Below, one piece after another: positions 1 to 58,301 of a stretch of DNA of 58,301 nt. The translations under genes were made by a program, and so were the position numbers. The notes below the pieces were generated by a model, which was given only the letters and a program-made list of their open reading frames with translations, did not search any database and had not been told where the DNA came from. The stretch covers positions 1 through 58,301 of the forward strand of contig DATMBG010000038.1 of the NCBI GenBank assembly GCA_035559535.1. Reading direction: 5' to 3'. Numbering within the stretch: position 1 is the stretch's first letter; each line of letters opens with the position of its first letter. The stretch is from Candidatus Limnocylindrales bacterium. GTDB lineage: Bacteria > Moduliflexota > Moduliflexia > Moduliflexales > JAUQPW01.

Positions 1-142
1 TCATTACTCCGGCAGGTTGCCCCATTCGGGTATCTCTGGATCAAAGCCCGCTTGCGGCTCCCCAGAGCTTTTCGCAGCTTGCCACGCCCTTCTTCGCTTC
101 TTAGCCCCAAGGCATCCACCGCCTGCTCTTAGTAACTTGACT
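1..142 (-). rRNA. rrl: 23S ribosomal RNA, 5' end (partial)
   Basis: Read on the minus strand, this begins like bacterial 23S rRNA: a GTCAAGTTACTAAG start, then GGTGGATGCCTTGG and GGCGAAGAAGGGCGTG-type conserved segments of domain I. The mature 5' end is placed near 142 by comparison with the E. coli 5' end. The rest of the gene runs off the left edge. No 16S, tRNA-Ile or tRNA-Ala lies before it, and the gene immediately upstream on the same strand is a DedA protein, so this 23S gene is not in a standard 16S-23S operon. Confidence 0.96.
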
Positions 143-410
143 GTACAACTTTAGGCTTCAGATACTCAGTTACTTCTTTACTTAAACTTTTCAAAGAACA
201 AAAAATGAAACACTTATTTCATGAGTTTATAACTACTTCCGTAAACTTAATATAGCATCTGGCTTTAACATTATCAACAGCTTCTTCCACTTTCTTTCCA
301 ATCTCGACTTACCCACCGTTCCGGTTTGAAATCCAATAGGTGCCTACCATGTTACTTGCTCTTTTCAAAATTAGCAAGGGGTTTCTTTAACTTTCTTTAT
401 AAATTATAGT
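143..410 (-). promoter_or_regulatory. 23S rRNA leader with -10 element and boxA-like antiterminator
   Basis: The 354-base gap between the 23S start and the DedA stop holds no gene. On the minus strand a TATAAT hexamer lies at 408-403, without a convincing -35 box. A boxA-like TGTTCTTTGAAAAG lies at 200-187. A short stem, CTTGCT/AGCAAG with a related TTTTGAAAAG loop, lies near 355-379. Together these suggest a dedicated rRNA promoter, a leader of about 255 nt and antitermination. The promoter is inferred; the boxA resemblance is seen directly. Confidence 0.55.
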
Positions 411-496
411 TGTCCGGGATAAATCTATGATTTGTTTTTTTCTAAGTTTCAAAATCGAAATTCAGGATAATGGACCTGGGAGAATCTAGGCTATTC

Positions 497-1117
497 TTAC
501 TCTTTTGGACAGGAAGGCTGGCCTGGACTATACCTTTTTTTTTGTTGATAAAGGAGCCAGAGAAGGCAGATCAGACAGAGAACAAGTATTAAGGTTCGAT
601 TCACTCTTCTAAGGGTCAGGACCAGGTGCTCAATGTCGGCTCCCAGATAGTAAACCAGAGTGGTATTAAGGGGGATACTTATCACCGATGCCAGTCCATC
701 CATCAAGAGGAACATTTTTGGTTTCATCCCCATGGTCCCGGCCATAAAAAAAGTTACCGGTCGAATTCCGGCAAAAAATCGGGCCAGAAAAACCGCCTTA
801 TCTCCATATTTGTCGAAATACTCCCTGGTTTTCTGGATTTTATCTTTGGTTAAGAAGGTATGCAGAAATTTAATCCCTAAGACCCGATCTCCCCATTTCC
901 GACCCAGCAGATAAATGATTCCATCGCCGGTTAGTGCTCCTATAACCAGGACAACTATGGTCATATAAAGGTTTGTGTACCCTTTATAGGCCAGGAATCC
1001 TCCGGCTACAATAACGGTTTCTTCCGGAAGAGGGAGACCCAGACCACAGAGTAATAAAACCACAAAAATACCTGCATAGGTAAACTGTTCAAGGTAGACA
1101 GATAGGAGATCTAACAT
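497..1117 (-). CDS. DedA family membrane protein
   Basis: A 206-residue integral membrane protein of the DedA/SNARE-associated (VTT) family. These act in envelope homeostasis, and some members flip undecaprenyl phosphate or phosphatidylethanolamine. Family marks are the GLPLPEE segment near residue 28 followed by an AGG turn, and the F-L-A-R-F-F-A-G-I-R amphipathic motif near 110-120. Several hydrophobic helices and a basic C-terminal tail follow. The start lies 2 bases after the stop of the NtrC-like regulator, so it is the last gene of that operon and may be under sensor/regulator control. Its substrate cannot be told from sequence. Confidence 0.9.
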   Translation of the reverse strand: MLDLLSVYLEQFTYAGIFVVLLLCGLGLPLPEETVIVAGGFLAYKGYTNLYMTIVVLVIGALTGDGIIYLLGRKWGDRVLGIKFLHTFLTKDKIQKTREYFDKYGDKAVFLARFFAGIRPVTFFMAGTMGMKPKMFLLMDGLASVISIPLNTTLVYYLGADIEHLVLTLRRVNRTLILVLCLICLLWLLYQQKKRYSPGQPSCPKE

Positions 1118-1119
1118 TC

Positions 1120-2466
1120 TTATAATCCATACTCCAGGGCTTTTCGGTGGACCGTTCTGACCCCAACTCCTAATAATCTCGCTGCCTTAGTTTTATTTCC
1201 TTTGGTTTCTTCCAGGGTTTTTTTATAAACCAATCGTTCGATTTCTGCCAGGGGGGTTCCGATCTGAATCACAATACTTTTTTCATTCCGGGACGGTGTT
1301 TTTACATAGGCGGGTAAATTTACGGGAAGGATATAGTTTCCATTGGTAGATAACATGGCGGATTCTATACAGTTCTCTAATTCTCTTACATTTCCAGGCC
1401 AGTCATAGAGGGACAAAAGATCCAGGGCTTTATGATTAATTCCCTGAATAGCCAGGTCGTGTTTTTTATTAAATTTTTCTATAAAATGGGTTACTAAAAA
1501 AGGTATATCTTCTTTCCGCTCCCGGAGCGGAGGTAAATCGATCTTAACCACATTTAGTCGGTAGAAAAGGTCTTCACGAAACTTACCTGCTTTAACAGCC
1601 GCCCAGAGGTCTTTGTTAGTTGCTGCAATGACCCGGATATCTACCTTGAGAGTTTTATCGCCACCAACCCGTTCAAACTCTCCTTCTTGTAAAACTCTTA
1701 AAAGTTTAACCTGGGTTGTAGGGGACATTTCACTGACCTCATCTAAAAAGATGGTCCCTCCGTGGGCCAATTCAAATCTCCCCTTTCTTTTTGAAACGGC
1801 TCCGGTAAAAGCTCCCCTTTCATGTCCAAATAATTCGCTTTCTAAAACACCTTCACTTAAAGCCCCACAATTAACCTTGATAAAAGGCATCGAAGCACGA
1901 GGACTGTTGTAATGGATGGCATTGGCAATAAGTTCTTTTCCGGTACCACTTTCTCCGTAAATCAGTACATTACTTCGCCGGGGAGAGACCTGCCGAACGA
2001 TCTCGAAAACCTTTTTCATAAGGCTACTTCGACCAATAACGTTGGAAAACGTATAGTTGGCCTCTAAGGTTTGCTGTAACTGTCTGTTTCGGAGTGAAAG
2101 AACCTGAACCTCTAAAGCTTTCTCAATAAGAATTCCCAACTTCCGCAGATCCAGAGGTTTTGTAAGAAAATCATAGGCTCCTTCTTTCATGGCCTGAACG
2201 GCCAGTTCGATATCTCCAAAAGCCGTCATCATAATGAATTGGATATCCGGCTTTTCTTTTTTAATCTCCCGAATCAGATCCAGACCATATAATTTAGAAA
2301 GAAGTAGATCTGTTAATAAAAGATTAACGTCTTCCTTTTTAGCTATTTCCAGGGCACTCAGCCCATCATAGACCACAATGACTTCGTAGTCTTTCTTTTT
2401 CAAATATTGACCCAACCCATCAGCTACATTGACGTCATCTTCGGCAATTAAAATGGTTTTTTTCAA
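1120..2466 (-). CDS. sigma-54-dependent response regulator, NtrC family
   Basis: A 448-residue transcription activator. It has an N-terminal receiver domain (acidic pair D10-D11, phospho-acceptor D53), a central AAA+ sigma-54 activation domain with Walker A GESGTGKE near residue 172 and the GAFTGA loop near 219, and a C-terminal Fis-type helix-turn-helix in the last 35 residues. The GAFTGA loop is what remodels sigma-54 RNA polymerase, so this organism should have sigma-54. It lies 92 bases downstream of its probable partner kinase and 2 bases upstream of dedA. It resembles ZraR/AtoC-type regulators; the signal is unknown. Confidence 0.96.
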   Translation of the reverse strand: MKKTILIAEDDVNVADGLGQYLKKKDYEVIVVYDGLSALEIAKKEDVNLLLTDLLLSKLYGLDLIREIKKEKPDIQFIMMTAFGDIELAVQAMKEGAYDFLTKPLDLRKLGILIEKALEVQVLSLRNRQLQQTLEANYTFSNVIGRSSLMKKVFEIVRQVSPRRSNVLIYGESGTGKELIANAIHYNSPRASMPFIKVNCGALSEGVLESELFGHERGAFTGAVSKRKGRFELAHGGTIFLDEVSEMSPTTQVKLLRVLQEGEFERVGGDKTLKVDIRVIAATNKDLWAAVKAGKFREDLFYRLNVVKIDLPPLRERKEDIPFLVTHFIEKFNKKHDLAIQGINHKALDLLSLYDWPGNVRELENCIESAMLSTNGNYILPVNLPAYVKTPSRNEKSIVIQIGTPLAEIERLVYKKTLEETKGNKTKAARLLGVGVRTVHRKALEYGL

Positions 2467-2558
2467 GGCTCTCCCTCCCTTTAATTTTATGGCTTTATAG
2501 ATGGTAACAATCTGAGTCGTTCATCCTCTGTAAAAACGACTCCAGTTGCTACTACCGG

Positions 2559-3623
2559 CTATTTTTCTGAACTGATGGGAAGTTTGATGATAAAAGTTGT
2601 TCCTTTACCTTTCTCGCTAACAACCTCAATTTTGCCGTTATGACTTCGGACGATTTTTTGAGCAATCGGCAAACCCAAACCCGAACCTTGTTCTTTAGTC
2701 GTATATAAAAAATCAAAAATCTTTTCTAAATCTTCTTTAGGAATTCCACATCCGGTATCTGAAACTTCCACCTCAATATACTTTTCAACCCTTCGGGTCA
2801 GGATTTTCAAGTTTCCCCCTTCCGGCATGGCCTGGATGGCATTTCGAATCAGATTGAGCAGGACAAGCCTGAACTGATCTTCATCCAGCTCTATGAGAGG
2901 AAGTCCTTCCTCCAGTTCTGTTTGGATAATTACCTTAGACAAACGGGCTACCGGATATTGAAAATCCACTACCGATTTAATAACCTGGTTAATCTGAAGG
3001 GAAACTTTCTCAGGAGGAGGAAGCCGACCCGAGTTTAAAAAACTACTTAAATTTCGATCTAATCTCAGAATTTCTTCTTGTAAGGTCGCAATCAGATGAT
3101 CTACTTCGGGGGATCTGTTTTTAATCTCTTCTATCTCGCTTTTCAGAAGCTCAAAATGGACATTCATAGAGGTCAAAGGATTACGGATCTCATGGGCTAC
3201 CCAGTTGGCCAGACTGCTTACGGTGAACAACCGACTCTGGTGAACTATTTTTTCAATAAGCATGATTTTTTGGGTCACGTCGGTGATCAGCAACAAAGCT
3301 CCGCGATAGTGTCGGTCTTCCTCACTAAAAATAGGTATGATATTGATATTTAAGATTCGCTCCTGCGGTTCGGTCAGGATAACTTCTACATTGCTTAAAA
3401 CCACACGTTCTTTGAGGGCTTTAGAGAATAACGCCAGTAAGTTGGCCTGGGGGATAATTTCATCAATTTTACGATTCCTGGCTTCCTTGCCACGAATGCT
3501 AAATAACTGTTCAACATTGGAATTGAAAACCCTGACCCGATTATTCTCATCGACCAGAATCAATCCATCTCCTAAATTCTCGGATTTATCCGAAAGGGCC
3601 GCTTTAATAGCTCGTATATCCAT
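2559..3623 (-). CDS. cytosolic PAS sensor histidine kinase (NtrB-like)
   Basis: A 354-residue kinase without membrane segments. A PAS-type sensor region spans about 17-130. The HisKA dimerisation helix carries H144 in AHEIRNPLTSM. The HATPase_c domain has an N-box (NLIRNAIQAMPEG), a DTGCGIP G1 box and a GSGLGLPIA G2 box. It probably phosphorylates the NtrC-type regulator encoded next. Lack of a transmembrane sensor suggests an internal cue, as in NtrB, though the PAS ligand is unknown. The pair followed by dedA forms a three-gene operon. Confidence 0.94.
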   Translation of the reverse strand: MDIRAIKAALSDKSENLGDGLILVDENNRVRVFNSNVEQLFSIRGKEARNRKIDEIIPQANLLALFSKALKERVVLSNVEVILTEPQERILNINIIPIFSEEDRHYRGALLLITDVTQKIMLIEKIVHQSRLFTVSSLANWVAHEIRNPLTSMNVHFELLKSEIEEIKNRSPEVDHLIATLQEEILRLDRNLSSFLNSGRLPPPEKVSLQINQVIKSVVDFQYPVARLSKVIIQTELEEGLPLIELDEDQFRLVLLNLIRNAIQAMPEGGNLKILTRRVEKYIEVEVSDTGCGIPKEDLEKIFDFLYTTKEQGSGLGLPIAQKIVRSHNGKIEVVSEKGKGTTFIIKLPISSEK

Positions 3624-3804
3624 GGATTCGCTTAAGTAAAGATTCCCGTTGAGTCTCCTGATTCAGGTTTTCCTAAGAGGAAATTTAAGTTCTGTGTCCT
3701 TGTTTTCTAACTGATAGAGTAGACAAGGTTCTTAAGTTAGTCAAGGTTTTTTGAACAGTTGGATTAATTTTTCCTAATGGATCTCAGTTTCAGAATGGAA
3801 CACT

Positions 3805-3836
3805 AAAAAAATAAGGCCGCCTCTTCAAGGCGGCCT
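3805..3836 (-). terminator. rho-independent terminator
   Basis: A perfect 8-bp stem, GGCCGCCT/AGGCGGCC, with a 5-nt loop lies at 3815-3835. On the minus strand it is followed by TTATTTTTTT. It sits 35 bases past the stop of the FG-GAP-like gene and ends that transcript before the histidine kinase gene. Confidence 0.9.
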
Positions 3837-3869
3837 GGCGAGTTCTCCCGAAGCCTTTATGTGGGTCGT

Positions 3870-4889
3870 TTAGAGTTCCTGTCTCTGCTGATTTCGGAGT
3901 CTTGCTTTAACCGGATATGAAAAACCTGAATTTATTTCAGGTTGTCCAGACTGGATGATATTTTCAGCCTGTTGAATAAGGATCACACGATCCATAATGA
4001 TCATCAGGTTCTCGGTAGAACTTTCCGAGTAAGAAAGAATCTCTGAAAGATAGCCCGGAATCAGTTCTTCCTTATAGTATTCTGGATATCGGGCATTGTC
4101 CTTTTCATATCTCTGGCCATTCCATACATAGATATCCGTCCAGTAAGCCCATTGGGAATGAGATCCAGAAGTTCCACCCACCGAATCTACCAAAAGTTCG
4201 AAAATTCCATCCTGGTTAAAATCCCGAAGGCGTACCCATTGGTTAAATACCTCGGTTTGAAGGTGATCCCCGGAAAACCAGAAGATCTCGCGAATATCCT
4301 GATAACTACTGGCTCCTGAGGAACATCCTAAAATGAGATCAGGACGTTGATCCTGGTTGAGATCCCGAATATCTACGACATAGTAAAAATCCCCTGTTAT
4401 TTCGGAGACTGCAATGGGTTGGTAGTAATCGAAAAATTTTTTAAGGATCGTCGCCCGATAATAATTTCCTGATATAACTCTGGGGACCAGGAGAATCTCT
4501 TCCTGGAGATCTCCATCAAAATCTATTCCAAAGATTTGTAAAGATTGCTCAAGATTAACAGGGTTTCCATCAAAATCTTTCATCTTTGTAACGGAAACAA
4601 ACCCGCTCTGAGAAGGATCTTTAAAATCATCTTGCCAGATCACCAATTCAGAAAGTGGGATAGATTCTTGAGCTTCTTGGAAAGATTTTTCATAATCTGT
4701 TCCTTCGTTAAAGGCATATTCCCTGAAATCAATCTTTTGGGAATGGGCAGATTTTTTTATAGATTTTATGGACAACCCAGGAATAAAGCTCCTGGCCTCA
4801 GCACTCTCTCCCAATGATAAGAGATAAAACAACCCTACCAGGTACATCACGAACCCTCGTCTCATCAATAAGTTTTTCTCCCTTAACAT
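3870..4889 (-). CDS. secreted FG-GAP/VCBS-like repeat protein
   Basis: A 339-residue protein with an N-terminal signal peptide (hydrophobic MYLVGLFYLLSLGESAEA, cleavage likely near residue 33). Three calcium-loop-like segments, DFDGDLQEEILL, DLNQDQRPDLIL and DFNQDGIFELLV, resemble FG-GAP/VCBS beta-propeller repeats. The C-terminal third is Tyr/Trp-rich. Such proteins are usually periplasmic or secreted; no enzymatic motif is visible. Translation may instead start at the internal Met at residue 9. It is monocistronic, with a terminator right after it, and diverges from the gspE/pilB gene. Function unknown. Confidence 0.75.
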   Translation of the reverse strand: MLREKNLLMRRGFVMYLVGLFYLLSLGESAEARSFIPGLSIKSIKKSAHSQKIDFREYAFNEGTDYEKSFQEAQESIPLSELVIWQDDFKDPSQSGFVSVTKMKDFDGNPVNLEQSLQIFGIDFDGDLQEEILLVPRVISGNYYRATILKKFFDYYQPIAVSEITGDFYYVVDIRDLNQDQRPDLILGCSSGASSYQDIREIFWFSGDHLQTEVFNQWVRLRDFNQDGIFELLVDSVGGTSGSHSQWAYWTDIYVWNGQRYEKDNARYPEYYKEELIPGYLSEILSYSESSTENLMIIMDRVILIQQAENIIQSGQPEINSGFSYPVKARLRNQQRQEL

Positions 4890-5114
4890 AGTAGATCTTT
4901 CCTCTTCATCTTTTAAGATACCTTAACTCTTTTAACTTTTCCGCTCTTTCTTTTATCTATTGCGTATTTCATACCATCTCAAAAGTTCCATTTTAGATCT
5001 GTTTTTCCCCCTCCTTTTGTTGATCTGAAGTCGAGATTTTTAGCCTTTTCGCCTTCAATCAGGAAAATATTTACCAGCTGGAATATAGCTTTTTCCCGGA
5101 AATATTTTATAAAC

Positions 5115-5131
5115 CCTGCCAATCTGGCAGG
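5115..5131. promoter_or_regulatory. palindrome in divergent intergenic region
   Basis: CCTGCCA-ATC-TGGCAGG is a perfect 7-bp dyad between the divergent secreted-protein and gspE/pilB genes. A close relative (AGCCAATGTGGCAGG) lies at 15392-15406, also between divergent genes. It could be an operator or a small repeat. The rest of the 4890-5400 gap shows only the promoter described separately. Confidence 0.4.
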
Positions 5132-5245
5132 ATTTGAAAAGATTTCCCTTAAATCATGCTTATTTTGACAGGCCTCATCTTTGCAATGGAGTTCAACAGG
5201 ATCATTTTGACCTGGAGCTTCTTCCTATTTTTAAAGGCTTTTTTA

Positions 5246-5274
5246 TTGACAGTCTCTGTGGAGTTGAATAGATT
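5246..5274 (+). promoter_or_regulatory. sigma-70 type promoter for gspE/pilB
   Basis: TTGACA (5246-5251), a 17-base spacer and TAGATT (5269-5274) lie about 130 bases before the chosen gspE start. The perfect -35 box and ideal spacing support it. Confidence 0.65.
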
Positions 5275-5400
5275 CTTAGTAAAATTTGTGGAGCTTAGGC
5301 GGGCAGATGCCTGTAGGGGAACGTGGGTATACAAGGGTGCGGTGAGTTTTTCAATGGGACTGCGTCTGCGTGTTCCCATGTTTCTCTGTCTCTAATAACC

Positions 5401-7197
5401 ATGTCCCCCCGTTTAACAACGGATCTCGTTTGTGAAGTTTTATGTAAAGAGGGTTTACTGACCGATAAACAAAGGGATTTTATAAAATCACGGGAATCCG
5501 ACTATACCCGAACCCTCCAGAGTAAATTAGCTAAAGAAGGGGAGAACGGTCAGGGAACTCCTCCCCATATTGTAGATGTTATTGCGTTCATGCAGTTGAA
5601 AATGGCATCGGATCAGACGAAGCTGATCACCGAAGAAGTTATTATGCGTTGCATGGCGAAATATTGGGGATTACCCTTTCTTAAGATCGATCCCCTTAAA
5701 TTAGATTTAGATGTTGTTACTTCCTATATACCCGAACCCTTTGCCCGCCGGCATAATATACTCCCCATTGTCGTCACTCCCGATGAAACGGTCTTGACCA
5801 TTGCCACCATAGATCCCTGGGATGTAGAAACTCTGGAAAATATTCAGCGGGTCAGTGGTATGAAACTGGAATTGGTGATCAGTACCCGGAGTGACATTCA
5901 TAAAATCATCAAGGAATTCTTTGGATTTAAACTCTCTGTAAAGGCAGCAGAAGGGGAATTGGGACATCGGATTGATATTTCAAATCTGGAGCAATACACG
6001 GAGGTGGGGACCCAGTTAACCGAGCGCCACATTATTAATGCCGTTAATTTACTGTTTAATTATGCCTTTGAACAACGGGCAAGCGATATTCACATTGAAC
6101 CCAAAAGAAAATATAGTCAAATCCGGTTGAGAATTGATGGGATTTTACATAATGTACATCAGATGCCCAAAGCCGTTCATGCGGCCTTTGTATCCCGAAT
6201 TAAAACTTTATCTCGTATGGATATAGCCGAAAAGCGCCGCCCCCAAGATGGGCGAATTAAGACCAAATATAAGGACAAGCACATGGAACTCCGGGTTTCT
6301 ACTTTGCCGGTTGCTTTTGACGAAAAGGTCGTTATTCGAATTCTGGACCCGGATATGTTGATTCAGAAAATTGAGCATCTTGGATTTCCACCCGAGGATG
6401 TAGATCAGTATCTTTCCTTTCTGGATTGTCCCCATGGAATTATACTTCTTACCGGACCTACCGGAAGTGGTAAGACCACAACCCTGTATTCCAGCCTGGC
6501 CAAATTATCCTCTCCAGAGATCAACATTGTAACCATTGAAGATCCTATTGAAATGATCTATGAAGAATTTAATCAGGTGGCCGTCCAGCCCGGTGTAGGA
6601 ATTACCTTTGATTCCTGTCTGCGGAATATTTTGCGTCAAGACCCGGATGTTATCATGGTAGGAGAAATTAGAGACCGTGAAACGGCTGAGAATGCCATTC
6701 ATGCAGCTTTAACCGGACATCTGGTGTTTAGTACCCTTCATACCAACGATGCTCCTTCGGCTATAACCCGCCTCATGGATATGGGGATTGAACCTTTTCT
6801 CATCGAGTCCTCCCTGATAGGGGTTGTAGCTCAACGTCTGGTTCGTCGAATCTGCCCTTACTGTGAAAAAGCTTACTTAGCCGATGCAAAAGAAATCACA
6901 CTCTTAAATTCGGCGATTCCTATAAAGATGTTTCATCATAAGCCTTTACAACTCAAGCGAGGTATGGGATGTACCTCTTGCCGAGGAACCGGTTATTTAG
7001 GCAGAGTCGGGATTTTTGAAATTATGGCGATTAATGAAAAAATTCGAGAACTGATTAGGGTCCGTGCCGGTTCAGAGGATATTAAAAAATTGGCGATTCA
7101 AAACGGAATGAAAACCCTAAGGCAAAGTGCTTTTCAGAAGATGCTGGAAGGTATTACGACTCTGGAAGAGGTTATTCGCGTAACAGGAACTCCGTAA
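5401..7197 (+). CDS. GspE/PilB secretion or pilus assembly ATPase
   Basis: A 598-residue hexameric ATPase that powers type II secretion or type IV pilus extension. An N-terminal T2SSE_N-like domain (about 1-150) precedes the ATPase core. The core has Walker A GPTGSGKTT near residue 352, an Asp box (EDPIE), Walker B around VGEIRDRETAE and a His box STLHTND. A tetracysteine zinc site (CPYC near 484 and CTSC about 40 residues on) is typical of GspE/PilB. ATG 5401 is preferred because the 26 residues before it, from GTG 5323, look unconserved; GTG 5323 remains possible, with AGGGG upstream. The gspF-J genes lie 19 kb away, so GspE and PilB cannot be separated. Confidence 0.92.
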   Translation: MSPRLTTDLVCEVLCKEGLLTDKQRDFIKSRESDYTRTLQSKLAKEGENGQGTPPHIVDVIAFMQLKMASDQTKLITEEVIMRCMAKYWGLPFLKIDPLKLDLDVVTSYIPEPFARRHNILPIVVTPDETVLTIATIDPWDVETLENIQRVSGMKLELVISTRSDIHKIIKEFFGFKLSVKAAEGELGHRIDISNLEQYTEVGTQLTERHIINAVNLLFNYAFEQRASDIHIEPKRKYSQIRLRIDGILHNVHQMPKAVHAAFVSRIKTLSRMDIAEKRRPQDGRIKTKYKDKHMELRVSTLPVAFDEKVVIRILDPDMLIQKIEHLGFPPEDVDQYLSFLDCPHGIILLTGPTGSGKTTTLYSSLAKLSSPEINIVTIEDPIEMIYEEFNQVAVQPGVGITFDSCLRNILRQDPDVIMVGEIRDRETAENAIHAALTGHLVFSTLHTNDAPSAITRLMDMGIEPFLIESSLIGVVAQRLVRRICPYCEKAYLADAKEITLLNSAIPIKMFHHKPLQLKRGMGCTSCRGTGYLGRVGIFEIMAINEKIRELIRVRAGSEDIKKLAIQNGMKTLRQSAFQKMLEGITTLEEVIRVTGTP

Positions 7198-7203
7198 TAC
7201 TGG

Positions 7204-7290
7204 GGATGGTAGACTGTGGACCGTAAACGATAAGCAAGAAGCAGGGGATCCCCCCTCTTGCTACGACGGACGATCCACGGTCTGCTATCC
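7204..7290. repeat. intergenic hairpin between gspE and uppS
   Basis: The left arm GGATGGTAGACTGTGGA pairs with the right arm TCCACGGTCTGCTATCC at the base, with an inner stem GCAAGA/TCTTGC. The left arm shares GGATGGTAGAC and ACCGTAAA words with the trpA-trpC spacer hairpin at 18732, so both belong to one repeat family. Confidence 0.75.
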
Positions 7291-7308
7291 ATTGCCCACG
7301 GTTTTTAA

Positions 7309-8100
7309 TTGGACATGTTGCAAGGATTCACACCCCTTCTTTATCATTTGTATGAAAAAAAACTCCTCTCAGAAGTTAAGAAGGATCGACGACCCTATCA
7401 TGTAGGACTTATTTTAGATGGAAATCGTCGATACGCCCGGGAAAAAAAATTAGAAAACCTGTCGGAAGGATACAAAAAGGGGGCTGATAAACTAGACGAG
7501 GTTTTATGCTGGTGCGAAGAACTGAATATTAAGATGCTTACCATCTGGGTTTTATCGACCGAGAATTTATTTCGTGAAGCAGAGCAATTAACCCAGCTAC
7601 TCCAGGTTATCGAAAATAAAATTCTCTCCATTGCCCAGAGCCCCTGGACCCACCGAAAACAGGTTCGAGTACGGGCCGTCGGAAAAATGGAGCTCCTTCC
7701 CGAGTCTACCCGACAGGCCATTGCTTATGCCGAAGAGGTAACCCGGAATTATCGATCTTTCTTTCTTAATATTGCCGTTGGATATGGAGGAAGACAAGAA
7801 ATTGTAGATGCCATCAAAAAGCTTCTGGAAGCTCGCCTGGTACAAGACGAATCCCTTGAAACCATTGTAAACAGCCTTACACCCGATGAAATCAGTAAGT
7901 ATCTGTACACCTATGACTTACCAGATCCCGATTTGATTATTCGGACCAGTGGGGAGATTCGATTAAGTGGATTTCTACTCTGGCAAAGTGCTTATAGCGA
8001 GTTCTACTTCTGTGATGTAAACTGGCCGGCTTTTAGAAAAATCGATTTTCTAAGGGCCATTCGAAGTTATCAACAACGACAGAGGAGATTCGGGATGTGA
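7309..8100 (+). CDS. cis-prenyltransferase (UppS/isoprenyl transferase family)
   Basis: A 263-residue enzyme that condenses isopentenyl diphosphate into a cis-polyprenyl diphosphate, normally the C55 carrier for peptidoglycan. Family motifs are LDGNRRYA (Asp37 binds Mg-diphosphate), STEN, and RTSGEIRLSGFLLWQ near the C-terminus. Two departures from housekeeping UppS are visible: DGNRRYA in place of DGNGRWA, as in eukaryotic and archaeal relatives, and GYKKG where bacterial enzymes have GHxxG. The usual frr/cdsA/dxr neighbours are absent. It may be the only UppS or a second, specialised enzyme. Start TTG 7309 or ATG 7315; no clear Shine-Dalgarno, because a hairpin precedes it. Confidence 0.88.
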   Translation: MDMLQGFTPLLYHLYEKKLLSEVKKDRRPYHVGLILDGNRRYAREKKLENLSEGYKKGADKLDEVLCWCEELNIKMLTIWVLSTENLFREAEQLTQLLQVIENKILSIAQSPWTHRKQVRVRAVGKMELLPESTRQAIAYAEEVTRNYRSFFLNIAVGYGGRQEIVDAIKKLLEARLVQDESLETIVNSLTPDEISKYLYTYDLPDPDLIIRTSGEIRLSGFLLWQSAYSEFYFCDVNWPAFRKIDFLRAIRSYQQRQRRFGM

Positions 8101-8198
8101 AAAAGGTCAGGAGAAGAAGTTCCTCAAGTTTGGGAGTTTTTAAACGAGACGATTATACCCGGGTTTTAAAAGAATTTCGTAGTATTAGGGATCTTTAA
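8097..8198 (+). CDS. small basic protein, 33 residues, coupled to uppS
   Basis: A GTG start overlaps the uppS stop (GTGA). A strong AGGAG ribosome binding site lies 9 bases before it, inside the end of uppS. The product has a basic KKVRRR N-terminus, a serine run and a charged helix-like tail (KRDDYTRVLKEF). No family is recognised. The overlap and the binding site support translation, but a frame this short could be chance. Confidence 0.4.
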   Translation: MKKVRRRSSSSLGVFKRDDYTRVLKEFRSIRDL

Positions 8199-8222
8199 AA
8201 AGATTAATTAAATTTAACGCAA

Positions 8223-8259
8223 ATAAACACCGACTCAGTTTCTGTTTATCGGTGTTTAT
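8223..8259. repeat. intergenic hairpin before TPR/SLH lipoprotein
   Basis: ATAAACACCGA and TCGGTGTTTAT form a perfect 11-bp stem with a 15-base loop. The right arm repeats the word GTTTATCGG in tandem. It ends 14 bases before the lipoprotein ATG and could end the uppS transcript or shape the mRNA 5' end. Confidence 0.7.
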
Positions 8260-8273
8260 CGGCGGTTAGAAGG

Positions 8274-9599
8274 ATGAAAAAATTCATCTTCCTTTTGTCT
8301 TTGCTCCTCTTTCTCACAGCCTGTCCTGCACCCCAGGCACCTCCCCCCGGTAAACTACCTCCCACCCAAAGAATTCCCGCCACAGCCGAAGAGGCTTACT
8401 ATAAAGGACTTGAGAATCTCAACCGGGGAAATTTTGAATCGGCCATCCAATTTTTTAATCTGACCATCCAGAAAAATCCAAAATACGCCAGGGCTTTTCA
8501 AGGCTTAGGGGATGCTTATGCCGCTCAAGAGAAATACGAACTGGCCGAGAAGAATTACTTAGAAGCTCTGGAGTTGGATCCCAGGTCCCTTCCAACCCTC
8601 TTAGGTTTGGGTTCTGTTCAGGTTAAACAAGGAAACCGTCAGAAAGCTTTGGAAACTTATCGAAAAGCCCTGGAGATCAGTCCGCAGAATCCGGTTGTTC
8701 TCAATAGATTGAAGGCACTTCAATCCACCGATTTTGATGTCCACTTTCAGAAAGGACTTGAGCTTAAGCAACAGGGTCGGTTGGATGCCGCCCTGGAAGA
8801 ATTTCAAGCCGCTCAACGCTCTTCTCCTCAACAAGTAGGACCCCTGGTCGAAATAGGTTATATTTTTTTGGAAAAGCAAGATTACGAGGAAGCTGAGAAG
8901 TATTTTCAAAGAGCTTTGGCTATGAATCCCGACTTTGTTTTTGCCCTCTTAGGCGCAGGTAGGGTCCGGTTGGCTAAAGGAGACCGGGAAAAGGCCCGGG
9001 AATATTTTGAGAAAGTTTTAGGTCTTGATCCGGAAAATAAACAAGCCCAGGAATTCATGGAGAAACTAAGGGAATCTGCTTCGACGGCCAAACCTGTTCC
9101 CAAGGAATATCAAGATATTGCCGCCCGCCAGGCTATTACCCGCAGCGATCTTGCCGTTCTGATCTTGATCGGACTGGATCTGGAAGAAAAAATCAAGGCC
9201 TCTCCGGAACTCGCCTCTGCCTATCGGGTTCAACCCATATCCGATATTGCAGGCCATCCGACCAAATCGTATATTGTTAAAGTTACCGCCTATGGTCTTA
9301 TGGAAGTTTTCCCGGATCATACCTTTCAACCCGATGAAGTGGTCACCCGAGGCGAGTTGGCTGCTACCATAGACCGGATTTTTAAGGCTTTTTCAAAACC
9401 CTTGACCGTGGTTCCTGCACCCACCCACGAGACTCCCTTTAAAGATGTTTTGCCGGAAAATATTTACTATCAGGCGGTGGTCAGTGTCTCCCAAGCAGGA
9501 ATCATGAATGGGGCCTCGGATTCAGAATTCGGTCTGGATAAACCAGTTTCCGGGAGCGAAGCTATGGAAATCATAGCCAAAGTGAAGGAAATGCTATGA
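8274..9599 (+). CDS. TPR lipoprotein with C-terminal SLH domains
   Basis: A 441-residue protein with a lipoprotein signal (hydrophobic helix, lipobox LTAC, lipidated Cys17) and a Pro-rich linker. About six tetratricopeptide repeats span residues 40-265. The C-terminal 150 residues carry S-layer homology features: VFPDHTFQPDEVVTRGELA, then an FKDV...YYQAV...GIMNG pattern. SLH domains bind pyruvylated cell-wall polymers, or peptidoglycan in diderms such as Thermus and cyanobacteria. A lipid anchor plus SLH implies a membrane-to-cell-wall tether or a scaffold. Its stop overlaps the polX start (ATGA), so the two are co-translated. Confidence 0.85.
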   Translation: MKKFIFLLSLLLFLTACPAPQAPPPGKLPPTQRIPATAEEAYYKGLENLNRGNFESAIQFFNLTIQKNPKYARAFQGLGDAYAAQEKYELAEKNYLEALELDPRSLPTLLGLGSVQVKQGNRQKALETYRKALEISPQNPVVLNRLKALQSTDFDVHFQKGLELKQQGRLDAALEEFQAAQRSSPQQVGPLVEIGYIFLEKQDYEEAEKYFQRALAMNPDFVFALLGAGRVRLAKGDREKAREYFEKVLGLDPENKQAQEFMEKLRESASTAKPVPKEYQDIAARQAITRSDLAVLILIGLDLEEKIKASPELASAYRVQPISDIAGHPTKSYIVKVTAYGLMEVFPDHTFQPDEVVTRGELAATIDRIFKAFSKPLTVVPAPTHETPFKDVLPENIYYQAVVSVSQAGIMNGASDSEFGLDKPVSGSEAMEIIAKVKEML

Positions 9600-11311
9600 C
9601 GAACCAGGAAATCGTTTCCATTTTAAACTTTATCGCAACAGCCCTCGAATTCCAGGGTGAAAATCCATTCAAAATCAAAGCCTATCAAAAGGCAGCCCGA
9701 AGTATTGAAGCTTTAACGACAGATGTGGCCTCTTTAGTGGAAAGGGGTGAACTCAGACAAATTGAGGGGATTGGAGAAGCCATCGAAAAGAAGATAACGG
9801 AATTGGTCAAGACAGGACGTCTGGAGTACTATGAAAAGTTAAAAGCCTCTATTCCGGAGGGGTTATTTGAACTTCTTAAAATTCCCCACTTAGGGCCTAA
9901 GAAACTAAAAATCCTCCATGAAAAACTCGGAATTACCACCCTGGGGGAATTGGAATATGCCTGCCATGAAAATAGACTCTTAGAGCTACCCGGGTTCGGT
10001 AAAAAAACACAACAGGCTATCCTGGAGGGTATTCAATTTGTTAAAAGTACCTGGGATCAGTTTCGTTTAGGGGAAGCTTTACCCACGGCCCTGGAACTTA
10101 AAAAACTTCTAAAGGATCGGGCTCCTGTAACCCAGATCAGTTTAACCGGAGGAATCCGCCGTTGGAAGGAAGTCATCAAAGATATTGATTTAGTTGTCAG
10201 CAGTTCAGAACCTGAAAGGGTTTTAGAAATTTTTATTCAATTCCCCCAGATAGGTCAGATTCTTTCTAGAGAACCCGGTCGATGCGTTGCCCGACTGGCC
10301 AACGGAATTCCTGTCGATTTAAACCTCGTCGATGAAGAGATTTATCCCTATTTTCTCTTTTATTCCACCGGTAGCAAGGATTTTCTAAAAGCCGTCCAGG
10401 ACCTGGTCGCTAAAAAGGGTCTGATCTTGAACGATCGGGGACTATTTAAGGAAGGGCAAAAACTAATTTGTCAAAGCGAGGAAGAAATCTTCTGGCACTT
10501 GGACCTGCCTTACATCCCGCCTGAATTAAGGGAAAATACCGGAGAGCTTGTTGCAGCCAGAGAAGGCCAGCTACCTTCTCTGATAGAAGAAAAGGATATC
10601 CGGGGCCTCCTCCATGTCCATACCCATTGGAGCGATGGTATTGCCTCTATCCAAGAAATGGCTGAAGCAGCCCAGGAGTACGGTTATGAATATATCGGGA
10701 TCTCGGATCACAGCAAAGCCGCCTTTTATGCCCATGGTCTTGATAAAGAAAGACTACTCAAACAATGGGAAGAAATCGACCGGGTCAATGAGGAACTCCA
10801 GGGAATCCAGGTTTTGAAGGGGATGGAAGTAGATATCCTGGCAGATGGAACCTTAGATCTGGAAGAGGCATTGCTGGCCCGATTAGACTTTGTGGTTGCG
10901 TCGGTTCACAGTCGCTTTAAAATGAACCGGGAGGAAATGACCCGACGGATTCTGAAAGCCATGGAAAATCCCTACGTAACCATCCTGGGTCATCCAACCG
11001 GAAGGCTTATTCTAAGTCGGGAGCCTTATCAAGTCGATATGGAGGCTCTGCTGGAAGGGGCTCGAAGAAATGGCGTGGCTATGGAACTCAATGCACACCC
11101 CCATCGTTTGGATCTTTACTGGCTCCATCTTAAAATGGCCATGGAAAAAGGGGTCAAAATCTCCATTAACCCAGACGCACATCAGGTGGAAGGCCTGAGC
11201 CATATGGTATATGGCATCGGTACCGCTCGAAGGGGTTGGGTTCCTAAAGAAGCAGTTTTGAATACATTTCCCTGGGAAGAATTTAAAAAGAAACTTAAAG
11301 GTACGACATAA
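9596..11311 (+). CDS. polX: DNA polymerase/3'-5' exonuclease PolX
   Basis: A 571-residue family X polymerase with a fused PHP domain, used in base-excision repair gap filling. The N-terminal helix-hairpin-helix region (about 1-150) binds DNA. The nucleotidyltransferase site has GGIRRWKEVIKDIDLV, with two catalytic Asp near residues 197-199, and a third Asp in PVDLNLV near 238. The C-terminal PHP exonuclease starts near residue 335 with HVHTHWSDG and continues with GISDHSK and late metal-ligand segments (LGHPTGR, INPDAHQ). Length fits bacterial PolX (about 570). ATG overlaps the preceding stop by 4 bases. Confidence 0.95.
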   Translation: MTNQEIVSILNFIATALEFQGENPFKIKAYQKAARSIEALTTDVASLVERGELRQIEGIGEAIEKKITELVKTGRLEYYEKLKASIPEGLFELLKIPHLGPKKLKILHEKLGITTLGELEYACHENRLLELPGFGKKTQQAILEGIQFVKSTWDQFRLGEALPTALELKKLLKDRAPVTQISLTGGIRRWKEVIKDIDLVVSSSEPERVLEIFIQFPQIGQILSREPGRCVARLANGIPVDLNLVDEEIYPYFLFYSTGSKDFLKAVQDLVAKKGLILNDRGLFKEGQKLICQSEEEIFWHLDLPYIPPELRENTGELVAAREGQLPSLIEEKDIRGLLHVHTHWSDGIASIQEMAEAAQEYGYEYIGISDHSKAAFYAHGLDKERLLKQWEEIDRVNEELQGIQVLKGMEVDILADGTLDLEEALLARLDFVVASVHSRFKMNREEMTRRILKAMENPYVTILGHPTGRLILSREPYQVDMEALLEGARRNGVAMELNAHPHRLDLYWLHLKMAMEKGVKISINPDAHQVEGLSHMVYGIGTARRGWVPKEAVLNTFPWEEFKKKLKGTT

Positions 11312-11361
11312 TAAGCTGTGGATTCATGATTTTTTATGAAAAATAAAAAAGGAGTTCTCTT

Positions 11362-12384
11362 ATGAAACTAGATGCCAATACCATGTCCCTCGACTTACAA
11401 GATATTCCTGCTCAGGTAAAAGCCATTGAGCAGATGGGTTTTGATGCCGTATGGACGGCTGAGACCCAACACGATGCCTTTTTACCCCTGGTGCTGGCAG
11501 CAGAGCATACCCGGAACATCCAGATCGGTACGGCCATAGCCGTTGCTTTTGCTCGTAGCCCTGGAAATTTAGCTTATATAGCCTGGGATTTAGCAAAATA
11601 TTCCAGGGGACGTTTTATTCTCGGCTTAGGGAGTCAGGTCAAGGCCCATAATACCCGCCGCTTCGGTGCAACATGGGAAAAACCTGCGGCTAAGATGCGG
11701 GAGATTGTTTTAGCCATTCGGGCCTTATGGGAGTGCTGGCAGAATAGAACCCCATTGAATTTTAGAGGTGAGTTTTTCAATCTGAACCTGATGACTCCCT
11801 TTTTCGATCCAGGACCCCATGAGTATCCCAGAATCCCTATTTATATTGCCGGGGTAAATCCTCTCATGTGTCAGGTTGCTGGCGAGGTTTGCGATGGACT
11901 CCATGCCCATCCTCTGACCTCTGCGGATTATCTGCGTGAAGTGATTTTACCCAATGTTATGAAGGGCCTGGAAAAGTCTGGACGAACCCGGGAAGATATG
12001 ACCATCTGTTTAAGTTTCTTCGCCATTCCTACCGACGACCCTGATCGATCGGCCATTGAACAGATGGTTCGCCAGCAGATCGGTTTTTATGCTTCAACTC
12101 CGGCTTATAAAGGGGTCATGGAACTCCATGACTGGCAGGATGCACAGGCCCGATTAAGTAAACTCGCTCGCGAAGGGCGCTGGAAGGAAATTCCAGAGGC
12201 TATCACCGATGAAATGCTCCATGCGTTTGCAGTTATCGGTCCATGGACCGAGTTACCCACCCTCATTAAGAGGCGATACGGCGGTTTGGTCGATCGTGGG
12301 CGGTTTTATTTTCCCTTTATTCCAGGTGAAAAAGATCCTATCTGGCGTCAGGTTATCCAATCCTTTAAGAATAATACCCGTTAA
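11362..12384 (+). CDS. luciferase-like (LLM) F420-dependent oxidoreductase
   Basis: A 340-residue TIM-barrel protein of the bacterial luciferase-like superfamily, closest in style to the TIGR03617-type probable F420-dependent enzymes. Features include the early EQMGFDAVWTAETQHDAF segment, IGTAIAVAFARSP, LGLGSQVKAHNTRRFG and the IYIAGVNPLMCQVAGEV barrel segment. It probably uses F420 or FMN; the substrate is unknown. A good AAAGGAG binding site lies 8 bases before ATG. It converges on the acetate-CoA ligase gene across an octamer-repeat hairpin. If F420 is used, cofactor genes should exist elsewhere in the genome. Confidence 0.88.
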   Translation: MKLDANTMSLDLQDIPAQVKAIEQMGFDAVWTAETQHDAFLPLVLAAEHTRNIQIGTAIAVAFARSPGNLAYIAWDLAKYSRGRFILGLGSQVKAHNTRRFGATWEKPAAKMREIVLAIRALWECWQNRTPLNFRGEFFNLNLMTPFFDPGPHEYPRIPIYIAGVNPLMCQVAGEVCDGLHAHPLTSADYLREVILPNVMKGLEKSGRTREDMTICLSFFAIPTDDPDRSAIEQMVRQQIGFYASTPAYKGVMELHDWQDAQARLSKLAREGRWKEIPEAITDEMLHAFAVIGPWTELPTLIKRRYGGLVDRGRFYFPFIPGEKDPIWRQVIQSFKNNTR

Positions 12385-12393
12385 AGGGAAGTC

Positions 12394-12468
12394 GTGTGTG
12401 GAAGTATGGGAGTATGGGGGTATAGCAGTATATACCTCCATACTTCCATACTCCCATACTCCCATACT
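12394..12468. repeat. octamer-repeat hairpin (GTATGGGA family), locus 1
   Basis: Tandem octamers of the form GTATGGRR run up to a GTATATAC centre, and their complements (CTCCCATA phase) run away from it, giving a long imperfect hairpin. It fills the gap between two convergent genes and may act as a two-way transcription terminator. Related copies lie at 29892-30056 and 31302-31368. Confidence 0.85.
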
Positions 12469-12474
12469 TTCTAC

Positions 12475-14412
12475 CTACGAAGAGATTACCTCTTCACCGG
12501 GTATCCCTGTTATCTCGGCCTTCATCTGTTGCCAGGCCTGACGGGCTTCTCCGACTGAACCCTCATCTTCGATAGTTGTGATATCTCCCGGCTCCTTATC
12601 CAGGACCACTGCCTTGAGCACCCGGCGCATAATTTTGCCGCTACGGGTTTTGGGTAGCATGTTAACAAAATTGAGATCCCCTACAACGGCAACCGGACCC
12701 AATTCCCTTCGGATGGTTTCTAAAACCTCCTGGCGGAGTTGGGGGGAAGGTTCATAGCCGTGCTTAAGGACTACAAAGGCTGAGATGACTTCTCCACGAA
12801 CCGGATCCGGTCGACCGGTTACACCGGCTTCGGTGACGGCAGGGTGCTTCAGAATCGCACTTTCAACCTCAATGGTACCTATGCGATGGGCGGCGATCTT
12901 GATCACTTCGTCGGCCCGTCCGGCAAACCAGACATAACCATCTTCGTCGAGATGAGCCGAATCCCCGGTAAAGTAAACATTTTTATTCGGTATCCGTTTC
13001 CAATAATCTCGACCGTAGCGCTCGGGCTCTCCCCAGAGGGCCGGAGTTAAACTCGGGAAAGGTCGTTGAATAACCAGAATACCTTTTTCCCCGGGAGCAC
13101 ATAGCTCCCCCTCCGGGGTCATGACGGCTATTTCCATTCCGGGTAATGGAATGCCTGCCGATCCGGGTTTGATGGGAACCAGGGTAAGCCCATAGGGATT
13201 ACCGATGACCGGTCCGCCGGTTTCTGTCTGCCACCAGTGATCTATGACCGGGATTCGGTCGTTGAGGACTTGTTTTTGTAGCCATTCCCAGGCCGGAGCG
13301 TTCAATACCTCACCGGCACAAAATATACGTTCCAGGGAGGAAAGATCGGATTTACGAGAGGGGCCTTCGCCATAGCGCATCAAAAGCCGAACGGCGGTGG
13401 GGGAAGTGAAAATACCGGTTACTCCAAATTCCTCTATGATCTGCCAGGGTGTTTCCGGACCCGGATGATCCAAAGCCCCTTCATAAGCCAGGGTGGTGCA
13501 ACCGATCAACAGAGGCGCATATACAATATAGCTATGGCCAACAACCCAGCCAATATCCGAGGTAGACCACCACACATCGGTGGGTCTCATATTAAAACAC
13601 CAGCGGCCCATGCTGTAAATACCTACCGAATAGCCTCCATGGGTATGGACGGCCAGTTTCGGCTTTGCCGTAGTCCCCGAAGTAGCCAGGATATAAGCCG
13701 GTTCATTGGCCTCCATGGAAATATACCCTCCCGATTGATCGGCAGCCCGTGCCAGAAACTCTGACCAAAAAATATCACGTCCGGGGGTCATGGGGATATC
13801 GTCTCGGGTTCGATGCAGAACGATGACCTGCGTAACACTATGACCGGCCGTTTCGAGGGCCGAGTCTACAATCTCCTTAAGGTGAACATCCTTTCCCTTA
13901 CGGAAGGTAACATCCGCCGTAAAAACCAACCGTGAACCACTGGCTTGAATACGATCTATCAAGGCTCCGGCCCCAAAACCCGCAAAAACCACAGAGTGAA
14001 TGGCACCGATTCGGACTGTGGCCAACATAAGCATAACCGCTTCGGGACAGAGGGGCATGTAAATGGTAATGCGATCCCCCTTCTGAATCCCCATGCCCCT
14101 GAGGGCCGCGGCGATACGTTCGACTTCATGGCGGAGTTGGGCGTAGGTAAAAAGACGACGCTCCCCCCGCTCGTTGATATAAATCAGGGCCGTGTGTCCC
14201 CCCCAACCCCGGTTGATATGGTAATCTAAACAATTGTAAGCTAAATTGGTCTGGGCACCCAAGAACCAGCGAAAGGTAGGAAAATTCCACTCAAAGACCC
14301 GGTCCCACTTGCGAAACCAGGGTAGTTGCTCAGCTGCCCGGGCCCAGAATCCTTCAGGATCTAACGTTGCCTCCCGACGCCAGCGTTGAGCGATTGGATT
14401 AATCAGCTCCAT
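12475..14412 (-). CDS. acsA: acetate-CoA ligase (AMP-forming)
   Basis: A 645-residue adenylate-forming enzyme converting acetate, ATP and CoA to acetyl-CoA. It has the ACAS_N region, an ATP P-loop ATSGTTAKPK near residue 244 (Ala where many have Gly), a WWQTETGG motif, a YFTGD hinge region, GRADEVIKIAAHRIGTIEVE and the C-terminal PKTRSGKIMRR whose Lys (near 590) is the usual acetylation switch. The length matches Acs (about 650). Propionate may also be used. An AAGGAGG-like site precedes ATG. It is monocistronic between a repeat hairpin and a small secreted-protein gene. Confidence 0.92.
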   Translation of the reverse strand: MELINPIAQRWRREATLDPEGFWARAAEQLPWFRKWDRVFEWNFPTFRWFLGAQTNLAYNCLDYHINRGWGGHTALIYINERGERRLFTYAQLRHEVERIAAALRGMGIQKGDRITIYMPLCPEAVMLMLATVRIGAIHSVVFAGFGAGALIDRIQASGSRLVFTADVTFRKGKDVHLKEIVDSALETAGHSVTQVIVLHRTRDDIPMTPGRDIFWSEFLARAADQSGGYISMEANEPAYILATSGTTAKPKLAVHTHGGYSVGIYSMGRWCFNMRPTDVWWSTSDIGWVVGHSYIVYAPLLIGCTTLAYEGALDHPGPETPWQIIEEFGVTGIFTSPTAVRLLMRYGEGPSRKSDLSSLERIFCAGEVLNAPAWEWLQKQVLNDRIPVIDHWWQTETGGPVIGNPYGLTLVPIKPGSAGIPLPGMEIAVMTPEGELCAPGEKGILVIQRPFPSLTPALWGEPERYGRDYWKRIPNKNVYFTGDSAHLDEDGYVWFAGRADEVIKIAAHRIGTIEVESAILKHPAVTEAGVTGRPDPVRGEVISAFVVLKHGYEPSPQLRQEVLETIRRELGPVAVVGDLNFVNMLPKTRSGKIMRRVLKAVVLDKEPGDITTIEDEGSVGEARQAWQQMKAEITGIPGEEVISS

Positions 14413-14577
14413 GACTATACCTCCTTAAGGTAAGGTTATGAAAAAATTTAATTGAAATCTTTCAAGCGGTGAAAAGGACCGGATTATTAAATATAAGAAT
14501 CGGGAAGGTAAGTCAACAACTTTCTCGCAAGATAGGATAGATGAAAAATCAGAGCACGCATCAATACGTTACGTCAT

Positions 14578-14604
14578 GTAGGGCGAAATATGGTTTCGCC
14601 CTAC
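14578..14604. repeat. GTAGGG...CCCTAC palindrome
   Basis: GTAGGGCGAAA and TTTCGCCCTAC form a perfect 11-bp stem with a 5-base loop in the gap between acsA and the next minus-strand gene. It resembles the palindrome at 56602-56629. It could end transcription of the secreted-protein gene, though no T-run follows. Confidence 0.7.
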
Positions 14605-14662
14605 GACTCCAGGAACTACCCGGCCATCCGGCATTTGGAAATTCCTTCAAAATACCTCCGGA

Positions 14663-15169
14663 TTAGCGATTCTGCTCCGTTCCGGTTTCTGTTCCCGTAG
14701 AAGATTCCTCTTTTTTAGGTTCTCCTCCTTTCATACTTTCTCCTTCCTTCGCTTTCATTCTCTTAGCCTGAAGAATCCTCACCGAAGTGGCAACTTTTTG
14801 GCCACCTTCCTCCCGGTACCATACCATGACGTGCTCACCAGATTTAATATCTGCCGTGGTTTTTACCTCTCTACCTCCCCGAATCTTGGTCTTATCATTA
14901 ACAACTACAGATATCTCCTCCGGAGTCGTACTGGATGTCCCTTTTTCTAAAGTCAGTTTAAGGGTATTATCCGTCATTTCTTTAACCATTCCGTAAACTC
15001 GAGTCCCGGGAGCTCTTCGAGATTTGGAAGGGGCTTTTTTCTCAGAAGTCGAAGGTTTTGTTTCTGAAGTTGAAGGTTGGGACATACCCGGTTGCTCTTC
15101 TGCAGCATAGCTGATTCCTACAGAAAGGAAGGTTAACACTAAAATAAGGGTCAATAATTTTTTAACCAT
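14663..15169 (-). CDS. small secreted protein with OB-like domain
   Basis: A 168-residue protein with a signal peptide (MVKKLLTLILVLTFLSVGISYA, cleaved near residue 22). A Ser/Thr/Pro/Lys-rich linker (about 25-55), a beta-rich domain (about 56-120; RVYGMVKEMTDNTLKLTL, then KTKIRGG and a VMVWYREEGGQKVA strand) and a Lys/Glu/Gly-rich tail follow. The central domain resembles DUF5666-type OB folds that recur in secreted bacterial proteins. Start 15169 is chosen over a longer frame because AAGGAGG lies 6 bases before it and the signal peptide begins there. Function unknown. Confidence 0.8.
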   Translation of the reverse strand: MVKKLLTLILVLTFLSVGISYAAEEQPGMSQPSTSETKPSTSEKKAPSKSRRAPGTRVYGMVKEMTDNTLKLTLEKGTSSTTPEEISVVVNDKTKIRGGREVKTTADIKSGEHVMVWYREEGGQKVATSVRILQAKRMKAKEGESMKGGEPKKEESSTGTETGTEQNR

Positions 15170-15392
15170 GGGCTCCTCCTTTTCATTTAAACAAAAAATC
15201 ACCCTTTCAGGAGATTTTTCTTTATTTGAAAAATAGAATTGAGCTGTTCTAAAATAAAATAGGCTTCCTTCCAAATAGATACTAGTTAATTTTATTGCTA
15301 ATTTTTTAATACAGACTAAAAGTTGGAGGATTAAAATCAAGCTTTTACAAGGGTCTTAGAAATTAGAAAGTAGAAGAATAGAAACCATCCCA

Positions 15393-15619
15393 GCCAATGT
15401 GGCAGGGTTTTATAAAAGACTTTTAAATACCCGGTCAATGTGACCGAATTTCAATGACTCCCTAAAGGTAGCTACGTCATCCCGACAGGATTAAAGTCTT
15501 AACTTTCCCTCTGTAGAGCCAGGGTATTAAGTTAGACAGATTCGGAGAGACGCGGGCCTTGCGCTTATTCTCTAACTGTCAGAACCTGTCCTGAATCCCT
15601 GGATAAAACCCAGGACAGG
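15393..15619. other. gene-free divergent region with three small dyads
   Basis: The 15170-15846 gap has no convincing gene. Dyads seen are GCCA-ATG-TGGC (15393-15403), CGGTCA-ATG-TGACCG (15432-15446) and CCTGTCCTG/CAGGACAGG (15585-15619). The first matches the dyad at 5115-5131 in its TGGCAGG half, and both have TTTTATAAA nearby. The first two share the loop AATGT. They may be operators, short repeats or parts of an untranslated RNA. Confidence 0.4.
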
Positions 15620-15846
15620 CCTGTCGAAAAGGGCCTTATAAAACAGGGTACCCTTACAGGGTTTTAAGGATTTTTAGGACTTTGTGGCTGTCAACAAGCT
15701 GTTCTTACGGGATTTTAACCCTTAATATCTTATTGCCCGGTAGCGGAGTGAATAGCCTTTGTAATAAGTTAAATAAAGCTACCGTAGAGTTATTTTATTA
15801 GAAAAATCATCTGGAAAGAAAAAGTAATTTCAGGTGAGAACATACG

Positions 15847-16239
15847 TTGCATATGTTTGTCATATTCTATAAAGATGGATCTATGAACAGAAATCTAAAC
15901 AAAAAGAAGGTATTGGAAGGAGGGATCATTGCTTTTCTCGGATGGTTACTTTCTCCCCTTTCCTGGTGGAACGATGCCTTTGTAAATATCCCTATTGCCT
16001 GGTTCGTTGCCAGTATCGTGAAAGTATTCTTCCCAACGATGTTTTTACCGGCTTTTCTGGTGGCCTACTGGGCCACAAATTTCTTAGGTCTGTGGTTAAT
16101 GTATTACGGTACGAAGCGGGCACAGTCGAAGAGACTCTCTTCTAAAGAAATCTGGACCTCTTTGATCTGTTCCATTTTATATATGCTCATTATTATCCTT
16201 CTCATTAAGCTAGATATCCTTAGACCCATTCCTTTGTAA
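15847..16239 (+). CDS. small integral membrane protein, unknown
   Basis: A 130-residue protein with three probable membrane helices: GGIIAFLGWLLSPLSWW, a long central stretch rich in Phe and Ala, and a C-terminal WTSLICSILYMLIIILLI. Translation may start at 15847 or at the internal ATG 15883 (MNRNLNKKK), which gives a tidier basic N-terminus. No family is recognised. It is 17 bases upstream of a receiver-domain gene and a transporter gene on the same strand, so the three probably form one transcript. Confidence 0.65.
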   Translation: MHMFVIFYKDGSMNRNLNKKKVLEGGIIAFLGWLLSPLSWWNDAFVNIPIAWFVASIVKVFFPTMFLPAFLVAYWATNFLGLWLMYYGTKRAQSKRLSSKEIWTSLICSILYMLIIILLIKLDILRPIPL

Positions 16240-16256
16240 GGGGTTTTCATAAATCT

Positions 16257-16625
16257 ATGGGCAAAGAAACCATTCTTATCATAGATAGTGATCTGATGAT
16301 TCTCTCCGGAATATCCAAGCTTTTAGAGCGGGAGGGATATCAGGCCTTAACCGCATCCAACGGTTCTGAAGGTATTAAGGTAATTAAGGAAAAACGAATC
16401 GATCTTATTATTCTGGATGGAAATTTACTGGAGCTGGAAGAAATAAAAAAACGGAGGGTAAGAAGACGGGTCCAAAATCTTCCGGCCATCATTATGAGAC
16501 CTCGGGTTGATACCGAGAAACCGAATTCTGCCTCTGTCTTTAAGTCCATTGAATATCTGAATAAGCCTTTCAAGGCAGAAGAGTTGATGACCGTAGTAAA
16601 AAGATTTCTTCAACGTTCTACATGA
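16257..16625 (+). CDS. stand-alone response-regulator receiver protein
   Basis: A 122-residue CheY-like receiver domain without an output domain. The acidic site has D10 and D12 (IIDSD), the phospho-acceptor is D54 (LIILDGN), and the conserved Lys is in YLNKPF. The Thr/Ser switch after beta-4 is not evident (AIIMRPRV instead), so signalling may be altered. Its stop overlaps the transporter start (ATGA), which suggests a functional link to transport. Confidence 0.85.
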   Translation: MGKETILIIDSDLMILSGISKLLEREGYQALTASNGSEGIKVIKEKRIDLIILDGNLLELEEIKKRRVRRRVQNLPAIIMRPRVDTEKPNSASVFKSIEYLNKPFKAEELMTVVKRFLQRST

Positions 16626-17863
16626 CTGTTTTTAAAGCTCTTTTTGTTTTTATTCTGACTTACGTTCTCATCTCGACCCGAGAAGTCCCCGGAATTAAGC
16701 TGGATCGTCCGGCTGGAGCCTTATTAGGTGCTGTTCTGATGGTTCTCTTGAAGGTCATGACGCTGGAAGAAGCCTATCGCTCCATCGACTTTAATACCAT
16801 TACGCTGCTACTGGGGATGATGATCCTCATTGCTTACCTTCGTATGGCCGGGTTTTTCCGATTTCTCTCCTATTGGCTTTTAAGCCACGCTAAGAGCCCT
16901 TTTCACCTGTTAATCTCCCTGGTGTTCCTTTCCGGAATTCTGTCAGCCCTGTTTGTTAATGATACCATCTGTATCATGTTGACCCCCCTTCTTTTAACCA
17001 TCACTTTGATTGCCCGGCTTAATCCGGTCCCTTTTTTAATTGCTCTGGCCACCTCGGCCAATATTGGAAGTGTGATGACCCTTACGGGAAATCCTCAAAA
17101 TATGCTCATCGGAGTCTTTTCAGGCTGGCATTATGGAAAGTTTATTCTTTACATGCTGCCTGTAGGGCTCATAAGCCTTTTAATTAACGTTTTGGTTATC
17201 GCCTTTATGTTCAGAAAGGAAATTCGATGGGATGCCTTCGAGGAATTGCATTTAATTTCCCCTCGGGTGAGTCCAAGACTTTTGGCTAAATCCCTGCTGG
17301 TTTCTACATTGGTATTGGTTGGATTTCTGGCTGGCTTTGAGCTTCCCCTGGTAGCCATTGTAGGAGGGGTTGCCATCATCATTTTAGCGAATAAACGTCC
17401 CACTCTGGCTTTTAGACAGGTGGATTGGGTTCTTCTTTTATTCTTTTCCGGGCTGTTCGTGGTGGTGGAAGGGGTCAATAAAGTTGGCCTTGTGGAGATA
17501 ATTCATGAAAAGATTCGTCCCCTCTTTGGAACTTCCTCGACCTGGCAGATCATCAGCTTCAGTTTTTTTTCTATACTTTTATCCAACCTGGTTTCCAACG
17601 TCCCCTTCGTTATGCTGGCTAAAGATTGGATCGGTAAGTTTATGAATCCTCAACTCATGTGGCTGGTTTTAGCCATGAGCAGTACATTTGCCGGAAATCT
17701 AACCATTGTCGGATCTGTGGCCAATATGATCGTGCTCGAACTTTCTAAAAACGTTGCCCCTATCGGCTTTTGGGAATATTTCAGAGTGGGCTTTCCGGTT
17801 ACGCTACTTTCCACACTGGCCGGTATTCTGATTTTTATTTTGTATAGCCGGTATCTTTTCTGA
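16622..17863 (+). CDS. ArsB/NhaD-type anion or cation transporter
   Basis: A 413-residue polytopic membrane protein with about ten helices, of the ion-transporter superfamily that includes ArsB, NhaD, CitMHS and YbiR. Family marks are the paired re-entrant-type segments: NDTICIMLTPLLL with ATSANIGSVMTLTGNPQNMLIG in the first half, and NLVSNVPFVMLA with GNLTIVGSVANMIVLE in the second. The substrate (arsenite, Na+/H+ or a carboxylate) cannot be set from sequence. It is translationally coupled to the receiver protein by a 4-base overlap. Confidence 0.85.
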   Translation: MTVFKALFVFILTYVLISTREVPGIKLDRPAGALLGAVLMVLLKVMTLEEAYRSIDFNTITLLLGMMILIAYLRMAGFFRFLSYWLLSHAKSPFHLLISLVFLSGILSALFVNDTICIMLTPLLLTITLIARLNPVPFLIALATSANIGSVMTLTGNPQNMLIGVFSGWHYGKFILYMLPVGLISLLINVLVIAFMFRKEIRWDAFEELHLISPRVSPRLLAKSLLVSTLVLVGFLAGFELPLVAIVGGVAIIILANKRPTLAFRQVDWVLLLFFSGLFVVVEGVNKVGLVEIIHEKIRPLFGTSSTWQIISFSFFSILLSNLVSNVPFVMLAKDWIGKFMNPQLMWLVLAMSSTFAGNLTIVGSVANMIVLELSKNVAPIGFWEYFRVGFPVTLLSTLAGILIFILYSRYLF

Positions 17864-17932
17864 TTTACCCATTATCCGATGTCTGGAGTTATAGAAATAA
17901 CGGCGTGTCGGCGGCCGGCCCTACCTGACCGA

Positions 17933-18718
17933 TCATGGACATAGCTCTTTAATTTTGGCTCGGATATCTGGACTTTTCATCAAACTTTCTCCCACCAGAA
18001 TCCCATGGACCCCCGCCGCCTTCAAAGCCAAAACATCCTCCCGACGGTGAATTCCACTTTCACTTACGATGATGCGATCTTGAGGAATATGGGGTAGAAG
18101 GGTAAAGGTTGTTGCCAAATCCGTATAAAAGGTGTTGAGATCCCGGTTATTGATTCCAAGGATAGGAGCTTCCAGAGGAAGTACCCGGTCCAGCTCCGCT
18201 CGGGTATGGATTTCAACCAGACAATCCAGGGCAAGGTCTCCGGCCAAAGCCAGAAAATCCTTTAATTGATTATCTTCCAACAGGGCCACAATAAGCAAAA
18301 TGGCACTGGCTCCAAAGGCCTTCGCTTCATAAATCTGATAACTATCGAAGATGAAGTCCTTACGGAGGAGGGGAAGATGAACGGTTTCGTGGATCTGTTT
18401 AAGGTATTCCAGGTCTCCTTGGAAAAAATGCCGGTCTGTCAAGACGGAGATGGCATCGGCCCCACTTTCTTCATAAAGTTTAGCAATCTCAATGGGATTA
18501 AAATCAGCCCGAATGATCCCCTGGGAAGGGGAAGCTTTCTTAACCTCGGCAATTAAATGAATATGGGCCGAAGGTCGAAGAGCCGCTCTAAAATTAGAAC
18601 TTTTATCAACGGCCCTGGCCAGCTCTTTAAGATGGGCCAGGGGAACTTCCTTTTTCCTTTGTTCTAATTCCCTCTTTTTATAGGTAACAATTTTATGTAG
18701 AATAGATGGAACGGTCAT
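17933..18718 (-). CDS. trpC: indole-3-glycerol-phosphate synthase
   Basis: A 261-residue TIM-barrel enzyme that closes the indole ring in tryptophan synthesis. Visible motifs are AEVKKASPSQGII near the start, LRKDFIFDSYQIYEA, LVEIHTRAEL, LGINNRDLNTF and SESGI near the C-terminus. It is not fused to TrpF, which is encoded separately upstream. It is the last gene of the minus-strand trp operon and is separated from trpA by 70 bases containing a hairpin. Confidence 0.96.
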   Translation of the reverse strand: MTVPSILHKIVTYKKRELEQRKKEVPLAHLKELARAVDKSSNFRAALRPSAHIHLIAEVKKASPSQGIIRADFNPIEIAKLYEESGADAISVLTDRHFFQGDLEYLKQIHETVHLPLLRKDFIFDSYQIYEAKAFGASAILLIVALLEDNQLKDFLALAGDLALDCLVEIHTRAELDRVLPLEAPILGINNRDLNTFYTDLATTFTLLPHIPQDRIIVSESGIHRREDVLALKAAGVHGILVGESLMKSPDIRAKIKELCP

Positions 18719-18731
18719 TTACAGTCGACAT

Positions 18732-18775
18732 GGATGGTAGACCGTAAAGGAAATCCTTGGGTTCCTCTACCGTCC
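18732..18775. repeat. intergenic hairpin between trpA and trpC
   Basis: GGATGGTAGA (18732-18741) pairs with TCTACCGTCC (18766-18775) with one G-T wobble; GGAA/TTCC extends the inner part. Its left word matches the gspE-uppS hairpin at 7204. Confidence 0.7.
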
Positions 18776-18788
18776 GGAGCTCACTTTC

Positions 18789-19577
18789 CTAATTTTTTAA
18801 TTCCCGGATAAATTTTTTTATACCCTCGATTTTCTCCCCTTCAGGCAATTGATTATACAAATTAATCAAGGCACTCCCGACCACTGCAATCTCGGCATGG
18901 GGGGCCAGGGCCTGTATATGCTCTTTCTTGGAAATCCCGAATCCTACGGCTAAAGGGAGGTGGATCAACTGCCTGACTCGTTTCAGGTAATCCATCAATT
19001 CTGGGGCCAGTTCGGCTCTTGCTCCTGTGATTCCATAACGAGATACAGCATAAACAAATCCCCTGGCATAGTTGGCCAGCATCTTAAGCCGTTTCTCTGT
19101 ACTGGCCGGAGAGACCACGATAATTGGGGCCAGGCCGTATTGGTTACAGGCTTCGTAATAATGTTCTTCCGACTCCTCATCCGGGGGAATATCCGGTACG
19201 ATTAAACCCTGAGCCCCGGCTTTGGCCGCATCCTGACAGAACTTTTCAACGCCATAATTAAATATCAGATTATAATATCCCATGAAAAGCAGGGGAGCCT
19301 CCATCTCACCGGACAATTGGGACATCACCCGCAGACAATCTCGCATTTTCGTTCCTTGGTCTAAGGAAACCTTGTTCGCTATCAAAATAGTAGGTCCGTC
19401 CGCAACCGGATCTGAAAAAGGCATCTGAAGCTCGATCAGATCTGCGCCCGTTTCCTCCATGGCTTTAACCAGGCGAATCGTCTCCTCAAGCCTTGGATAT
19501 CCCACTACCACATGGGTCATAAGCCCCAATTTACGTTTCTGCCGGAGGGTTTCAAGGGTCTGTAAAAGTTTCCTCAT
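18789..19577 (-). CDS. trpA: tryptophan synthase alpha chain
   Basis: A 262-residue TIM barrel that cleaves indole-glycerol phosphate to indole, which is channelled to TrpB. Motifs include LIELQMPFSDPVADGP, with the catalytic Glu of the ELxxPxSDP signature, LIVPDIPPDEE, VVSPASTEKR, YAVSRYGITGAR and the phosphate-binding LAVGFGISKKEH. It lies downstream of trpB with a 116-base gap that holds a GTCCGTTG-word hairpin. Confidence 0.96.
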   Translation of the reverse strand: MRKLLQTLETLRQKRKLGLMTHVVVGYPRLEETIRLVKAMEETGADLIELQMPFSDPVADGPTILIANKVSLDQGTKMRDCLRVMSQLSGEMEAPLLFMGYYNLIFNYGVEKFCQDAAKAGAQGLIVPDIPPDEESEEHYYEACNQYGLAPIIVVSPASTEKRLKMLANYARGFVYAVSRYGITGARAELAPELMDYLKRVRQLIHLPLAVGFGISKKEHIQALAPHAEIAVVGSALINLYNQLPEGEKIEGIKKFIRELKN

Positions 19578-19578
19578 T

Positions 19579-19689
19579 TTGTCCGTTGCCTGTTGTCCGT
19601 TGTAAAGTCTGAAGTCATCCTTTGAATCTTTACCCGCAAAGACCTTTCACCGTTACTTTCCATCCAAAAACAACGAACAACAGATAACT
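19579..19689. repeat. GTCCGTTG-word inverted repeat between trpB and trpA
   Basis: The words TTGTCCGTTGCC and TGTTGTCCGTTG run in tandem at 19579-19602; the inverse ACAACGAACAACAG lies at 19670-19683. Together they could form a hairpin with a long loop between trpB and trpA. The same GTCCGTTG word occurs at 41190 and 48933. Confidence 0.6.
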
Positions 19690-19693
19690 CATT

Positions 19694-20965
19694 TTACGTT
19701 ACGTGTTCTGGGTGGTTAACTTTACTTTTCAAAAACTCCTGCCATTTGATATCCTTTAAGGCTTCGGCAATGATAAAGATATCTTTATCTCCACGTCCGG
19801 AGAGATTGACGACGATGATTTTATCCCGATCCAGTTTCGGAGCCAGTTTAATGGCCTCTGCTACGGCGTGGGCCGATTCCAATGCCGGAATAATCCCTTC
19901 GGTTCGGATTAAGACCTGAAGAGCCTCTAAGGCTTCTTCATCGGTGGCATAGGAAGCCTGAACCCGTCCGGATTCCCACAGGTAGCTGATCTCGGGTCCT
20001 ACGCCTGCATAATCCAGTCCGGCAGAAACGCTATGGGTTTTCATAATCTGACCGTCTTCATCTTGAAGGAAAAAGGATTTAAATCCTTCCACAACCCCCA
20101 ATCGGCCTCCTTGAAAGCGGGCCGCATGCTCCCCCGGCCGAATCCCCCGGCCACCTGCTTCAACGCCGATCAGGTGGACCTTTTCCTCATTTAAAAATTC
20201 ATAAAAAATTCCCATAGCATTACTTCCTCCGCCGACGCAGGCAATAATATAATCCGGAAGTCGCCCTTCTTGTTCCTGGAGCTGTTTTCTCACTTCACGA
20301 CCCACCACCGATTGAAAATCCCGGACGATGGTCGGATAAGGATGGGGGCCTACGGCACTACCCAGAAGGTAATAGGTATCCCGGACATTCTCAATCCAAT
20401 CTTTAAGGGCCGCATTTACCGCATCGGTAAGGGTTTTGTTCCCAAAGGTAACCGGTCGAACCTCGGCACCTAACCTCTCCATCCAAAATACATTGGGACG
20501 TTGCCGGGCTACATCTACCTCACCCATATAAATCACACATTGAAACCCAAACTTGGCCGCAACCGTAGCCGATGCAAGACCATGCTGCCCGGCCCCTGTC
20601 TCTGCAATAATCCTTCGCTTGCCCATCCGTTTTGCCAATAAAGCCTGTCCCAGACAGTGATTGATCTTATGGGCTCCGGTATGATTAAGGCCTTCATTTT
20701 TTACATAAATTTTTGCTCCCTGGAGTTGTCGGGAAAGATTGGAACAAAAATAAAGCGGCGTGGGACGTCCTGAATAATGGGTGTAAAGATCGTTTAGCTC
20801 TTTATGAAACGCCGGATCCTTTTTGGCCTCTAAATAAGCCGCTTCTAATTCTTCCAGGGCAGGAAAAAGCATCTCCGGTACATAACGCCCTCCATAAATA
20901 CCAAAATGACCCCGTTCATCCGGTAGAGCTTGATAATTTGTAACTTGAACAGCTATGCTTTTCAT
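19694..20965 (-). CDS. trpB: tryptophan synthase beta chain
   Basis: A 423-residue PLP enzyme joining indole and serine. It is TrpB1-type in length. The PLP Lys is K100 in [14 protein letters not shown]. The phosphate-binding loop is GGGSNAMG, the catalytic region includes AETGAGQHG, and the C-terminal NLSGRGDKD is conserved. Its ATG directly follows the trpF stop with no gap, so the two are coupled. The order trpD-F-B-A-C is unusual in placing trpC last. Confidence 0.97.
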
Positions 20966-21631
20966 CTATCCTGCAGGGTTTGTGATCTGCCGTCCGTTAA
21001 GAACTGCGGACTCCCAACCACGAACCCTTTCAACAAATTTCTTAATCTTTGCTGGATCCTTTCGACCCTCGGTTTCAACACCAGAACTTACATCAACAGC
21101 CATGGGAGAAGTCTCTTGAATAGCTTTACTGACATTCTCCGGGGTTAATCCTCCCGCCAAGAAAAATGGTTTTTTAAAAGTTAACTTCACTTCCCGGGTA
21201 ATCCTTTGTAACCGGGTCCAATCAAAAATCTGTCCACTTCCCCCTTGGATGTTATCGAAGAGATAGTAGGGGACGTTTTGTTGATATAATGTTAACTTTG
21301 TAGAGTCAAACCCGGGACCCACTCCAAAGGTTTTAATAACCGGTCGGAGGATTTCGCAGCAATACTCTGGGCTTTCCTTGCCATGAAGCTGAACATAATC
21401 CAGTTCTACCTGCTCTGCAATCCGATTAACCTCTTCCTGAGGGGAGTCCAGGAACACACCCACAAATTTAACCTGATCCCGGAAAGTCCGGACAATATCC
21501 CGAGCGACGATGGGATTTATATAACGCTTGCTGGGTGGATAAAAAACCAACCCCAGAAAATTTACTCCCTGCTCAATACAAAAACCGGCCGTCTCCAGGT
21601 CTCGGATTCCGCAGATTTTGATTTGAACCAT
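20966..21631 (-). CDS. trpF: phosphoribosylanthranilate isomerase
   Basis: A 221-residue TIM barrel for the Amadori step of tryptophan synthesis. Motifs are KICGIRDLE with the catalytic Cys near residue 7, GLVFYPPSKRYI, YVQLHGKE, the catalytic Asp region (LFDNIQGGSGQIFDW), FLAGGLTPENV and VDVSSGVETEGRKD. It abuts trpB and lies 73 bases after trpD, across a short A/G- and C/T-rich spacer. Confidence 0.96.
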   Translation of the reverse strand: MVQIKICGIRDLETAGFCIEQGVNFLGLVFYPPSKRYINPIVARDIVRTFRDQVKFVGVFLDSPQEEVNRIAEQVELDYVQLHGKESPEYCCEILRPVIKTFGVGPGFDSTKLTLYQQNVPYYLFDNIQGGSGQIFDWTRLQRITREVKLTFKKPFFLAGGLTPENVSKAIQETSPMAVDVSSGVETEGRKDPAKIKKFVERVRGWESAVLNGRQITNPAG

Positions 21632-21704
21632 ACCCGTAAGGTGAAAAAATGGAAAGGCCGGGGAAACCCTCCCTTTGCCCTATGCCTTTATCCCTTTTGT
21701 TTGG

Positions 21705-22718
21705 TTAACAATTCCGACTGGCTTCAATGTAAGCTTCTAATTTAGCCCGTGCCTTACCACTTTCTAAGATATCCCGGGCCAGCCCCAACCCCTCTTTAAG
21801 ATTTTGGACGACTCCATAAACCAGAAATCCGGCTGCTGCATTGAGTAAGACGAGATCTCGTTTAGGGCCTAGATAAGCCCCTTCTAAAATCCCCCGAACG
21901 ATGAGGACATTTTGATGAACGTCTCCACCGGCTATTTCATCAAAAGTACAACGGGGTATGTTAAAATCCTCTGGCTGCAGGCTATAGCTGTGAATCTCGC
22001 CCTGATGTAATTCCCACACCAGGGTTTTACCTGTTAGGGTTATTTCATCTAACCCATCTTCACCATGAACCACCATCACCCGTTGACTCCCCAACTTCCT
22101 TAATACTTCTAACATTTTGGTAGCGACATGAGGATTAGAGACCCCCAGGACCTGATATTGGGCTCCGGCAGGATTTGTTAAAGGTCCCAGGATGTTAAAT
22201 ATGGTTCGGATTCCCAGCTCTTTTCGCACCGGAACCACATTTTTCATGGCCGGATGAAAGAGTGGAGCCGAGATAAATCCCAGGTTGGTTTGCTGAAGGC
22301 ACTTTTCAACTTGAGACGGTCCCAAATTGATTTGAGCCCCGAGACCTTCGACCACATCTAAGCTGCCACATCTTCCCCCTGCTCCCCGGTTACCATGCTT
22401 GGCAACTTTAACCCCCCCGGCGGCCAGGATAAAAGCACTGGTTGTTGACACATTAAACCTGGGAAGACCACTTCCTCCGGTACCACAGACGTCCAGAACC
22501 GCTCCTTCTACCTGAACTTTCTCACTGAATTCCCGCATAACTTTGGTCATACCGGTGATTTCCTCGACCGTTTCCCCCTTCATGGTCAGGGCAACCAGAA
22601 AACCCGCAGTTTGGGAAGGAGTTAACTCTCCAGCCATAATCTGTCGCATGGCCGTTTCCGCATCGTGTTGGCTGAGATCCTGTTTAAGAACGAGACTTTT
22701 CAGTAGATCTTGGATCAT
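21705..22718 (-). CDS. trpD: anthranilate phosphoribosyltransferase
   Basis: A 337-residue enzyme joining anthranilate and PRPP. Visible motifs are the PRPP-binding VCGTGGSG, KHGNRGAGGRCGS, NILGPLTNPA and VVHGEDGLDEI. It is not fused to a glutamine amidotransferase. The start at 22718 (MIQDLLKSL) is chosen because the longer frame from 22778 reads through a tandem heptamer repeat and gives 20 unnatural residues. No Shine-Dalgarno is seen; the repeat occupies that place. Confidence 0.95.
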   Translation of the reverse strand: MIQDLLKSLVLKQDLSQHDAETAMRQIMAGELTPSQTAGFLVALTMKGETVEEITGMTKVMREFSEKVQVEGAVLDVCGTGGSGLPRFNVSTTSAFILAAGGVKVAKHGNRGAGGRCGSLDVVEGLGAQINLGPSQVEKCLQQTNLGFISAPLFHPAMKNVVPVRKELGIRTIFNILGPLTNPAGAQYQVLGVSNPHVATKMLEVLRKLGSQRVMVVHGEDGLDEITLTGKTLVWELHQGEIHSYSLQPEDFNIPRCTFDEIAGGDVHQNVLIVRGILEGAYLGPKRDLVLLNAAAGFLVYGVVQNLKEGLGLARDILESGKARAKLEAYIEASRNC

Positions 22719-22720
22719 AA

Positions 22721-22796
22721 AAAGTCCAAAGCCCAAAGTCCGAAGTCCAGAGTCCAGAGGCTGAAATCCCAAACTCATTTAACCTGGAACTTTGGA
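22721..22796. repeat. tandem AAAGTCC heptamers with inverted partner
   Basis: Five heptamers, AAAGTCC AAAGCCC AAAGTCC GAAGTCC AGAGTCC, run from 22721 to 22755. An inverse CTTTGGAC lies at 22790-22797 and can pair with GTCCAAAG at the other end. The repeat sits directly before the trpD start on the minus strand. Confidence 0.8.
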
Positions 22797-22801
22797 CCTG
22801 T

Positions 22802-23452
22802 TTAACGTATTTTCAAACTAATGGCTACCCCATCCCGAATGGGAATAATATTAGAAATAAGGGCCTCGGAACGGTAGATGAGCCGGTTATATTCCTGAAC
22901 GCCCCGGGTACTGGCATCCGGCGCTTTAGGATCGAGCACACGACCGTACCAAAGAACATTGTCGGTGATCAGGAGCCCCCCGGTTCGTAACTTTTTCATG
23001 GCCTTCTCAAAAGCCAAAGGATAGCTTTCTTTATCAATATCATTAAAAATCAAATCAAAGGTATCCTGGGTAGCCTCCAGGATAGCTATGGCATCGCCTA
23101 CTCTAAAATCTATATATTCGGCGATCCCTCCTCGCTTAAAAAATTCCATAGCCTGTTTGGCATTTTCTGCCTTTCCATCGGTGCAAATAATTTTACCCCC
23201 GGAGGACCCATCTCCCCTATGATTCATGGCTTTAGCCATCCAATAGGCCGAATAACCGAACCCGGAACCCATTTCAAAAATTTTCCTGGCCCCGGTGAGT
23301 CTGACCATTTGATATAATAACCGACCTACCAGAGGACCTACAATGGGAAACCCCCGCGTATATCCTATTTTTTCCATTTCCAGTAATACCTCATCCCGAT
23401 CCGGGATAAGATCTGTTAGATATTTTTCGATCTCCGGATTCGTAATGTCCAT
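22802..23452 (-). CDS. O-methyltransferase, family 3 type
   Basis: A 216-residue class I SAM-dependent methyltransferase of the CCoAOMT/COMT-like family. The SAM site is KIFEMGSGFGYSAYWMA; later motifs are the DIDKESYPLAF metal-binding region and LLITDNVLWYGRV. Such enzymes methylate catechol-like or other small hydroxy compounds; the substrate is unknown. The start at 23452 (MDITNPEIEKYL) is favoured over 23464, where the first residues merge with a purine-rich repeat. It lies between the histidine phosphatase and trpD genes, apparently in the same transcript. Confidence 0.88.
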   Translation of the reverse strand: MDITNPEIEKYLTDLIPDRDEVLLEMEKIGYTRGFPIVGPLVGRLLYQMVRLTGARKIFEMGSGFGYSAYWMAKAMNHRGDGSSGGKIICTDGKAENAKQAMEFFKRGGIAEYIDFRVGDAIAILEATQDTFDLIFNDIDKESYPLAFEKAMKKLRTGGLLITDNVLWYGRVLDPKAPDASTRGVQEYNRLIYRSEALISNIIPIRDGVAISLKIR

Positions 23453-23497
23453 ACCACCAGACAATGAAAGACGAAAAGGAAAAGAGAAAAGGAAACA

Positions 23498-24151
23498 TTA
23501 ACTTTCCCCCTTGGTCTTTTCCCTTTCACCTATGTTAAGATGATGCGTATCATTTAAACAGGTCAGTACCGGGCCCTTTTCGCCGAATTCGAGGATCGTT
23601 TTGGCGGCTAAATTTTGTCCGAGTTTTCTGAAATTGGATAATTCCAACTCAATAGCCTTACAAATGATGGTTAAATTTGTAAACTTATGGGCCACCACCA
23701 CCACGGTTTGGCCTGCATGGGCTTTGTAAATGCGCTCAACAGCCTGCCAGGCACGCTCCTGAAGCTGTACCAAAGACTCTCCTCCCGGTAACACCAGGGT
23801 GGCGGGTCGATGAGCCCATTCCCGCATAAGATCGGGATAGTGGGTCAGAAGTTCCTGGGCGGTCAATCCCTCTAACTGACCCTGATTGAGCTCTTTGAGC
23901 TGGTCGTCTGCCTGCACAGATAAAGTTCGTGAGGATGTTGCCTGTAACATCCTGGCAATGATTTGGGCCGTCTCGTAAGCCCGTTTCAAAGGGCTTGAAT
24001 AAATGGCCTGGACAGGTTCCTGTTTTAAAGTCAAAGCCAAAAGTTGGGCCTGTTCCCGACCTCTCGGACTGAGCTCAATATCGCTGAAGCCTTGACAGCG
24101 CTGGGTTTCATTCCATAAGGTTTCTCCGTGCCGGACCAAAATTAGCCGCAT
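23498..24151 (-). CDS. histidine phosphatase (phosphoglycerate mutase-like)
   Basis: A 217-residue member of the histidine phosphatase family (cobC/gpmB type). The phospho-His is H8 in LVRHGETLWNE; further marks are SPLKRAYETA, LKELNQGQLEG, GGESL and VVVAHKF. The substrate may be a sugar phosphate, alpha-ribazole phosphate or another phosphoester. The last ten residues (GEREKTKGES) are encoded by a GAAAAGG-type spacer repeat, so the tail is probably not functional. An AGAGG site lies before ATG. It is the first gene of the run leading into trp. Confidence 0.88.
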   Translation of the reverse strand: MRLILVRHGETLWNETQRCQGFSDIELSPRGREQAQLLALTLKQEPVQAIYSSPLKRAYETAQIIARMLQATSSRTLSVQADDQLKELNQGQLEGLTAQELLTHYPDLMREWAHRPATLVLPGGESLVQLQERAWQAVERIYKAHAGQTVVVVAHKFTNLTIICKAIELELSNFRKLGQNLAAKTILEFGEKGPVLTCLNDTHHLNIGEREKTKGES

Positions 24152-24185
24152 CTTCTACCTCTACAAAATTTTTTCAGTCCTTATA

Positions 24186-24215
24186 ACCATAAGCGATAAT
24201 TTTCTAAAACGTCAA
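24186..24215 (-). promoter_or_regulatory. promoter for phosphatase-OMT-trp operon
   Basis: On the minus strand TTGACG (24215-24210), an 18-base spacer and TATGGT (24191-24186) lie 35 bases before the histidine phosphatase start. No leader peptide or T-box is seen. Confidence 0.5.
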
Positions 24216-24233
24216 CGAAAAAATCCAATCCGA

Positions 24234-24539
24234 CTACACAACTTCTACCTCAATGATCGTCCGGGGATTTTGGGGGTCGATCTTTCGAACAATTTGTTGT
24301 TCACAAATCGGATTGCGTGAATTAAAAGCAGAACCCCTCAAAACCTTGACAATCGATTCGGCAAGTTGCCTCAAGGAAATTCCCTTTTTCCTGGCGTTAC
24401 CGATGTAAGTTATTTTTAAAATGGTATCCCCCTTTTGGGGAACAGGCGCTTGAAGCTCCCTTAACCTTTTGATCTCGCTTTTTAATTTACGAAAAGACTG
24501 ATCCAATATGTCACCGTCTATGATAAATTGATTCTTCAT
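24234..24539 (-). CDS. hypothetical protein, 101 residues
   Basis: A small soluble protein: an N-terminal helix with basic and acidic residues (LDQSFRKLKSEIKRLREL) and then a mixed region ending in strands (RTIIEVEVV). The ATG at 24539 is preferred over 24557 because GAGGGAG lies upstream at a suitable distance. One Cys is present and no catalytic motif. It diverges from the alpha/beta hydrolase gene and precedes the putative trp promoter. No family is recognised. Confidence 0.6.
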   Translation of the reverse strand: MKNQFIIDGDILDQSFRKLKSEIKRLRELQAPVPQKGDTILKITYIGNARKKGISLRQLAESIVKVLRGSAFNSRNPICEQQIVRKIDPQNPRTIIEVEVV

Positions 24540-24818
24540 ACCTGTACGCTCCCTCATTCTAAGTGCTGCTTAAAATACCACCCGGCTTTAGTTACCGGAT
24601 AGATTTTATTTTTCTTTCAATATAGCAAATAAAAGGCGAAAGTCAAGGAAGAAAAAGGAAGAAGTGGAGATAAGGAAGCGTAAGCAAAATGAAACCTGTG
24701 GCTTCGAAGGGTTTAATTTCTTCTACCTTTTCACCGGGAAAAGGTTGCATAATTACATAGAGGTAATTCTGGTTGACCGTCACCCTTCAACTTTAACCTA
24801 AAATGAGGGAGTTATCCT

Positions 24819-25940
24819 ATGCCACATAGATTTCTTCAAAAACTAATCCTTACTCTTTCCGGGTCTTTTTTGTTTGATGGGCGCCTCCACAGGCGAAAAA
24901 GGAGACCCACGGGAAATTTAGCCCTTATAGGTCTGTTAGGGGTTCTTCTGCTGGGTAACCGTTTATCCTCTACGACCGGAGTCGAGACCGGGGAAGGAAA
25001 GTTCCCCAATTATACTACGGCCCTTGGTATTGCGTTGGAGTCCCTTCCCTATCCTTATCCCGTACATTATCTCTCCCTGGAGATTGAAGGGCAACCTCTC
25101 CGAATGGCTTATATGGAGGTACAGCCCTCCGGTACGGGTAATGGACGGGCTGTTGTGCTTTTACATGGAAAGAATTTCTACGGAAGTTACTGGGAGAATA
25201 CGATCCAGGTCTTATCGAAGGCCGGGTATAGGGTCATTGTCCCGGATCAGATCGGTTTTGGAAAATCAGCCAAGCCCGATATTCATTACAGCTTTGATCT
25301 TTTAGCTGCCAACACGGCCCAATTGCTGGACCATCTCAAAGTTGAAAAAGTTGCTGTGGTGGGGCATTCCATGGGTGGAATGCTGGCGGTACGCTTTGCC
25401 CGCAACTATCCCCAACGGACTACCCATCTGATATTGGAAAACCCCATAGGGTTGGAAGATTATCGGTTTAAAGTTCCCCCTCTGTCTTTGGAAAAGCTGA
25501 TTGAAAATGAGATGACCCAGACGCCGGAGAAAATACGGGCTTTTTTTAAACATTATGTGGTAGAGTGGAAACCGGAAATCTACGAACCCTATGTGGAAGT
25601 ACGTACCCGCATCCTGTTGAGTGGAGAATATCCCCGCTGGGCGAAGTCTTCGGCCTTAACCTATCAGATGATTTACCAGCAACCGGTTCGGCATGAATTT
25701 GGTTTAATTGAACCGCCAACTCTGTTAGTTATCGGTCTGGCGGATCGTACGACCCTGGGACGCGGTTCTGTTCCAGAGGAGGTATTGAAAACCCTGGGAC
25801 AATATCCTGAGTTAGGAAAGGCCGCTGCCAGGGATATTCCCCATTGTAAGCTGGTGGAATTGGAGAATGTAGGCCATATCCCCCATCTGGAGGCCCCGGA
25901 GAAGTTTCATGGGGCGTTACTGGATTTCCTAAAATCTTGA
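24819..25940 (+). CDS. alpha/beta hydrolase with N-terminal membrane anchor
   Basis: A 373-residue protein. A basic region and one hydrophobic helix (about 32-50, LALIGLLGVLLLGN) suggest an anchor or signal, putting the hydrolase outside the cytoplasm. The fold has an oxyanion HGKNFYG motif, nucleophile Ser near residue 183 in VGHSMGGM, the acid in IGLADRTTLG and His in NVGHIPHLEAPE. The substrate is unknown; esterase or haloalkane-type hydrolysis are options. A GAGGGAG site lies about 8 bases before ATG. It converges on the gspJ-like gene with one base between stops. Confidence 0.88.
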   Translation: MPHRFLQKLILTLSGSFLFDGRLHRRKRRPTGNLALIGLLGVLLLGNRLSSTTGVETGEGKFPNYTTALGIALESLPYPYPVHYLSLEIEGQPLRMAYMEVQPSGTGNGRAVVLLHGKNFYGSYWENTIQVLSKAGYRVIVPDQIGFGKSAKPDIHYSFDLLAANTAQLLDHLKVEKVAVVGHSMGGMLAVRFARNYPQRTTHLILENPIGLEDYRFKVPPLSLEKLIENEMTQTPEKIRAFFKHYVVEWKPEIYEPYVEVRTRILLSGEYPRWAKSSALTYQMIYQQPVRHEFGLIEPPTLLVIGLADRTTLGRGSVPEEVLKTLGQYPELGKAAARDIPHCKLVELENVGHIPHLEAPEKFHGALLDFLKS

Positions 25941-25941
25941 T

Positions 25942-26778
25942 TTATTTCTCCTGACCTTCAAATTCCAGGGGTGAATTAGGCGGGCCGACCAGAAGGGGAT
26001 TGGCATTAGGACCGGTAATGTTAGACTGAGGCGGAGTAACCAGGAGGGGGTTGGCGTTGGGACCGGTAAGATTCGGTTGAAGAAGGGTTGGATTTACAGA
26101 AAACGGGTCGGGTTTAGGCTCGATAAGGATAGGAACGGTAAAGGTGATTTCCTCCAGGGATGCGTTTGAAGAGCCGGCTTTTCCTTTACGAGGGAAGCCC
26201 AGGGTGACACGAATCGCTTTGGGTAACTGGTTCTTGGACTTTCCATCCCAACTATTAACCCAGCGTCCGGATTGGGGATCTCTTTTGTTCTTTTCATAGT
26301 ACTCAAACCTGAGCTCAGAAACCTCGGGGTCCAATTCGATGGGATCTCCTAAATCTTTGATTGAAATATCCCCGGTAAATACGATTTTCTCTCTTTTTAT
26401 CAATCCCCTTTCGTTATCCAGATCATAGTAGACAAACATGAGGCCTCCTCCCCGCTCTCCTTTGGAGCCTTGGACGAGGGTTGTCGTGAAACCCAGGCTA
26501 TGTTCCTCGCCGTAGAAGATCAAATGAGGTTTTGTATTACCCGCCTTTTGAAATTTGTAAGGATAAAGCGATTTAAGTTGCTGGACCATCTCATCGGTCA
26601 GAATCCGAATCTGCTGATACCGTTCCGTCGCTCCCTCCCCTCGCTCCCAGGAAAGGATTCCTATATGGAGGCTACTGGCTATAATAGCCGTAATAAGGCT
26701 GAGGATAGAAATGGCAATCAGAATTTCCAGCAAAGTGAATCCCTTCTCAGAAGGGAAAAGCGCAGGGATCGGGGCCAT
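25942..26778 (-). CDS. GspJ-like type II pseudopilin
   Basis: About 278 residues with the prepilin signature EKG/FTLLEILIAISILSL. Cleavage after Gly and N-methylation of Phe by a GspO/PilD peptidase are expected. The pseudopilin body follows. The C-terminus carries two copies of a TGPNANPLLV repeat in an Asn/Pro-rich tail, which is unusual for GspJ. ATG 26778 has AAAGAGG 8 bases before it; a longer start at 26865 overlaps gspI by 26 bases. It is the last gene of the gspF-H-I-J operon. Confidence 0.82.
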   Translation of the reverse strand: MAPIPALFPSEKGFTLLEILIAISILSLITAIIASSLHIGILSWERGEGATERYQQIRILTDEMVQQLKSLYPYKFQKAGNTKPHLIFYGEEHSLGFTTTLVQGSKGERGGGLMFVYYDLDNERGLIKREKIVFTGDISIKDLGDPIELDPEVSELRFEYYEKNKRDPQSGRWVNSWDGKSKNQLPKAIRVTLGFPRKGKAGSSNASLEEITFTVPILIEPKPDPFSVNPTLLQPNLTGPNANPLLVTPPQSNITGPNANPLLVGPPNSPLEFEGQEK

Positions 26779-26839
26779 GGCTGTTGCCTCTTTGAGACTT
26801 TCATTTTTTGTTCGGGCCCCTGGGGTTATCTGTTGCTTT

Positions 26840-27352
26840 TTATTTTTTTTCACCTTTCGTCTCATTTTTTGTCAAAACGGTTCGTAAGGTAGTCAATTCT
26901 ACGTCCCGCGTCTTATTCCCAGAAGACCAGGAGACGGTGACTTTCACCTCAAACATTCTAACCGGAGAAGAGGACTCCTCCTTGTCCAGAGAATAGGGCG
27001 TAACCGTTCTTTGCCACCTGTAGCCATCGGAAAATTCCCCGGCCTCCGTGCCTTCCGTCAGGGGATTGAGATCCAATTCTTCTATCAACTCTTGAGCATG
27101 GGTCAAAGCCTGGGTATATTCCTTGGAAGAGAGAACCAATCTCAAGTCGTGGGAAAAGACTTCGATGGCCGAAATCAGACCGATACTGAGTATGGTCAGC
27201 GCGATGATAATTTCCAGGAGGGTAAACCCCCCCTCCGGCGTCCATGGCTCCTTAGCCGTTGTTTTTTTTCCTTCCCTTAAAAGCCAAAGACGATGAATTG
27301 GGTATTTTGAATGGCAGGTGATAAGCCACAAACCACGGACCAAAAAACTCAT
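26840..27352 (-). CDS. GspI-like type II pseudopilin
   Basis: A 170-residue minor pseudopilin with the GG/FTLLEIIIALTILSIGL methylation signature. The leader before the cleavage site is long (about 41 residues) and reads through text that looks like spacer repeat (TGGTCCGTGGTTTGTGG). However, ATG overlaps the GspH stop (ATGA), and no other in-frame ATG is present. The body has the Glu-rich and YRWQRTVTPY segments typical of GspI. It acts at the pseudopilus tip with GspJ and GspH. Confidence 0.82.
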   Translation of the reverse strand: MSFLVRGLWLITCHSKYPIHRLWLLREGKKTTAKEPWTPEGGFTLLEIIIALTILSIGLISAIEVFSHDLRLVLSSKEYTQALTHAQELIEELDLNPLTEGTEAGEFSDGYRWQRTVTPYSLDKEESSSPVRMFEVKVTVSWSSGNKTRDVELTTLRTVLTKNETKGEKK

Positions 27353-27876
27353 TTTTTCAGTTTTACCTTCCCGGTCAGGGGATCGACCACGATGGTATGG
27401 AGAATATTATAACTATCTTTAAGAATGATCTCTCCCCCGGAGGAGTCTCCACGAGGATAGAACACAATGGCTGCCGTACCCGACGTAATCTCTTTCTTAG
27501 GACCCAGCAAGACCTTCTCGATTTTAAGCTGGGCTTCCAGAGGGGTTGCGGTAGCAGGCACCTCAATTTCCTTAGCAGGATTAGAAGAAGAGGCAGGATC
27601 CGGACCCTCTACAGGAGCCAGCCAGTAACTATAACTCGTCAGATCTAAGTACACCTGATAGGGTTGTTTCATGGTTACCGCCTGGCTTCTTGCATAGCGT
27701 AACGTGGTAGTGAGTTTATTAATGGCCGTCCTCTGTTCCAGGTTGGCAAGACTCTTAAAAAGAGAGGGAGTCACCGTAGCCAGGATGAAAGAGGCAATGA
27801 CCAAAACTATGACCATCTCAATAAGGGAGAAACCTTTATTTTTTTTTAAATACCGGACACTCCCTTCAAGACCCAT
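27349..27876 (-). CDS. GspH/FimT-like type II pseudopilin
   Basis: A 175-residue pseudopilin with leader YLKKNKG/FSLIEMVIVLVIASF, then a globular part with LRYARSQAVTMKQPYQVYLD, the standard GspH pattern. The start at 27876 (MGLEGSV) lies 64 bases after the gspF stop. The longer frame to 28005 overlaps gspF and adds an unlikely leader. It belongs to the operon gspF-H-I-J, which lacks gspG, the major pseudopilin. Confidence 0.85.
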   Translation of the reverse strand: MGLEGSVRYLKKNKGFSLIEMVIVLVIASFILATVTPSLFKSLANLEQRTAINKLTTTLRYARSQAVTMKQPYQVYLDLTSYSYWLAPVEGPDPASSSNPAKEIEVPATATPLEAQLKIEKVLLGPKKEITSGTAAIVFYPRGDSSGGEIILKDSYNILHTIVVDPLTGKVKLKK

Positions 27877-27940
27877 AAATCTGTTAATTAATTCTTTTTG
27901 CCCGGTACCGTTAGATCTGTTCAAGGTTTTGAGATAGTTT

Positions 27941-29164
27941 CTAAAAGGGTATATTGCTGATACTAAAAATCGACGTTGCAATGGAGTAGACCAGCAAGCC
28001 CACAATCAGTCCCATAATGACGATGATCAAGGGTTCGATGAGTCGAATGAAGCGGTTAAGGGTTCTACGGACCTCCTCGTCGTAAATATCTGCAATTTTA
28101 AAGAGCATCTCCACCAATTTTCCGACCTCTTCTCCCACGGCCAGCATGCGTACGGCCATAGGAGGAAAAACCTGACTTTCCCCCAGGGGACGGGAGATGT
28201 TTTGGCCTTCTGTGATTCTTTCGCTGATGCCGCGGACTTGAGAAGCTATATAGGTATTCTCGACGACTTCTCGAACGATTTGAAGGGCCGATAATAAAGG
28301 AACCCCTCCGGCCATCAAGGTTCCTAAAGTTCGGGAAAACCTGGCTACTTCTTTACCTTGAACGAAATTTTTTACCAGGGGGATTTTTAATTTCCAGCTA
28401 TCCAGTATTAATTGGATTTCAGGATCTTTTATAAAATGTCGGTAAAGCAGAATACCCGCCAAGAGGGTTCCCAATCCCGCCCACCAGTAACTTTTGATGC
28501 CCTCACTCAATAAAATCAATACGGATAAAGTCACGGGCATTTGTTGACCCATATTCTCAAAAATCGTAGCAAATCGTGGAACCACCGTCGTAATCAAGAT
28601 TCCAATAGCTCCAAGGCTGACCAGGGTAATCAGAATGGGATAAATCAGGGCAGAAATGATCTCTTCCCGAAGTCTTTGGGATCTTTCCAGGAATTCTGCA
28701 AGGTAAGAGAGGACCGTACTTAAATTTCCGCCGGCTTCTCCGGATCTCACCATCCGGACATACATCTTGGAGAAGACAGAGGGGTGTTTGGCCAGACTGT
28801 CCGAGAAAGTAACCCCTGTGTGGACATCCTCCAGGATTTTTCGAACCAGATTTTGGAATTTTCCCTTTCGGCTCAATTCGACCAGGGTGCTCAGGCTGAC
28901 ATCCAAAGGTACTGCAGCTTCCAGAAGAATAGCCAGTTGTTGGGTAAAGTTTAAAACATCCTTTCCACCAATCCGACCCAGAAGAGACCTTATTCTCCCC
29001 TCAGAGGGGAAATCCTCTCGCGTCGCCGAGGGAAGACCGATCTGGATGGGATAGTATCCTTGCTCGTGGAGTCGATCTACCACGACAGATTCATCCCTGG
29101 CTTCGATGGTTCCATCGATAATTTTACCTGACGTATCCGTTGCTTTATAAAAGAAAGTAGGCAT
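27941..29164 (-). CDS. GspF/PilC inner-membrane platform protein
   Basis: A 407-residue protein of the T2SS/T4P inner-membrane platform, which couples the GspE/PilB ATPase to pseudopilus growth. Start 29164 gives the canonical MPTFFYKATDTSGK; 29194 would add ten residues. Two repeats of the T2SSF domain are visible, each with a conserved Gly-rich kink (SGEAGGNLSTVL; VGEEVGKLVEML), and three membrane helices. It is the first gene of the pseudopilin operon; its ATPase partner is probably the gene at 5401. Confidence 0.93.
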   Translation of the reverse strand: MPTFFYKATDTSGKIIDGTIEARDESVVVDRLHEQGYYPIQIGLPSATREDFPSEGRIRSLLGRIGGKDVLNFTQQLAILLEAAVPLDVSLSTLVELSRKGKFQNLVRKILEDVHTGVTFSDSLAKHPSVFSKMYVRMVRSGEAGGNLSTVLSYLAEFLERSQRLREEIISALIYPILITLVSLGAIGILITTVVPRFATIFENMGQQMPVTLSVLILLSEGIKSYWWAGLGTLLAGILLYRHFIKDPEIQLILDSWKLKIPLVKNFVQGKEVARFSRTLGTLMAGGVPLLSALQIVREVVENTYIASQVRGISERITEGQNISRPLGESQVFPPMAVRMLAVGEEVGKLVEMLFKIADIYDEEVRRTLNRFIRLIEPLIIVIMGLIVGLLVYSIATSIFSISNIPF

Positions 29165-29255
29165 CCTGGATACTACATATGCCACGGCCCGCATGGCTTG
29201 TCAAGTTTTTAGTTTCACCGGGGTCTGTATCCATTAACCGGCTCACGAATTCCCC

Positions 29256-29284
29256 TTGACAACCCGGCGCCGTTCCTCCATAAT
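29256..29284 (+). promoter_or_regulatory. sigma-70 promoter for CBS-domain gene
   Basis: TTGACA (29256-29261), a 17-base spacer and CATAAT (29279-29284) form a near-consensus promoter. The 5' leader of about 150 bases contains a short stem, ACCTG/CAGGT, and a GGCCT-rich section; no known riboswitch is recognised. Confidence 0.8.
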
Positions 29285-29443
29285 TTTAGAATGGAAGCAT
29301 GTACGCTAAAAACTTCTTCTCCCCGAAGAGTTTACTTTAACACCTGGGAAATCTCAGGTAAAAGGCTTTTCTCGAAAATAGAGGGGTAAGGCCTCTTTGT
29401 CCTTAAGAAGACAGGCTTTATCCATAGGCCTAGGGGGTGCGTT

Positions 29444-29887
29444 ATGAAAACCATCAGCGATATTATAAAAGATCAGGTTCCCTGTTCCGTAGCTAAAGAT
29501 CAAACGGTATTCGAGGTTGCGCGTTACATGACAGATTGTCAGGTAGGAGCGGTACCGGTTGTGGAGGGGGATCGCATCTTAGGCATCTTTTCCGAACGGG
29601 ATCTCATGACCCGGGTCGTTGTAAAAGAACTGGACCCCAAGTCAACTCCCGTAGGGGATGTCATGACCACCGATGTGGTCGTTATTGATACCAACGAGAG
29701 TTACGAAAACTGCATTCGGAAGATGAAGCAGTTAAATTGCCGACATCTTCCGGTGGTATCCCAGGATCGAAAGTTAATCGGAGTTATCTCGCTGAGGGAC
29801 CTTCTATGGCTGGATAAGATGGAGAAGGAGGAAGAGCTTAAAATGTTGAACGAATACGTATATGGCGTGCCCGTTGCGGCTACTTAA
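29444..29887 (+). CDS. two-CBS-domain protein
   Basis: A 147-residue protein with a pair of CBS domains forming one Bateman module, which usually binds AMP, ATP or SAM. The first spans about 5-65 (DCQVGAVPVVEGDRILGIFSERDL) and the second about 70-130 (LNCRHLPVVSQDRKLIGVISLRDL). It is a stand-alone regulator of the Hrp1/YrpB type. An AGGGGGTG binding site lies before ATG. Its target is unknown. The octamer repeat array starts 5 bases after its stop. Confidence 0.92.
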   Translation: MKTISDIIKDQVPCSVAKDQTVFEVARYMTDCQVGAVPVVEGDRILGIFSERDLMTRVVVKELDPKSTPVGDVMTTDVVVIDTNESYENCIRKMKQLNCRHLPVVSQDRKLIGVISLRDLLWLDKMEKEEELKMLNEYVYGVPVAAT

Positions 29888-29891
29888 TACA

Positions 29892-30056
29892 GATGGGAGT
29901 ATGAAGGTATGGGGGTATGAGAGTATGGGAGTATGGAAGTGGGGAAGTGAGGAAGTATGGGGATATAGTCATTCCCCTACTTTCCCACTTCCTCACTCCC
30001 ACACCCCCATACCCCCACTTCCTCACTTCCCCACTTCCATACTCCCATACTCTCCT
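29892..30056. repeat. octamer-repeat hairpin (GTATGGGA family), locus 2
   Basis: About nine tandem octamers (GTATGGGA, GTATGAAG, GTATGGGG, GTGGGGAA and similar) are followed by a short ATATAGTC centre and about ten complementary octamers (TTCCATAC, TTCCTCAC and similar). The array is 165 bases long, fills the whole CBS-caiB gap and ends 3 bases before the caiB ATG, leaving no room for a Shine-Dalgarno. Confidence 0.92.
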
Positions 30057-30059
30057 TAC

Positions 30060-31247
30060 ATGAAACCCCTGGACTATATTCGTGTAGTAGATTTATCCAG
30101 AATTTTAGCAGGTCCCTATTGCTCTATGATGTTGGGAGATATGGGTGCCGAAGTTATCAAGATAGAATCCGTTGAGGAAGGGGATGTGACCCGGGGTTGG
30201 GGACCTCCGTTTATCCAAGGAGAGAGTTCTTACTTCCTGAGTATAAACCGGAACAAGAAAAGCCTGACCTTAGACTTGAAACAGAAAGAGGGGCAACAAA
30301 TTTTAAGGGAACTTATTCAGAAATCCGATGTGATGCTGGAAAACTTTAGACCTGGAGTTCTGGATAAATTGGGATTCGGTTATGAGAGGGTTCGTGAGTT
30401 AAATCCCCGGATTATCTATTGTTCGGTTTCCGGATTTGGACATACCGGGCCGAGTAAAGATAAGCCCGGATTCGATCTGGTTCTTCAAGGGGAGGGTGGG
30501 ATTATGAGTTTGACGGGGGATCCTCAGGGACCTCCCATGAAGGTTGGAGTTTCTCAAGCCGATATGGTCTCGGGGATGCTGGCATTTCATGGGATTCTTC
30601 TTGCCTTGTTGGTTAGAGAGCGGACGGGAAGGGGTCAGAAAGTAGATATTTCCATGTTGGACGGTCAGGTAGCCCTCCTCAGCCATCAGGCGGGTATTTA
30701 CTTTGCTACGGGTAAAGCCCCCATGCGAAGGGGAAATGAGCACCCTGCGATTGTGCCTTATGAAACTTATGAAGCGGCCGATGGGTATATCAATATCGCC
30801 GTTGGGACAGAAGGGTTATGGGCCAGGTTTTGTGAGGTTATCGAAAGACCGGACTTAAGGGATGATCCCAGGTTCCGACGCAATGCAGACCGGGTTCAAA
30901 ATCATAAAGAGCTTAATTCCATTCTCAATCCCCTTTTTAAAGGAAAAAGGGTCCAGGAGTGGATCCTTAAACTGGAAGCCGCCGGAATCCCTTGCGGTCG
31001 AATTAAAAATGTAGCCGAAGTCTGTCAGGATCCGCAAGTTCTGGCTCGGGAGATGATTGTCTCCCTGCCACACCCGACCGTTGGAGAGGTGAAAATGACC
31101 GGGATTCCTATTAAATTATCCGAAACTCCTGGAGCCATAGAGTTACCACCTCCCCTGTTGGGGCAACATACAGAAGAAATCCTACAGCAGGTGTTAGGTT
31201 ACAGTGAGGAAAAGATCCGATTGCTGAGAGAGAAAAAGGTGATTTAA
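30060..31247 (+). CDS. CaiB/BaiF family CoA-transferase
   Basis: A 395-residue class III CoA-transferase that moves CoA between carboxylic acids. The start at 30060 (MKPLDYIRVVDLSRILAGPY) is chosen; the frame continues upstream for 66 codons, but these translate the octamer repeat. Family marks are DMGAEVIKIE, NRNKKSLTLDLK, ENFRPGVLDKLG, SVSGFGHTGP, the region around SLTGDPQGPPMKVG that usually holds the catalytic Asp, and PCGRIKNV. The substrate is unknown. The gene is bracketed by two octamer arrays, which suggests it could be a separate cassette in front of thrS. Confidence 0.93.
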   Translation: MKPLDYIRVVDLSRILAGPYCSMMLGDMGAEVIKIESVEEGDVTRGWGPPFIQGESSYFLSINRNKKSLTLDLKQKEGQQILRELIQKSDVMLENFRPGVLDKLGFGYERVRELNPRIIYCSVSGFGHTGPSKDKPGFDLVLQGEGGIMSLTGDPQGPPMKVGVSQADMVSGMLAFHGILLALLVRERTGRGQKVDISMLDGQVALLSHQAGIYFATGKAPMRRGNEHPAIVPYETYEAADGYINIAVGTEGLWARFCEVIERPDLRDDPRFRRNADRVQNHKELNSILNPLFKGKRVQEWILKLEAAGIPCGRIKNVAEVCQDPQVLAREMIVSLPHPTVGEVKMTGIPIKLSETPGAIELPPPLLGQHTEEILQQVLGYSEEKIRLLREKKVI

Positions 31248-31301
31248 TCCAGGTTAAAAGTAAGTGCTTATCATAAAGGCCCGGAGCACAATAAGTAAAA
31301 A

Positions 31302-31368
31302 GTATGGGAGTGTGGAAGTGGGGGGGGGATGGGGGTCTTCCATATCCTCCACTTCCACACTCCCATAC
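31302..31368. repeat. octamer-repeat hairpin (GTATGGGA family), locus 3
   Basis: Positions 31302-31321 and 31349-31368 are perfect 20-base inverted copies (GTATGGGA, GTGTGGAA, GTGG). The loop is G-rich then C-rich. It lies between caiB and thrS and is followed by the words TTCGTGTCCTTTGTGGTG, a spacer phrase I recall from other bacterial genomes. Confidence 0.9.
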
Positions 31369-31417
31369 TCTTCTACTTCCTTCGTGTCCTTTGTGGTGGG
31401 CTTTGATTAAAAAGTCA

Positions 31418-33223
31418 ATGGCCAATGAAAAGGAAAAGGTAGATCAACTGAAACCGCTGCGCCATTCGACCTCACATATTATGGCCGAGGCGGTCATGGA
31501 CTTATTTCCCGGTACGAAGATCGGAATCGGACCAGCCATTGAAAATGGGTTCTACTACGATTTTGAGCTGCCACGCCCGCTTACCCCGGAGGATCTCCCT
31601 CGGATCGAAGCACGAATGCGTGAAATTATTCGTGGGAACCATCCTTTTATCCATAGGGAGATGTCCATTGAAGAAGCTCGGGAATATTTCCGGGATCAAC
31701 CATACAAATTAGAGCTGATCGAAGGAATTGCCAGGGGTGAGTTGGGTACCCATGGGGAAGAAGATGCAAAACCCAGTGAAACGGTCTCCATTTATTCCCA
31801 CGATCACTTTACAGACTTGTGCGCGGGACCCCATGTGAGTCATACCGGTCAGATTCCGGAAAATGCCTTTAAACTCTTAAGTATTGCCGGAGCCTATTGG
31901 CGAGGTAATGAAAAAAACCCACAACTGACAAGGATCTATGGGACCGTCTGGGCCTCCAAAGCCGATCTGGACAGGTATCTCTGGACGTTGGAAGAGGCTA
32001 AAAAGCGGGATCATCGTAGGTTAGGAAAAGAATTGCAGTTATTTATTTTACCCGAAGAAGTGGGATCGGGATTGCCCATATGGCTCCCCAAAGGGGCTCA
32101 GGTTCGAAAGTTGATCGAAGAATTTGTCTATCAGAATCAGGTCGAGCGAGGGTACCAACATGTTTACTCTCCCCATATCGGCAAAAAACAATTATGGATT
32201 ACCAGCGGTCACTGGGATTTGTACAGTGATAAGATGTATGCACCCATGGACATCGAGGGGGTAGAATACCTGGTCAAACCCATGAATTGTCCCATGCATA
32301 TGATGGTGTATAAGTCCCAGTTACGTTCCTATAAAGATCTACCGATTCGGATTGCCGAAACGGCCACGGTGTATCGTCGTGAACAATCTGGTGAATTAAC
32401 GGGCCTTCTGCGTGTACGCATGATTACCCAGGATGACTCCCATATTTTTGCCCGACCCGATCAAGTTAAGGATGAATTTCTCCATGTGCTGGATCAGGCC
32501 CTTTATCAATTTGGTGTATTCGGATTTCAGGAGTTTGAGATGTGGGTTTCGGTCCGGGATCCCCGCAACAAATCCAAGTATTTGGGTGATGATGCCCAGT
32601 GGGAAAATGCCGAACGGGCCATCAAAGACGCGCTGGATTCGCGCCATCTGAAATATATTGTCGCAGAAGGGGAAGCCAAGTTTTACGGACCTGCTCTGGA
32701 CATTATGATTCGGGATGCATTAGGTCGCAAATGGCAGTGTACCACGATTCAGGTAGATTTCCAACTGCCAGAGCGCTTTCAACTGGAGTATATGGACTCC
32801 GAAAGTAAACCCCAAAGACCCGTCGTGTTGCATCGGGCTCCGCTGGGTTCCCTGGAGCGCTTTTTTGCAATTCTGATCGAGCAATATGCCGGAGCCTTTC
32901 CGGTTTGGCTGGCACCGGTTCAGATAAAAGTTATTACCATCTCAGATCGTCACCGGGATTATGCCTTTCAAGTGGCCTCACGCCTGCAGGCCGAGAAGTT
33001 CCGGGTTGAGGTTGATGACCGTTCAGAGCGGATGAATGCAAAGATTCGAGATGCCCAACTCCAGAAGATCCCTTACATGTTAATCGTAGGGGATAAGGAA
33101 ATGGAGGCCAAAGCCGTTGCCGTCCGTCTGCGTACCGGAGAGGATCTCAAGGCCATGCCCCTGGATGACTTCATTGCACTGGCCCGGCGGGTGGTAGAGG
33201 GCAAAAGCCTGGAGTTAAAGTAA
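31418..33223 (+). CDS. thrS: threonine-tRNA ligase, TGS-less form
   Basis: A 601-residue class II aminoacyl-tRNA synthetase. The protein opens almost directly with the editing domain (LRHSTSHIMAEAV, with the HxxxH pair, and FTDLCAGPHV). The catalytic core has motif 2 (YRREQSGELTGLLRVR) and motif 3 (VVLHRAPLGSLERF), followed by a C-terminal anticodon-binding domain (VGDKEMEAKAVAVR). The N-terminal TGS domain of about 60 residues found in E. coli ThrS is absent. Start 31418 is chosen because the frame further upstream reads through the octamer hairpin. No good Shine-Dalgarno is seen. Confidence 0.95.
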   Translation: MANEKEKVDQLKPLRHSTSHIMAEAVMDLFPGTKIGIGPAIENGFYYDFELPRPLTPEDLPRIEARMREIIRGNHPFIHREMSIEEAREYFRDQPYKLELIEGIARGELGTHGEEDAKPSETVSIYSHDHFTDLCAGPHVSHTGQIPENAFKLLSIAGAYWRGNEKNPQLTRIYGTVWASKADLDRYLWTLEEAKKRDHRRLGKELQLFILPEEVGSGLPIWLPKGAQVRKLIEEFVYQNQVERGYQHVYSPHIGKKQLWITSGHWDLYSDKMYAPMDIEGVEYLVKPMNCPMHMMVYKSQLRSYKDLPIRIAETATVYRREQSGELTGLLRVRMITQDDSHIFARPDQVKDEFLHVLDQALYQFGVFGFQEFEMWVSVRDPRNKSKYLGDDAQWENAERAIKDALDSRHLKYIVAEGEAKFYGPALDIMIRDALGRKWQCTTIQVDFQLPERFQLEYMDSESKPQRPVVLHRAPLGSLERFFAILIEQYAGAFPVWLAPVQIKVITISDRHRDYAFQVASRLQAEKFRVEVDDRSERMNAKIRDAQLQKIPYMLIVGDKEMEAKAVAVRLRTGEDLKAMPLDDFIALARRVVEGKSLELK

Positions 33224-33266
33224 TCAAGTTTTGGTAGGATTCCGGTGACTTTACCAACTTTTCCAC

Positions 33267-33335
33267 TTGACAACTTTTGGATAGAATGTTACTCTTTTAA
33301 AGGTTAAGAGAGGAGTTTTCCTCTTTTTAACCTTT
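33267..33335 (+). promoter_or_regulatory. possible promoter and hairpin before tRNA-Val
   Basis: TTGACA lies at 33267-33272 with a weak TACTCT 17 bases on. A hairpin follows: AGGTTAAGAGAGGA and TCCTCTTTTTAACCT, with one bulge. The hairpin may end the thrS transcript or mark tRNA processing. Confidence 0.45.
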
Positions 33336-33342
33336 ATTTAGT

Positions 33343-33417
33343 AGGCACGTAGCTCAGTGGGAGAGCGCTACCTTGACACGGTAGAGGTCGATGGTTCAAT
33401 CCCATCCGTGCCTACCA
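33343..33417 (+). tRNA. tRNA-Val (GAC)
   Basis: A full cloverleaf can be drawn: acceptor AGGCACG/CGTGCCT, D-arm GCTC/GAGC, anticodon stem CTACC/GGTAG with loop TTGACAC (anticodon GAC), and T-arm GATGG/CCATC with TTCAATC. The discriminator A and an encoded CCA follow. It reads valine GUC/GUU codons and sits between thrS and infC, an unusual insertion in this translation cluster. Confidence 0.95.
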
Positions 33418-33463
33418 TTAATTTTATTTGTTTGTCCTTATCCTTTGAGTCGGTAAAAAAATT

Positions 33464-33563
33464 CCTGATCTGGAGGAGCAGCCTTTAAAGATCAGGTAAG
33501 AGCGTTGCGTTGAACGATCCTTGAGAAAAGAAAGTGAAGAAATCTTTAATCCTCAAGATCGTT
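33464..33563 (+). promoter_or_regulatory. structured infC leader
   Basis: Two stems precede infC: CCTGATCT/AGATCAGG (33464-33496) and AACGATCCTTGAG/CTCAAGATCGTT (33513-33563, one bulge). The second ends 10 bases before the GGGGG binding site. In many bacteria the infC-rpmI-rplT leader is regulated by IF3 or L20; this leader may serve that role. Confidence 0.6.
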
Positions 33564-33582
33564 TGACCTTACGGGGGAATAC

Positions 33583-34119
33583 ATACTGGAAGTTGCCAGA
33601 GTAAATGAAAAAATTCGAGCCCGAGAAGTAAGGGTTATTAACCAAGACGGCGAGCAACTGGGGATTATGCCTTTAGAAAAGGCTTTGGAAGAGGCCCGAA
33701 AGGTTGATCTGGATCTCGTAGAAGTAGCGCCTGGTGCGACCCCGCCTGTATGTCGCATCATGGATTATGGAAAATATAAGTACCAGCAAAGCAAAAAGGC
33801 GCAGGAAGCTAAGAAAAAACAGGTCGTTATCCACATAAAAGAAATCAAAATTCGGCCTAAGACCGATGAACACGATTATCAATTCAAACTTCAACATCTG
33901 ATCAGATTTCTCAAGGAAGGTAATAAAGCTAAAGTTTCGGTGGTATTCAGGGGCCGGGAAATGATGCACGCCGACCTTGGACAGAAAATGCTGGAGCGTA
34001 TTGCTGAGGATATAAAAGAATTTGGAGTGGTCGAGCAAAAACCTAAGCTCGAAGGAAAAACCATGAGTATGATCCTTGTACCAAAGGCTAAAGGTACGGA
34101 ACAAAAGGCTAAAACGTAA
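33583..34119 (+). CDS. infC: translation initiation factor IF-3
   Basis: A protein of about 178 residues that binds the 30S subunit and checks start codons. The N-domain has [15 protein letters not shown] and [13 protein letters not shown]; the C-domain has [14 protein letters not shown] and [11 protein letters not shown]. No ATG, GTG or TTG exists in frame before ATG 33667, which would delete the N-terminal strand and linker region. The likely start is ATA 33583 or CTG 33586, behind GGGGG at 33573-33577. Rare infC starts (AUU in E. coli) let IF-3 repress itself, so this is probably the same control with a different codon. Confidence 0.9.
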
Positions 34120-34135
34120 ATCAGGAGTCAGAAGC

Positions 34136-34175
34136 CAGGGGTTCCTAAGTTAAAGATTCTAACTTTTAACCCCTG
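34136..34175. repeat. infC-rpmI spacer hairpin
   Basis: CAGGGGTT...AAGTTA pairs with TAACTT..AACCCCTG, giving a stem of about 14 bp with a small bulge. The right arm is pyrimidine-rich and lies in the position of an rpmI binding site. Confidence 0.65.
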
Positions 34176-34192
34176 CTGTGTTTTATTTAAAA

Positions 34193-34390
34193 ATGCCGAA
34201 GATCAAAACAAGACGGTCTGCTGCTAAACGGTTTAGAAAAACAGCTTCCGGAAAGTTCAAAAGAGAACGGGCCTACGGGAGCCATATTTTGACTAAAAAA
34301 TCCAGGAAGAGAAAGCGAAGACTCAAACAAAATACCCTCGTTTCAACGGAAGATCTGAAAAAGGTCAGACGGTTGCTACCCTATGCCTAA
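34193..34390 (+). CDS. rpmI: 50S ribosomal protein L35
   Basis: A 65-residue, highly basic protein starting [14 protein letters not shown] and continuing with [18 protein letters not shown] and RKRRLK, the standard L35 pattern. ATG 34193 is chosen over an upstream ATG because L35 begins MPK(I/M)KT. It lies between infC and rplT in the usual order. No Shine-Dalgarno is visible. Its TAA stop is part of the left arm of the next hairpin. Confidence 0.96.
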
Positions 34391-34469
34391 AACATAAAAC
34401 GTAAAACGTAAAGAGTTTGCGGCCTCTTGGGAGTTGGTTACTTTTTTACGTTTTACGTTTTATGTTTTA
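34388..34469. repeat. perfect 25-bp inverted repeat between rpmI and rplT
   Basis: Positions 34388-34412 and 34445-34469 are exact inverted copies built of the word ACGTAAA, with a 32-base loop. The left arm starts with the rpmI stop codon and the right arm ends 5 bases before the rplT ATG. It could regulate rplT translation, and L20 is known to control this operon in other bacteria, but this repeat does not look like a known L20 site. Confidence 0.95.
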
Positions 34470-34474
34470 AATTC

Positions 34475-34840
34475 ATGTCTAGAGTTAAAGGTGGAAATAA
34501 AAGATTAAAAAGAAGGAAGAAGATTTTAAAGCTGGCTAAAGGCTTCGTAGGGAGTAGACACAGGTTATTCAGGACAGCCAAAGAAGCTGTCATGAGGTCT
34601 TTACGCTATGCTTATCGAGATAGAAGGACCCGGAAGAGAAATTTCAGAAAATTATGGATTACCCGTATTAATGCCGGAGTAAGGGAACATGGACTTTCTT
34701 ATAGCCAGTTCATGTATGGGCTTAAACTTGCGCAGGTAAAACTGGATAGAAAAGTCCTTGCCGATATGGCCGTTCGGGATCCCCAGGCTTTTTCCGATTT
34801 GGTCCAACTCTCCAAAAATACCCTTCAGCCTACCTCTTAA
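34475..34840 (+). CDS. rplT: 50S ribosomal protein L20
   Basis: A 121-residue basic protein required for early 50S assembly. Family marks are [56 protein letters not shown] and [10 protein letters not shown]. The ATG at 34475 (MSRVKGG) matches the L20 start; a longer frame reads the hairpin. No Shine-Dalgarno lies before it, because the preceding bases are the T-rich right arm of the repeat. Confidence 0.97.
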
Positions 34841-34845
34841 AGACG

Positions 34846-34908
34846 AAGGGGAAAGGCGAAGGGGAAAAGGTAAAGAATCTTTACCTTTTCCCCTTCGCCT
34901 TTCCCCTT
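34846..34908. repeat. perfect 30-bp hairpin between rplT and pheS
   Basis: Positions 34846-34875 and 34879-34908 are exact inverted copies with a 3-base loop (AAT). The left arm is all-purine except single C and T, with the word AAGGGGAAAGG repeated. It begins 5 bases after the rplT stop and ends 7 bases before the pheS GTG. There is no T-run after it, so a simple terminator is unlikely. Confidence 0.97.
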
Positions 34909-34915
34909 TAATCGG

Positions 34916-35950
34916 GTGAGTAGTCTCAACGAGATTTTAACCGAGATAAGCTCCATAAGGGCAGAGGCTCAAAAAGAGTTCCAAAGTGCTCAAAACCAGA
35001 TAGAATTGTCTCAAATCAAGGCGAAATACCTGGGTCGTCAGGGTTCGGTCACCCGGTTACTTAAACGACTTTCAGAACTGTCCCCGGAGGAAAGACCTCA
35101 GATAGGAAGTGCGATGAATCTTCTCAAAGATGAGCTCAACGAGCTTTATGAGAAGATGGAGCTTAAGATCAAGAAAAATGCTCAGTTGCGGGCCTTGGAG
35201 CAGGAACGGATAGATATTACCCTACCCGGAAGACGGCCACCTTATGGTCGAAAGCATCCCCTTACCCAGATAACCGACGAGATCAAGGAGATATTCCAGG
35301 GAATGGGTTTCGCTATCGCAGAAGGCCCTGAGGTTGAGTACGATTATTATAATTTTGAAGCTTTAAACATGCCTAAGAACCATCCGGCCAGGGATATGCA
35401 AGATACTTTCTATATCTCCGAGGATATCGTGTTGAGAACCCATACTTCCCCGGTTCAAGTTCGGGTTATGGAAGCCCATAAGCCCCCTATCCGGGTCATC
35501 GTGCCAGGTAAGGTCTATCGCCACGACTCGGATATCACCCATAGTCCCATGTTCCATCAGGTCGAGGGGCTTCTGGTCGATGAGAAGGTTACCCTGGGGG
35601 ATCTCAAAGGGACCCTGGAAGTCTTCGTCCATAAGATGTTTGGTAAAGAAACGCGGCTCCGTTTTAGAGCCAGTTTCTTCCCCTTCACGGAGCCCAGTGC
35701 AGAAGTGGATATCTCTTGTATGATCTGCAAGGGAAATGGCTGTCGGGTATGCTCCCAAACCGGCTGGTTAGAGATTCTGGGGTGTGGGATGGTAGATCCA
35801 GCCGTTTTTAAAGCCGTGAATTATGATTCGGAAAAGTATACAGGATTTGCCTTTGGCATGGGTGTGGAGCGAATTGCCATGTTAAAGTATGGGATCGATG
35901 ATATCCGATTGTTTTTTGAAAGTGATTTGAGATTCTTGAAACAATTCTAA
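34916..35950 (+). CDS. pheS: phenylalanine-tRNA ligase alpha subunit
   Basis: A 344-residue class II synthetase subunit. The N-terminal coiled coil (about 1-85) binds tRNA. The core has GRRPPYGRKHPLTQ, GFAIAEGPEVEYDYYNFEALN, HPARDMQDTFY, motif 2 (GKVYRHDSDITHSPMFHQ) and motif 3 (FAFGMGVERIAMLKYGI). A CMICKGNGCRVC segment near residue 265 is the Cys-rich patch of bacterial PheS. Start GTG 34916 is the only suitable one, without Shine-Dalgarno. It pairs with PheT downstream. Confidence 0.97.
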   Translation: MSSLNEILTEISSIRAEAQKEFQSAQNQIELSQIKAKYLGRQGSVTRLLKRLSELSPEERPQIGSAMNLLKDELNELYEKMELKIKKNAQLRALEQERIDITLPGRRPPYGRKHPLTQITDEIKEIFQGMGFAIAEGPEVEYDYYNFEALNMPKNHPARDMQDTFYISEDIVLRTHTSPVQVRVMEAHKPPIRVIVPGKVYRHDSDITHSPMFHQVEGLLVDEKVTLGDLKGTLEVFVHKMFGKETRLRFRASFFPFTEPSAEVDISCMICKGNGCRVCSQTGWLEILGCGMVDPAVFKAVNYDSEKYTGFAFGMGVERIAMLKYGIDDIRLFFESDLRFLKQF

Positions 35951-35960
35951 GCCGGGAACC

Positions 35961-36013
35961 AGAGACCGGAGACTTGTTTGTGGCCGGTTTTCCAACCCCG
36001 GTCTCCGGGCTCT
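35961..36013. repeat. pheS-pheT spacer hairpin
   Basis: AGAGACCGGAGAC (35961-35973) pairs with GTCTCCGGGCTCT (36001-36013), with one wobble or mismatch. Further CCGG words flank it. It lies in the 116-base gap between the two subunit genes. Confidence 0.75.
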
Positions 36014-36066
36014 AAGCATGCACCCCGGCCTGTCCGGTAGACAGATTAAGTCTCCAGCCTCCAGAA

Positions 36067-38520
36067 ATGAAAGTAAGTTATAGCTGGCTAAAAGATTATG
36101 TAGACTCCCCTTTATCGGTGGAAGAGATCGCAGAGAGCTTGACCAGAGCAGGCCTGCAGGTGGAGAGTATCCTTCGACAATCTCCTGGTTTCCAGGGGGT
36201 CGTGGTAGGTCGAATCCGACAAATTCAACAACATCCCCAATCGGATAAATTATCCATTTGCCTGGTAGAAGCGGGTCCTGGACACGAATTTTCGGTAGTA
36301 TGTGGGGCTCCCAATGTGGTGGTAGGAGCTAAGGTCCCGCTGGCCCTGGAAGGAGCCGAACTGGCCGATGGAACCCGGATAACTTCCTCCAAAATCCGGG
36401 GAGTTCTCTCCCAGGGGATGATCTGTTCCGAGAAGGAACTAGGCCTGAGTGAGATTGCCGATCGAATCCTGATTCTTCCTGAACAGACCCCGGTAGGAGT
36501 TCCGTTATCGGAGGTCTTGTCGGAGCACCAGGATATTATTTTAGAAATTGCCATCACTCCCAATCGGGGGGATTGCCTCAGTTTGATTGGGATAGCTCGG
36601 GAAGTCGCCGCCTTAACCAATGGCGTGCTTAAAAAACCTTCTATAACCCTTCAGGCCCCGGGTGCGCCTATTTCCCAGTTTACCTCTGTAACCCTCCAGG
36701 CTCCTTCCCTATGCCCCCGCTATACCGCCAGTTTAATTCGTCAGGTAGAGATAAAACCCTCTCCGGCCTGGTTAAAAAGTCGATTAGAAGCGGTGGGAAT
36801 TCGGTCCATTAACAATGTGGTCGACGTGACCAACTACGTCATGATGGAATGGGGTCAACCGCTCCACGCCTTTGATTTTGATAAATTGGAAAATCACCGA
36901 ATTGTAGTACGACAGGCCAGGGAAAATGAAAAACTTACAACATTGGATGGAGTCGAACGGATTTTGGATCCTGAAATGCTGGTGATTGCCGATGGGAAGA
37001 GGGCCATAGGCATTGCAGGGATCATGGGAGGGCTCAATACGGAGGTGGAGAATACCACCCGACAGATTCTTTTGGAAAGTGCTTTTTTCTCCCCCGAGAG
37101 TATTCGCAGGACTTCAAAAAAATTAGGATTACGTACCGAGGCCAGTTATCGATTTGAAAGGGGGGTTGATCCCTTAGGAACCCCCATTGCGCTCAAACGG
37201 GCAACGCAACTTATTCAGGAAGTAGCCGGAGGGGAGGTTGCGTCGGGAATTATCGATGAATTTCCTGTTCCTTTCTCTCCAACCCGGCTATCCCTTCGAA
37301 CTCAGCGGGCTCAACAGATTTTAGGTGTCGACCTGACCGCCCGACAGATGAAATCTATCCTGGTAAGTTTAGAATTTTCGGTTTCTGAGAAATCCGATGA
37401 AATCCTCGATGTGGAAGTCCCTTCCCATCGCTCCGATATCACCCGTGAGATTGATCTCATTGAAGAAGTCGGAAGAATCTATGGCTACGATAAGATCCCT
37501 TCCACCCTTCCTTCGGGAAGGATTGTTCCCCAGGATGAAAAAATCTCCCGGAAAGTAGAAAGCCTGGTTCAGCAGGTTCTTATCGGTGAGGGCTTTTATG
37601 AGGTTATCAATTATAGTTTTATGGGTAAATCTGCTCTGGATAAACTCAAAATACCCGAATCAGACTATCGAAGAAAGACCGTTACCTTAGAAAATCCCAT
37701 TATTGAAGAGCAGAATCAACTCAGGACTACCCTTATTCCTCATCTTCTTCAAAATGCTCACCTGAATTTCAAATATAATGTAGATTCTTTAAGGCTTTTC
37801 GAGATCAGTCGGGTTTTTATACATAGGGACGGATCTGTTTCCAGGGTCGGTGGGGAAACCGGGTCAGCCCGCGAAATAGCCCTATTACCCGAAGAACCTC
37901 TTTTCGTAGCCGGTGTGATGGGAGGTTATCGAGAAGAGGTTTACTGGGGAGAGGCCAGAAAGCCGGTAACTTTCTATGATCTAAAAGGGGTTCTTGAAAA
38001 TATCTTCTCAATTCTCAAGGTTTCTTATAAGCTACAAAACGCCCAAATCCCTTTTTTACATCCCGGTCAGAGTGCGGAAATTCAAGTTGAGGGACAAACC
38101 GTGGGATATCTGGGAAAGATCCATCCCGAGGTAGCCGAAGTCTATGAGTTGGAGCAGCCTATCTATCTTTTTGAGATGAATCTGGATCAGATTATTCCCC
38201 ATGTACGTCCATCGGTATCTTTCAAACCACTACCCAAGTTTCCCTCTGTTCGCCGGGATTTAGCCGTTTTAGTTCCTCTGACAGTAAAAGCGGAGGAGGT
38301 TGAAACCCAAATCCGGAGGGCGGCCGGGCCTATTCTGGAAGATGTTAGATTGTTCGATTTGTATCAGGGGGAGCAAATTGCAAAAGGTTTTGTCAGTTTA
38401 GCTTATTCCCTGGTTTATAGAAACCCAGAAAGAACCCTCACAGATGCCGAAGTCAATTCGGTTCACAGTGAAGTGATTCAGAGCCTTGAACGAACCCTGG
38501 GTGCCCGATTAAGAGAATAG
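36067..38520 (+). CDS. pheT: phenylalanine-tRNA ligase beta subunit
   Basis: An 817-residue subunit forming (alpha-beta)2 with PheS. Domains in order: the N-terminal B1 part (SYSWLKDYV), a tRNA-binding OB fold (about 40-150, VVGRIRQIQQHPQSDKL and VCGAPNV), the B3/B4 editing region (NRGDCLSLIGIAREVAA through EASYRFERGVDP), the B5 domain, a catalytic-like B6/B7 core (SHRSDITREIDLIEEVGRIYGYDKIP) and a C-terminal FDX-ACB domain (KFPSVRRDLAVLVP). The length is typical. It is the last gene of the thrS-pheT cluster. Confidence 0.97.
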   Translation: MKVSYSWLKDYVDSPLSVEEIAESLTRAGLQVESILRQSPGFQGVVVGRIRQIQQHPQSDKLSICLVEAGPGHEFSVVCGAPNVVVGAKVPLALEGAELADGTRITSSKIRGVLSQGMICSEKELGLSEIADRILILPEQTPVGVPLSEVLSEHQDIILEIAITPNRGDCLSLIGIAREVAALTNGVLKKPSITLQAPGAPISQFTSVTLQAPSLCPRYTASLIRQVEIKPSPAWLKSRLEAVGIRSINNVVDVTNYVMMEWGQPLHAFDFDKLENHRIVVRQARENEKLTTLDGVERILDPEMLVIADGKRAIGIAGIMGGLNTEVENTTRQILLESAFFSPESIRRTSKKLGLRTEASYRFERGVDPLGTPIALKRATQLIQEVAGGEVASGIIDEFPVPFSPTRLSLRTQRAQQILGVDLTARQMKSILVSLEFSVSEKSDEILDVEVPSHRSDITREIDLIEEVGRIYGYDKIPSTLPSGRIVPQDEKISRKVESLVQQVLIGEGFYEVINYSFMGKSALDKLKIPESDYRRKTVTLENPIIEEQNQLRTTLIPHLLQNAHLNFKYNVDSLRLFEISRVFIHRDGSVSRVGGETGSAREIALLPEEPLFVAGVMGGYREEVYWGEARKPVTFYDLKGVLENIFSILKVSYKLQNAQIPFLHPGQSAEIQVEGQTVGYLGKIHPEVAEVYELEQPIYLFEMNLDQIIPHVRPSVSFKPLPKFPSVRRDLAVLVPLTVKAEEVETQIRRAAGPILEDVRLFDLYQGEQIAKGFVSLAYSLVYRNPERTLTDAEVNSVHSEVIQSLERTLGARLRE

Positions 38521-38526
38521 GCAGGG

Positions 38527-38582
38527 CTTGCAGGATTTACGGAATTCCAGCGTAAAGTTCTGTAACTGTTGTAAGTCCTGGC
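38527..38582. repeat. pheT-folD spacer hairpin
   Basis: TGCAGGATTTAC pairs with GTAAGTCCTGGC at the base, and TTTACG/CGTAAA forms an inner stem. The element fills most of the 80-base gap. Confidence 0.6.
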
Positions 38583-38600
38583 TATCGAATCTTTGATATT

Positions 38601-39458
38601 TTGGCGAAGATTATAGACGGTAAGGCCGTTTCAGAACAAATACGGGAAGCTCTGAAGAAAAAGATAGAAACCTTACGGAGTAAGTATGGAAAGTCTCCCG
38701 GATTAGCCGTCGTTTTGGTAGGCGATAATCCGGCTTCGCAAATTTATATCCAAAACAAACGAAAGGCTTGTGAGTATGTGGGAATTCGATCCTATTACCA
38801 TCAGCTGGATGCCCATACCCCCCAAGAAAAACTCCTCGACTTAATTCACAAGTTCAATCAAGATCCACAGATTCACGGAATTTTAGTCCAACTCCCACTT
38901 CCCAAGCATATTTCTGAGGAAAAGATTTTAACCTCTATTTTGCCTGAGAAAGACATTGATGGTTTTCACCCTCTGAATGTGGGTAAACTGGTTTCCAATA
39001 CACCCGGTCTAAGACCCTGTACGCCTGCCGGAATTATAGAGCTTTTGGATTACTATAACATCCCTATAGAGGGCCGGCATGCCGTTGTAGTGGGTCGAAG
39101 TAATATCGTGGGTAAGCCCCTTGCGTTAATGTTACTTCACCGTCATGCCACGGTCACCATCTGTCATTCCAGAACCTTATCTCTGAGTTCCCATACCCGT
39201 CAGGCCGATATTCTCGTTGCCGCCATAGGAAAGCCCCAATTTATAAGGGGGGATATGGTGAAGGAAAATGCGGTGGTGGTGGATGTGGGAATTAATAGGG
39301 TAGATGGAAGGCTGGTAGGGGATGTGGATTTTGAATCTGTAGCTACAAAAGCCGCGGCCATTACGCCGGTTCCCGGTGGCGTCGGTCCCATGACCATCAT
39401 AAGGTTATTGGAAAATACGGTGCAAGCTTTTGAGAGCCTAATAACCCCTAACCCTTAG
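38601..39458 (+). CDS. folD: bifunctional FolD: methylene-THF dehydrogenase/cyclohydrolase
   Basis: A 285-residue enzyme interconverting 5,10-methylene-THF and 10-formyl-THF with NADP. Motifs: VGDNPASQIYIQNKRKAC with the catalytic Lys, GILVQLPLPKH, KDIDGFHPLN, VVVGRSNIVGKP for the cofactor and PVPGGVGPMT at the C-terminus. Translation starts at TTG 38601 (MAKIIDGKAVSEQI). The final residues and stop overlap the left arm of a hairpin that extends to 39501. Confidence 0.97.
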   Translation: MAKIIDGKAVSEQIREALKKKIETLRSKYGKSPGLAVVLVGDNPASQIYIQNKRKACEYVGIRSYYHQLDAHTPQEKLLDLIHKFNQDPQIHGILVQLPLPKHISEEKILTSILPEKDIDGFHPLNVGKLVSNTPGLRPCTPAGIIELLDYYNIPIEGRHAVVVGRSNIVGKPLALMLLHRHATVTICHSRTLSLSSHTRQADILVAAIGKPQFIRGDMVKENAVVVDVGINRVDGRLVGDVDFESVATKAAAITPVPGGVGPMTIIRLLENTVQAFESLITPNP

Positions 39459-39501
39459 TTCTTGGTTTAGCGGATATGTCGCCAAACTAGGAACTGTAGG
39501 G
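39452..39501. repeat. folD-carD spacer hairpin
   Basis: CCCTTAGTTCTTGGTTTAGCG pairs imperfectly with the complement of CGCCAAACTAGGAACTGTAGGG across a GATATGT loop. The left arm contains the folD stop. Unlike at rplT or pheS, a clear AGGAGG lies between the hairpin and the carD start. Confidence 0.7.
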
Positions 39502-39520
39502 AGACATCAGGAGGAAGTAT

Positions 39521-40000
39521 ATGTTCTCAGTTGGTGATAAGGTTGTCTATCCGGCCCATGGGGTAGGAAGAATAGAAGCAATTGTTGAAAAGGAAGTCGC
39601 AGGAGAAAAGATGAGCTTTTATGTTCTCAGTATTTATGGTAAGGATGTTAAAATTATGGTTCCCACCCTCAATGCCGATAAGGTGGGTCTCAGGCAAGTG
39701 GTCCGGGAAGAGGAGCTTGAGAAGGTGTTTCATATCCTCAAGGATGGAATCGATAAGATGCCTTCAAAATGGAACAAGAGATATCTTTTTAATATGGATA
39801 AAATCAAGACCGGCTCTATTTATGAAATTGCCGAAGTGTTTCGTAATTTAACGCTGCTTAGCAAAGAAAAAGAGCTCTCTTTTGGCGAGAAGAAAATGCT
39901 GGATAGCACCCGGGACTTGATTGTTAAGGAAATTGCCTATTCAAAAAAAATCGAGACCTCTCAGGCGGAAACTTTGGTCAATAAATATTGCGATGTTTAA
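39521..40000 (+). CDS. carD: CarD family transcription regulator
   Basis: A 159-residue RNA polymerase-binding protein. The N-terminal RID/Tudor-like domain (about 1-60, FSVGDKVVYPAHGVGRIEAI) binds the polymerase beta subunit. The C-terminal helical part (about 70-159) contacts promoter DNA, with WNKRYLFNMDKIKTGSIYEIAEVFRNL. CarD stabilises open complexes, often at rRNA promoters. A strong AGGAGGA site lies before ATG. An intrinsic terminator follows. Confidence 0.95.
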   Translation: MFSVGDKVVYPAHGVGRIEAIVEKEVAGEKMSFYVLSIYGKDVKIMVPTLNADKVGLRQVVREEELEKVFHILKDGIDKMPSKWNKRYLFNMDKIKTGSIYEIAEVFRNLTLLSKEKELSFGEKKMLDSTRDLIVKEIAYSKKIETSQAETLVNKYCDV

Positions 40001-40059
40001 ATATTTTAGTGTTTTCTAAAAGACCAGAAAGGTGATATTATATTAATAACATCATCCTA

Positions 40060-40104
40060 CAAGGGGTTAAAATCATACCAAAAGGTATTACTCCTTGTTT
40101 TTTT
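40060..40104 (+). terminator. rho-independent terminator after carD
   Basis: Nested stems CAAGGGGT/ACTCCTTG and ATACC/GGTAT (loop AAAA) are followed by seven T. This ends the carD transcript and separates it from the PIN/TRAM gene. Confidence 0.85.
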
Positions 40105-40164
40105 GTTAAAGGTAGAGGAGGTAAGGGGGTGATGAGCTTCTAAATATTCTATATAAGGTAAGGG

Positions 40165-41175
40165 GTGAAAAAATTGAGTCAAAAGATCTGGAAGATAGGA
40201 TTCGTGGGTTTGACTTCTGTGCTGGGATACCTGGGAGCTAAAAAACTGGGAGGACCCCTTTATACATCTATTCTTGGAGGATTTACAGGGGGTTTCTTAG
40301 GTTTTTTGATTATCCTGGGAGAAAATTATTTAGGAAGAATCCCTTTACAGGTCATTGCAGGTGGTCTTCTCGGATTAGGAACCGGACTCGTTCTCGCCAA
40401 CCTGCTGGTCTATTCACTACTGGATATCGTTTTACAAAAAAGTGCCATTACGCCCTATGTTTATTTTATTATTCATTTGGGATTTGGTTACTTGGGGCTG
40501 GTTCTGGGGTGGAAGAAGAGCTATAATCTCGATTTTCGGGATATTAAATCCTTCTTTTCAGCTCCTCCCCCCACCAAAAATTATAAAGTTCTTGATACCA
40601 GCGTGATCATAGATGGGAGAATAGCCGATATCTCAGAAACGGGGTTTCTGGAAGGCGTTTTGATTATTCCGCAATTCGTGCTCAAAGAACTCCAACATAT
40701 CGCCGATTCTCCTGACCCTATAAAACGAAATCGGGGTCGTCGAGGACTTGAAATTTTGCACAAAATTCAGAAACGAATTGACACGCAGGTGGAAATCCAC
40801 GACAGGGATTTTCCTAAAATTAAGGAAATCGACGCCAAGCTCATCGAGCTGGCAAAAATACTCCAGGCTAAGTTAATCACCAATGACTTTAATTTAAGTA
40901 AAGTCGCCGAACTTCAAGGAGTTTCCATACTCAATGTAAACGAGTTAGCCAATGCTTTGAAACCGGTTGTGTTACCCGGAGAAGTCATCGAGGTTGTAGT
41001 TCTGAAGGAGGGTAAGGAGTTTGGACAGGGTATCGCCTATCTGGACGATGGAACCATGATCGTCATAGACAATGCTAAAAAATTTATCGGAAAAACGGTC
41101 AGTGTATCGGTTACCAGTGTCTTACAAACTACAGCCGGTAGAATGATTTTCGGGCAACTAGCCAATAAATCTTAA
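40165..41175 (+). CDS. membrane PIN/TRAM domain protein (YacL-like)
   Basis: A 336-residue protein. The N-terminal 125 residues hold about four membrane helices. A PIN nuclease domain follows (about 138-260): [15 protein letters not shown] gives the first catalytic Asp residues, then [10 protein letters not shown] and [17 protein letters not shown] domain closes the protein ([21 protein letters not shown]). The role is probably RNA cleavage or binding at the membrane. Neighbouring carD and ispDF is the same order seen in Firmicutes and some other phyla. Start GTG 40165. Confidence 0.93.
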
Positions 41176-41183
41176 ATTGCGCT

Positions 41184-41232
41184 CTGCTGTCCGTTGCTCA
41201 CCGGTAGGGGGGCACCGGACGGTGGATAACAG
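41184..41232. repeat. GTCCGTTG-type hairpin before ispD
   Basis: CTGCTGTCC..ACCGG pairs imperfectly with CCGGACGGTGGATAACAG around a G-rich loop. It lies in the 61-base gap and ends 5 bases before the ispD ATG. It shares its words with the spacers at 19579 and 48922. Confidence 0.65.
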
Positions 41233-41236
41233 ATAA

Positions 41237-41953
41237 ATGCCCGGAGTTGCTGCTCTCGTGGTAGCTGCTGGCAGTGGCAAGAGAATGGGAACAGGGAATA
41301 TTCCAAAACAATTCTTACCCCTTGCCTCTCTACCTGTCCTGGCCCATACTCTTGCCAGATTGGAAAGTTTTCACTGTCTCTCTGAAGTCGTCCTGGTAAC
41401 CCGACAGGAAGATATAGAGAAATGCCGGTCTGACCTGGTTCATAAATATCACTTTAAAAAGGTCCGGTCTATCGTCCCAGGAGGAACGACCCGACAAGAT
41501 TCTGTATACCGCGGCTTGCAAGCTCTGGATTCGGAAACGGAAATTGTGGTCATCCATGATGGAGTCCGAATTTTTATCACGGAAGAAATGGTTTCTGAGT
41601 CTATTCAAGAAGCTCGAAAATATGGAGCTGCTGTGGTGGCGGTTCCTGTGAAGGATACAGTTAAGCGGGTATCTGAGGATGGATTTGTTTCTCAGACCCT
41701 TGACCGGAGCGGGCTGTGGGCCGTCCAAACCCCTCAAACTTTCAATTATCCGCTTATTCGGTCTGCTTATGAAAAGGCTCGTGAAGATGGTTTTTATGGG
41801 ACCGATGATGCCATGCTGCTGGAACGTTTGGGGTTTAAAGTGAAAGTCATCCCGGGTACTTATCGCAATATAAAAATTACAACACCGGAAGATCTGGTAT
41901 TGGCCGAAATGATTTTACAAAACGAGTTAAATGAGAATCGGGATCGGTTATGA
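41237..41953 (+). CDS. ispD: 2-C-methyl-D-erythritol 4-phosphate cytidylyltransferase
   Basis: A 238-residue MEP-pathway enzyme making CDP-methylerythritol. Motifs: VVAAGSGKRMGTGNIPKQF at the CTP site, GTTRQDSVYRGL, VIHDGVRIFI, VKDTVKR, LWAVQTPQTF, GTDDAMLLE and NIKITTPEDL. Its 3' end overlaps ispF by 23 bases, so the two steps are translationally coupled. Isoprenoid supply links it to the cis-prenyltransferase elsewhere in this window. Confidence 0.97.
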   Translation: MPGVAALVVAAGSGKRMGTGNIPKQFLPLASLPVLAHTLARLESFHCLSEVVLVTRQEDIEKCRSDLVHKYHFKKVRSIVPGGTTRQDSVYRGLQALDSETEIVVIHDGVRIFITEEMVSESIQEARKYGAAVVAVPVKDTVKRVSEDGFVSQTLDRSGLWAVQTPQTFNYPLIRSAYEKAREDGFYGTDDAMLLERLGFKVKVIPGTYRNIKITTPEDLVLAEMILQNELNENRDRL

Positions 41954-42404
41954 TGTCCACAGGCTCGTCGAAGGACGAAAACTCGTTTTAGGTGGGGTTG
42001 AAATCCCTTTTTCCAAAGGGTTATGGGGTCATTCCGATGCAGATGTTTTAATCCATGCTATCTGTGATGCCATTCTGGGAGCCCTGGGAGAAGGAGATAT
42101 TGGAAAACATTTCCCGGATTCTCTTCCAGAATATAAAGATATTTCCAGTACCGTTCTTCTTCAGGAAGTTATAGCTCTTGCACATCAACGCCACTTTCAG
42201 GTGGGGAATCTGGATGCCGTGATTATCGCGGAGCAACCGAGATTGGCCGATTATATAGAAAAAATGCGCGAAATCATCTCCCACTTTACCCAACAACCTA
42301 TTTCCAGGATTAATATTAAAGCTAAAAAAGGAGAGGGTTTGGGATTCGTTGGAAAAGAAGAAGGCATCGAAGCTCAGGCGGTGGTTATTCTATATCCGAT
42401 GTAA
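41931..42404 (+). CDS. ispF: 2-C-methyl-D-erythritol 2,4-cyclodiphosphate synthase
   Basis: A 157-residue trimeric MEP-pathway enzyme. The zinc site is formed by GYDVHRL (Asp and His) and by GHSDADVLIHAICDA. Further conserved parts are GDIGKHFPDS, NLDAVIIAEQPR, NIKAKKGEGLGFVG and EGIEAQAVV. The overlap with ispD is common in bacteria. A repeat-rich gap follows. Confidence 0.97.
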   Translation: MRIGIGYDVHRLVEGRKLVLGGVEIPFSKGLWGHSDADVLIHAICDAILGALGEGDIGKHFPDSLPEYKDISSTVLLQEVIALAHQRHFQVGNLDAVIIAEQPRLADYIEKMREIISHFTQQPISRINIKAKKGEGLGFVGKEEGIEAQAVVILYPM

Positions 42405-42481
42405 GGAAGTAATAAGATTTAATAAAGTTCAGAACAGGCTTTAGTACACTGTTTACTTGGTTTTGCCTGACTTTTAAGCGG

Positions 42482-42528
42482 CCCTCACCCCCGGCCCATC
42501 TCCCCTTGTGGGAGAGGGGCGTTGGGGA
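42482..42528. repeat. CCCTCACCCC-type inverted repeat
   Basis: CCCTCACCCCCGGCCC..TCTCCC followed by GGGAGAGGGGCGTTGGGG forms an imperfect hairpin. This type of phrase is found between genes in many bacteria. It lies in the 219-base gap between ispF and the TPR gene, which holds nothing else recognised. Confidence 0.7.
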
Positions 42529-42623
42529 GTGGAAACGGCTCTGTGAGGTCAAAATTAAGTAAACAAGGCATGAGTCATTTGTAGCTTCAGAAGTGAGATG
42601 GCTAAAGCCGTTAGGACAAAATT

Positions 42624-43346
42624 ATGAAACCAACTAAACCGGTTGTTAAAAAAGATACTCCCAAGGAATTGGAAACGAAAGGTTCAGGAACTCAGTTTGT
42701 CGAATCGATTAAATCTTCCTCCAGGTATATAATTGGAGCAATTCTCCTTGTTCTGGTTTTAGGTGTTGCTTTCCTGGGCTGGTGGTATTATCGGACTAAT
42801 CTGGAGGAAAAAGCTTTAGCTCTGGAATATCAAGGCATGAAAGCTTATCGTGAAGCAGGGGCTTCAGAAGATAAAGCCAATGAGTTATATCCGAAAGCGG
42901 TAGCTACCTTTGATCAGATTTTAACCCAATACCCCGGAACAAAAAGTGCCCAACGTGCCTTGTTTTATAAGGCAAACTCTTATTACCTAGCAGAAAGCTA
43001 CGATGAGGCCATCAATGGATTTTCCCAATATCTCGAAAAGTATCCCCGGGGAGAATTTTTTATAGCTTCTGCCAAAGGGGTAGGCTATGCCTACGAACAG
43101 AAGGGAGATTACCAGAAGGCTCTGGAAGCCTATCAAAAGTTTCAGGATAAAATCTCCTCTGCTTCGGATAAAGCGGAGATTCTGTTGGCCATCGCCAGAT
43201 GCCAGGAAGCATTGGGACAAACCCAGGAAGCCATTGCAACTTATGAAAAAATAGAATCGGAGAATTTACCTTCTGTATGGAAGAGAACCGTCGAAGAGAG
43301 GTTAAAAGTCCTGAAGAAACAGAAGGCCACCGGCGATGAGCCATAA
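42624..43346 (+). CDS. membrane-anchored TPR protein
   Basis: A 240-residue protein: a charged N-terminus (about 1-32), one membrane helix (about 35-55, YIIGAILLVLVLGVAFLGWW), then an extracytoplasmic TPR region (about 60-230). The layout resembles YfgM/TPR_21-type envelope chaperone helpers. No enzymatic motif. It ends 9 bases before yggS, so the two are probably co-transcribed. Confidence 0.75.
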   Translation: MKPTKPVVKKDTPKELETKGSGTQFVESIKSSSRYIIGAILLVLVLGVAFLGWWYYRTNLEEKALALEYQGMKAYREAGASEDKANELYPKAVATFDQILTQYPGTKSAQRALFYKANSYYLAESYDEAINGFSQYLEKYPRGEFFIASAKGVGYAYEQKGDYQKALEAYQKFQDKISSASDKAEILLAIARCQEALGQTQEAIATYEKIESENLPSVWKRTVEERLKVLKKQKATGDEP

Positions 43347-43354
43347 CGAAAAGT

Positions 43355-44047
43355 ATGGGAGAGACAATTCGGGACAATTTACAGCTTGTCCGAGAACGAA
43401 TCCAGAAGGCTGCACAACGAGCAGGTCGAAAACCCGAGGAAATTATACTGGTTGCTGTAACGAAAACGGTGGAAGTTCCCAGAATTTGGGAAGCTATTTT
43501 GGCAGGGGTTCAACATATCGGAGAGAATCGGGTTCAAGAAGCCCAGGAAAAAATAAAAGATATTGGAAATAAGGTAACCTGGCATATGATCGGGCACCTT
43601 CAAACCAACAAAGTTAAACAGGCCCTGGATCTTTTTCAGTTAATTCACTCGGTGGATAGCCTAAAATTAGCCAGGGAATTAAGCAAAAGGGCCGAAGCAA
43701 AAAATCAAACGGTGGATATTCTCATTCAGATCAATCTGGCCCATGAAGAAACCAAATTCGGATTCCCTGTGGAAAAAATTCAGGAAAACGTACAGGAAAT
43801 CGCAGCCCTTCCCCGATTGGCCATTAAGGGCCTTATGACCATTCCTCCCCTGGCCGAAAATCCTGAACACACACGACCTTATTTTAAGAAGTTAAGGGAG
43901 ATTTCCGAAGAGTTACGTAAAATCCCCCAGGTTGAAATGAAGTTCTTATCTATGGGAATGACCAACGATTTTGAAGTTGCTATTGAAGAAGGGGCCAATA
44001 TGGTCCGGATCGGGACGGCTATATTTGGACCCAGACCTTGGCAATAA
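43355..44047 (+). CDS. YggS family PLP homeostasis protein
   Basis: A 230-residue PLP-binding TIM barrel. The PLP Lys is in VAVTKTVEV near residue 36; other marks are ENRVQEAQEK, WHMIGHLQTNKVK, IHSVDSLKLA, KGLMTIPP, LSMGMTNDFEVAIEEG and VRIGTAIFG. It keeps free PLP in balance and affects amino-acid pools. It is in the common yggS-proC-yggT-DUF167 run seen in many bacteria. Confidence 0.95.
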   Translation: MGETIRDNLQLVRERIQKAAQRAGRKPEEIILVAVTKTVEVPRIWEAILAGVQHIGENRVQEAQEKIKDIGNKVTWHMIGHLQTNKVKQALDLFQLIHSVDSLKLARELSKRAEAKNQTVDILIQINLAHEETKFGFPVEKIQENVQEIAALPRLAIKGLMTIPPLAENPEHTRPYFKKLREISEELRKIPQVEMKFLSMGMTNDFEVAIEEGANMVRIGTAIFGPRPWQ

Positions 44048-44071
44048 CTTCAGAACAGAGACTTTATAGCC

Positions 44072-44887
44072 ATGCTGAAAGAAAAAAAGATTGCTTTTAT
44101 CGGGGCCGGTAATATGGCAGAGGCTTTGGTGAAAGGTTTGTTAAACTCTCCTTTAGGGATTAAACCTGAAAATCTTTTCATGAGTGACATCCGAAAAGAT
44201 CGACTGGATTTTTTAAGTCAAAAATATGCGGTTCAGGTCTCGCCGAGTAATCCTTTCGTAGCCCGGAAGGCAGATATTCTCATCCTTGCGGTAAAACCTC
44301 AAAATATAAGGGAAGTCTTAACAGATATTGCACCCGAAGTTACTCGAGATAAGCTGGTTATTTCCATTGCGGCAGGGGTAAAATTACAAACTATTCAAGA
44401 TTTATTGGAAACGGGGGTTCGGGTAGTACGTACCATGCCGAATACCCCGGCCCTTGTTCAGGCCGGTGCTTCTGCCATAGCACCTGGTAAGTGGGCTTCT
44501 CCAGAGGATTTGCAAACAGCCAAGGCCATTTTCGATGCCGTGGGGATAACGATTATTGTGGATGAAAAATTGATCGATGCCGTAACCGGATTAAGTGGGA
44601 GTGGTCCGGCTTATATCTTTTTGGTTATCAATGCCCTTGCAGATGGCGGCGTTAAAATGGGTTTTTCTAAGGAAGTTGCTTTAAAGCTGGCTGCACAGAC
44701 CGTTTTCGGCGCCGCAAAACTAGTCCTTGAAACCGGAGAGCATCCTGCAAAACTCATAGATATGGTCACTTCCCCTGGTGGAACTACCATTGCCGGTCTT
44801 CATGCTCTAGAAAAAGGGGGCTTGCATGGCATCTTTATGGATGCTGTAGAGGCTGCCACGCTAAGATCTATCGAATTAGGTCGCTAA
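44072..44887 (+). CDS. proC: pyrroline-5-carboxylate reductase
   Basis: A 271-residue enzyme making proline from P5C with NAD(P)H. The Rossmann start is AFIGAGNMAEALVKG. Later motifs are AVKPQNI, RTMPNTPALVQAG, TGLSGSGPAYIF and the signature near MVTSPGGTTIAGLHALE. It lies between yggS and yggT in a tight run of same-strand genes. Confidence 0.97.
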   Translation: MLKEKKIAFIGAGNMAEALVKGLLNSPLGIKPENLFMSDIRKDRLDFLSQKYAVQVSPSNPFVARKADILILAVKPQNIREVLTDIAPEVTRDKLVISIAAGVKLQTIQDLLETGVRVVRTMPNTPALVQAGASAIAPGKWASPEDLQTAKAIFDAVGITIIVDEKLIDAVTGLSGSGPAYIFLVINALADGGVKMGFSKEVALKLAAQTVFGAAKLVLETGEHPAKLIDMVTSPGGTTIAGLHALEKGGLHGIFMDAVEAATLRSIELGR

Positions 44888-44898
44888 GGAGGTTAATC

Positions 44899-45216
44899 AT
44901 GTTTATCGCCAGTAATTTTATTGAGGCTTTAGCCAGAATCCTGGATATGGCGTTGTCCCTTTACTGGTGGATCGTTGTGATCGCGGTGATTTTATCCTGG
45001 ATTCCCCTGGACCCCTACAACCCAACTGCACAGGCCATTAAAAATTTCTTTACCAAAGCAACCGAACCGGTCTTTAGTTTCATTCGGAGAAAACTTCGAT
45101 TGTACCTGTATACTTATCCCATCGACTTCACGCCGTTCATTGTGATTCTGGCCATCTACTTCCTGCAAATATTTCTGGTTCGATCTCTCATAGACTTGGC
45201 AAGAAGTCTCCACTGA
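44899..45216 (+). CDS. YggT family membrane protein
   Basis: A 105-residue integral membrane protein with one N-terminal and one C-terminal hydrophobic stretch, and the YggT motif WIPLDPYNP...FFTKATEPVFSFIRRK. The conserved D-F-T-P-F segment near residue 77 is present. Function is poorly known; related plant CCB3 and bacterial proteins act in membrane assembly or septation. A strong AAGGAGG site lies before ATG. Confidence 0.93.
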   Translation: MFIASNFIEALARILDMALSLYWWIVVIAVILSWIPLDPYNPTAQAIKNFFTKATEPVFSFIRRKLRLYLYTYPIDFTPFIVILAIYFLQIFLVRSLIDLARSLH

Positions 45217-45221
45217 TTTCC

Positions 45222-45506
45222 ATGATTGAAACGCGACAAACCGATCAAGGTTTAATCCTTAAAGTTCATATTCAACCCAGGGCTTCTAAGAATGAAGTGG
45301 TAGGAGAGTATAAAGGGGCTTTGAAAATAAGGATCACGGCCCCACCGGTCGATCATCAGGCCAATAGAGCTCTGATTGCATTTCTGGCGGAACTCCTGGG
45401 GATTAGAAAATCCCAAATCGAAATTCTCTCTGGTCATACCGGACGGAATAAAACGGTGATTTTTTATAGTTGTAATAAAGAACTTATAACTCTCCTCCTG
45501 ACTTAA
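45222..45506 (+). CDS. DUF167 (YggU) family protein
   Basis: A 94-residue small alpha/beta protein. The DUF167 pattern is seen: VHIQPRASKNEVVGEYKGALKIR, then APPVDHQANRALIAFLAELL and the SGHTGRNKTV strand. Function unknown. It closes the yggS-proC-yggT-DUF167 run, 5 bases after yggT. Confidence 0.93.
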   Translation: MIETRQTDQGLILKVHIQPRASKNEVVGEYKGALKIRITAPPVDHQANRALIAFLAELLGIRKSQIEILSGHTGRNKTVIFYSCNKELITLLLT

Positions 45507-45717
45507 GAGCTTATACCATTTTTTATTTAATTGAAATTGCCATATCAGAGGCTAGAGCAGATTGGTGTGAATCTTTTGTCAGGGTGAGCATTACCCGGAA
45601 CTGCCCGGCATTCAACCAAAACGATGGACCTTGAAGGGGGTTAGGTGGCCTAGGCGGCAGGATAAGAGTAAGATACCTGAGTGGGAACCCCCTTCCGGAC
45701 CTTCCTCCGCTTGGCAT

Positions 45718-45859
45718 CGGATAAGCCCTTCAGAGAGCGCATCCCAGACTATTTACCGGTGGGGGTAGATCCGTTTCCATACACTCAGGTCGAGTTCGAG
45801 CACCTGCGTTACCAATCTCCTGGCTGGTATAGAAGCTTTGTCAGCGGACGTGAGGTGTG
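45718..45859 (+). pseudogene. truncated duplicate of MNT nucleotidyltransferase 3' end
   Basis: This stretch is a direct repeat of the last 154 bases of the MNT gene (46431-46584), with a few substitutions and a missing 12-base unit (CTTTCCGGTGGG). It encodes a remnant (KPFRERIPDYLPVG, then YQSPGWYRSFVSGREV) with no N-terminal catalytic half. The bases from 45507 to 45717 hold nothing I recognise. Confidence 0.85.
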
Positions 45860-45889
45860 GGGATAATTGTTGTTAAGGGAGAGGAAAAC

Positions 45890-46278
45890 ATGGGTAACCG
45901 TTATCTCGACTGGTTCAGGCAGCCGAAGCGGATTTGCGTCATGCCCGTCACGCCCTGGAAGATCGTGACTTTGAGTGGAGTTGTTTTGCTTCCCATCAGG
46001 CCGCGGAAAAAGCCTTGAAGGCTGTGTTCCAAAAGCTAGGCATGGAGGCTTGGGGTCATACTTTAACGGCCCTGATAGGAAATCTGCCGTCGTCCCTCCC
46101 GGTCTCAGAAAGTTTGGTAAACTACGCCAGGATGTTGGACAAGCACTATATCCCTATGCGTTACCCCAACGGATTTGAATCTGGGGCACCCATGGATTTT
46201 TACACAGAGGAAGAGGCCCAAAATGCCATTCGATATGCGGAGGCAATCCTTGAGTTCTGTCGTGATCAAATCAGCTAA
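45890..46278 (+). pseudogene. HEPN-domain toxin gene with frameshift
   Basis: A HEPN-family protein (PF05168-like) in the usual pairing with an MNT nucleotidyltransferase. ATG 45890 behind GGAGAGG gives MGNRYLDWFRQ. The rest of the domain (AEADLRHARHALED, FASHQAAEKALKAVF, GHTLTALI, RYPNGF, NAIRYAEAILEF) lies in another frame. A one-base deletion near 45919-45925 would explain this. ATG-initiated product from 45934 lacks a native start: it begins within the CGT CAT codons. So the gene is broken, phase-variable or mis-sequenced here. Confidence 0.75.
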
Positions 46279-46585
46279 CCGCGAGGTTATCACACGCCAT
46301 GTAGAAGCTTATGTGGCCTGGTTAAGGGAGAAGCATCCAGAGGTAAAACGGGTAATCTGGTTTGGTTCCTGGGTAACGGGGTTACCAACGGTTGGAAGCG
46401 ATGTGGATTTGTGTTTGATATTGTCCTCTTCGGATAAGCCCTTCAGAGAGCGCATCCCAGACTATTTACCGGTGGGCTTTCCGGTGGGGGTAGATCTGTT
46501 TCCGTATACTCAGGCCGAGTTCGAGCGCCTGCGTTACCAATCTCCTGGCTGGTATAGAAGCATTGTCAGCGGACGTGAGGTGTGA
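46250..46585 (+). CDS. MNT-type nucleotidyltransferase (antitoxin)
   Basis: A 111-residue minimal nucleotidyltransferase. The catalytic motif is WFGSWVTGLPTVGSDVDLCLIL (GS then DxD). In HEPN/MNT pairs it adds AMP to the HEPN toxin and silences it. The TTG at 46250 is favoured because GGAGG lies 6 bases before it, so it overlaps the HEPN stop by 29 bases. The C-terminal half contains a 12-base tandem duplication (CTTTCCGGTGGG, two partly overlapping copies) absent from the upstream remnant. Confidence 0.82.
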   Translation: MSSVVIKSANREVITRHVEAYVAWLREKHPEVKRVIWFGSWVTGLPTVGSDVDLCLILSSSDKPFRERIPDYLPVGFPVGVDLFPYTQAEFERLRYQSPGWYRSIVSGREV

Positions 46586-46840
46586 TACCGTTATGGATTT
46601 AATTTGCCGTATATCTTACCCCAGAATACCAATCTCTACAGATACTTCCCTGGATAATATCCGGTAAACCCTCTAACACCTTTTGCCGGGGTTTAGAGCA
46701 ACAATAGGTCCCTAACCATTGGCAGCAAGGCGTTTGGGGAGACGGTATACAACTGCCCCCATAAATGAAACAGCTCATCACCATGCTGGGAGTCTTATAG
46801 ATCCCTTCACCATTTATAAAGTTCCGGTTAAAATTAAACC

Positions 46841-48055
46841 CTAACTTTTACCCAGCCAGGCCAGGGGGTCCACCGATTTCCCTCCCACTCGGATCTCAAA
46901 ATACAAATAAGGCCCTTTAATAGAATCCGTGCTTCCCACTCTACCGAGGATTTGTTGGGCCTGTACCTCATCGCCGGGTTTTACATAGACTTCATCTGCA
47001 TGGGCATATAACGTATAAAAATTCCCACCATGGTCTAAAATGATCAGGTTTCCATAACCTTTAAACCAGTCTGCATACTTAATAACCCCTTTCCCCACCG
47101 CGTAAATAGGGGTTCCCTCCGGAGCTTCTATATCGATCCCTTTATAGAAGGTATAGGTATTGGTCCCTGGATATTTAAACCTGCCAAATCTCGTTATTAA
47201 CTTTCCCTTTACCGGCCAGATGAGTTTACCTTTCACAAAGGAAGAAGGGACTTTGAACTCTTGGGTATTCCGACCTTGTGCAGGTTCTGTTTCTTTTTTT
47301 CTTTTTTCCTTTTCTTTTTCCCACGTTGTGATCAGATTCTCCAGCTCCGTGGAGGACTCTTCCAACTCACCGATAAGTTTTTGATAAATATTTTTATCTT
47401 CCCTCAATTTGGCCAGAAACTGGGTCTTTTCTGCCTTCTGATCTTCTATTTCTTGTTTCTTTACCCGGACCTTCTCCCGGTATAGCGTTGCTTTTTGGTT
47501 GGAGGACTCCAGTTCTTTTTTCTTGGCTTCTAACTCTTTGATATTTTCATCGAGCTGGGCTATCAGCGTCATATCGTTTTTCGCAATTAAACTTAAATAC
47601 TTAATCCGCTGAATTAAATCTTCATGATCCCTGGCTGCAAAGAGGGTACGGAGATACCCCAAACTTCCTAACTTATAAATAGCAACCATTCGGGTATTCA
47701 ATTGATTTTTTTGTTCTTCATGCCGGTGATTCAGCTCATTTAGTTCTTTTTCCAGTTCCTGAATTTTTTTCTCGGTCTCTTTAACCTTACGCTCGTAAAT
47801 TTGCAGTTCACGCTCCTGGGCATTCAAGGATTTCTCGATCAATTCCAGTTGCGATAAAACATTTTGTTCAGCCGCCCGGGTCTGCTCGAAAATCTTCTTT
47901 TTTTCCTTGAGTTCCTTTTGAATCTGTTGAAGATGTTTAAGTTCGGCTTCTATCTTTTCATCTACAGACTGGGCTTGTAGGGATAAGCTAAAACCGAAAA
48001 AGCTGATTAGTAGGTATTGAGAAATCTTTTTAAGGTAAGGGCACTTCCACACCAT
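46841..48055 (-). CDS. envC: EnvC-like murein hydrolase activator (degenerate M23)
   Basis: A 404-residue exported protein: signal peptide (about 1-29), a long coiled coil (about 30-245) and a C-terminal LytM/M23 fold (about 285-404). The zinc ligands of active M23 peptidases are replaced: the HxGxD site reads YKGIDI and the HLHFE site reads YLYFEI. That matches EnvC, which activates amidases rather than cutting peptidoglycan. It overlaps ftsX by 49 bases, as expected for an FtsEX-controlled activator acting at the division septum. Confidence 0.9.
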   Translation of the reverse strand: MVWKCPYLKKISQYLLISFFGFSLSLQAQSVDEKIEAELKHLQQIQKELKEKKKIFEQTRAAEQNVLSQLELIEKSLNAQERELQIYERKVKETEKKIQELEKELNELNHRHEEQKNQLNTRMVAIYKLGSLGYLRTLFAARDHEDLIQRIKYLSLIAKNDMTLIAQLDENIKELEAKKKELESSNQKATLYREKVRVKKQEIEDQKAEKTQFLAKLREDKNIYQKLIGELEESSTELENLITTWEKEKEKRKKETEPAQGRNTQEFKVPSSFVKGKLIWPVKGKLITRFGRFKYPGTNTYTFYKGIDIEAPEGTPIYAVGKGVIKYADWFKGYGNLIILDHGGNFYTLYAHADEVYVKPGDEVQAQQILGRVGSTDSIKGPYLYFEIRVGGKSVDPLAWLGKS

Positions 48056-48909
48056 CCCATCAGCCCTCCAAAGATAAGAATCCCAATAATGAGGTCTGAA
48101 GAAAGAAACGAGACGGATAAAAATTTGAACAGGATATAAGAAGAGTGGTTAAGACTGGAGATAAAGATATTATAGACCAGGTATAGGAGTAAAAGCGAAC
48201 AGGAAGATCCAACAACCCCTCGAAATATACCCTCTATGAGAAAAGGACCTCGAATAAACCTATCGGTAGCGCCGACAAGCCGCATAATATCCAATTCTTC
48301 TTTACGGGCATAGAGGGTTAATTTAATCGTATTAGAAATAATAAAAACCAGTCCTATAAAGAGTAAACTTCCTACAAAAAAGCCTACCAGTCTTAATAAA
48401 CTGACGATTGCCGAAAGGCTTTCCAGCCAGTCCTGACCATATTGAACTTCGTCAACCCCTTGAAATTTCTCGATAAGAGTGGCCAGTACTTTCATTCCTT
48501 CCGAACTTTGATAACGCTTCTTAATTTTTATTTCAAAAGATGCCGGAAGCGGATTTCCGGTCATTCCCGAAAGTAAACTTTCCTGCCCTTTGAGCCTTTC
48601 TTGAAAAGTCTTCAAAGCAGCTTCCTTGGAAACAAAGGAAATGGCTTCAATCTGTTTTAACTCACTTAAAGCCTTTTCAAGGGCTTTGACCTGTTCATCT
48701 GATATGGGGTCTTTCAGATAAACGGTCATATGAACGGCCTCACTCCACTTCTGAACAACTTCATTCAAATTTACATAGACCAAAAGGAAAACGCCAAAGA
48801 TGGAGAGAGATACAGCAATGGTAACGATGGCAATAAAATTGGTTAGTTTAGTTTGCTTAATGCTGGCGTAGGTCTCGCTAATCAGGTAGATGAAAGAATA
48901 AAACCTCAC
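48007..48909 (-). CDS. ftsX: cell division protein FtsX
   Basis: A 300-residue membrane protein of the FtsX/MacB permease type. Four helices: one near 24-45, then an extracytoplasmic loop (about 50-165), then three C-terminal helices. Typical marks are AVHMTVYLKD, VSKEAALKTF, NTIKLTLYARKEELDIMRLVGATDRFIRGPFLIEG. With FtsE ATPase it drives EnvC-type activators. ftsE is not next to it here: the upstream gene is an unrelated 1096-residue protein. Confidence 0.93.
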   Translation of the reverse strand: MRFYSFIYLISETYASIKQTKLTNFIAIVTIAVSLSIFGVFLLVYVNLNEVVQKWSEAVHMTVYLKDPISDEQVKALEKALSELKQIEAISFVSKEAALKTFQERLKGQESLLSGMTGNPLPASFEIKIKKRYQSSEGMKVLATLIEKFQGVDEVQYGQDWLESLSAIVSLLRLVGFFVGSLLFIGLVFIISNTIKLTLYARKEELDIMRLVGATDRFIRGPFLIEGIFRGVVGSSCSLLLLYLVYNIFISSLNHSSYILFKFLSVSFLSSDLIIGILIFGGLMGWCGSALTLKRFLNTY

Positions 48910-48921
48910 CGGTCTGTTCTC

Positions 48922-48983
48922 GGTGGTCCTTTGTCCGTTGTTGCATCCTTAACGGCTCAGATCTCAACAAACAAAGGACCACC
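48922..48983. repeat. GTCCGTTG-type hairpin before ftsX
   Basis: Positions 48922-48940 and 48965-48983 are inverted copies with 17 of 19 matches (GGTGGTCCTTTG at the base). It lies in the 87-base gap between the 1096-residue gene and ftsX, 13 bases upstream of the ftsX start on the minus strand. Confidence 0.85.
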
Positions 48984-48996
48984 CATAAAGAGCAAG

Positions 48997-51900
48997 CTAT
49001 TCAACCAAACTCCTTTGAGCCATATACTGCCGTAATTTTGCCGGATCTAGATATTTTAGTAATTCATCGGGGGGAGGCTCGAAATTAACTTCCGGCCAGT
49101 TTCTGGGCTTTTCACTGCTTAAGATATAAGTTCGCATACACTTGCAGCCTTTATGAAGGGGGGGTTTAAAGATCTCGGTTTCGAAATGATCTGGATGAAA
49201 CACCATCCCATGCAAGAACCGGCATAGCGGGCAGGTATCTCGATCTATGATGGCCGAATAGATAATCCTGACCACCCCCCGTCTACTCAGATCGGAAGTC
49301 GGCGTAATAGTCTTGATCTTTTTAATCAGATCGGTTTCTAAGGTTTCTAAGGGAGACTTTACCAAGGAAATCTCAGATTTTGGATTTTTAACTCTCCGGT
49401 TAGAAGTTTGTTGTCTGGAGCTTGGACGGGAGGAAGTATGAGTTGGGAGATTTTCATTGTCTTCATCTTCCAGACCCATTTCCGGCGTTACCAATCTGAA
49501 AGCATTTTCAAGCTTTTTTCTTTCCCAATAGTTTTTCAGGAAAAGATTTTTCATCTTTTCCTTAAAGCTACCATCTTCCGCGGGATATAGATCGGTTTTT
49601 TCAGGTCCCCTGGATAAAGGTCTATGGGGGCCAAAAACAGAGGGTTCTTCCTTCATAGAACCGTTGGATTCAGTCTCCTCAACGGAAGAAACAAATTTAC
49701 TTTCAGAATCAGGGGATTCCATATCCAGACCGGAAGGGGCTAACTCTTCCTTTAGTTCTTCTTCCAAAATTTTAGGGATAATCTCTTCCACGGTGGAAGG
49801 ATTTTCCTCCTGCTCTTCTTCGTCTGGGTTTTGATTTGGGGGGGTAAATTCAAAGGGTTCTTCCGGTAAAGATATTTCCTCTTCTTGAGATCGAAGTGAG
49901 GCCTCCGTCTCTAAATTTTCAACCCCCGGTTGAGTCCCTGTAGGTTCGGTTTCAGTTGAAGAGGCTTCAAGGATTATCTCCGGCTGATTTTCTTGATTCA
50001 CCTGAGGTTCTGAAGAAGAGATTGGAACCGGCTCCTCATCGGGTAATGGATCCGAATCAAGGACCGGGGTCTCCTCGATTGTCGACACTTCAGGATGGTT
50101 TTCTGCCATCAAGTCTTCTTCGGTAAGGACCGACTCAGGCGAAAGTTCCTTCTCTTCTTTACGCTCAATATCCTGTGGGATGGTCTTCTTTTCATCGGAT
50201 ATTTCCTCCCCGGACAGGCGGGCCTCAGGAGCTGCTTCCAGGGGTACAGTTATCGGAACGTAGGCCTGGGATATTTCCTCTTCATACAGATCCATTTCGG
50301 TAAGCCCCTCCCTCTCCCTCTCAGCATATGGGGAGGGTAGGAGGGGGGCGGTAATTCCTTCCTCCTCAACAGATAGTACCGGAGTTGCGGTTTCCTCATC
50401 CTTCTGTTCATGGGTTTCGGAGATTTTACTTTCGCAAAGGTCGATCTCACCGGATTCTACGACCTGCTCAGGGATCTCGGCTATACCGGTGGAAAGGTGG
50501 AAAACAGAAGACTCCCCATCTTCCTGGGTATCTGGAGTTTCCCGGGTTGCTTCTTCCTGAAAGTTAACCTCAGCAGCTCCCTCAGACTCAGAAGAGATAA
50601 ATATATCAGGATATAGTCTCGAGGTGATTACTTCTTCCGGACTTTCCTGCATTTCTGGGGTATTCTCCCTGCTTAAAGTTTCTGTTTCAGGTGATAGGAC
50701 TTTTACTTCCTCCGACTTTTGAGCCTTTAAATTATCCAGGGTCTCTGCATCCCCATAGGTTTTAATATTTTGTACTTTTTGCTCTTCCAGAGTCTTTAGA
50801 GATGCCATGACCGGTAAGCTTTCAACTCCCTCACCCTGTAGGGTATTCTTTGCAGTAACTCTATTTTCTGGATATTTTTCTCCGGCTTTTTGTTTTATTC
50901 CCATGAGATTTCCGTTAGCCGTATCCCGGACTGCTCCCCAACTTTGACTAAATTTTTTAAAAAGGGTACGAAAAACATTGGGTTGAGCGCCGAAAATTTC
51001 TTGCCAGAAGCTTTCACCACACTTAGAACAAAGTGTAGAGCCCCGTTCATAGGAATATCCGCAGCTTCTGCAGCGAGATATCTTCAAGTTCTTATCTCCA
51101 TCGATTTCCTCCAGGGACACTTTGCCTTCAAGGATCGCCAGGCATTTTCTAAGTTGAGAGGTAGCTCCTGTTTCTATCGGTTGAGGGGTATCAGAGGTAT
51201 GACGGTTCAGGGTTATAAAAATTTCCTTCCCTTTTGGAATAACCCCGATCTTTTCCCCTTTATGGAAAACGTAATCCCAGTTCTTGTCTTTTTGAGGGTT
51301 GATACTATTGGGAAGCAATCGAAATCCAAGCTGTAACTTTTCTAAATTCAAAGCCGGACAAAAGGTATAAGGGAGTAAGTTTGCTTGAATCTTGAGGAAG
51401 AGCTGTTCTTTGTCCACAAAAAAGATACCCAGTGTAGAATCCATCTCCCCACAGCGGAACCAACTGTTTTCCCAGTTACTTTCCATATCCCGTATCTGAG
51501 CTTTGTGACATCCTATAAAATTGTAACTAAACGAAGTCGCTCCATAGCAATAACGGGGATCCCGTCCCCTGAGATAATTTCCATAACACTGAAGCCAGCC
51601 GGTAAGGATTTCCTCATCGATTAACTTGTCATCCAGGTAAACTTGAAGGGGAGTTTCTGTTTTGAGCTCTTCATAAATTTCACGAAAAATTAAAATATCT
51701 TTGGGTTTAAAATCGAGGGTGTAAACGTGGGGTTCCAGGGGGTCTTCTTTAAGATTGTATTGGTAATAACCATCCCAGTTTTCCAATAATTCTTGAAACC
51801 CCTTCAACTTAAATTTAATCCGGAGGTTCCAATCTTCTTTGAGGCTTAAAAGGGGTTTTTCGGTTCCTTGAAAAAACTTGACCTGGTATTGTTCTTCAAT

Positions 51901-52287
51901 TCGGTCGATTTCTGACTTTATCCAATCGTTGCCGGGCTCTATCTCCAGGATTGCCTGGAGTCGGGATAGGGTCTTCTTGAGTAGAATTTCTGAGTGTTCT
52001 TTGTCTTCTTCCGCCTGAGCCAGAAATTGATCTGCCTGATCTCGAAGAGCATCTATCTGGACTTTAAGCTTAAACGTTTCACAGCGCTCTATATACGTCT
52101 CCAGTAAAGGATCTTCTGTCAGTTCAAAAGCCTGCCTGAGATATCGAATAGCCTCATCGGCTCGCTCTAATTTTGCCTTAGGAGACCTGGCCCGGTCTGC
52201 CTTCCGAATACATTTTAAGGCCCTACCTTTTAAAGATTTTATAAGTTGCTTATCTGTTTTATCTATCTTAACCATAGTCTTACCCAC
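48997..52287 (-). CDS. large acidic protein with zinc ribbon and MuF-like C-terminus
   Basis: A 1096-residue protein without signal peptide or membrane helix. The N-terminus (about 1-140) is helical and TPR-like. A mixed domain with Trp, Tyr and Cys follows (about 140-395). A zinc ribbon (CRSCGYSYERGSTLCSKCG) lies near 405-425. A very long Glu/Pro/Ser/Thr-rich disordered stretch runs about 480-960. The C-terminus (about 1010-1055) has DRDTCPLCRFLHG, then PPLHKGCKC, which resembles the metal-binding end of MuF/SPP1 gp7-type phage head proteins. No function is assigned. Start GTG 52287 or ATG 52275. It diverges from tamB and precedes ftsX-envC. Confidence 0.75.
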   Translation of the reverse strand: MGKTMVKIDKTDKQLIKSLKGRALKCIRKADRARSPKAKLERADEAIRYLRQAFELTEDPLLETYIERCETFKLKVQIDALRDQADQFLAQAEEDKEHSEILLKKTLSRLQAILEIEPGNDWIKSEIDRIEEQYQVKFFQGTEKPLLSLKEDWNLRIKFKLKGFQELLENWDGYYQYNLKEDPLEPHVYTLDFKPKDILIFREIYEELKTETPLQVYLDDKLIDEEILTGWLQCYGNYLRGRDPRYCYGATSFSYNFIGCHKAQIRDMESNWENSWFRCGEMDSTLGIFFVDKEQLFLKIQANLLPYTFCPALNLEKLQLGFRLLPNSINPQKDKNWDYVFHKGEKIGVIPKGKEIFITLNRHTSDTPQPIETGATSQLRKCLAILEGKVSLEEIDGDKNLKISRCRSCGYSYERGSTLCSKCGESFWQEIFGAQPNVFRTLFKKFSQSWGAVRDTANGNLMGIKQKAGEKYPENRVTAKNTLQGEGVESLPVMASLKTLEEQKVQNIKTYGDAETLDNLKAQKSEEVKVLSPETETLSRENTPEMQESPEEVITSRLYPDIFISSESEGAAEVNFQEEATRETPDTQEDGESSVFHLSTGIAEIPEQVVESGEIDLCESKISETHEQKDEETATPVLSVEEEGITAPLLPSPYAEREREGLTEMDLYEEEISQAYVPITVPLEAAPEARLSGEEISDEKKTIPQDIERKEEKELSPESVLTEEDLMAENHPEVSTIEETPVLDSDPLPDEEPVPISSSEPQVNQENQPEIILEASSTETEPTGTQPGVENLETEASLRSQEEEISLPEEPFEFTPPNQNPDEEEQEENPSTVEEIIPKILEEELKEELAPSGLDMESPDSESKFVSSVEETESNGSMKEEPSVFGPHRPLSRGPEKTDLYPAEDGSFKEKMKNLFLKNYWERKKLENAFRLVTPEMGLEDEDNENLPTHTSSRPSSRQQTSNRRVKNPKSEISLVKSPLETLETDLIKKIKTITPTSDLSRRGVVRIIYSAIIDRDTCPLCRFLHGMVFHPDHFETEIFKPPLHKGCKCMRTYILSSEKPRNWPEVNFEPPPDELLKYLDPAKLRQYMAQRSLVE

Positions 52288-52330
52288 TTAGAGGTTAATA
52301 ACCAAAAATTCCTGATTTTTGGATTTGATT

Positions 52331-52359
52331 CTTGTATCCTAAAATAGGGCTATTGTCAA
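52331..52359 (-). promoter_or_regulatory. promoter for the 1096-residue gene
   Basis: On the minus strand TTGACA (52359-52354), a 17-base spacer and TACAAG (52336-52331) lie 44 bases before the GTG start. Confidence 0.6.
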
Positions 52360-52527
52360 ATATTTTTTTCTAATGTTTTAAAGTTTTTCTGCCGGTAAAT
52401 TCCTGGGATTTGTCCAAGCAAATATTTTACCCTTCCGATATGCTATTGCTCTCCCTTCAAACTTGCTTTAAAGTTATAGTAAAAAGATAACTTAAAATGT
52501 TGAGATCGTGCTAAAAGTATTCATTCC

Positions 52528-55500
52528 ATGAAAAAACTTTGCCCCCCCTTCGCAGGAAGGTTTTTTATTTTCTTAAGTGTCCTGATATCCATCCTTTTCC
52601 TCCATCCTGATTCGTTAAAAGGTGAAGTAAAAGCTGAGGATTTGCAAGGGAAAAAAGCGTCTAAAGAAGCTTTTCTTAGCTTAGATATCCATTCTCAGTT
52701 CGTTTTAGATATTTTAAATAAATTACTGGGATTTCCCATCGGTCCTTTATTAGGAAAAGCTGAAATCAAAAGTAAAGTGACCGGGTTTTTATCCGATCTC
52801 ACGATCCATGCCTCCTTAAAATTCCCACAAGCTTCTTACCGGAGAATTTATACCGAAGGGCTTTCCATTGAGCTGGAGCTTAGAAATCCTCAAAGTCTTC
52901 AAGATCTTTCCCTCACAGCTTCTCTTAAACTATCCCAGGCCCATGTTTATGGCCTTAATCTCACTAACCTGACGGCCCAGGTCAGGTTAGAGAAGGGGTA
53001 TTTGAACATTTCGGATCTCTCGGCCACCCTTTTTGATGGGAAACTGATAGGAAACGTGCAAATTCCCCTGAGACCTGTCCCCTCCACTTTATCTCTTATT
53101 CCTTCCCGGTTAAATCTACAGGTGGCCTCCACGCCCCTCAAACTGAATATAGAAGGAGGCGCTAATTTCCAAATTGAAGCTTCTTCGATTAGTCCAAAAT
53201 TGGTTAAAGGTCTATCAAAGAAGTCGGTTCCAGGAGTCTCAAAGGAGCCTAAGTTAAACCTTCAAATACAGGCTTCTTCTCCAGAACTCCAGGTTGTGTT
53301 GAAGGATATTTTTGGCCGGGACACGGATTGCTTTCTACCCTCTCCCTTCTGCCCTCTCGTAAGGAATCTCCAGGGAGAGCTGGTGTATTTGAGGGGAAAG
53401 ATCGCAGGGCCTCTCTCCCGGCTGGGATTTCAAGGAGATTTTTTATTAAGAGAAGTAAAACTCTATGATACCTCTATTCAACAGATAGAAGGTCGGGCCG
53501 GCTATCCAGATCTGGGTAACCAACAAATTCAACTGGATTTTGGAGAGGTGGTCACACCTTATCAGATCTTCGATCGAGCTACCTTCTCCCTTCGTAGAAA
53601 TCGGGTCGATCGGTGTCCTGATGGTAAAACCAATTCCTGCCCCGACTCTCTAACCTGGTCGCTTCAAGCTCAGAAAGGAACCAGTTACCTAAAAGGTAAT
53701 GGCTCCATGGCTCTGAATACCGGAACTTTTGAAACCGATTTAAATGGGAAAGATCTTAATTTACTTGATTTAAGCCGGTTACCCAAAACAGCCTTCCCTT
53801 ATCAAGGCCAACTGGATATTCAAATACGAGGATTCGGGTCTTTAGCCAATCCGCAGGTTCAAGGTTCTTTAAGATTCAAAAATTTACAGTTTAAAAACCT
53901 TCCGGTTCCGGATATTTTAGCCGAGTTTACTCTTAAAGAAAAACAGCTTAAATCCACGATCAATGCCTTTAAAGGGGAGTATGTGGCCACCCTGAATCTT
54001 CTCTTGACCCCGTCCCTTGATTATACCTTCCGCATGACCCTGCAGCAGGCAGGGGTAGAAAAAATTCTGGGTTTTTTCTATCCCCTGGAGGATATCAAAG
54101 GAACTCTGTCCGGGCAGATCTTTTCTGAAGGTAGTTTGAAAAATCTCGAAGAGGCTTCGGCCAAAATTACTTTAAATAGAGTTAACCTCCAAATCTATGA
54201 TCAGGACTTTTTCAATGAAGGCGTAATAGAGTTGGCCGTTACGAGAGAAAAATTAAGTTTTATTTCCCTGAAAATGCGGGAACGGGCTGGAGAACTGGGA
54301 TTGTTTCTTCAAGGAGATCTGAATTTTAAAGGTGAGTTGAATTTAGGGGTGGACGGTTTGATCGATCTGCGTTTTGTTGCTCCTTTCGTTCCACGCCAAT
54401 TCATTCGGGAATTAAACGGAAGGGCCCAGGTTCTGCTAGACCTTCGGGGAGCTTATAGGAATCCTGAATTTAATGGAGTTGTGGAAATCCGACAGGGTCT
54501 GGTAGGCTTTACCAGTTATCCAGATCCCATTACCCAGATAACTGGAAAATTTCTTTTAAAGAAAAATCGTATCGAAGTAACCCAGATCCGGGGACGCCTG
54601 GAGACTCCGGGCGTTGGAGAAGACGCCTCTTTCCTCGAAGCCAGTGGAAATCTTTTTTTAGAGGGTAAATCGCTTTCATCGGTGGATGTGGTCCTTCGGG
54701 GGCAAAATGTAACGATCCGGCAACCTTTTGAGTTCCTTGCAGTAAAAACCAACCTCCAGGTAACTTTGAAAGGAAAACCCAACGCTCTTTTGCTCTCGGG
54801 AACGGTGGCGGTTGTCAATGCCCAATACCTGGAGGTATTAGATATTCAATCTTTAATTCGAATGACCGGCAGGCAAAGAGATTTGCAGAAACCGGCTGAA
54901 TTTCCCGTCCGAACCCTTGGCTTGGATGTGGCCGTTAAGTCGCCCCGCACTGCCAGGTTAAGGGGCAAAACCATGGACCTTAACCTGCAGGTAGATCTGA
55001 CCCTCCGGGGAACTATCCAAAGGCCTGAAATTCGGGGCCATATTGGCACAACTGGAGGAAAGGTCACCTTTGAAAATCGGGATTATAGTGTTTCCTCAGG
55101 ATCCATTGATTTCATCGATCCCAGTGGACTCAACCCGGATATTAACCTTCAAGCCAGGACGGAGATTAGAAACTATCAAATCTTCCTCACCCTTCAAGGA
55201 AGTTTGAAGGATTTTTCATTGAGTTTAAGTTCCGATCCACCCCTTCCCGAGCGGGATATTACGGCCCTGTTGGCTTTCGGGGGAACTTTCGATCAGGTCC
55301 TGGGAACCTTTAGTACGCTGGGGGCCGAGCAGGTCGCAAGACTCGTTATCCCACCCGTACAGAGTCAATTTGGAGGAAGACTGGAAAGATTAACCCGACT
55401 GGACAGGCTCGAAATAGAACCCTTCGAAGCCCAAAATGGAACCGGTCTGGGATCTTCTTCCTTTACGCCCAGAGTTATTATCGGTAAAGAATTTTTTAAA

Positions 55501-55659
55501 GATTTCTTCCTTACTTTTTCTACCACCGTGGGGGTTGCTCAGGAAAAGCAGTTGGTTCAATTAAGGTATGTAATCTCCGACCGCTTTTCCCTCATCGTTG
55601 AACGGGATAACGAAAATCAAACCAACGTAAGTGCCCGCATACGATTTGAGTTCAAATAA
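52528..55659 (+). CDS. TamB-like translocation/assembly protein (DUF490)
   Basis: A 1043-residue protein with an N-terminal membrane anchor (FFIFLSVLISILFLHPD) and a long periplasmic beta-taco region of AsmA/TamB style. The C-terminal DUF490/TamB domain is clear: TTGGKVTFENRDYSVSSG, IDFIDPSGLNPDINLQA, PPLPERDITALLAFGG and a final RVIIGKEFFKDFFLTFSTTVG barrel-like end. It is thought to move lipids or help outer-membrane protein insertion. No tamA is adjacent. One segment near residue 270 (LPSPFCPLVR) is encoded by a C/T-rich run resembling spacer repeats. Confidence 0.9.
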   Translation: MKKLCPPFAGRFFIFLSVLISILFLHPDSLKGEVKAEDLQGKKASKEAFLSLDIHSQFVLDILNKLLGFPIGPLLGKAEIKSKVTGFLSDLTIHASLKFPQASYRRIYTEGLSIELELRNPQSLQDLSLTASLKLSQAHVYGLNLTNLTAQVRLEKGYLNISDLSATLFDGKLIGNVQIPLRPVPSTLSLIPSRLNLQVASTPLKLNIEGGANFQIEASSISPKLVKGLSKKSVPGVSKEPKLNLQIQASSPELQVVLKDIFGRDTDCFLPSPFCPLVRNLQGELVYLRGKIAGPLSRLGFQGDFLLREVKLYDTSIQQIEGRAGYPDLGNQQIQLDFGEVVTPYQIFDRATFSLRRNRVDRCPDGKTNSCPDSLTWSLQAQKGTSYLKGNGSMALNTGTFETDLNGKDLNLLDLSRLPKTAFPYQGQLDIQIRGFGSLANPQVQGSLRFKNLQFKNLPVPDILAEFTLKEKQLKSTINAFKGEYVATLNLLLTPSLDYTFRMTLQQAGVEKILGFFYPLEDIKGTLSGQIFSEGSLKNLEEASAKITLNRVNLQIYDQDFFNEGVIELAVTREKLSFISLKMRERAGELGLFLQGDLNFKGELNLGVDGLIDLRFVAPFVPRQFIRELNGRAQVLLDLRGAYRNPEFNGVVEIRQGLVGFTSYPDPITQITGKFLLKKNRIEVTQIRGRLETPGVGEDASFLEASGNLFLEGKSLSSVDVVLRGQNVTIRQPFEFLAVKTNLQVTLKGKPNALLLSGTVAVVNAQYLEVLDIQSLIRMTGRQRDLQKPAEFPVRTLGLDVAVKSPRTARLRGKTMDLNLQVDLTLRGTIQRPEIRGHIGTTGGKVTFENRDYSVSSGSIDFIDPSGLNPDINLQARTEIRNYQIFLTLQGSLKDFSLSLSSDPPLPERDITALLAFGGTFDQVLGTFSTLGAEQVARLVIPPVQSQFGGRLERLTRLDRLEIEPFEAQNGTGLGSSSFTPRVIIGKEFFKDFFLTFSTTVGVAQEKQLVQLRYVISDRFSLIVERDNENQTNVSARIRFEFK

Positions 55660-55682
55660 TAGCTGTCCAGGTTTTAGAGATT

Positions 55683-57743
55683 TTAACGCTTCCCGGCCAC
55701 TTCCAGTTTTACAGGTCCCGAAGAGCTTTCTTCCAAAGCTTCTCCCGGTTTAGCCCCTTTAATCCCGATCACGGCATGGCTCCAGTGGAGTCGGCCTCTC
55801 AAATCTTCTTGAGCGCCAATGGTTTTCAAAGCTTCTACTGCCTCGGTAGTCAAGCAGAGTGCCCCTTCATCTTTTAGGGCCAGGATTACAATTTTTCCTT
55901 CTTCAAGTTTGCCGATAAACTTCGCCATACGACGGGATTCTCTCTGCCACCTGTGGGTATCAAAGGCGGTCGATTCTTCAACCCTTCCCGTCTGAGGATT
56001 TACAACGACTACATTATAACCTCGACTCTGGGGGGAAACAGCCTGCCCATTAACAAGGATAACGCCTAAATTTCCGGCATACAGACCTGCACTTTGAACG
56101 ATAAGGTCTACCGGAGCTTCGATTCCTGTTTTTCCAATTTTGGAAGGAAATCGCTCTCCTTTAACCAGAAAGTCCTCCCAATCTTTACGATGCACGATCT
56201 GTCCCTTCCTTTGACAGGGTTCAGGACAGGTTTGATAGTGAAAAAGGAAATGTTGACCTTTTATAAAGGTCTCAGGCTTCAATTGCAGAAGGCTGATTAA
56301 AGGGTCTGCTTGAAGGGAATAATCCCGGTAAATCAGTCGCATAGATCCTGCTATTCCGTTTCGATAGACATAGGCCCCCTGGTAATTATCGGGCAGATCC
56401 AGAAAGAAGAGATGGGCTCCACGAGGTAAAGTGGGATAAAGGGATTTCATCTGATTTTGAATTTCCTGCACCATCTCTCCGGCATGGTGCCATCGTTCAT
56501 TTTTTTCGCGCGTTGTGAAGAGGTTTAACAGGGTTAAAATCCCTATCATTAAGTATCCAGGACCGGGAAGATACAGGGACCGGAGGAATAATTTTTCCTT
56601 CGTAGGGGTGACCGGCCGGTCACCCGTACTCCTTTTTTGACCCAATCCCAATCCCAGAAAAAGCAAGAATCCAACCGAAGGAAGGTAAAGAAACCGCTCG
56701 GCCGCGATATTCATAACCGGCAGGAGGGTTACCGGAATCCAGAGACAGGCCAGCCCTGCGATGCGGGACATTCTAAACAAAGCATACACAGACAGGCTAT
56801 AAGGAAAAAGAAGAAGATATTGAATCCAATTCATATGGGAAGGCAGGATAGCTTCAAAGGGAAACAGCAATTGACGGGCATACCAGACCAGGATACTGAC
56901 CATGAACCATCCCCACTTAAGATGGACCGAGCCCTGTGGATTTAAATAGCCACCGATTCCGCCCAGCAGGATAAATCTCAAGACCAGATAAACGGCCAGA
57001 ATAAAGAAAAAAGGGGATAACCTTTTCAATTTTGAAAGAAAGGGCTTCTCTCCTATCATCCAATCTATCAAGAATAGAACCAGAGGGAGGGTGATGGCCA
57101 TCTCTTTGCTCATGAGAGCCCCTATAAAAGCTCCTATACTCCCTGACAGCAGGAAGATACGGAAGCGCAGAGATTCAGAGGGGGGACTGTGGAGATATCG
57201 GGTAAAAAGCAAAACGCTGAGCAGATAGAAAAAGCTACAAAGTACATCCACTCTTCCGGACAACCAGGTGACGGCTTCTGTATGAACCGGATGGGTTACG
57301 AAGAGCAGGCTGACAACCCAGGCAATATAACCGGAATGGGAAGAAGAGAGCAGGATCTTTACCCAAAAATAAATAACCAGAGCACTGAGCAGGTGCAGGA
57401 AAAGATTTGTCAGGTGATATCCAAAGGGATTAAATCCCCAAATTTGCCTGTCTATAAACGCAGACAATCGAACTACAGGCCGGTAGTAGGTTTCGTTAAA
57501 TAAGATGGGAGTACCCTCCTCATCCGTTGCCGGAGTTCCTAAAATTGGGCGTTCCCGATCTCGATGATTCGCAAGACCCTCCCCTCCAAAGGCCAGTAAA
57601 ACTTCCTTCCAGGTATAGGGATAAATGAGGAAAAAATCGTCTGCAACAAAATAGTTAGGGAGCGTGTTTTGAAAACTCCCGTAACCCCCCAGAAGGATCA
57701 AAAAGATAAAGAAAATTTCCTTTCTGTTCATGCTCCTAAACAT
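55683..57743 (-). CDS. TMTC/DUF1736-like membrane glycosyltransferase
   Basis: A 686-residue protein with about eleven membrane helices in its first 400 residues and a soluble C-terminal domain (about 410-686). The GT-C style marks are YFVADDFFLI in the first loop (acidic pair), THPVHTEAVTWLSGRVDVL, MSKEMAITLPLVLFL and AAERFLYLPSVGF, as in the TMTC and DUF1736 families of protein O-mannosyltransferase relatives. A palindromic repeat is inserted in frame near residues 372-381 (STGDRPVTPT), between the membrane and soluble parts. It converges with tamB, 23 bases apart. Confidence 0.82.
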   Translation of the reverse strand: MFRSMNRKEIFFIFLILLGGYGSFQNTLPNYFVADDFFLIYPYTWKEVLLAFGGEGLANHRDRERPILGTPATDEEGTPILFNETYYRPVVRLSAFIDRQIWGFNPFGYHLTNLFLHLLSALVIYFWVKILLSSSHSGYIAWVVSLLFVTHPVHTEAVTWLSGRVDVLCSFFYLLSVLLFTRYLHSPPSESLRFRIFLLSGSIGAFIGALMSKEMAITLPLVLFLIDWMIGEKPFLSKLKRLSPFFFILAVYLVLRFILLGGIGGYLNPQGSVHLKWGWFMVSILVWYARQLLFPFEAILPSHMNWIQYLLLFPYSLSVYALFRMSRIAGLACLWIPVTLLPVMNIAAERFLYLPSVGFLLFLGLGLGQKRSTGDRPVTPTKEKLFLRSLYLPGPGYLMIGILTLLNLFTTREKNERWHHAGEMVQEIQNQMKSLYPTLPRGAHLFFLDLPDNYQGAYVYRNGIAGSMRLIYRDYSLQADPLISLLQLKPETFIKGQHFLFHYQTCPEPCQRKGQIVHRKDWEDFLVKGERFPSKIGKTGIEAPVDLIVQSAGLYAGNLGVILVNGQAVSPQSRGYNVVVVNPQTGRVEESTAFDTHRWQRESRRMAKFIGKLEEGKIVILALKDEGALCLTTEAVEALKTIGAQEDLRGRLHWSHAVIGIKGAKPGEALEESSSGPVKLEVAGKR
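56602..56629. repeat. palindrome inside the TMTC-like gene
   Basis: GTAGGGGTGACCGG and CCGGTCACCCGTAC are inverted copies with 13 of 14 matches. The palindrome resembles that at 14578 and keeps the reading frame, adding a hydrophilic linker to the protein. Confidence 0.75.
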
Positions 57744-57820
57744 TACGGCTCTACCTTTACCCCTTCAAGAAGATTTTCATGGTTAATTTTTATCCCTTGG
57801 AGCCTGCTTGTAACTGTAAC

Positions 57821-58164
57821 AATTTAGTAGGTATCCCTTTTTCTGTCTGAATACCCCCCCTGATCCCCCTCCTTATCTTTACCCACATTTTTCGATTTGG
57901 GAGGATGGGTTCAAAACGGTTAGTAGGTCAACCGTCCCGGTTGACCCACCTTGCAAAAAGAGGAATCTTTCCCTCACGAAGGAGATTCAATGCATTTCGC
58001 TACTCAACCAGCAAGATAGCTAAACCAGTTATTAATCCCCTGAAATGAAAAAATGTGGGTAATGGTTAGGATCCCCCTCCAGGGGGGCTTTAGCAGCAGC
58101 CACCCCACGTCAGTCCCCCCTGGAGGGGGACCAGGGGGGTGTTTCCTTTTCCACCTACTAAATT
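57821..58164. mobile_element. nested inverted-repeat element, MITE-like
   Basis: The outer ends AATTTAGTAGGT (57821-57832) and ACCTACTAAATT (58153-58164) are perfect 12-base inverted copies. Inside lie a second pair (ACCCCCCCTGATCCCCCTCC at 57853-57872 against 58122-58140) and a third (TTTACCCACATTTTTC at 57878-57893 against 58047-58062, one base different). A hairpin GGTCAACCG/CGGTTGACC lies near 57928-57948. There is no gene within. It may be a non-autonomous element or a stack of spacer repeats; no target-site duplication was confirmed. Confidence 0.6.
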
Positions 58165-58184
58165 ACTGATCTTTGCATAAATAT

Positions 58185-58301
58185 CTAATAAAATCCAAGC
58201 TGTTTAATACAACCTTGGATCACATGAATTTTATGTCGTAAACGTTCCTTAGCCTTACGAAGTTCATACCGTAACTGACAAAGATGTTGACAACTCAAAT
58301 T
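58185..58301 (-). CDS. possible C-terminal end of an unknown protein (partial)
   Basis: From the right edge, the minus strand is open for 38 codons to a TAG at 58187-58185. The encoded end is basic and helix-like (QLRYELRKAKERLRHKIHV, with two Cys before it) and could be a coiled coil. No family is recognised. The gene, if real, lies mostly outside the window. Confidence 0.4.
   Translation of the reverse strand, partial: NLSCQHLCQLRYELRKAKERLRHKIHVIQGCIKQLGFY

Follow-up and report, generated by a model that had tools for sequence, protein, structure and literature searches.

Inverted arrays of a G-rich octamer fill gaps between genes in a Candidatus Limnocylindrales bacterium

Two arrays of a G-rich octamer that bracket a caiB-type CoA-transferase gene belong to a large family of dispersed repeat hairpins, which occurs in both species of the genus that we compared. 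In almost every array a G-rich arm precedes a C-rich one. Between codirectional genes, the arrays tend to occupy the whole space from one stop codon to the next start codon, and orthologous arrays keep their site and polarity in the two species while their lengths vary. These features suggest that the arrays are probably a genus-amplified, slippage-prone family of repeat hairpins, consisting for the most part of tolerated DNA. The arrays are here filed with the G-rich intergenic tandem repeats on the basis of their architecture and context, not of sequence descent.

Results

Three octamer arrays in the window

We analyzed a 58,301-nucleotide stretch of contig DATMBG010000038.1, hereafter referred to as the window, and found three arrays of GTATGGGA-type octamers, each with the G-rich (F) arm first and the C-rich (R) arm behind it. 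Array 1 is composed of a G-rich arm at 29893..29962 (+ strand; octamer HMM segment, score 65.5; sequence read directly) and a C-rich arm at 29973..30056 (- strand; score 72.7), which contain a 46-nt inverted pair (I1; 29919-29964 and 30009-30054) with 93% complementarity. It begins 5 bp past the stop codon of a CBS-domain protein gene (29444..29887, + strand; PF00571) and ends a few bases before the ATG, at position 30060, of the CoA-transferase family III gene caiB (30060..31247, + strand; PF02515, E = 1.8e-143). Array 2 lies between caiB and the threonyl-tRNA synthetase gene thrS (31418..33223, + strand; tRNA-synt_2b, tRNA_SAD, and HGTP_anticodon domains), with a G-rich arm at 31300..31336 (+ strand; HMM score 32.4) and a C-rich arm at 31337..31380 (- strand; score 37.6) that form a 27-nt inverted pair (I10, 93%). 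Array 3 fills a 90-bp gap between two convergent genes, one luciferase-like and the other of the acetyl-CoA-synthetase type, and has its G-rich arm at 12396..12431 (+ strand; score 32.2) and its C-rich arm at 12432..12471 (- strand; score 41.3; 30-nt inverted pair I9, 90%).

The concentration of the unit in these three places far exceeds chance: 14 of the 15 window matches to GTATGGGAGTATGGGA (up to three mismatches) fall within the arrays, and 0.56 matches in the window would be expected from shuffled sequences. Fold z-scores were -7.0 for array 1 (as RNA) and -8.7 and -6.9 for arrays 2 and 3, respectively (both as DNA). The preliminary description had placed three arrays at these sites and had read them as octamers in two opposite orientations that fold back on themselves; direct reading, HMM segments, and pattern counts against shuffles bear out the sites, and the HMM, the 90-93% complementarity, and the fold z-scores bear out the unit and its arrangement. 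Array 1 forms a stop-free open frame, and the mechanical ORF in this region accordingly extends over 29862-31247, while the conserved CoA-transferase protein begins at 30060. Inspection of the sequence upstream of the caiB start revealed no Shine-Dalgarno-like (SD-like) site.

The window also holds other fold-back or tandem repeats built from different words (34388-34469, 34846-34908, 48917-48988, 19579-19603, and 22721-22756), among them inverted arms built from the heptamer TAAAACG, an inverted repeat of 31 bp without mismatches, and TTGTCCG-type heptamers.

An octamer family across the genome

We further examined base by base a sample of 1.98 Mb (35%) of the 5.6-Mb source genome (G000) and of 0.38 Mb (7%) of its congener (G001). 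The octamer HMM was trained on the sampled genome and controlled with first-order Markov sequence, in which no segment reached the threshold; a control on reversed sequence was dropped because reversed octamer arrays still look like the unit. The unit of the HMM is GT(A/G)TGG(A/G)(A/G), that is GTRTGGRR, and its commonest forms are GTATGGGA, GTGTGGGA, GTATGGGG, and GTATGGAA. The HMM detected 87 array loci in the 1.98 Mb of G000, which extrapolates to about 245 per genome. A 16-base pattern, GTRTGGRRGTRTGGRR, matched 369 times in the forward and 372 times in the reverse orientation in G000 (389 and 333 in G001), and the genome-wide scan called for by the preliminary description thus yielded many loci instead of three only. 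The other intergenic tandem arrays of the G000 sample had periods of 7 (n = 17), 8 (n = 4), and 9 (n = 1) only. A dispersed repeat of another kind, about 140 bp long, was seen at L141:15239-15376, with many copies of about 80% identity in the congener.

The polarity of the arrays is nearly invariant. In the G000 and G001 samples taken together, 98 loci read F then R, one weak locus reads R then F, and one reads RFR, besides 21 loci with one arm, some of which lie at contig ends. F-then-R reads identically on either strand, and this is therefore a true polarity: in the 5' to 3' direction, the G-rich strand always leads. The arms are tandem octamers in variable number with no constant end motif, and they are separated by a short AT-rich center. 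The motif GRGAAT was found on one side of 31 of the 98 array centers, as against six occurrences in 8.4 kb of arm sequence, and this enrichment hints at common founders.

We then compared the arms with one another. Arms of the same locus match each other only slightly better than arms of different loci, yet they share long exact matches in excess of shuffled pairings (17.9 vs 15.2, sd 0.35), which is what occasional templated copying would give. On the sense strand, the 5' arm exceeds the 3' arm in length (61.7 vs 52.3 nt; P = 0.002, to be read in light of the several statistical tests run), a difference that counts against a purely neutral DNA model, since such a model predicts no strand asymmetry.

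Gene context of the arrays

Using our own codon-usage gene caller (coding fraction 0.84), we assigned the intergenic array loci of G000 to 61 codirectional, six convergent, and one divergent gap. Divergent gaps make up 25% of the intergenic bases, and the shortage of arrays in them is pronounced (binomial P = 8e-8). Codirectional gaps with an array have a median length of 167 bp, and all but 20 bp of this is array. The filling of the gap before caiB, which had been singled out in the preliminary description, is therefore the rule. SD-like sites precede only 1 of the 34 genes (3%) that start less than 12 nt past an array, compared with 49% of other codirectional genes, in part because the C-rich arm occupies that spot (an effect of composition). 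Filling from stop to start, taken with this 3% rate, might reflect a function in translation.

Arrays were also detected in frame inside at least six called genes. These include mfd (L230:2855-2948, on contig C7 of G000), where the array encodes residues 360-391 and is flanked on both sides by blocks alignable to solved structures of Mfd, a homologue of ctaA (L148:13648-13753), a nuoG-like gene (L032:7476-7532), and a further conserved gene (L147:11730-11878). Such copies add about 20 to 50 residues to conserved genes, and they are possible because the consensus octamer is stop-free in all six frames.

Single genes bracketed by two arrays, as caiB is, number seven in 1.98 Mb compared with 3.0 expected, a weak excess over random placement (P = 0.027, again one of several tests and to be read as such).

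Comparison with the congener

Contig L051 (JAUQPW010000094.1, isolate JZ-2.bins.100) was taken as the congener, the one congener among the genomes searched, and is about 92-94% identical to the window at the DNA level. Both caiB arrays, caiB itself, and the neighboring genes occur there in the same order and orientation, and only the array interiors differ. The five array-bracketed genes that could be compared (caiB and four others) are all collinear in the congener, with no gene inversion among them. The preliminary description had proposed that the flanking copies allow caiB to be lost, inverted, or gained by recombination; this part is not supported, as the congener retains the arrays, the gene, its order, and its orientation, with the same flanks and no presence/absence of caiB as far as one relative shows.

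The arrays themselves are less static than their sites. Alignment of about 20 orthologous arrays between G000 and the congener showed that site and polarity are kept, while lengths differ up to about two-fold (e.g., 92 vs 183 and 78 vs 168). Conservation is mostly at the outer ends, the number and type of units vary inside, and the substitutions are mostly from purine to purine on the G-rich strand. A test for co-evolution of the two arms after the species had separated did not reach significance (P = 0.09, n = 20). The presence of an array differs between the two species at three or four sites. At the clearest empty site, G001 reads TAA-AGGAA-ATG and G000 reads TAG-AGGAA-(181-bp array)-ATG (C12:82271-82451), so that the tight operon joint of the congener is split by the array in G000. 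The AT-rich center of one array (G000 C37:154290-154469 and G001 C101:10408-10569) reads GTAAATTC in one species and GAATTTAC in the other. This center appears to be flipped between the congeners, which indicates that inversion within a hairpin can occur.

Two further observations concern individual sites. An octamer array stands in one species and a different hairpin, GTAGGGGCGTACGGCCGTACGCCCCTAC, in the other at a pair of corresponding loci (G000 C33:78289-78352 and G001 C41:38122-38297). The start of contig C10 and the end of contig C182 in G001 both stop at an array that lies within a phosphodiesterase gene of G000; arrays thus seem to break assemblies.

Distribution outside the genus

Three relatives within the order were searched, including the congener, and the other two genomes contained no pattern matches. 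Among 381 more distant genomes, a stricter 24-base pattern was matched in two, one of them G373 (about 60% GC in the stretch seen). Related arrays occur in small numbers in G373 and in other members of its phylum, and some of them are paired F then R. At the loci of this phylum (L264-L284), the octamer was seen together with companion words such as GACGCGG/GACACGGG and TTGGACTTTGGAC. The co-occurrence of octamer and companion words in an unrelated group suggests, at the level of sequence, that a dictionary of repeat words may be shared across phyla. In viral contigs, the matched sites showed single-orientation tracts only and no clear paired array.

Discussion

Relation to known repeats

The STRR of cyanobacteria are short tandem arrays of heptamer units dispersed between genes. 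The arrays described here are likewise dispersed short tandems, with units of eight and with inverted arms. The likeness to STRR-type repeats drawn in the preliminary description is thereby supported, including its point that the unit is an octamer and not a heptamer. Among papers on octamer or STRR repeats, we found none that describes the GTRTGGRR octamer.

The closest described system is that of the G-rich heptamer repeats of Xanthomonas and Nostoc (GGGAATC and GGGGA(C/T)T; Rehm et al. 2015, PMC4692102), which are dispersed and mainly intergenic, lie mostly between aligned ORFs and rarely between divergent ones, and have no known function. Directly past stop codons their G-rich sequence is on the sense strand, and directly ahead of start codons it is on the antisense strand; Xanthomonas has 70-75 convergent inverted pairs, and 83% of the positions are common to two species, with varying lengths (PMC4692102). 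The octamer family resembles them in its dispersed G-rich tandem units, its preference for gaps between aligned ORFs, its depletion from divergent gaps, and its fixed sites with varying length; moreover, it shares the convergent inverted pairs of Xanthomonas, and the strand placement after stops and before starts amounts to the F-then-R polarity seen here. It differs in that the unit is an octamer of another sequence (the heptamers being GGGNATC or GGGGAYT) in an unrelated host lineage, nearly all loci are paired, the center is short and AT-rich, and the whole gap from stop to start tends to be filled.

Two other kinds of repeat share part of this profile. The TAACTGA heptamers of marine Beggiatoaceae occur between genes, near start codons, in more than a hundred tandem sets; they are direct repeats, with one indirect case reported, and no particular RNA structure was predicted for them (MacGregor 2015, PMC4679880). 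Like the octamer arrays, they lie near starts, are rarely followed by an SD site, and are patchily distributed across phyla, but the TAACTGA unit contains stop codons on one strand, whereas the octamer consensus is stop-free (PMC4679880). The arms of REPs are short and fixed and bear a tag, GTAG or CGTC. REP and REPIN elements resemble the octamer arrays as extragenic hairpins in codirectional and convergent gaps near 3' ends, with occasional in-frame copies that include DNA repair genes (PMC3733652, PMC3116915). The octamer arrays differ from them in their variable tandem arms, in the lack of such a tag, and in a genome in which no Y1/RAYT gene was found.

Origin and turnover of the arrays

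We propose that one or a few founder hairpins gave rise to the family by spreading in the genus ancestor, and that its turnover now would occur at the DNA level, mainly by strand slippage and occasionally by hairpin-templated copying. Purifying selection that clears copies from promoters and from most coding sequence may have shaped the present positions, and any effects on flanking genes, such as on mRNA stability or downstream translation, would be incidental and would not explain why the arrays are kept. One point against this explanation is that no enzyme of dispersal was found, as neither PF01797 nor PF00078 had a match in the 96%-complete genome, which leaves the initial spread a matter of deduction. 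The longer sense 5' arm, the gap filling together with the 3% rate of SD-like sites, and the non-significant co-evolution of the arms also weigh against it.

Both REP elements and the stem-loops of processed operons have been suggested to work as functional intercistronic hairpins. If the octamer arrays were functional RNA hairpins of this kind, a co-transcribed array would protect the upstream message or govern translation of the downstream gene. The placement in codirectional and convergent gaps only, the span from stop to start, the strong folds, the rarity of SD-like sites behind arrays (1 of 34), and the longer sense 5' arm would all fit such a role. We nevertheless consider it unlikely. 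Selection on RNA pairing should make G-U mismatches exceed A-C mismatches, and no such excess is seen on the sense strand (311 vs 283, no bias). In addition, arms are matched only a little better within than between loci, the congeners differ about two-fold in array length at some loci and simply lack some arrays, and a missing SD site is what composition predicts behind a C-rich arm.

It is also conceivable, if quite improbable, that the strict F-then-R polarity and the filling from stop to start mark growth or dispersal from a seed, for example the SD site of a tight operon gap, with no known transposase or reverse transcriptase involved. G-rich octamers would be added, the hairpin would replace the ribosome-binding site, and the downstream gene would be translated by coupling across the foot of the hairpin. 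The pair of joints with and without an array at AGGAA and the SD-less genes behind arrays are compatible with such growth.

Similar repeats of Xanthomonas form G-quadruplexes (G4) in vitro (PMC4692102), and consecutive GGG units in the G-rich strand of the octamer arrays might have been selected to form G4 in DNA or RNA. By counts of sequence motifs, 73 of 196 arms contain a G4 motif compared with 58.8 after shuffling of units within arms, and 63 of the 202 G4 motifs of the sampled genome fall within arrays. The motif is missing from most arms (63%), however, and slippage also clusters like units, which makes selection for G4 a very improbable explanation.

The arrays recall REPs (PMC3733652, PMC3116915) in that their arms are inverted, they are dispersed outside genes, they avoid divergent gaps, and some copies lie within genes. 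Together with the presence/absence sites and the recurrent center motif, these features would suit REPIN-like miniature elements, that is, hairpins moved by a Y1 (RAYT/IS200-type) transposase. We regard this origin as highly improbable: no Y1_Tnp domain (PF01797) was found in the genome at E <= 0.001 in a search whose control was positive in 5 of 14 reference genomes, and the arrays have variable tandem octamer arms with neither a GTAG or CGTC tag nor a constant end. Telomerase- or retron-like addition was a candidate because the polarity is the one expected if both ends of a break were extended 3' with G-rich sequence, and it was rejected, as no RVT_1 domain (PF00078) was found. The lack of both a Y1 transposase and a reverse transcriptase domain speaks against spread based on RAYT or on reverse transcription.

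We give almost no credence to the arrays acting as the two ends of a recombination cassette that lets caiB invert, be lost, or be gained. The same octamer is present in both orientations in both caiB arrays, bracketed genes are in mild excess, and one array center was flipped between congeners; but caiB and the four other bracketed genes are fixed in place and orientation at about 92% DNA identity, and long identical tracts are scarce because the order of units differs between arrays. Nor is it credible that the arrays serve as bidirectional intrinsic terminators, despite strong hairpins behind stop codons and the location of array 3 and several others between convergent genes, since a TTTT run within 14 nt is found on the 3' side of 3 of 73 codirectional arrays compared with 17 of 73 on the antisense side, no terminator-like site accompanies array 1 or 2, and one array interrupts a joint that is a tight operon in the congener.

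A DNA-level family of tolerated repeat hairpins thus remains the reading that we favor, and it carries a warning: that octamer arrays bracket a gene does not mark the gene as a mobile cassette. More broadly, the convergent G-rich pairs known from Xanthomonas recur here as octamers that fill most of the gap, in a lineage that is unrelated and has been little sampled. They occur at low copy number in a second group as well, the phylum of G373. This recurrence makes a general, transposase-free process behind such repeats more likely, and the roughly 20 aligned orthologous arrays, together with the few empty sites, offer the material for testing it.
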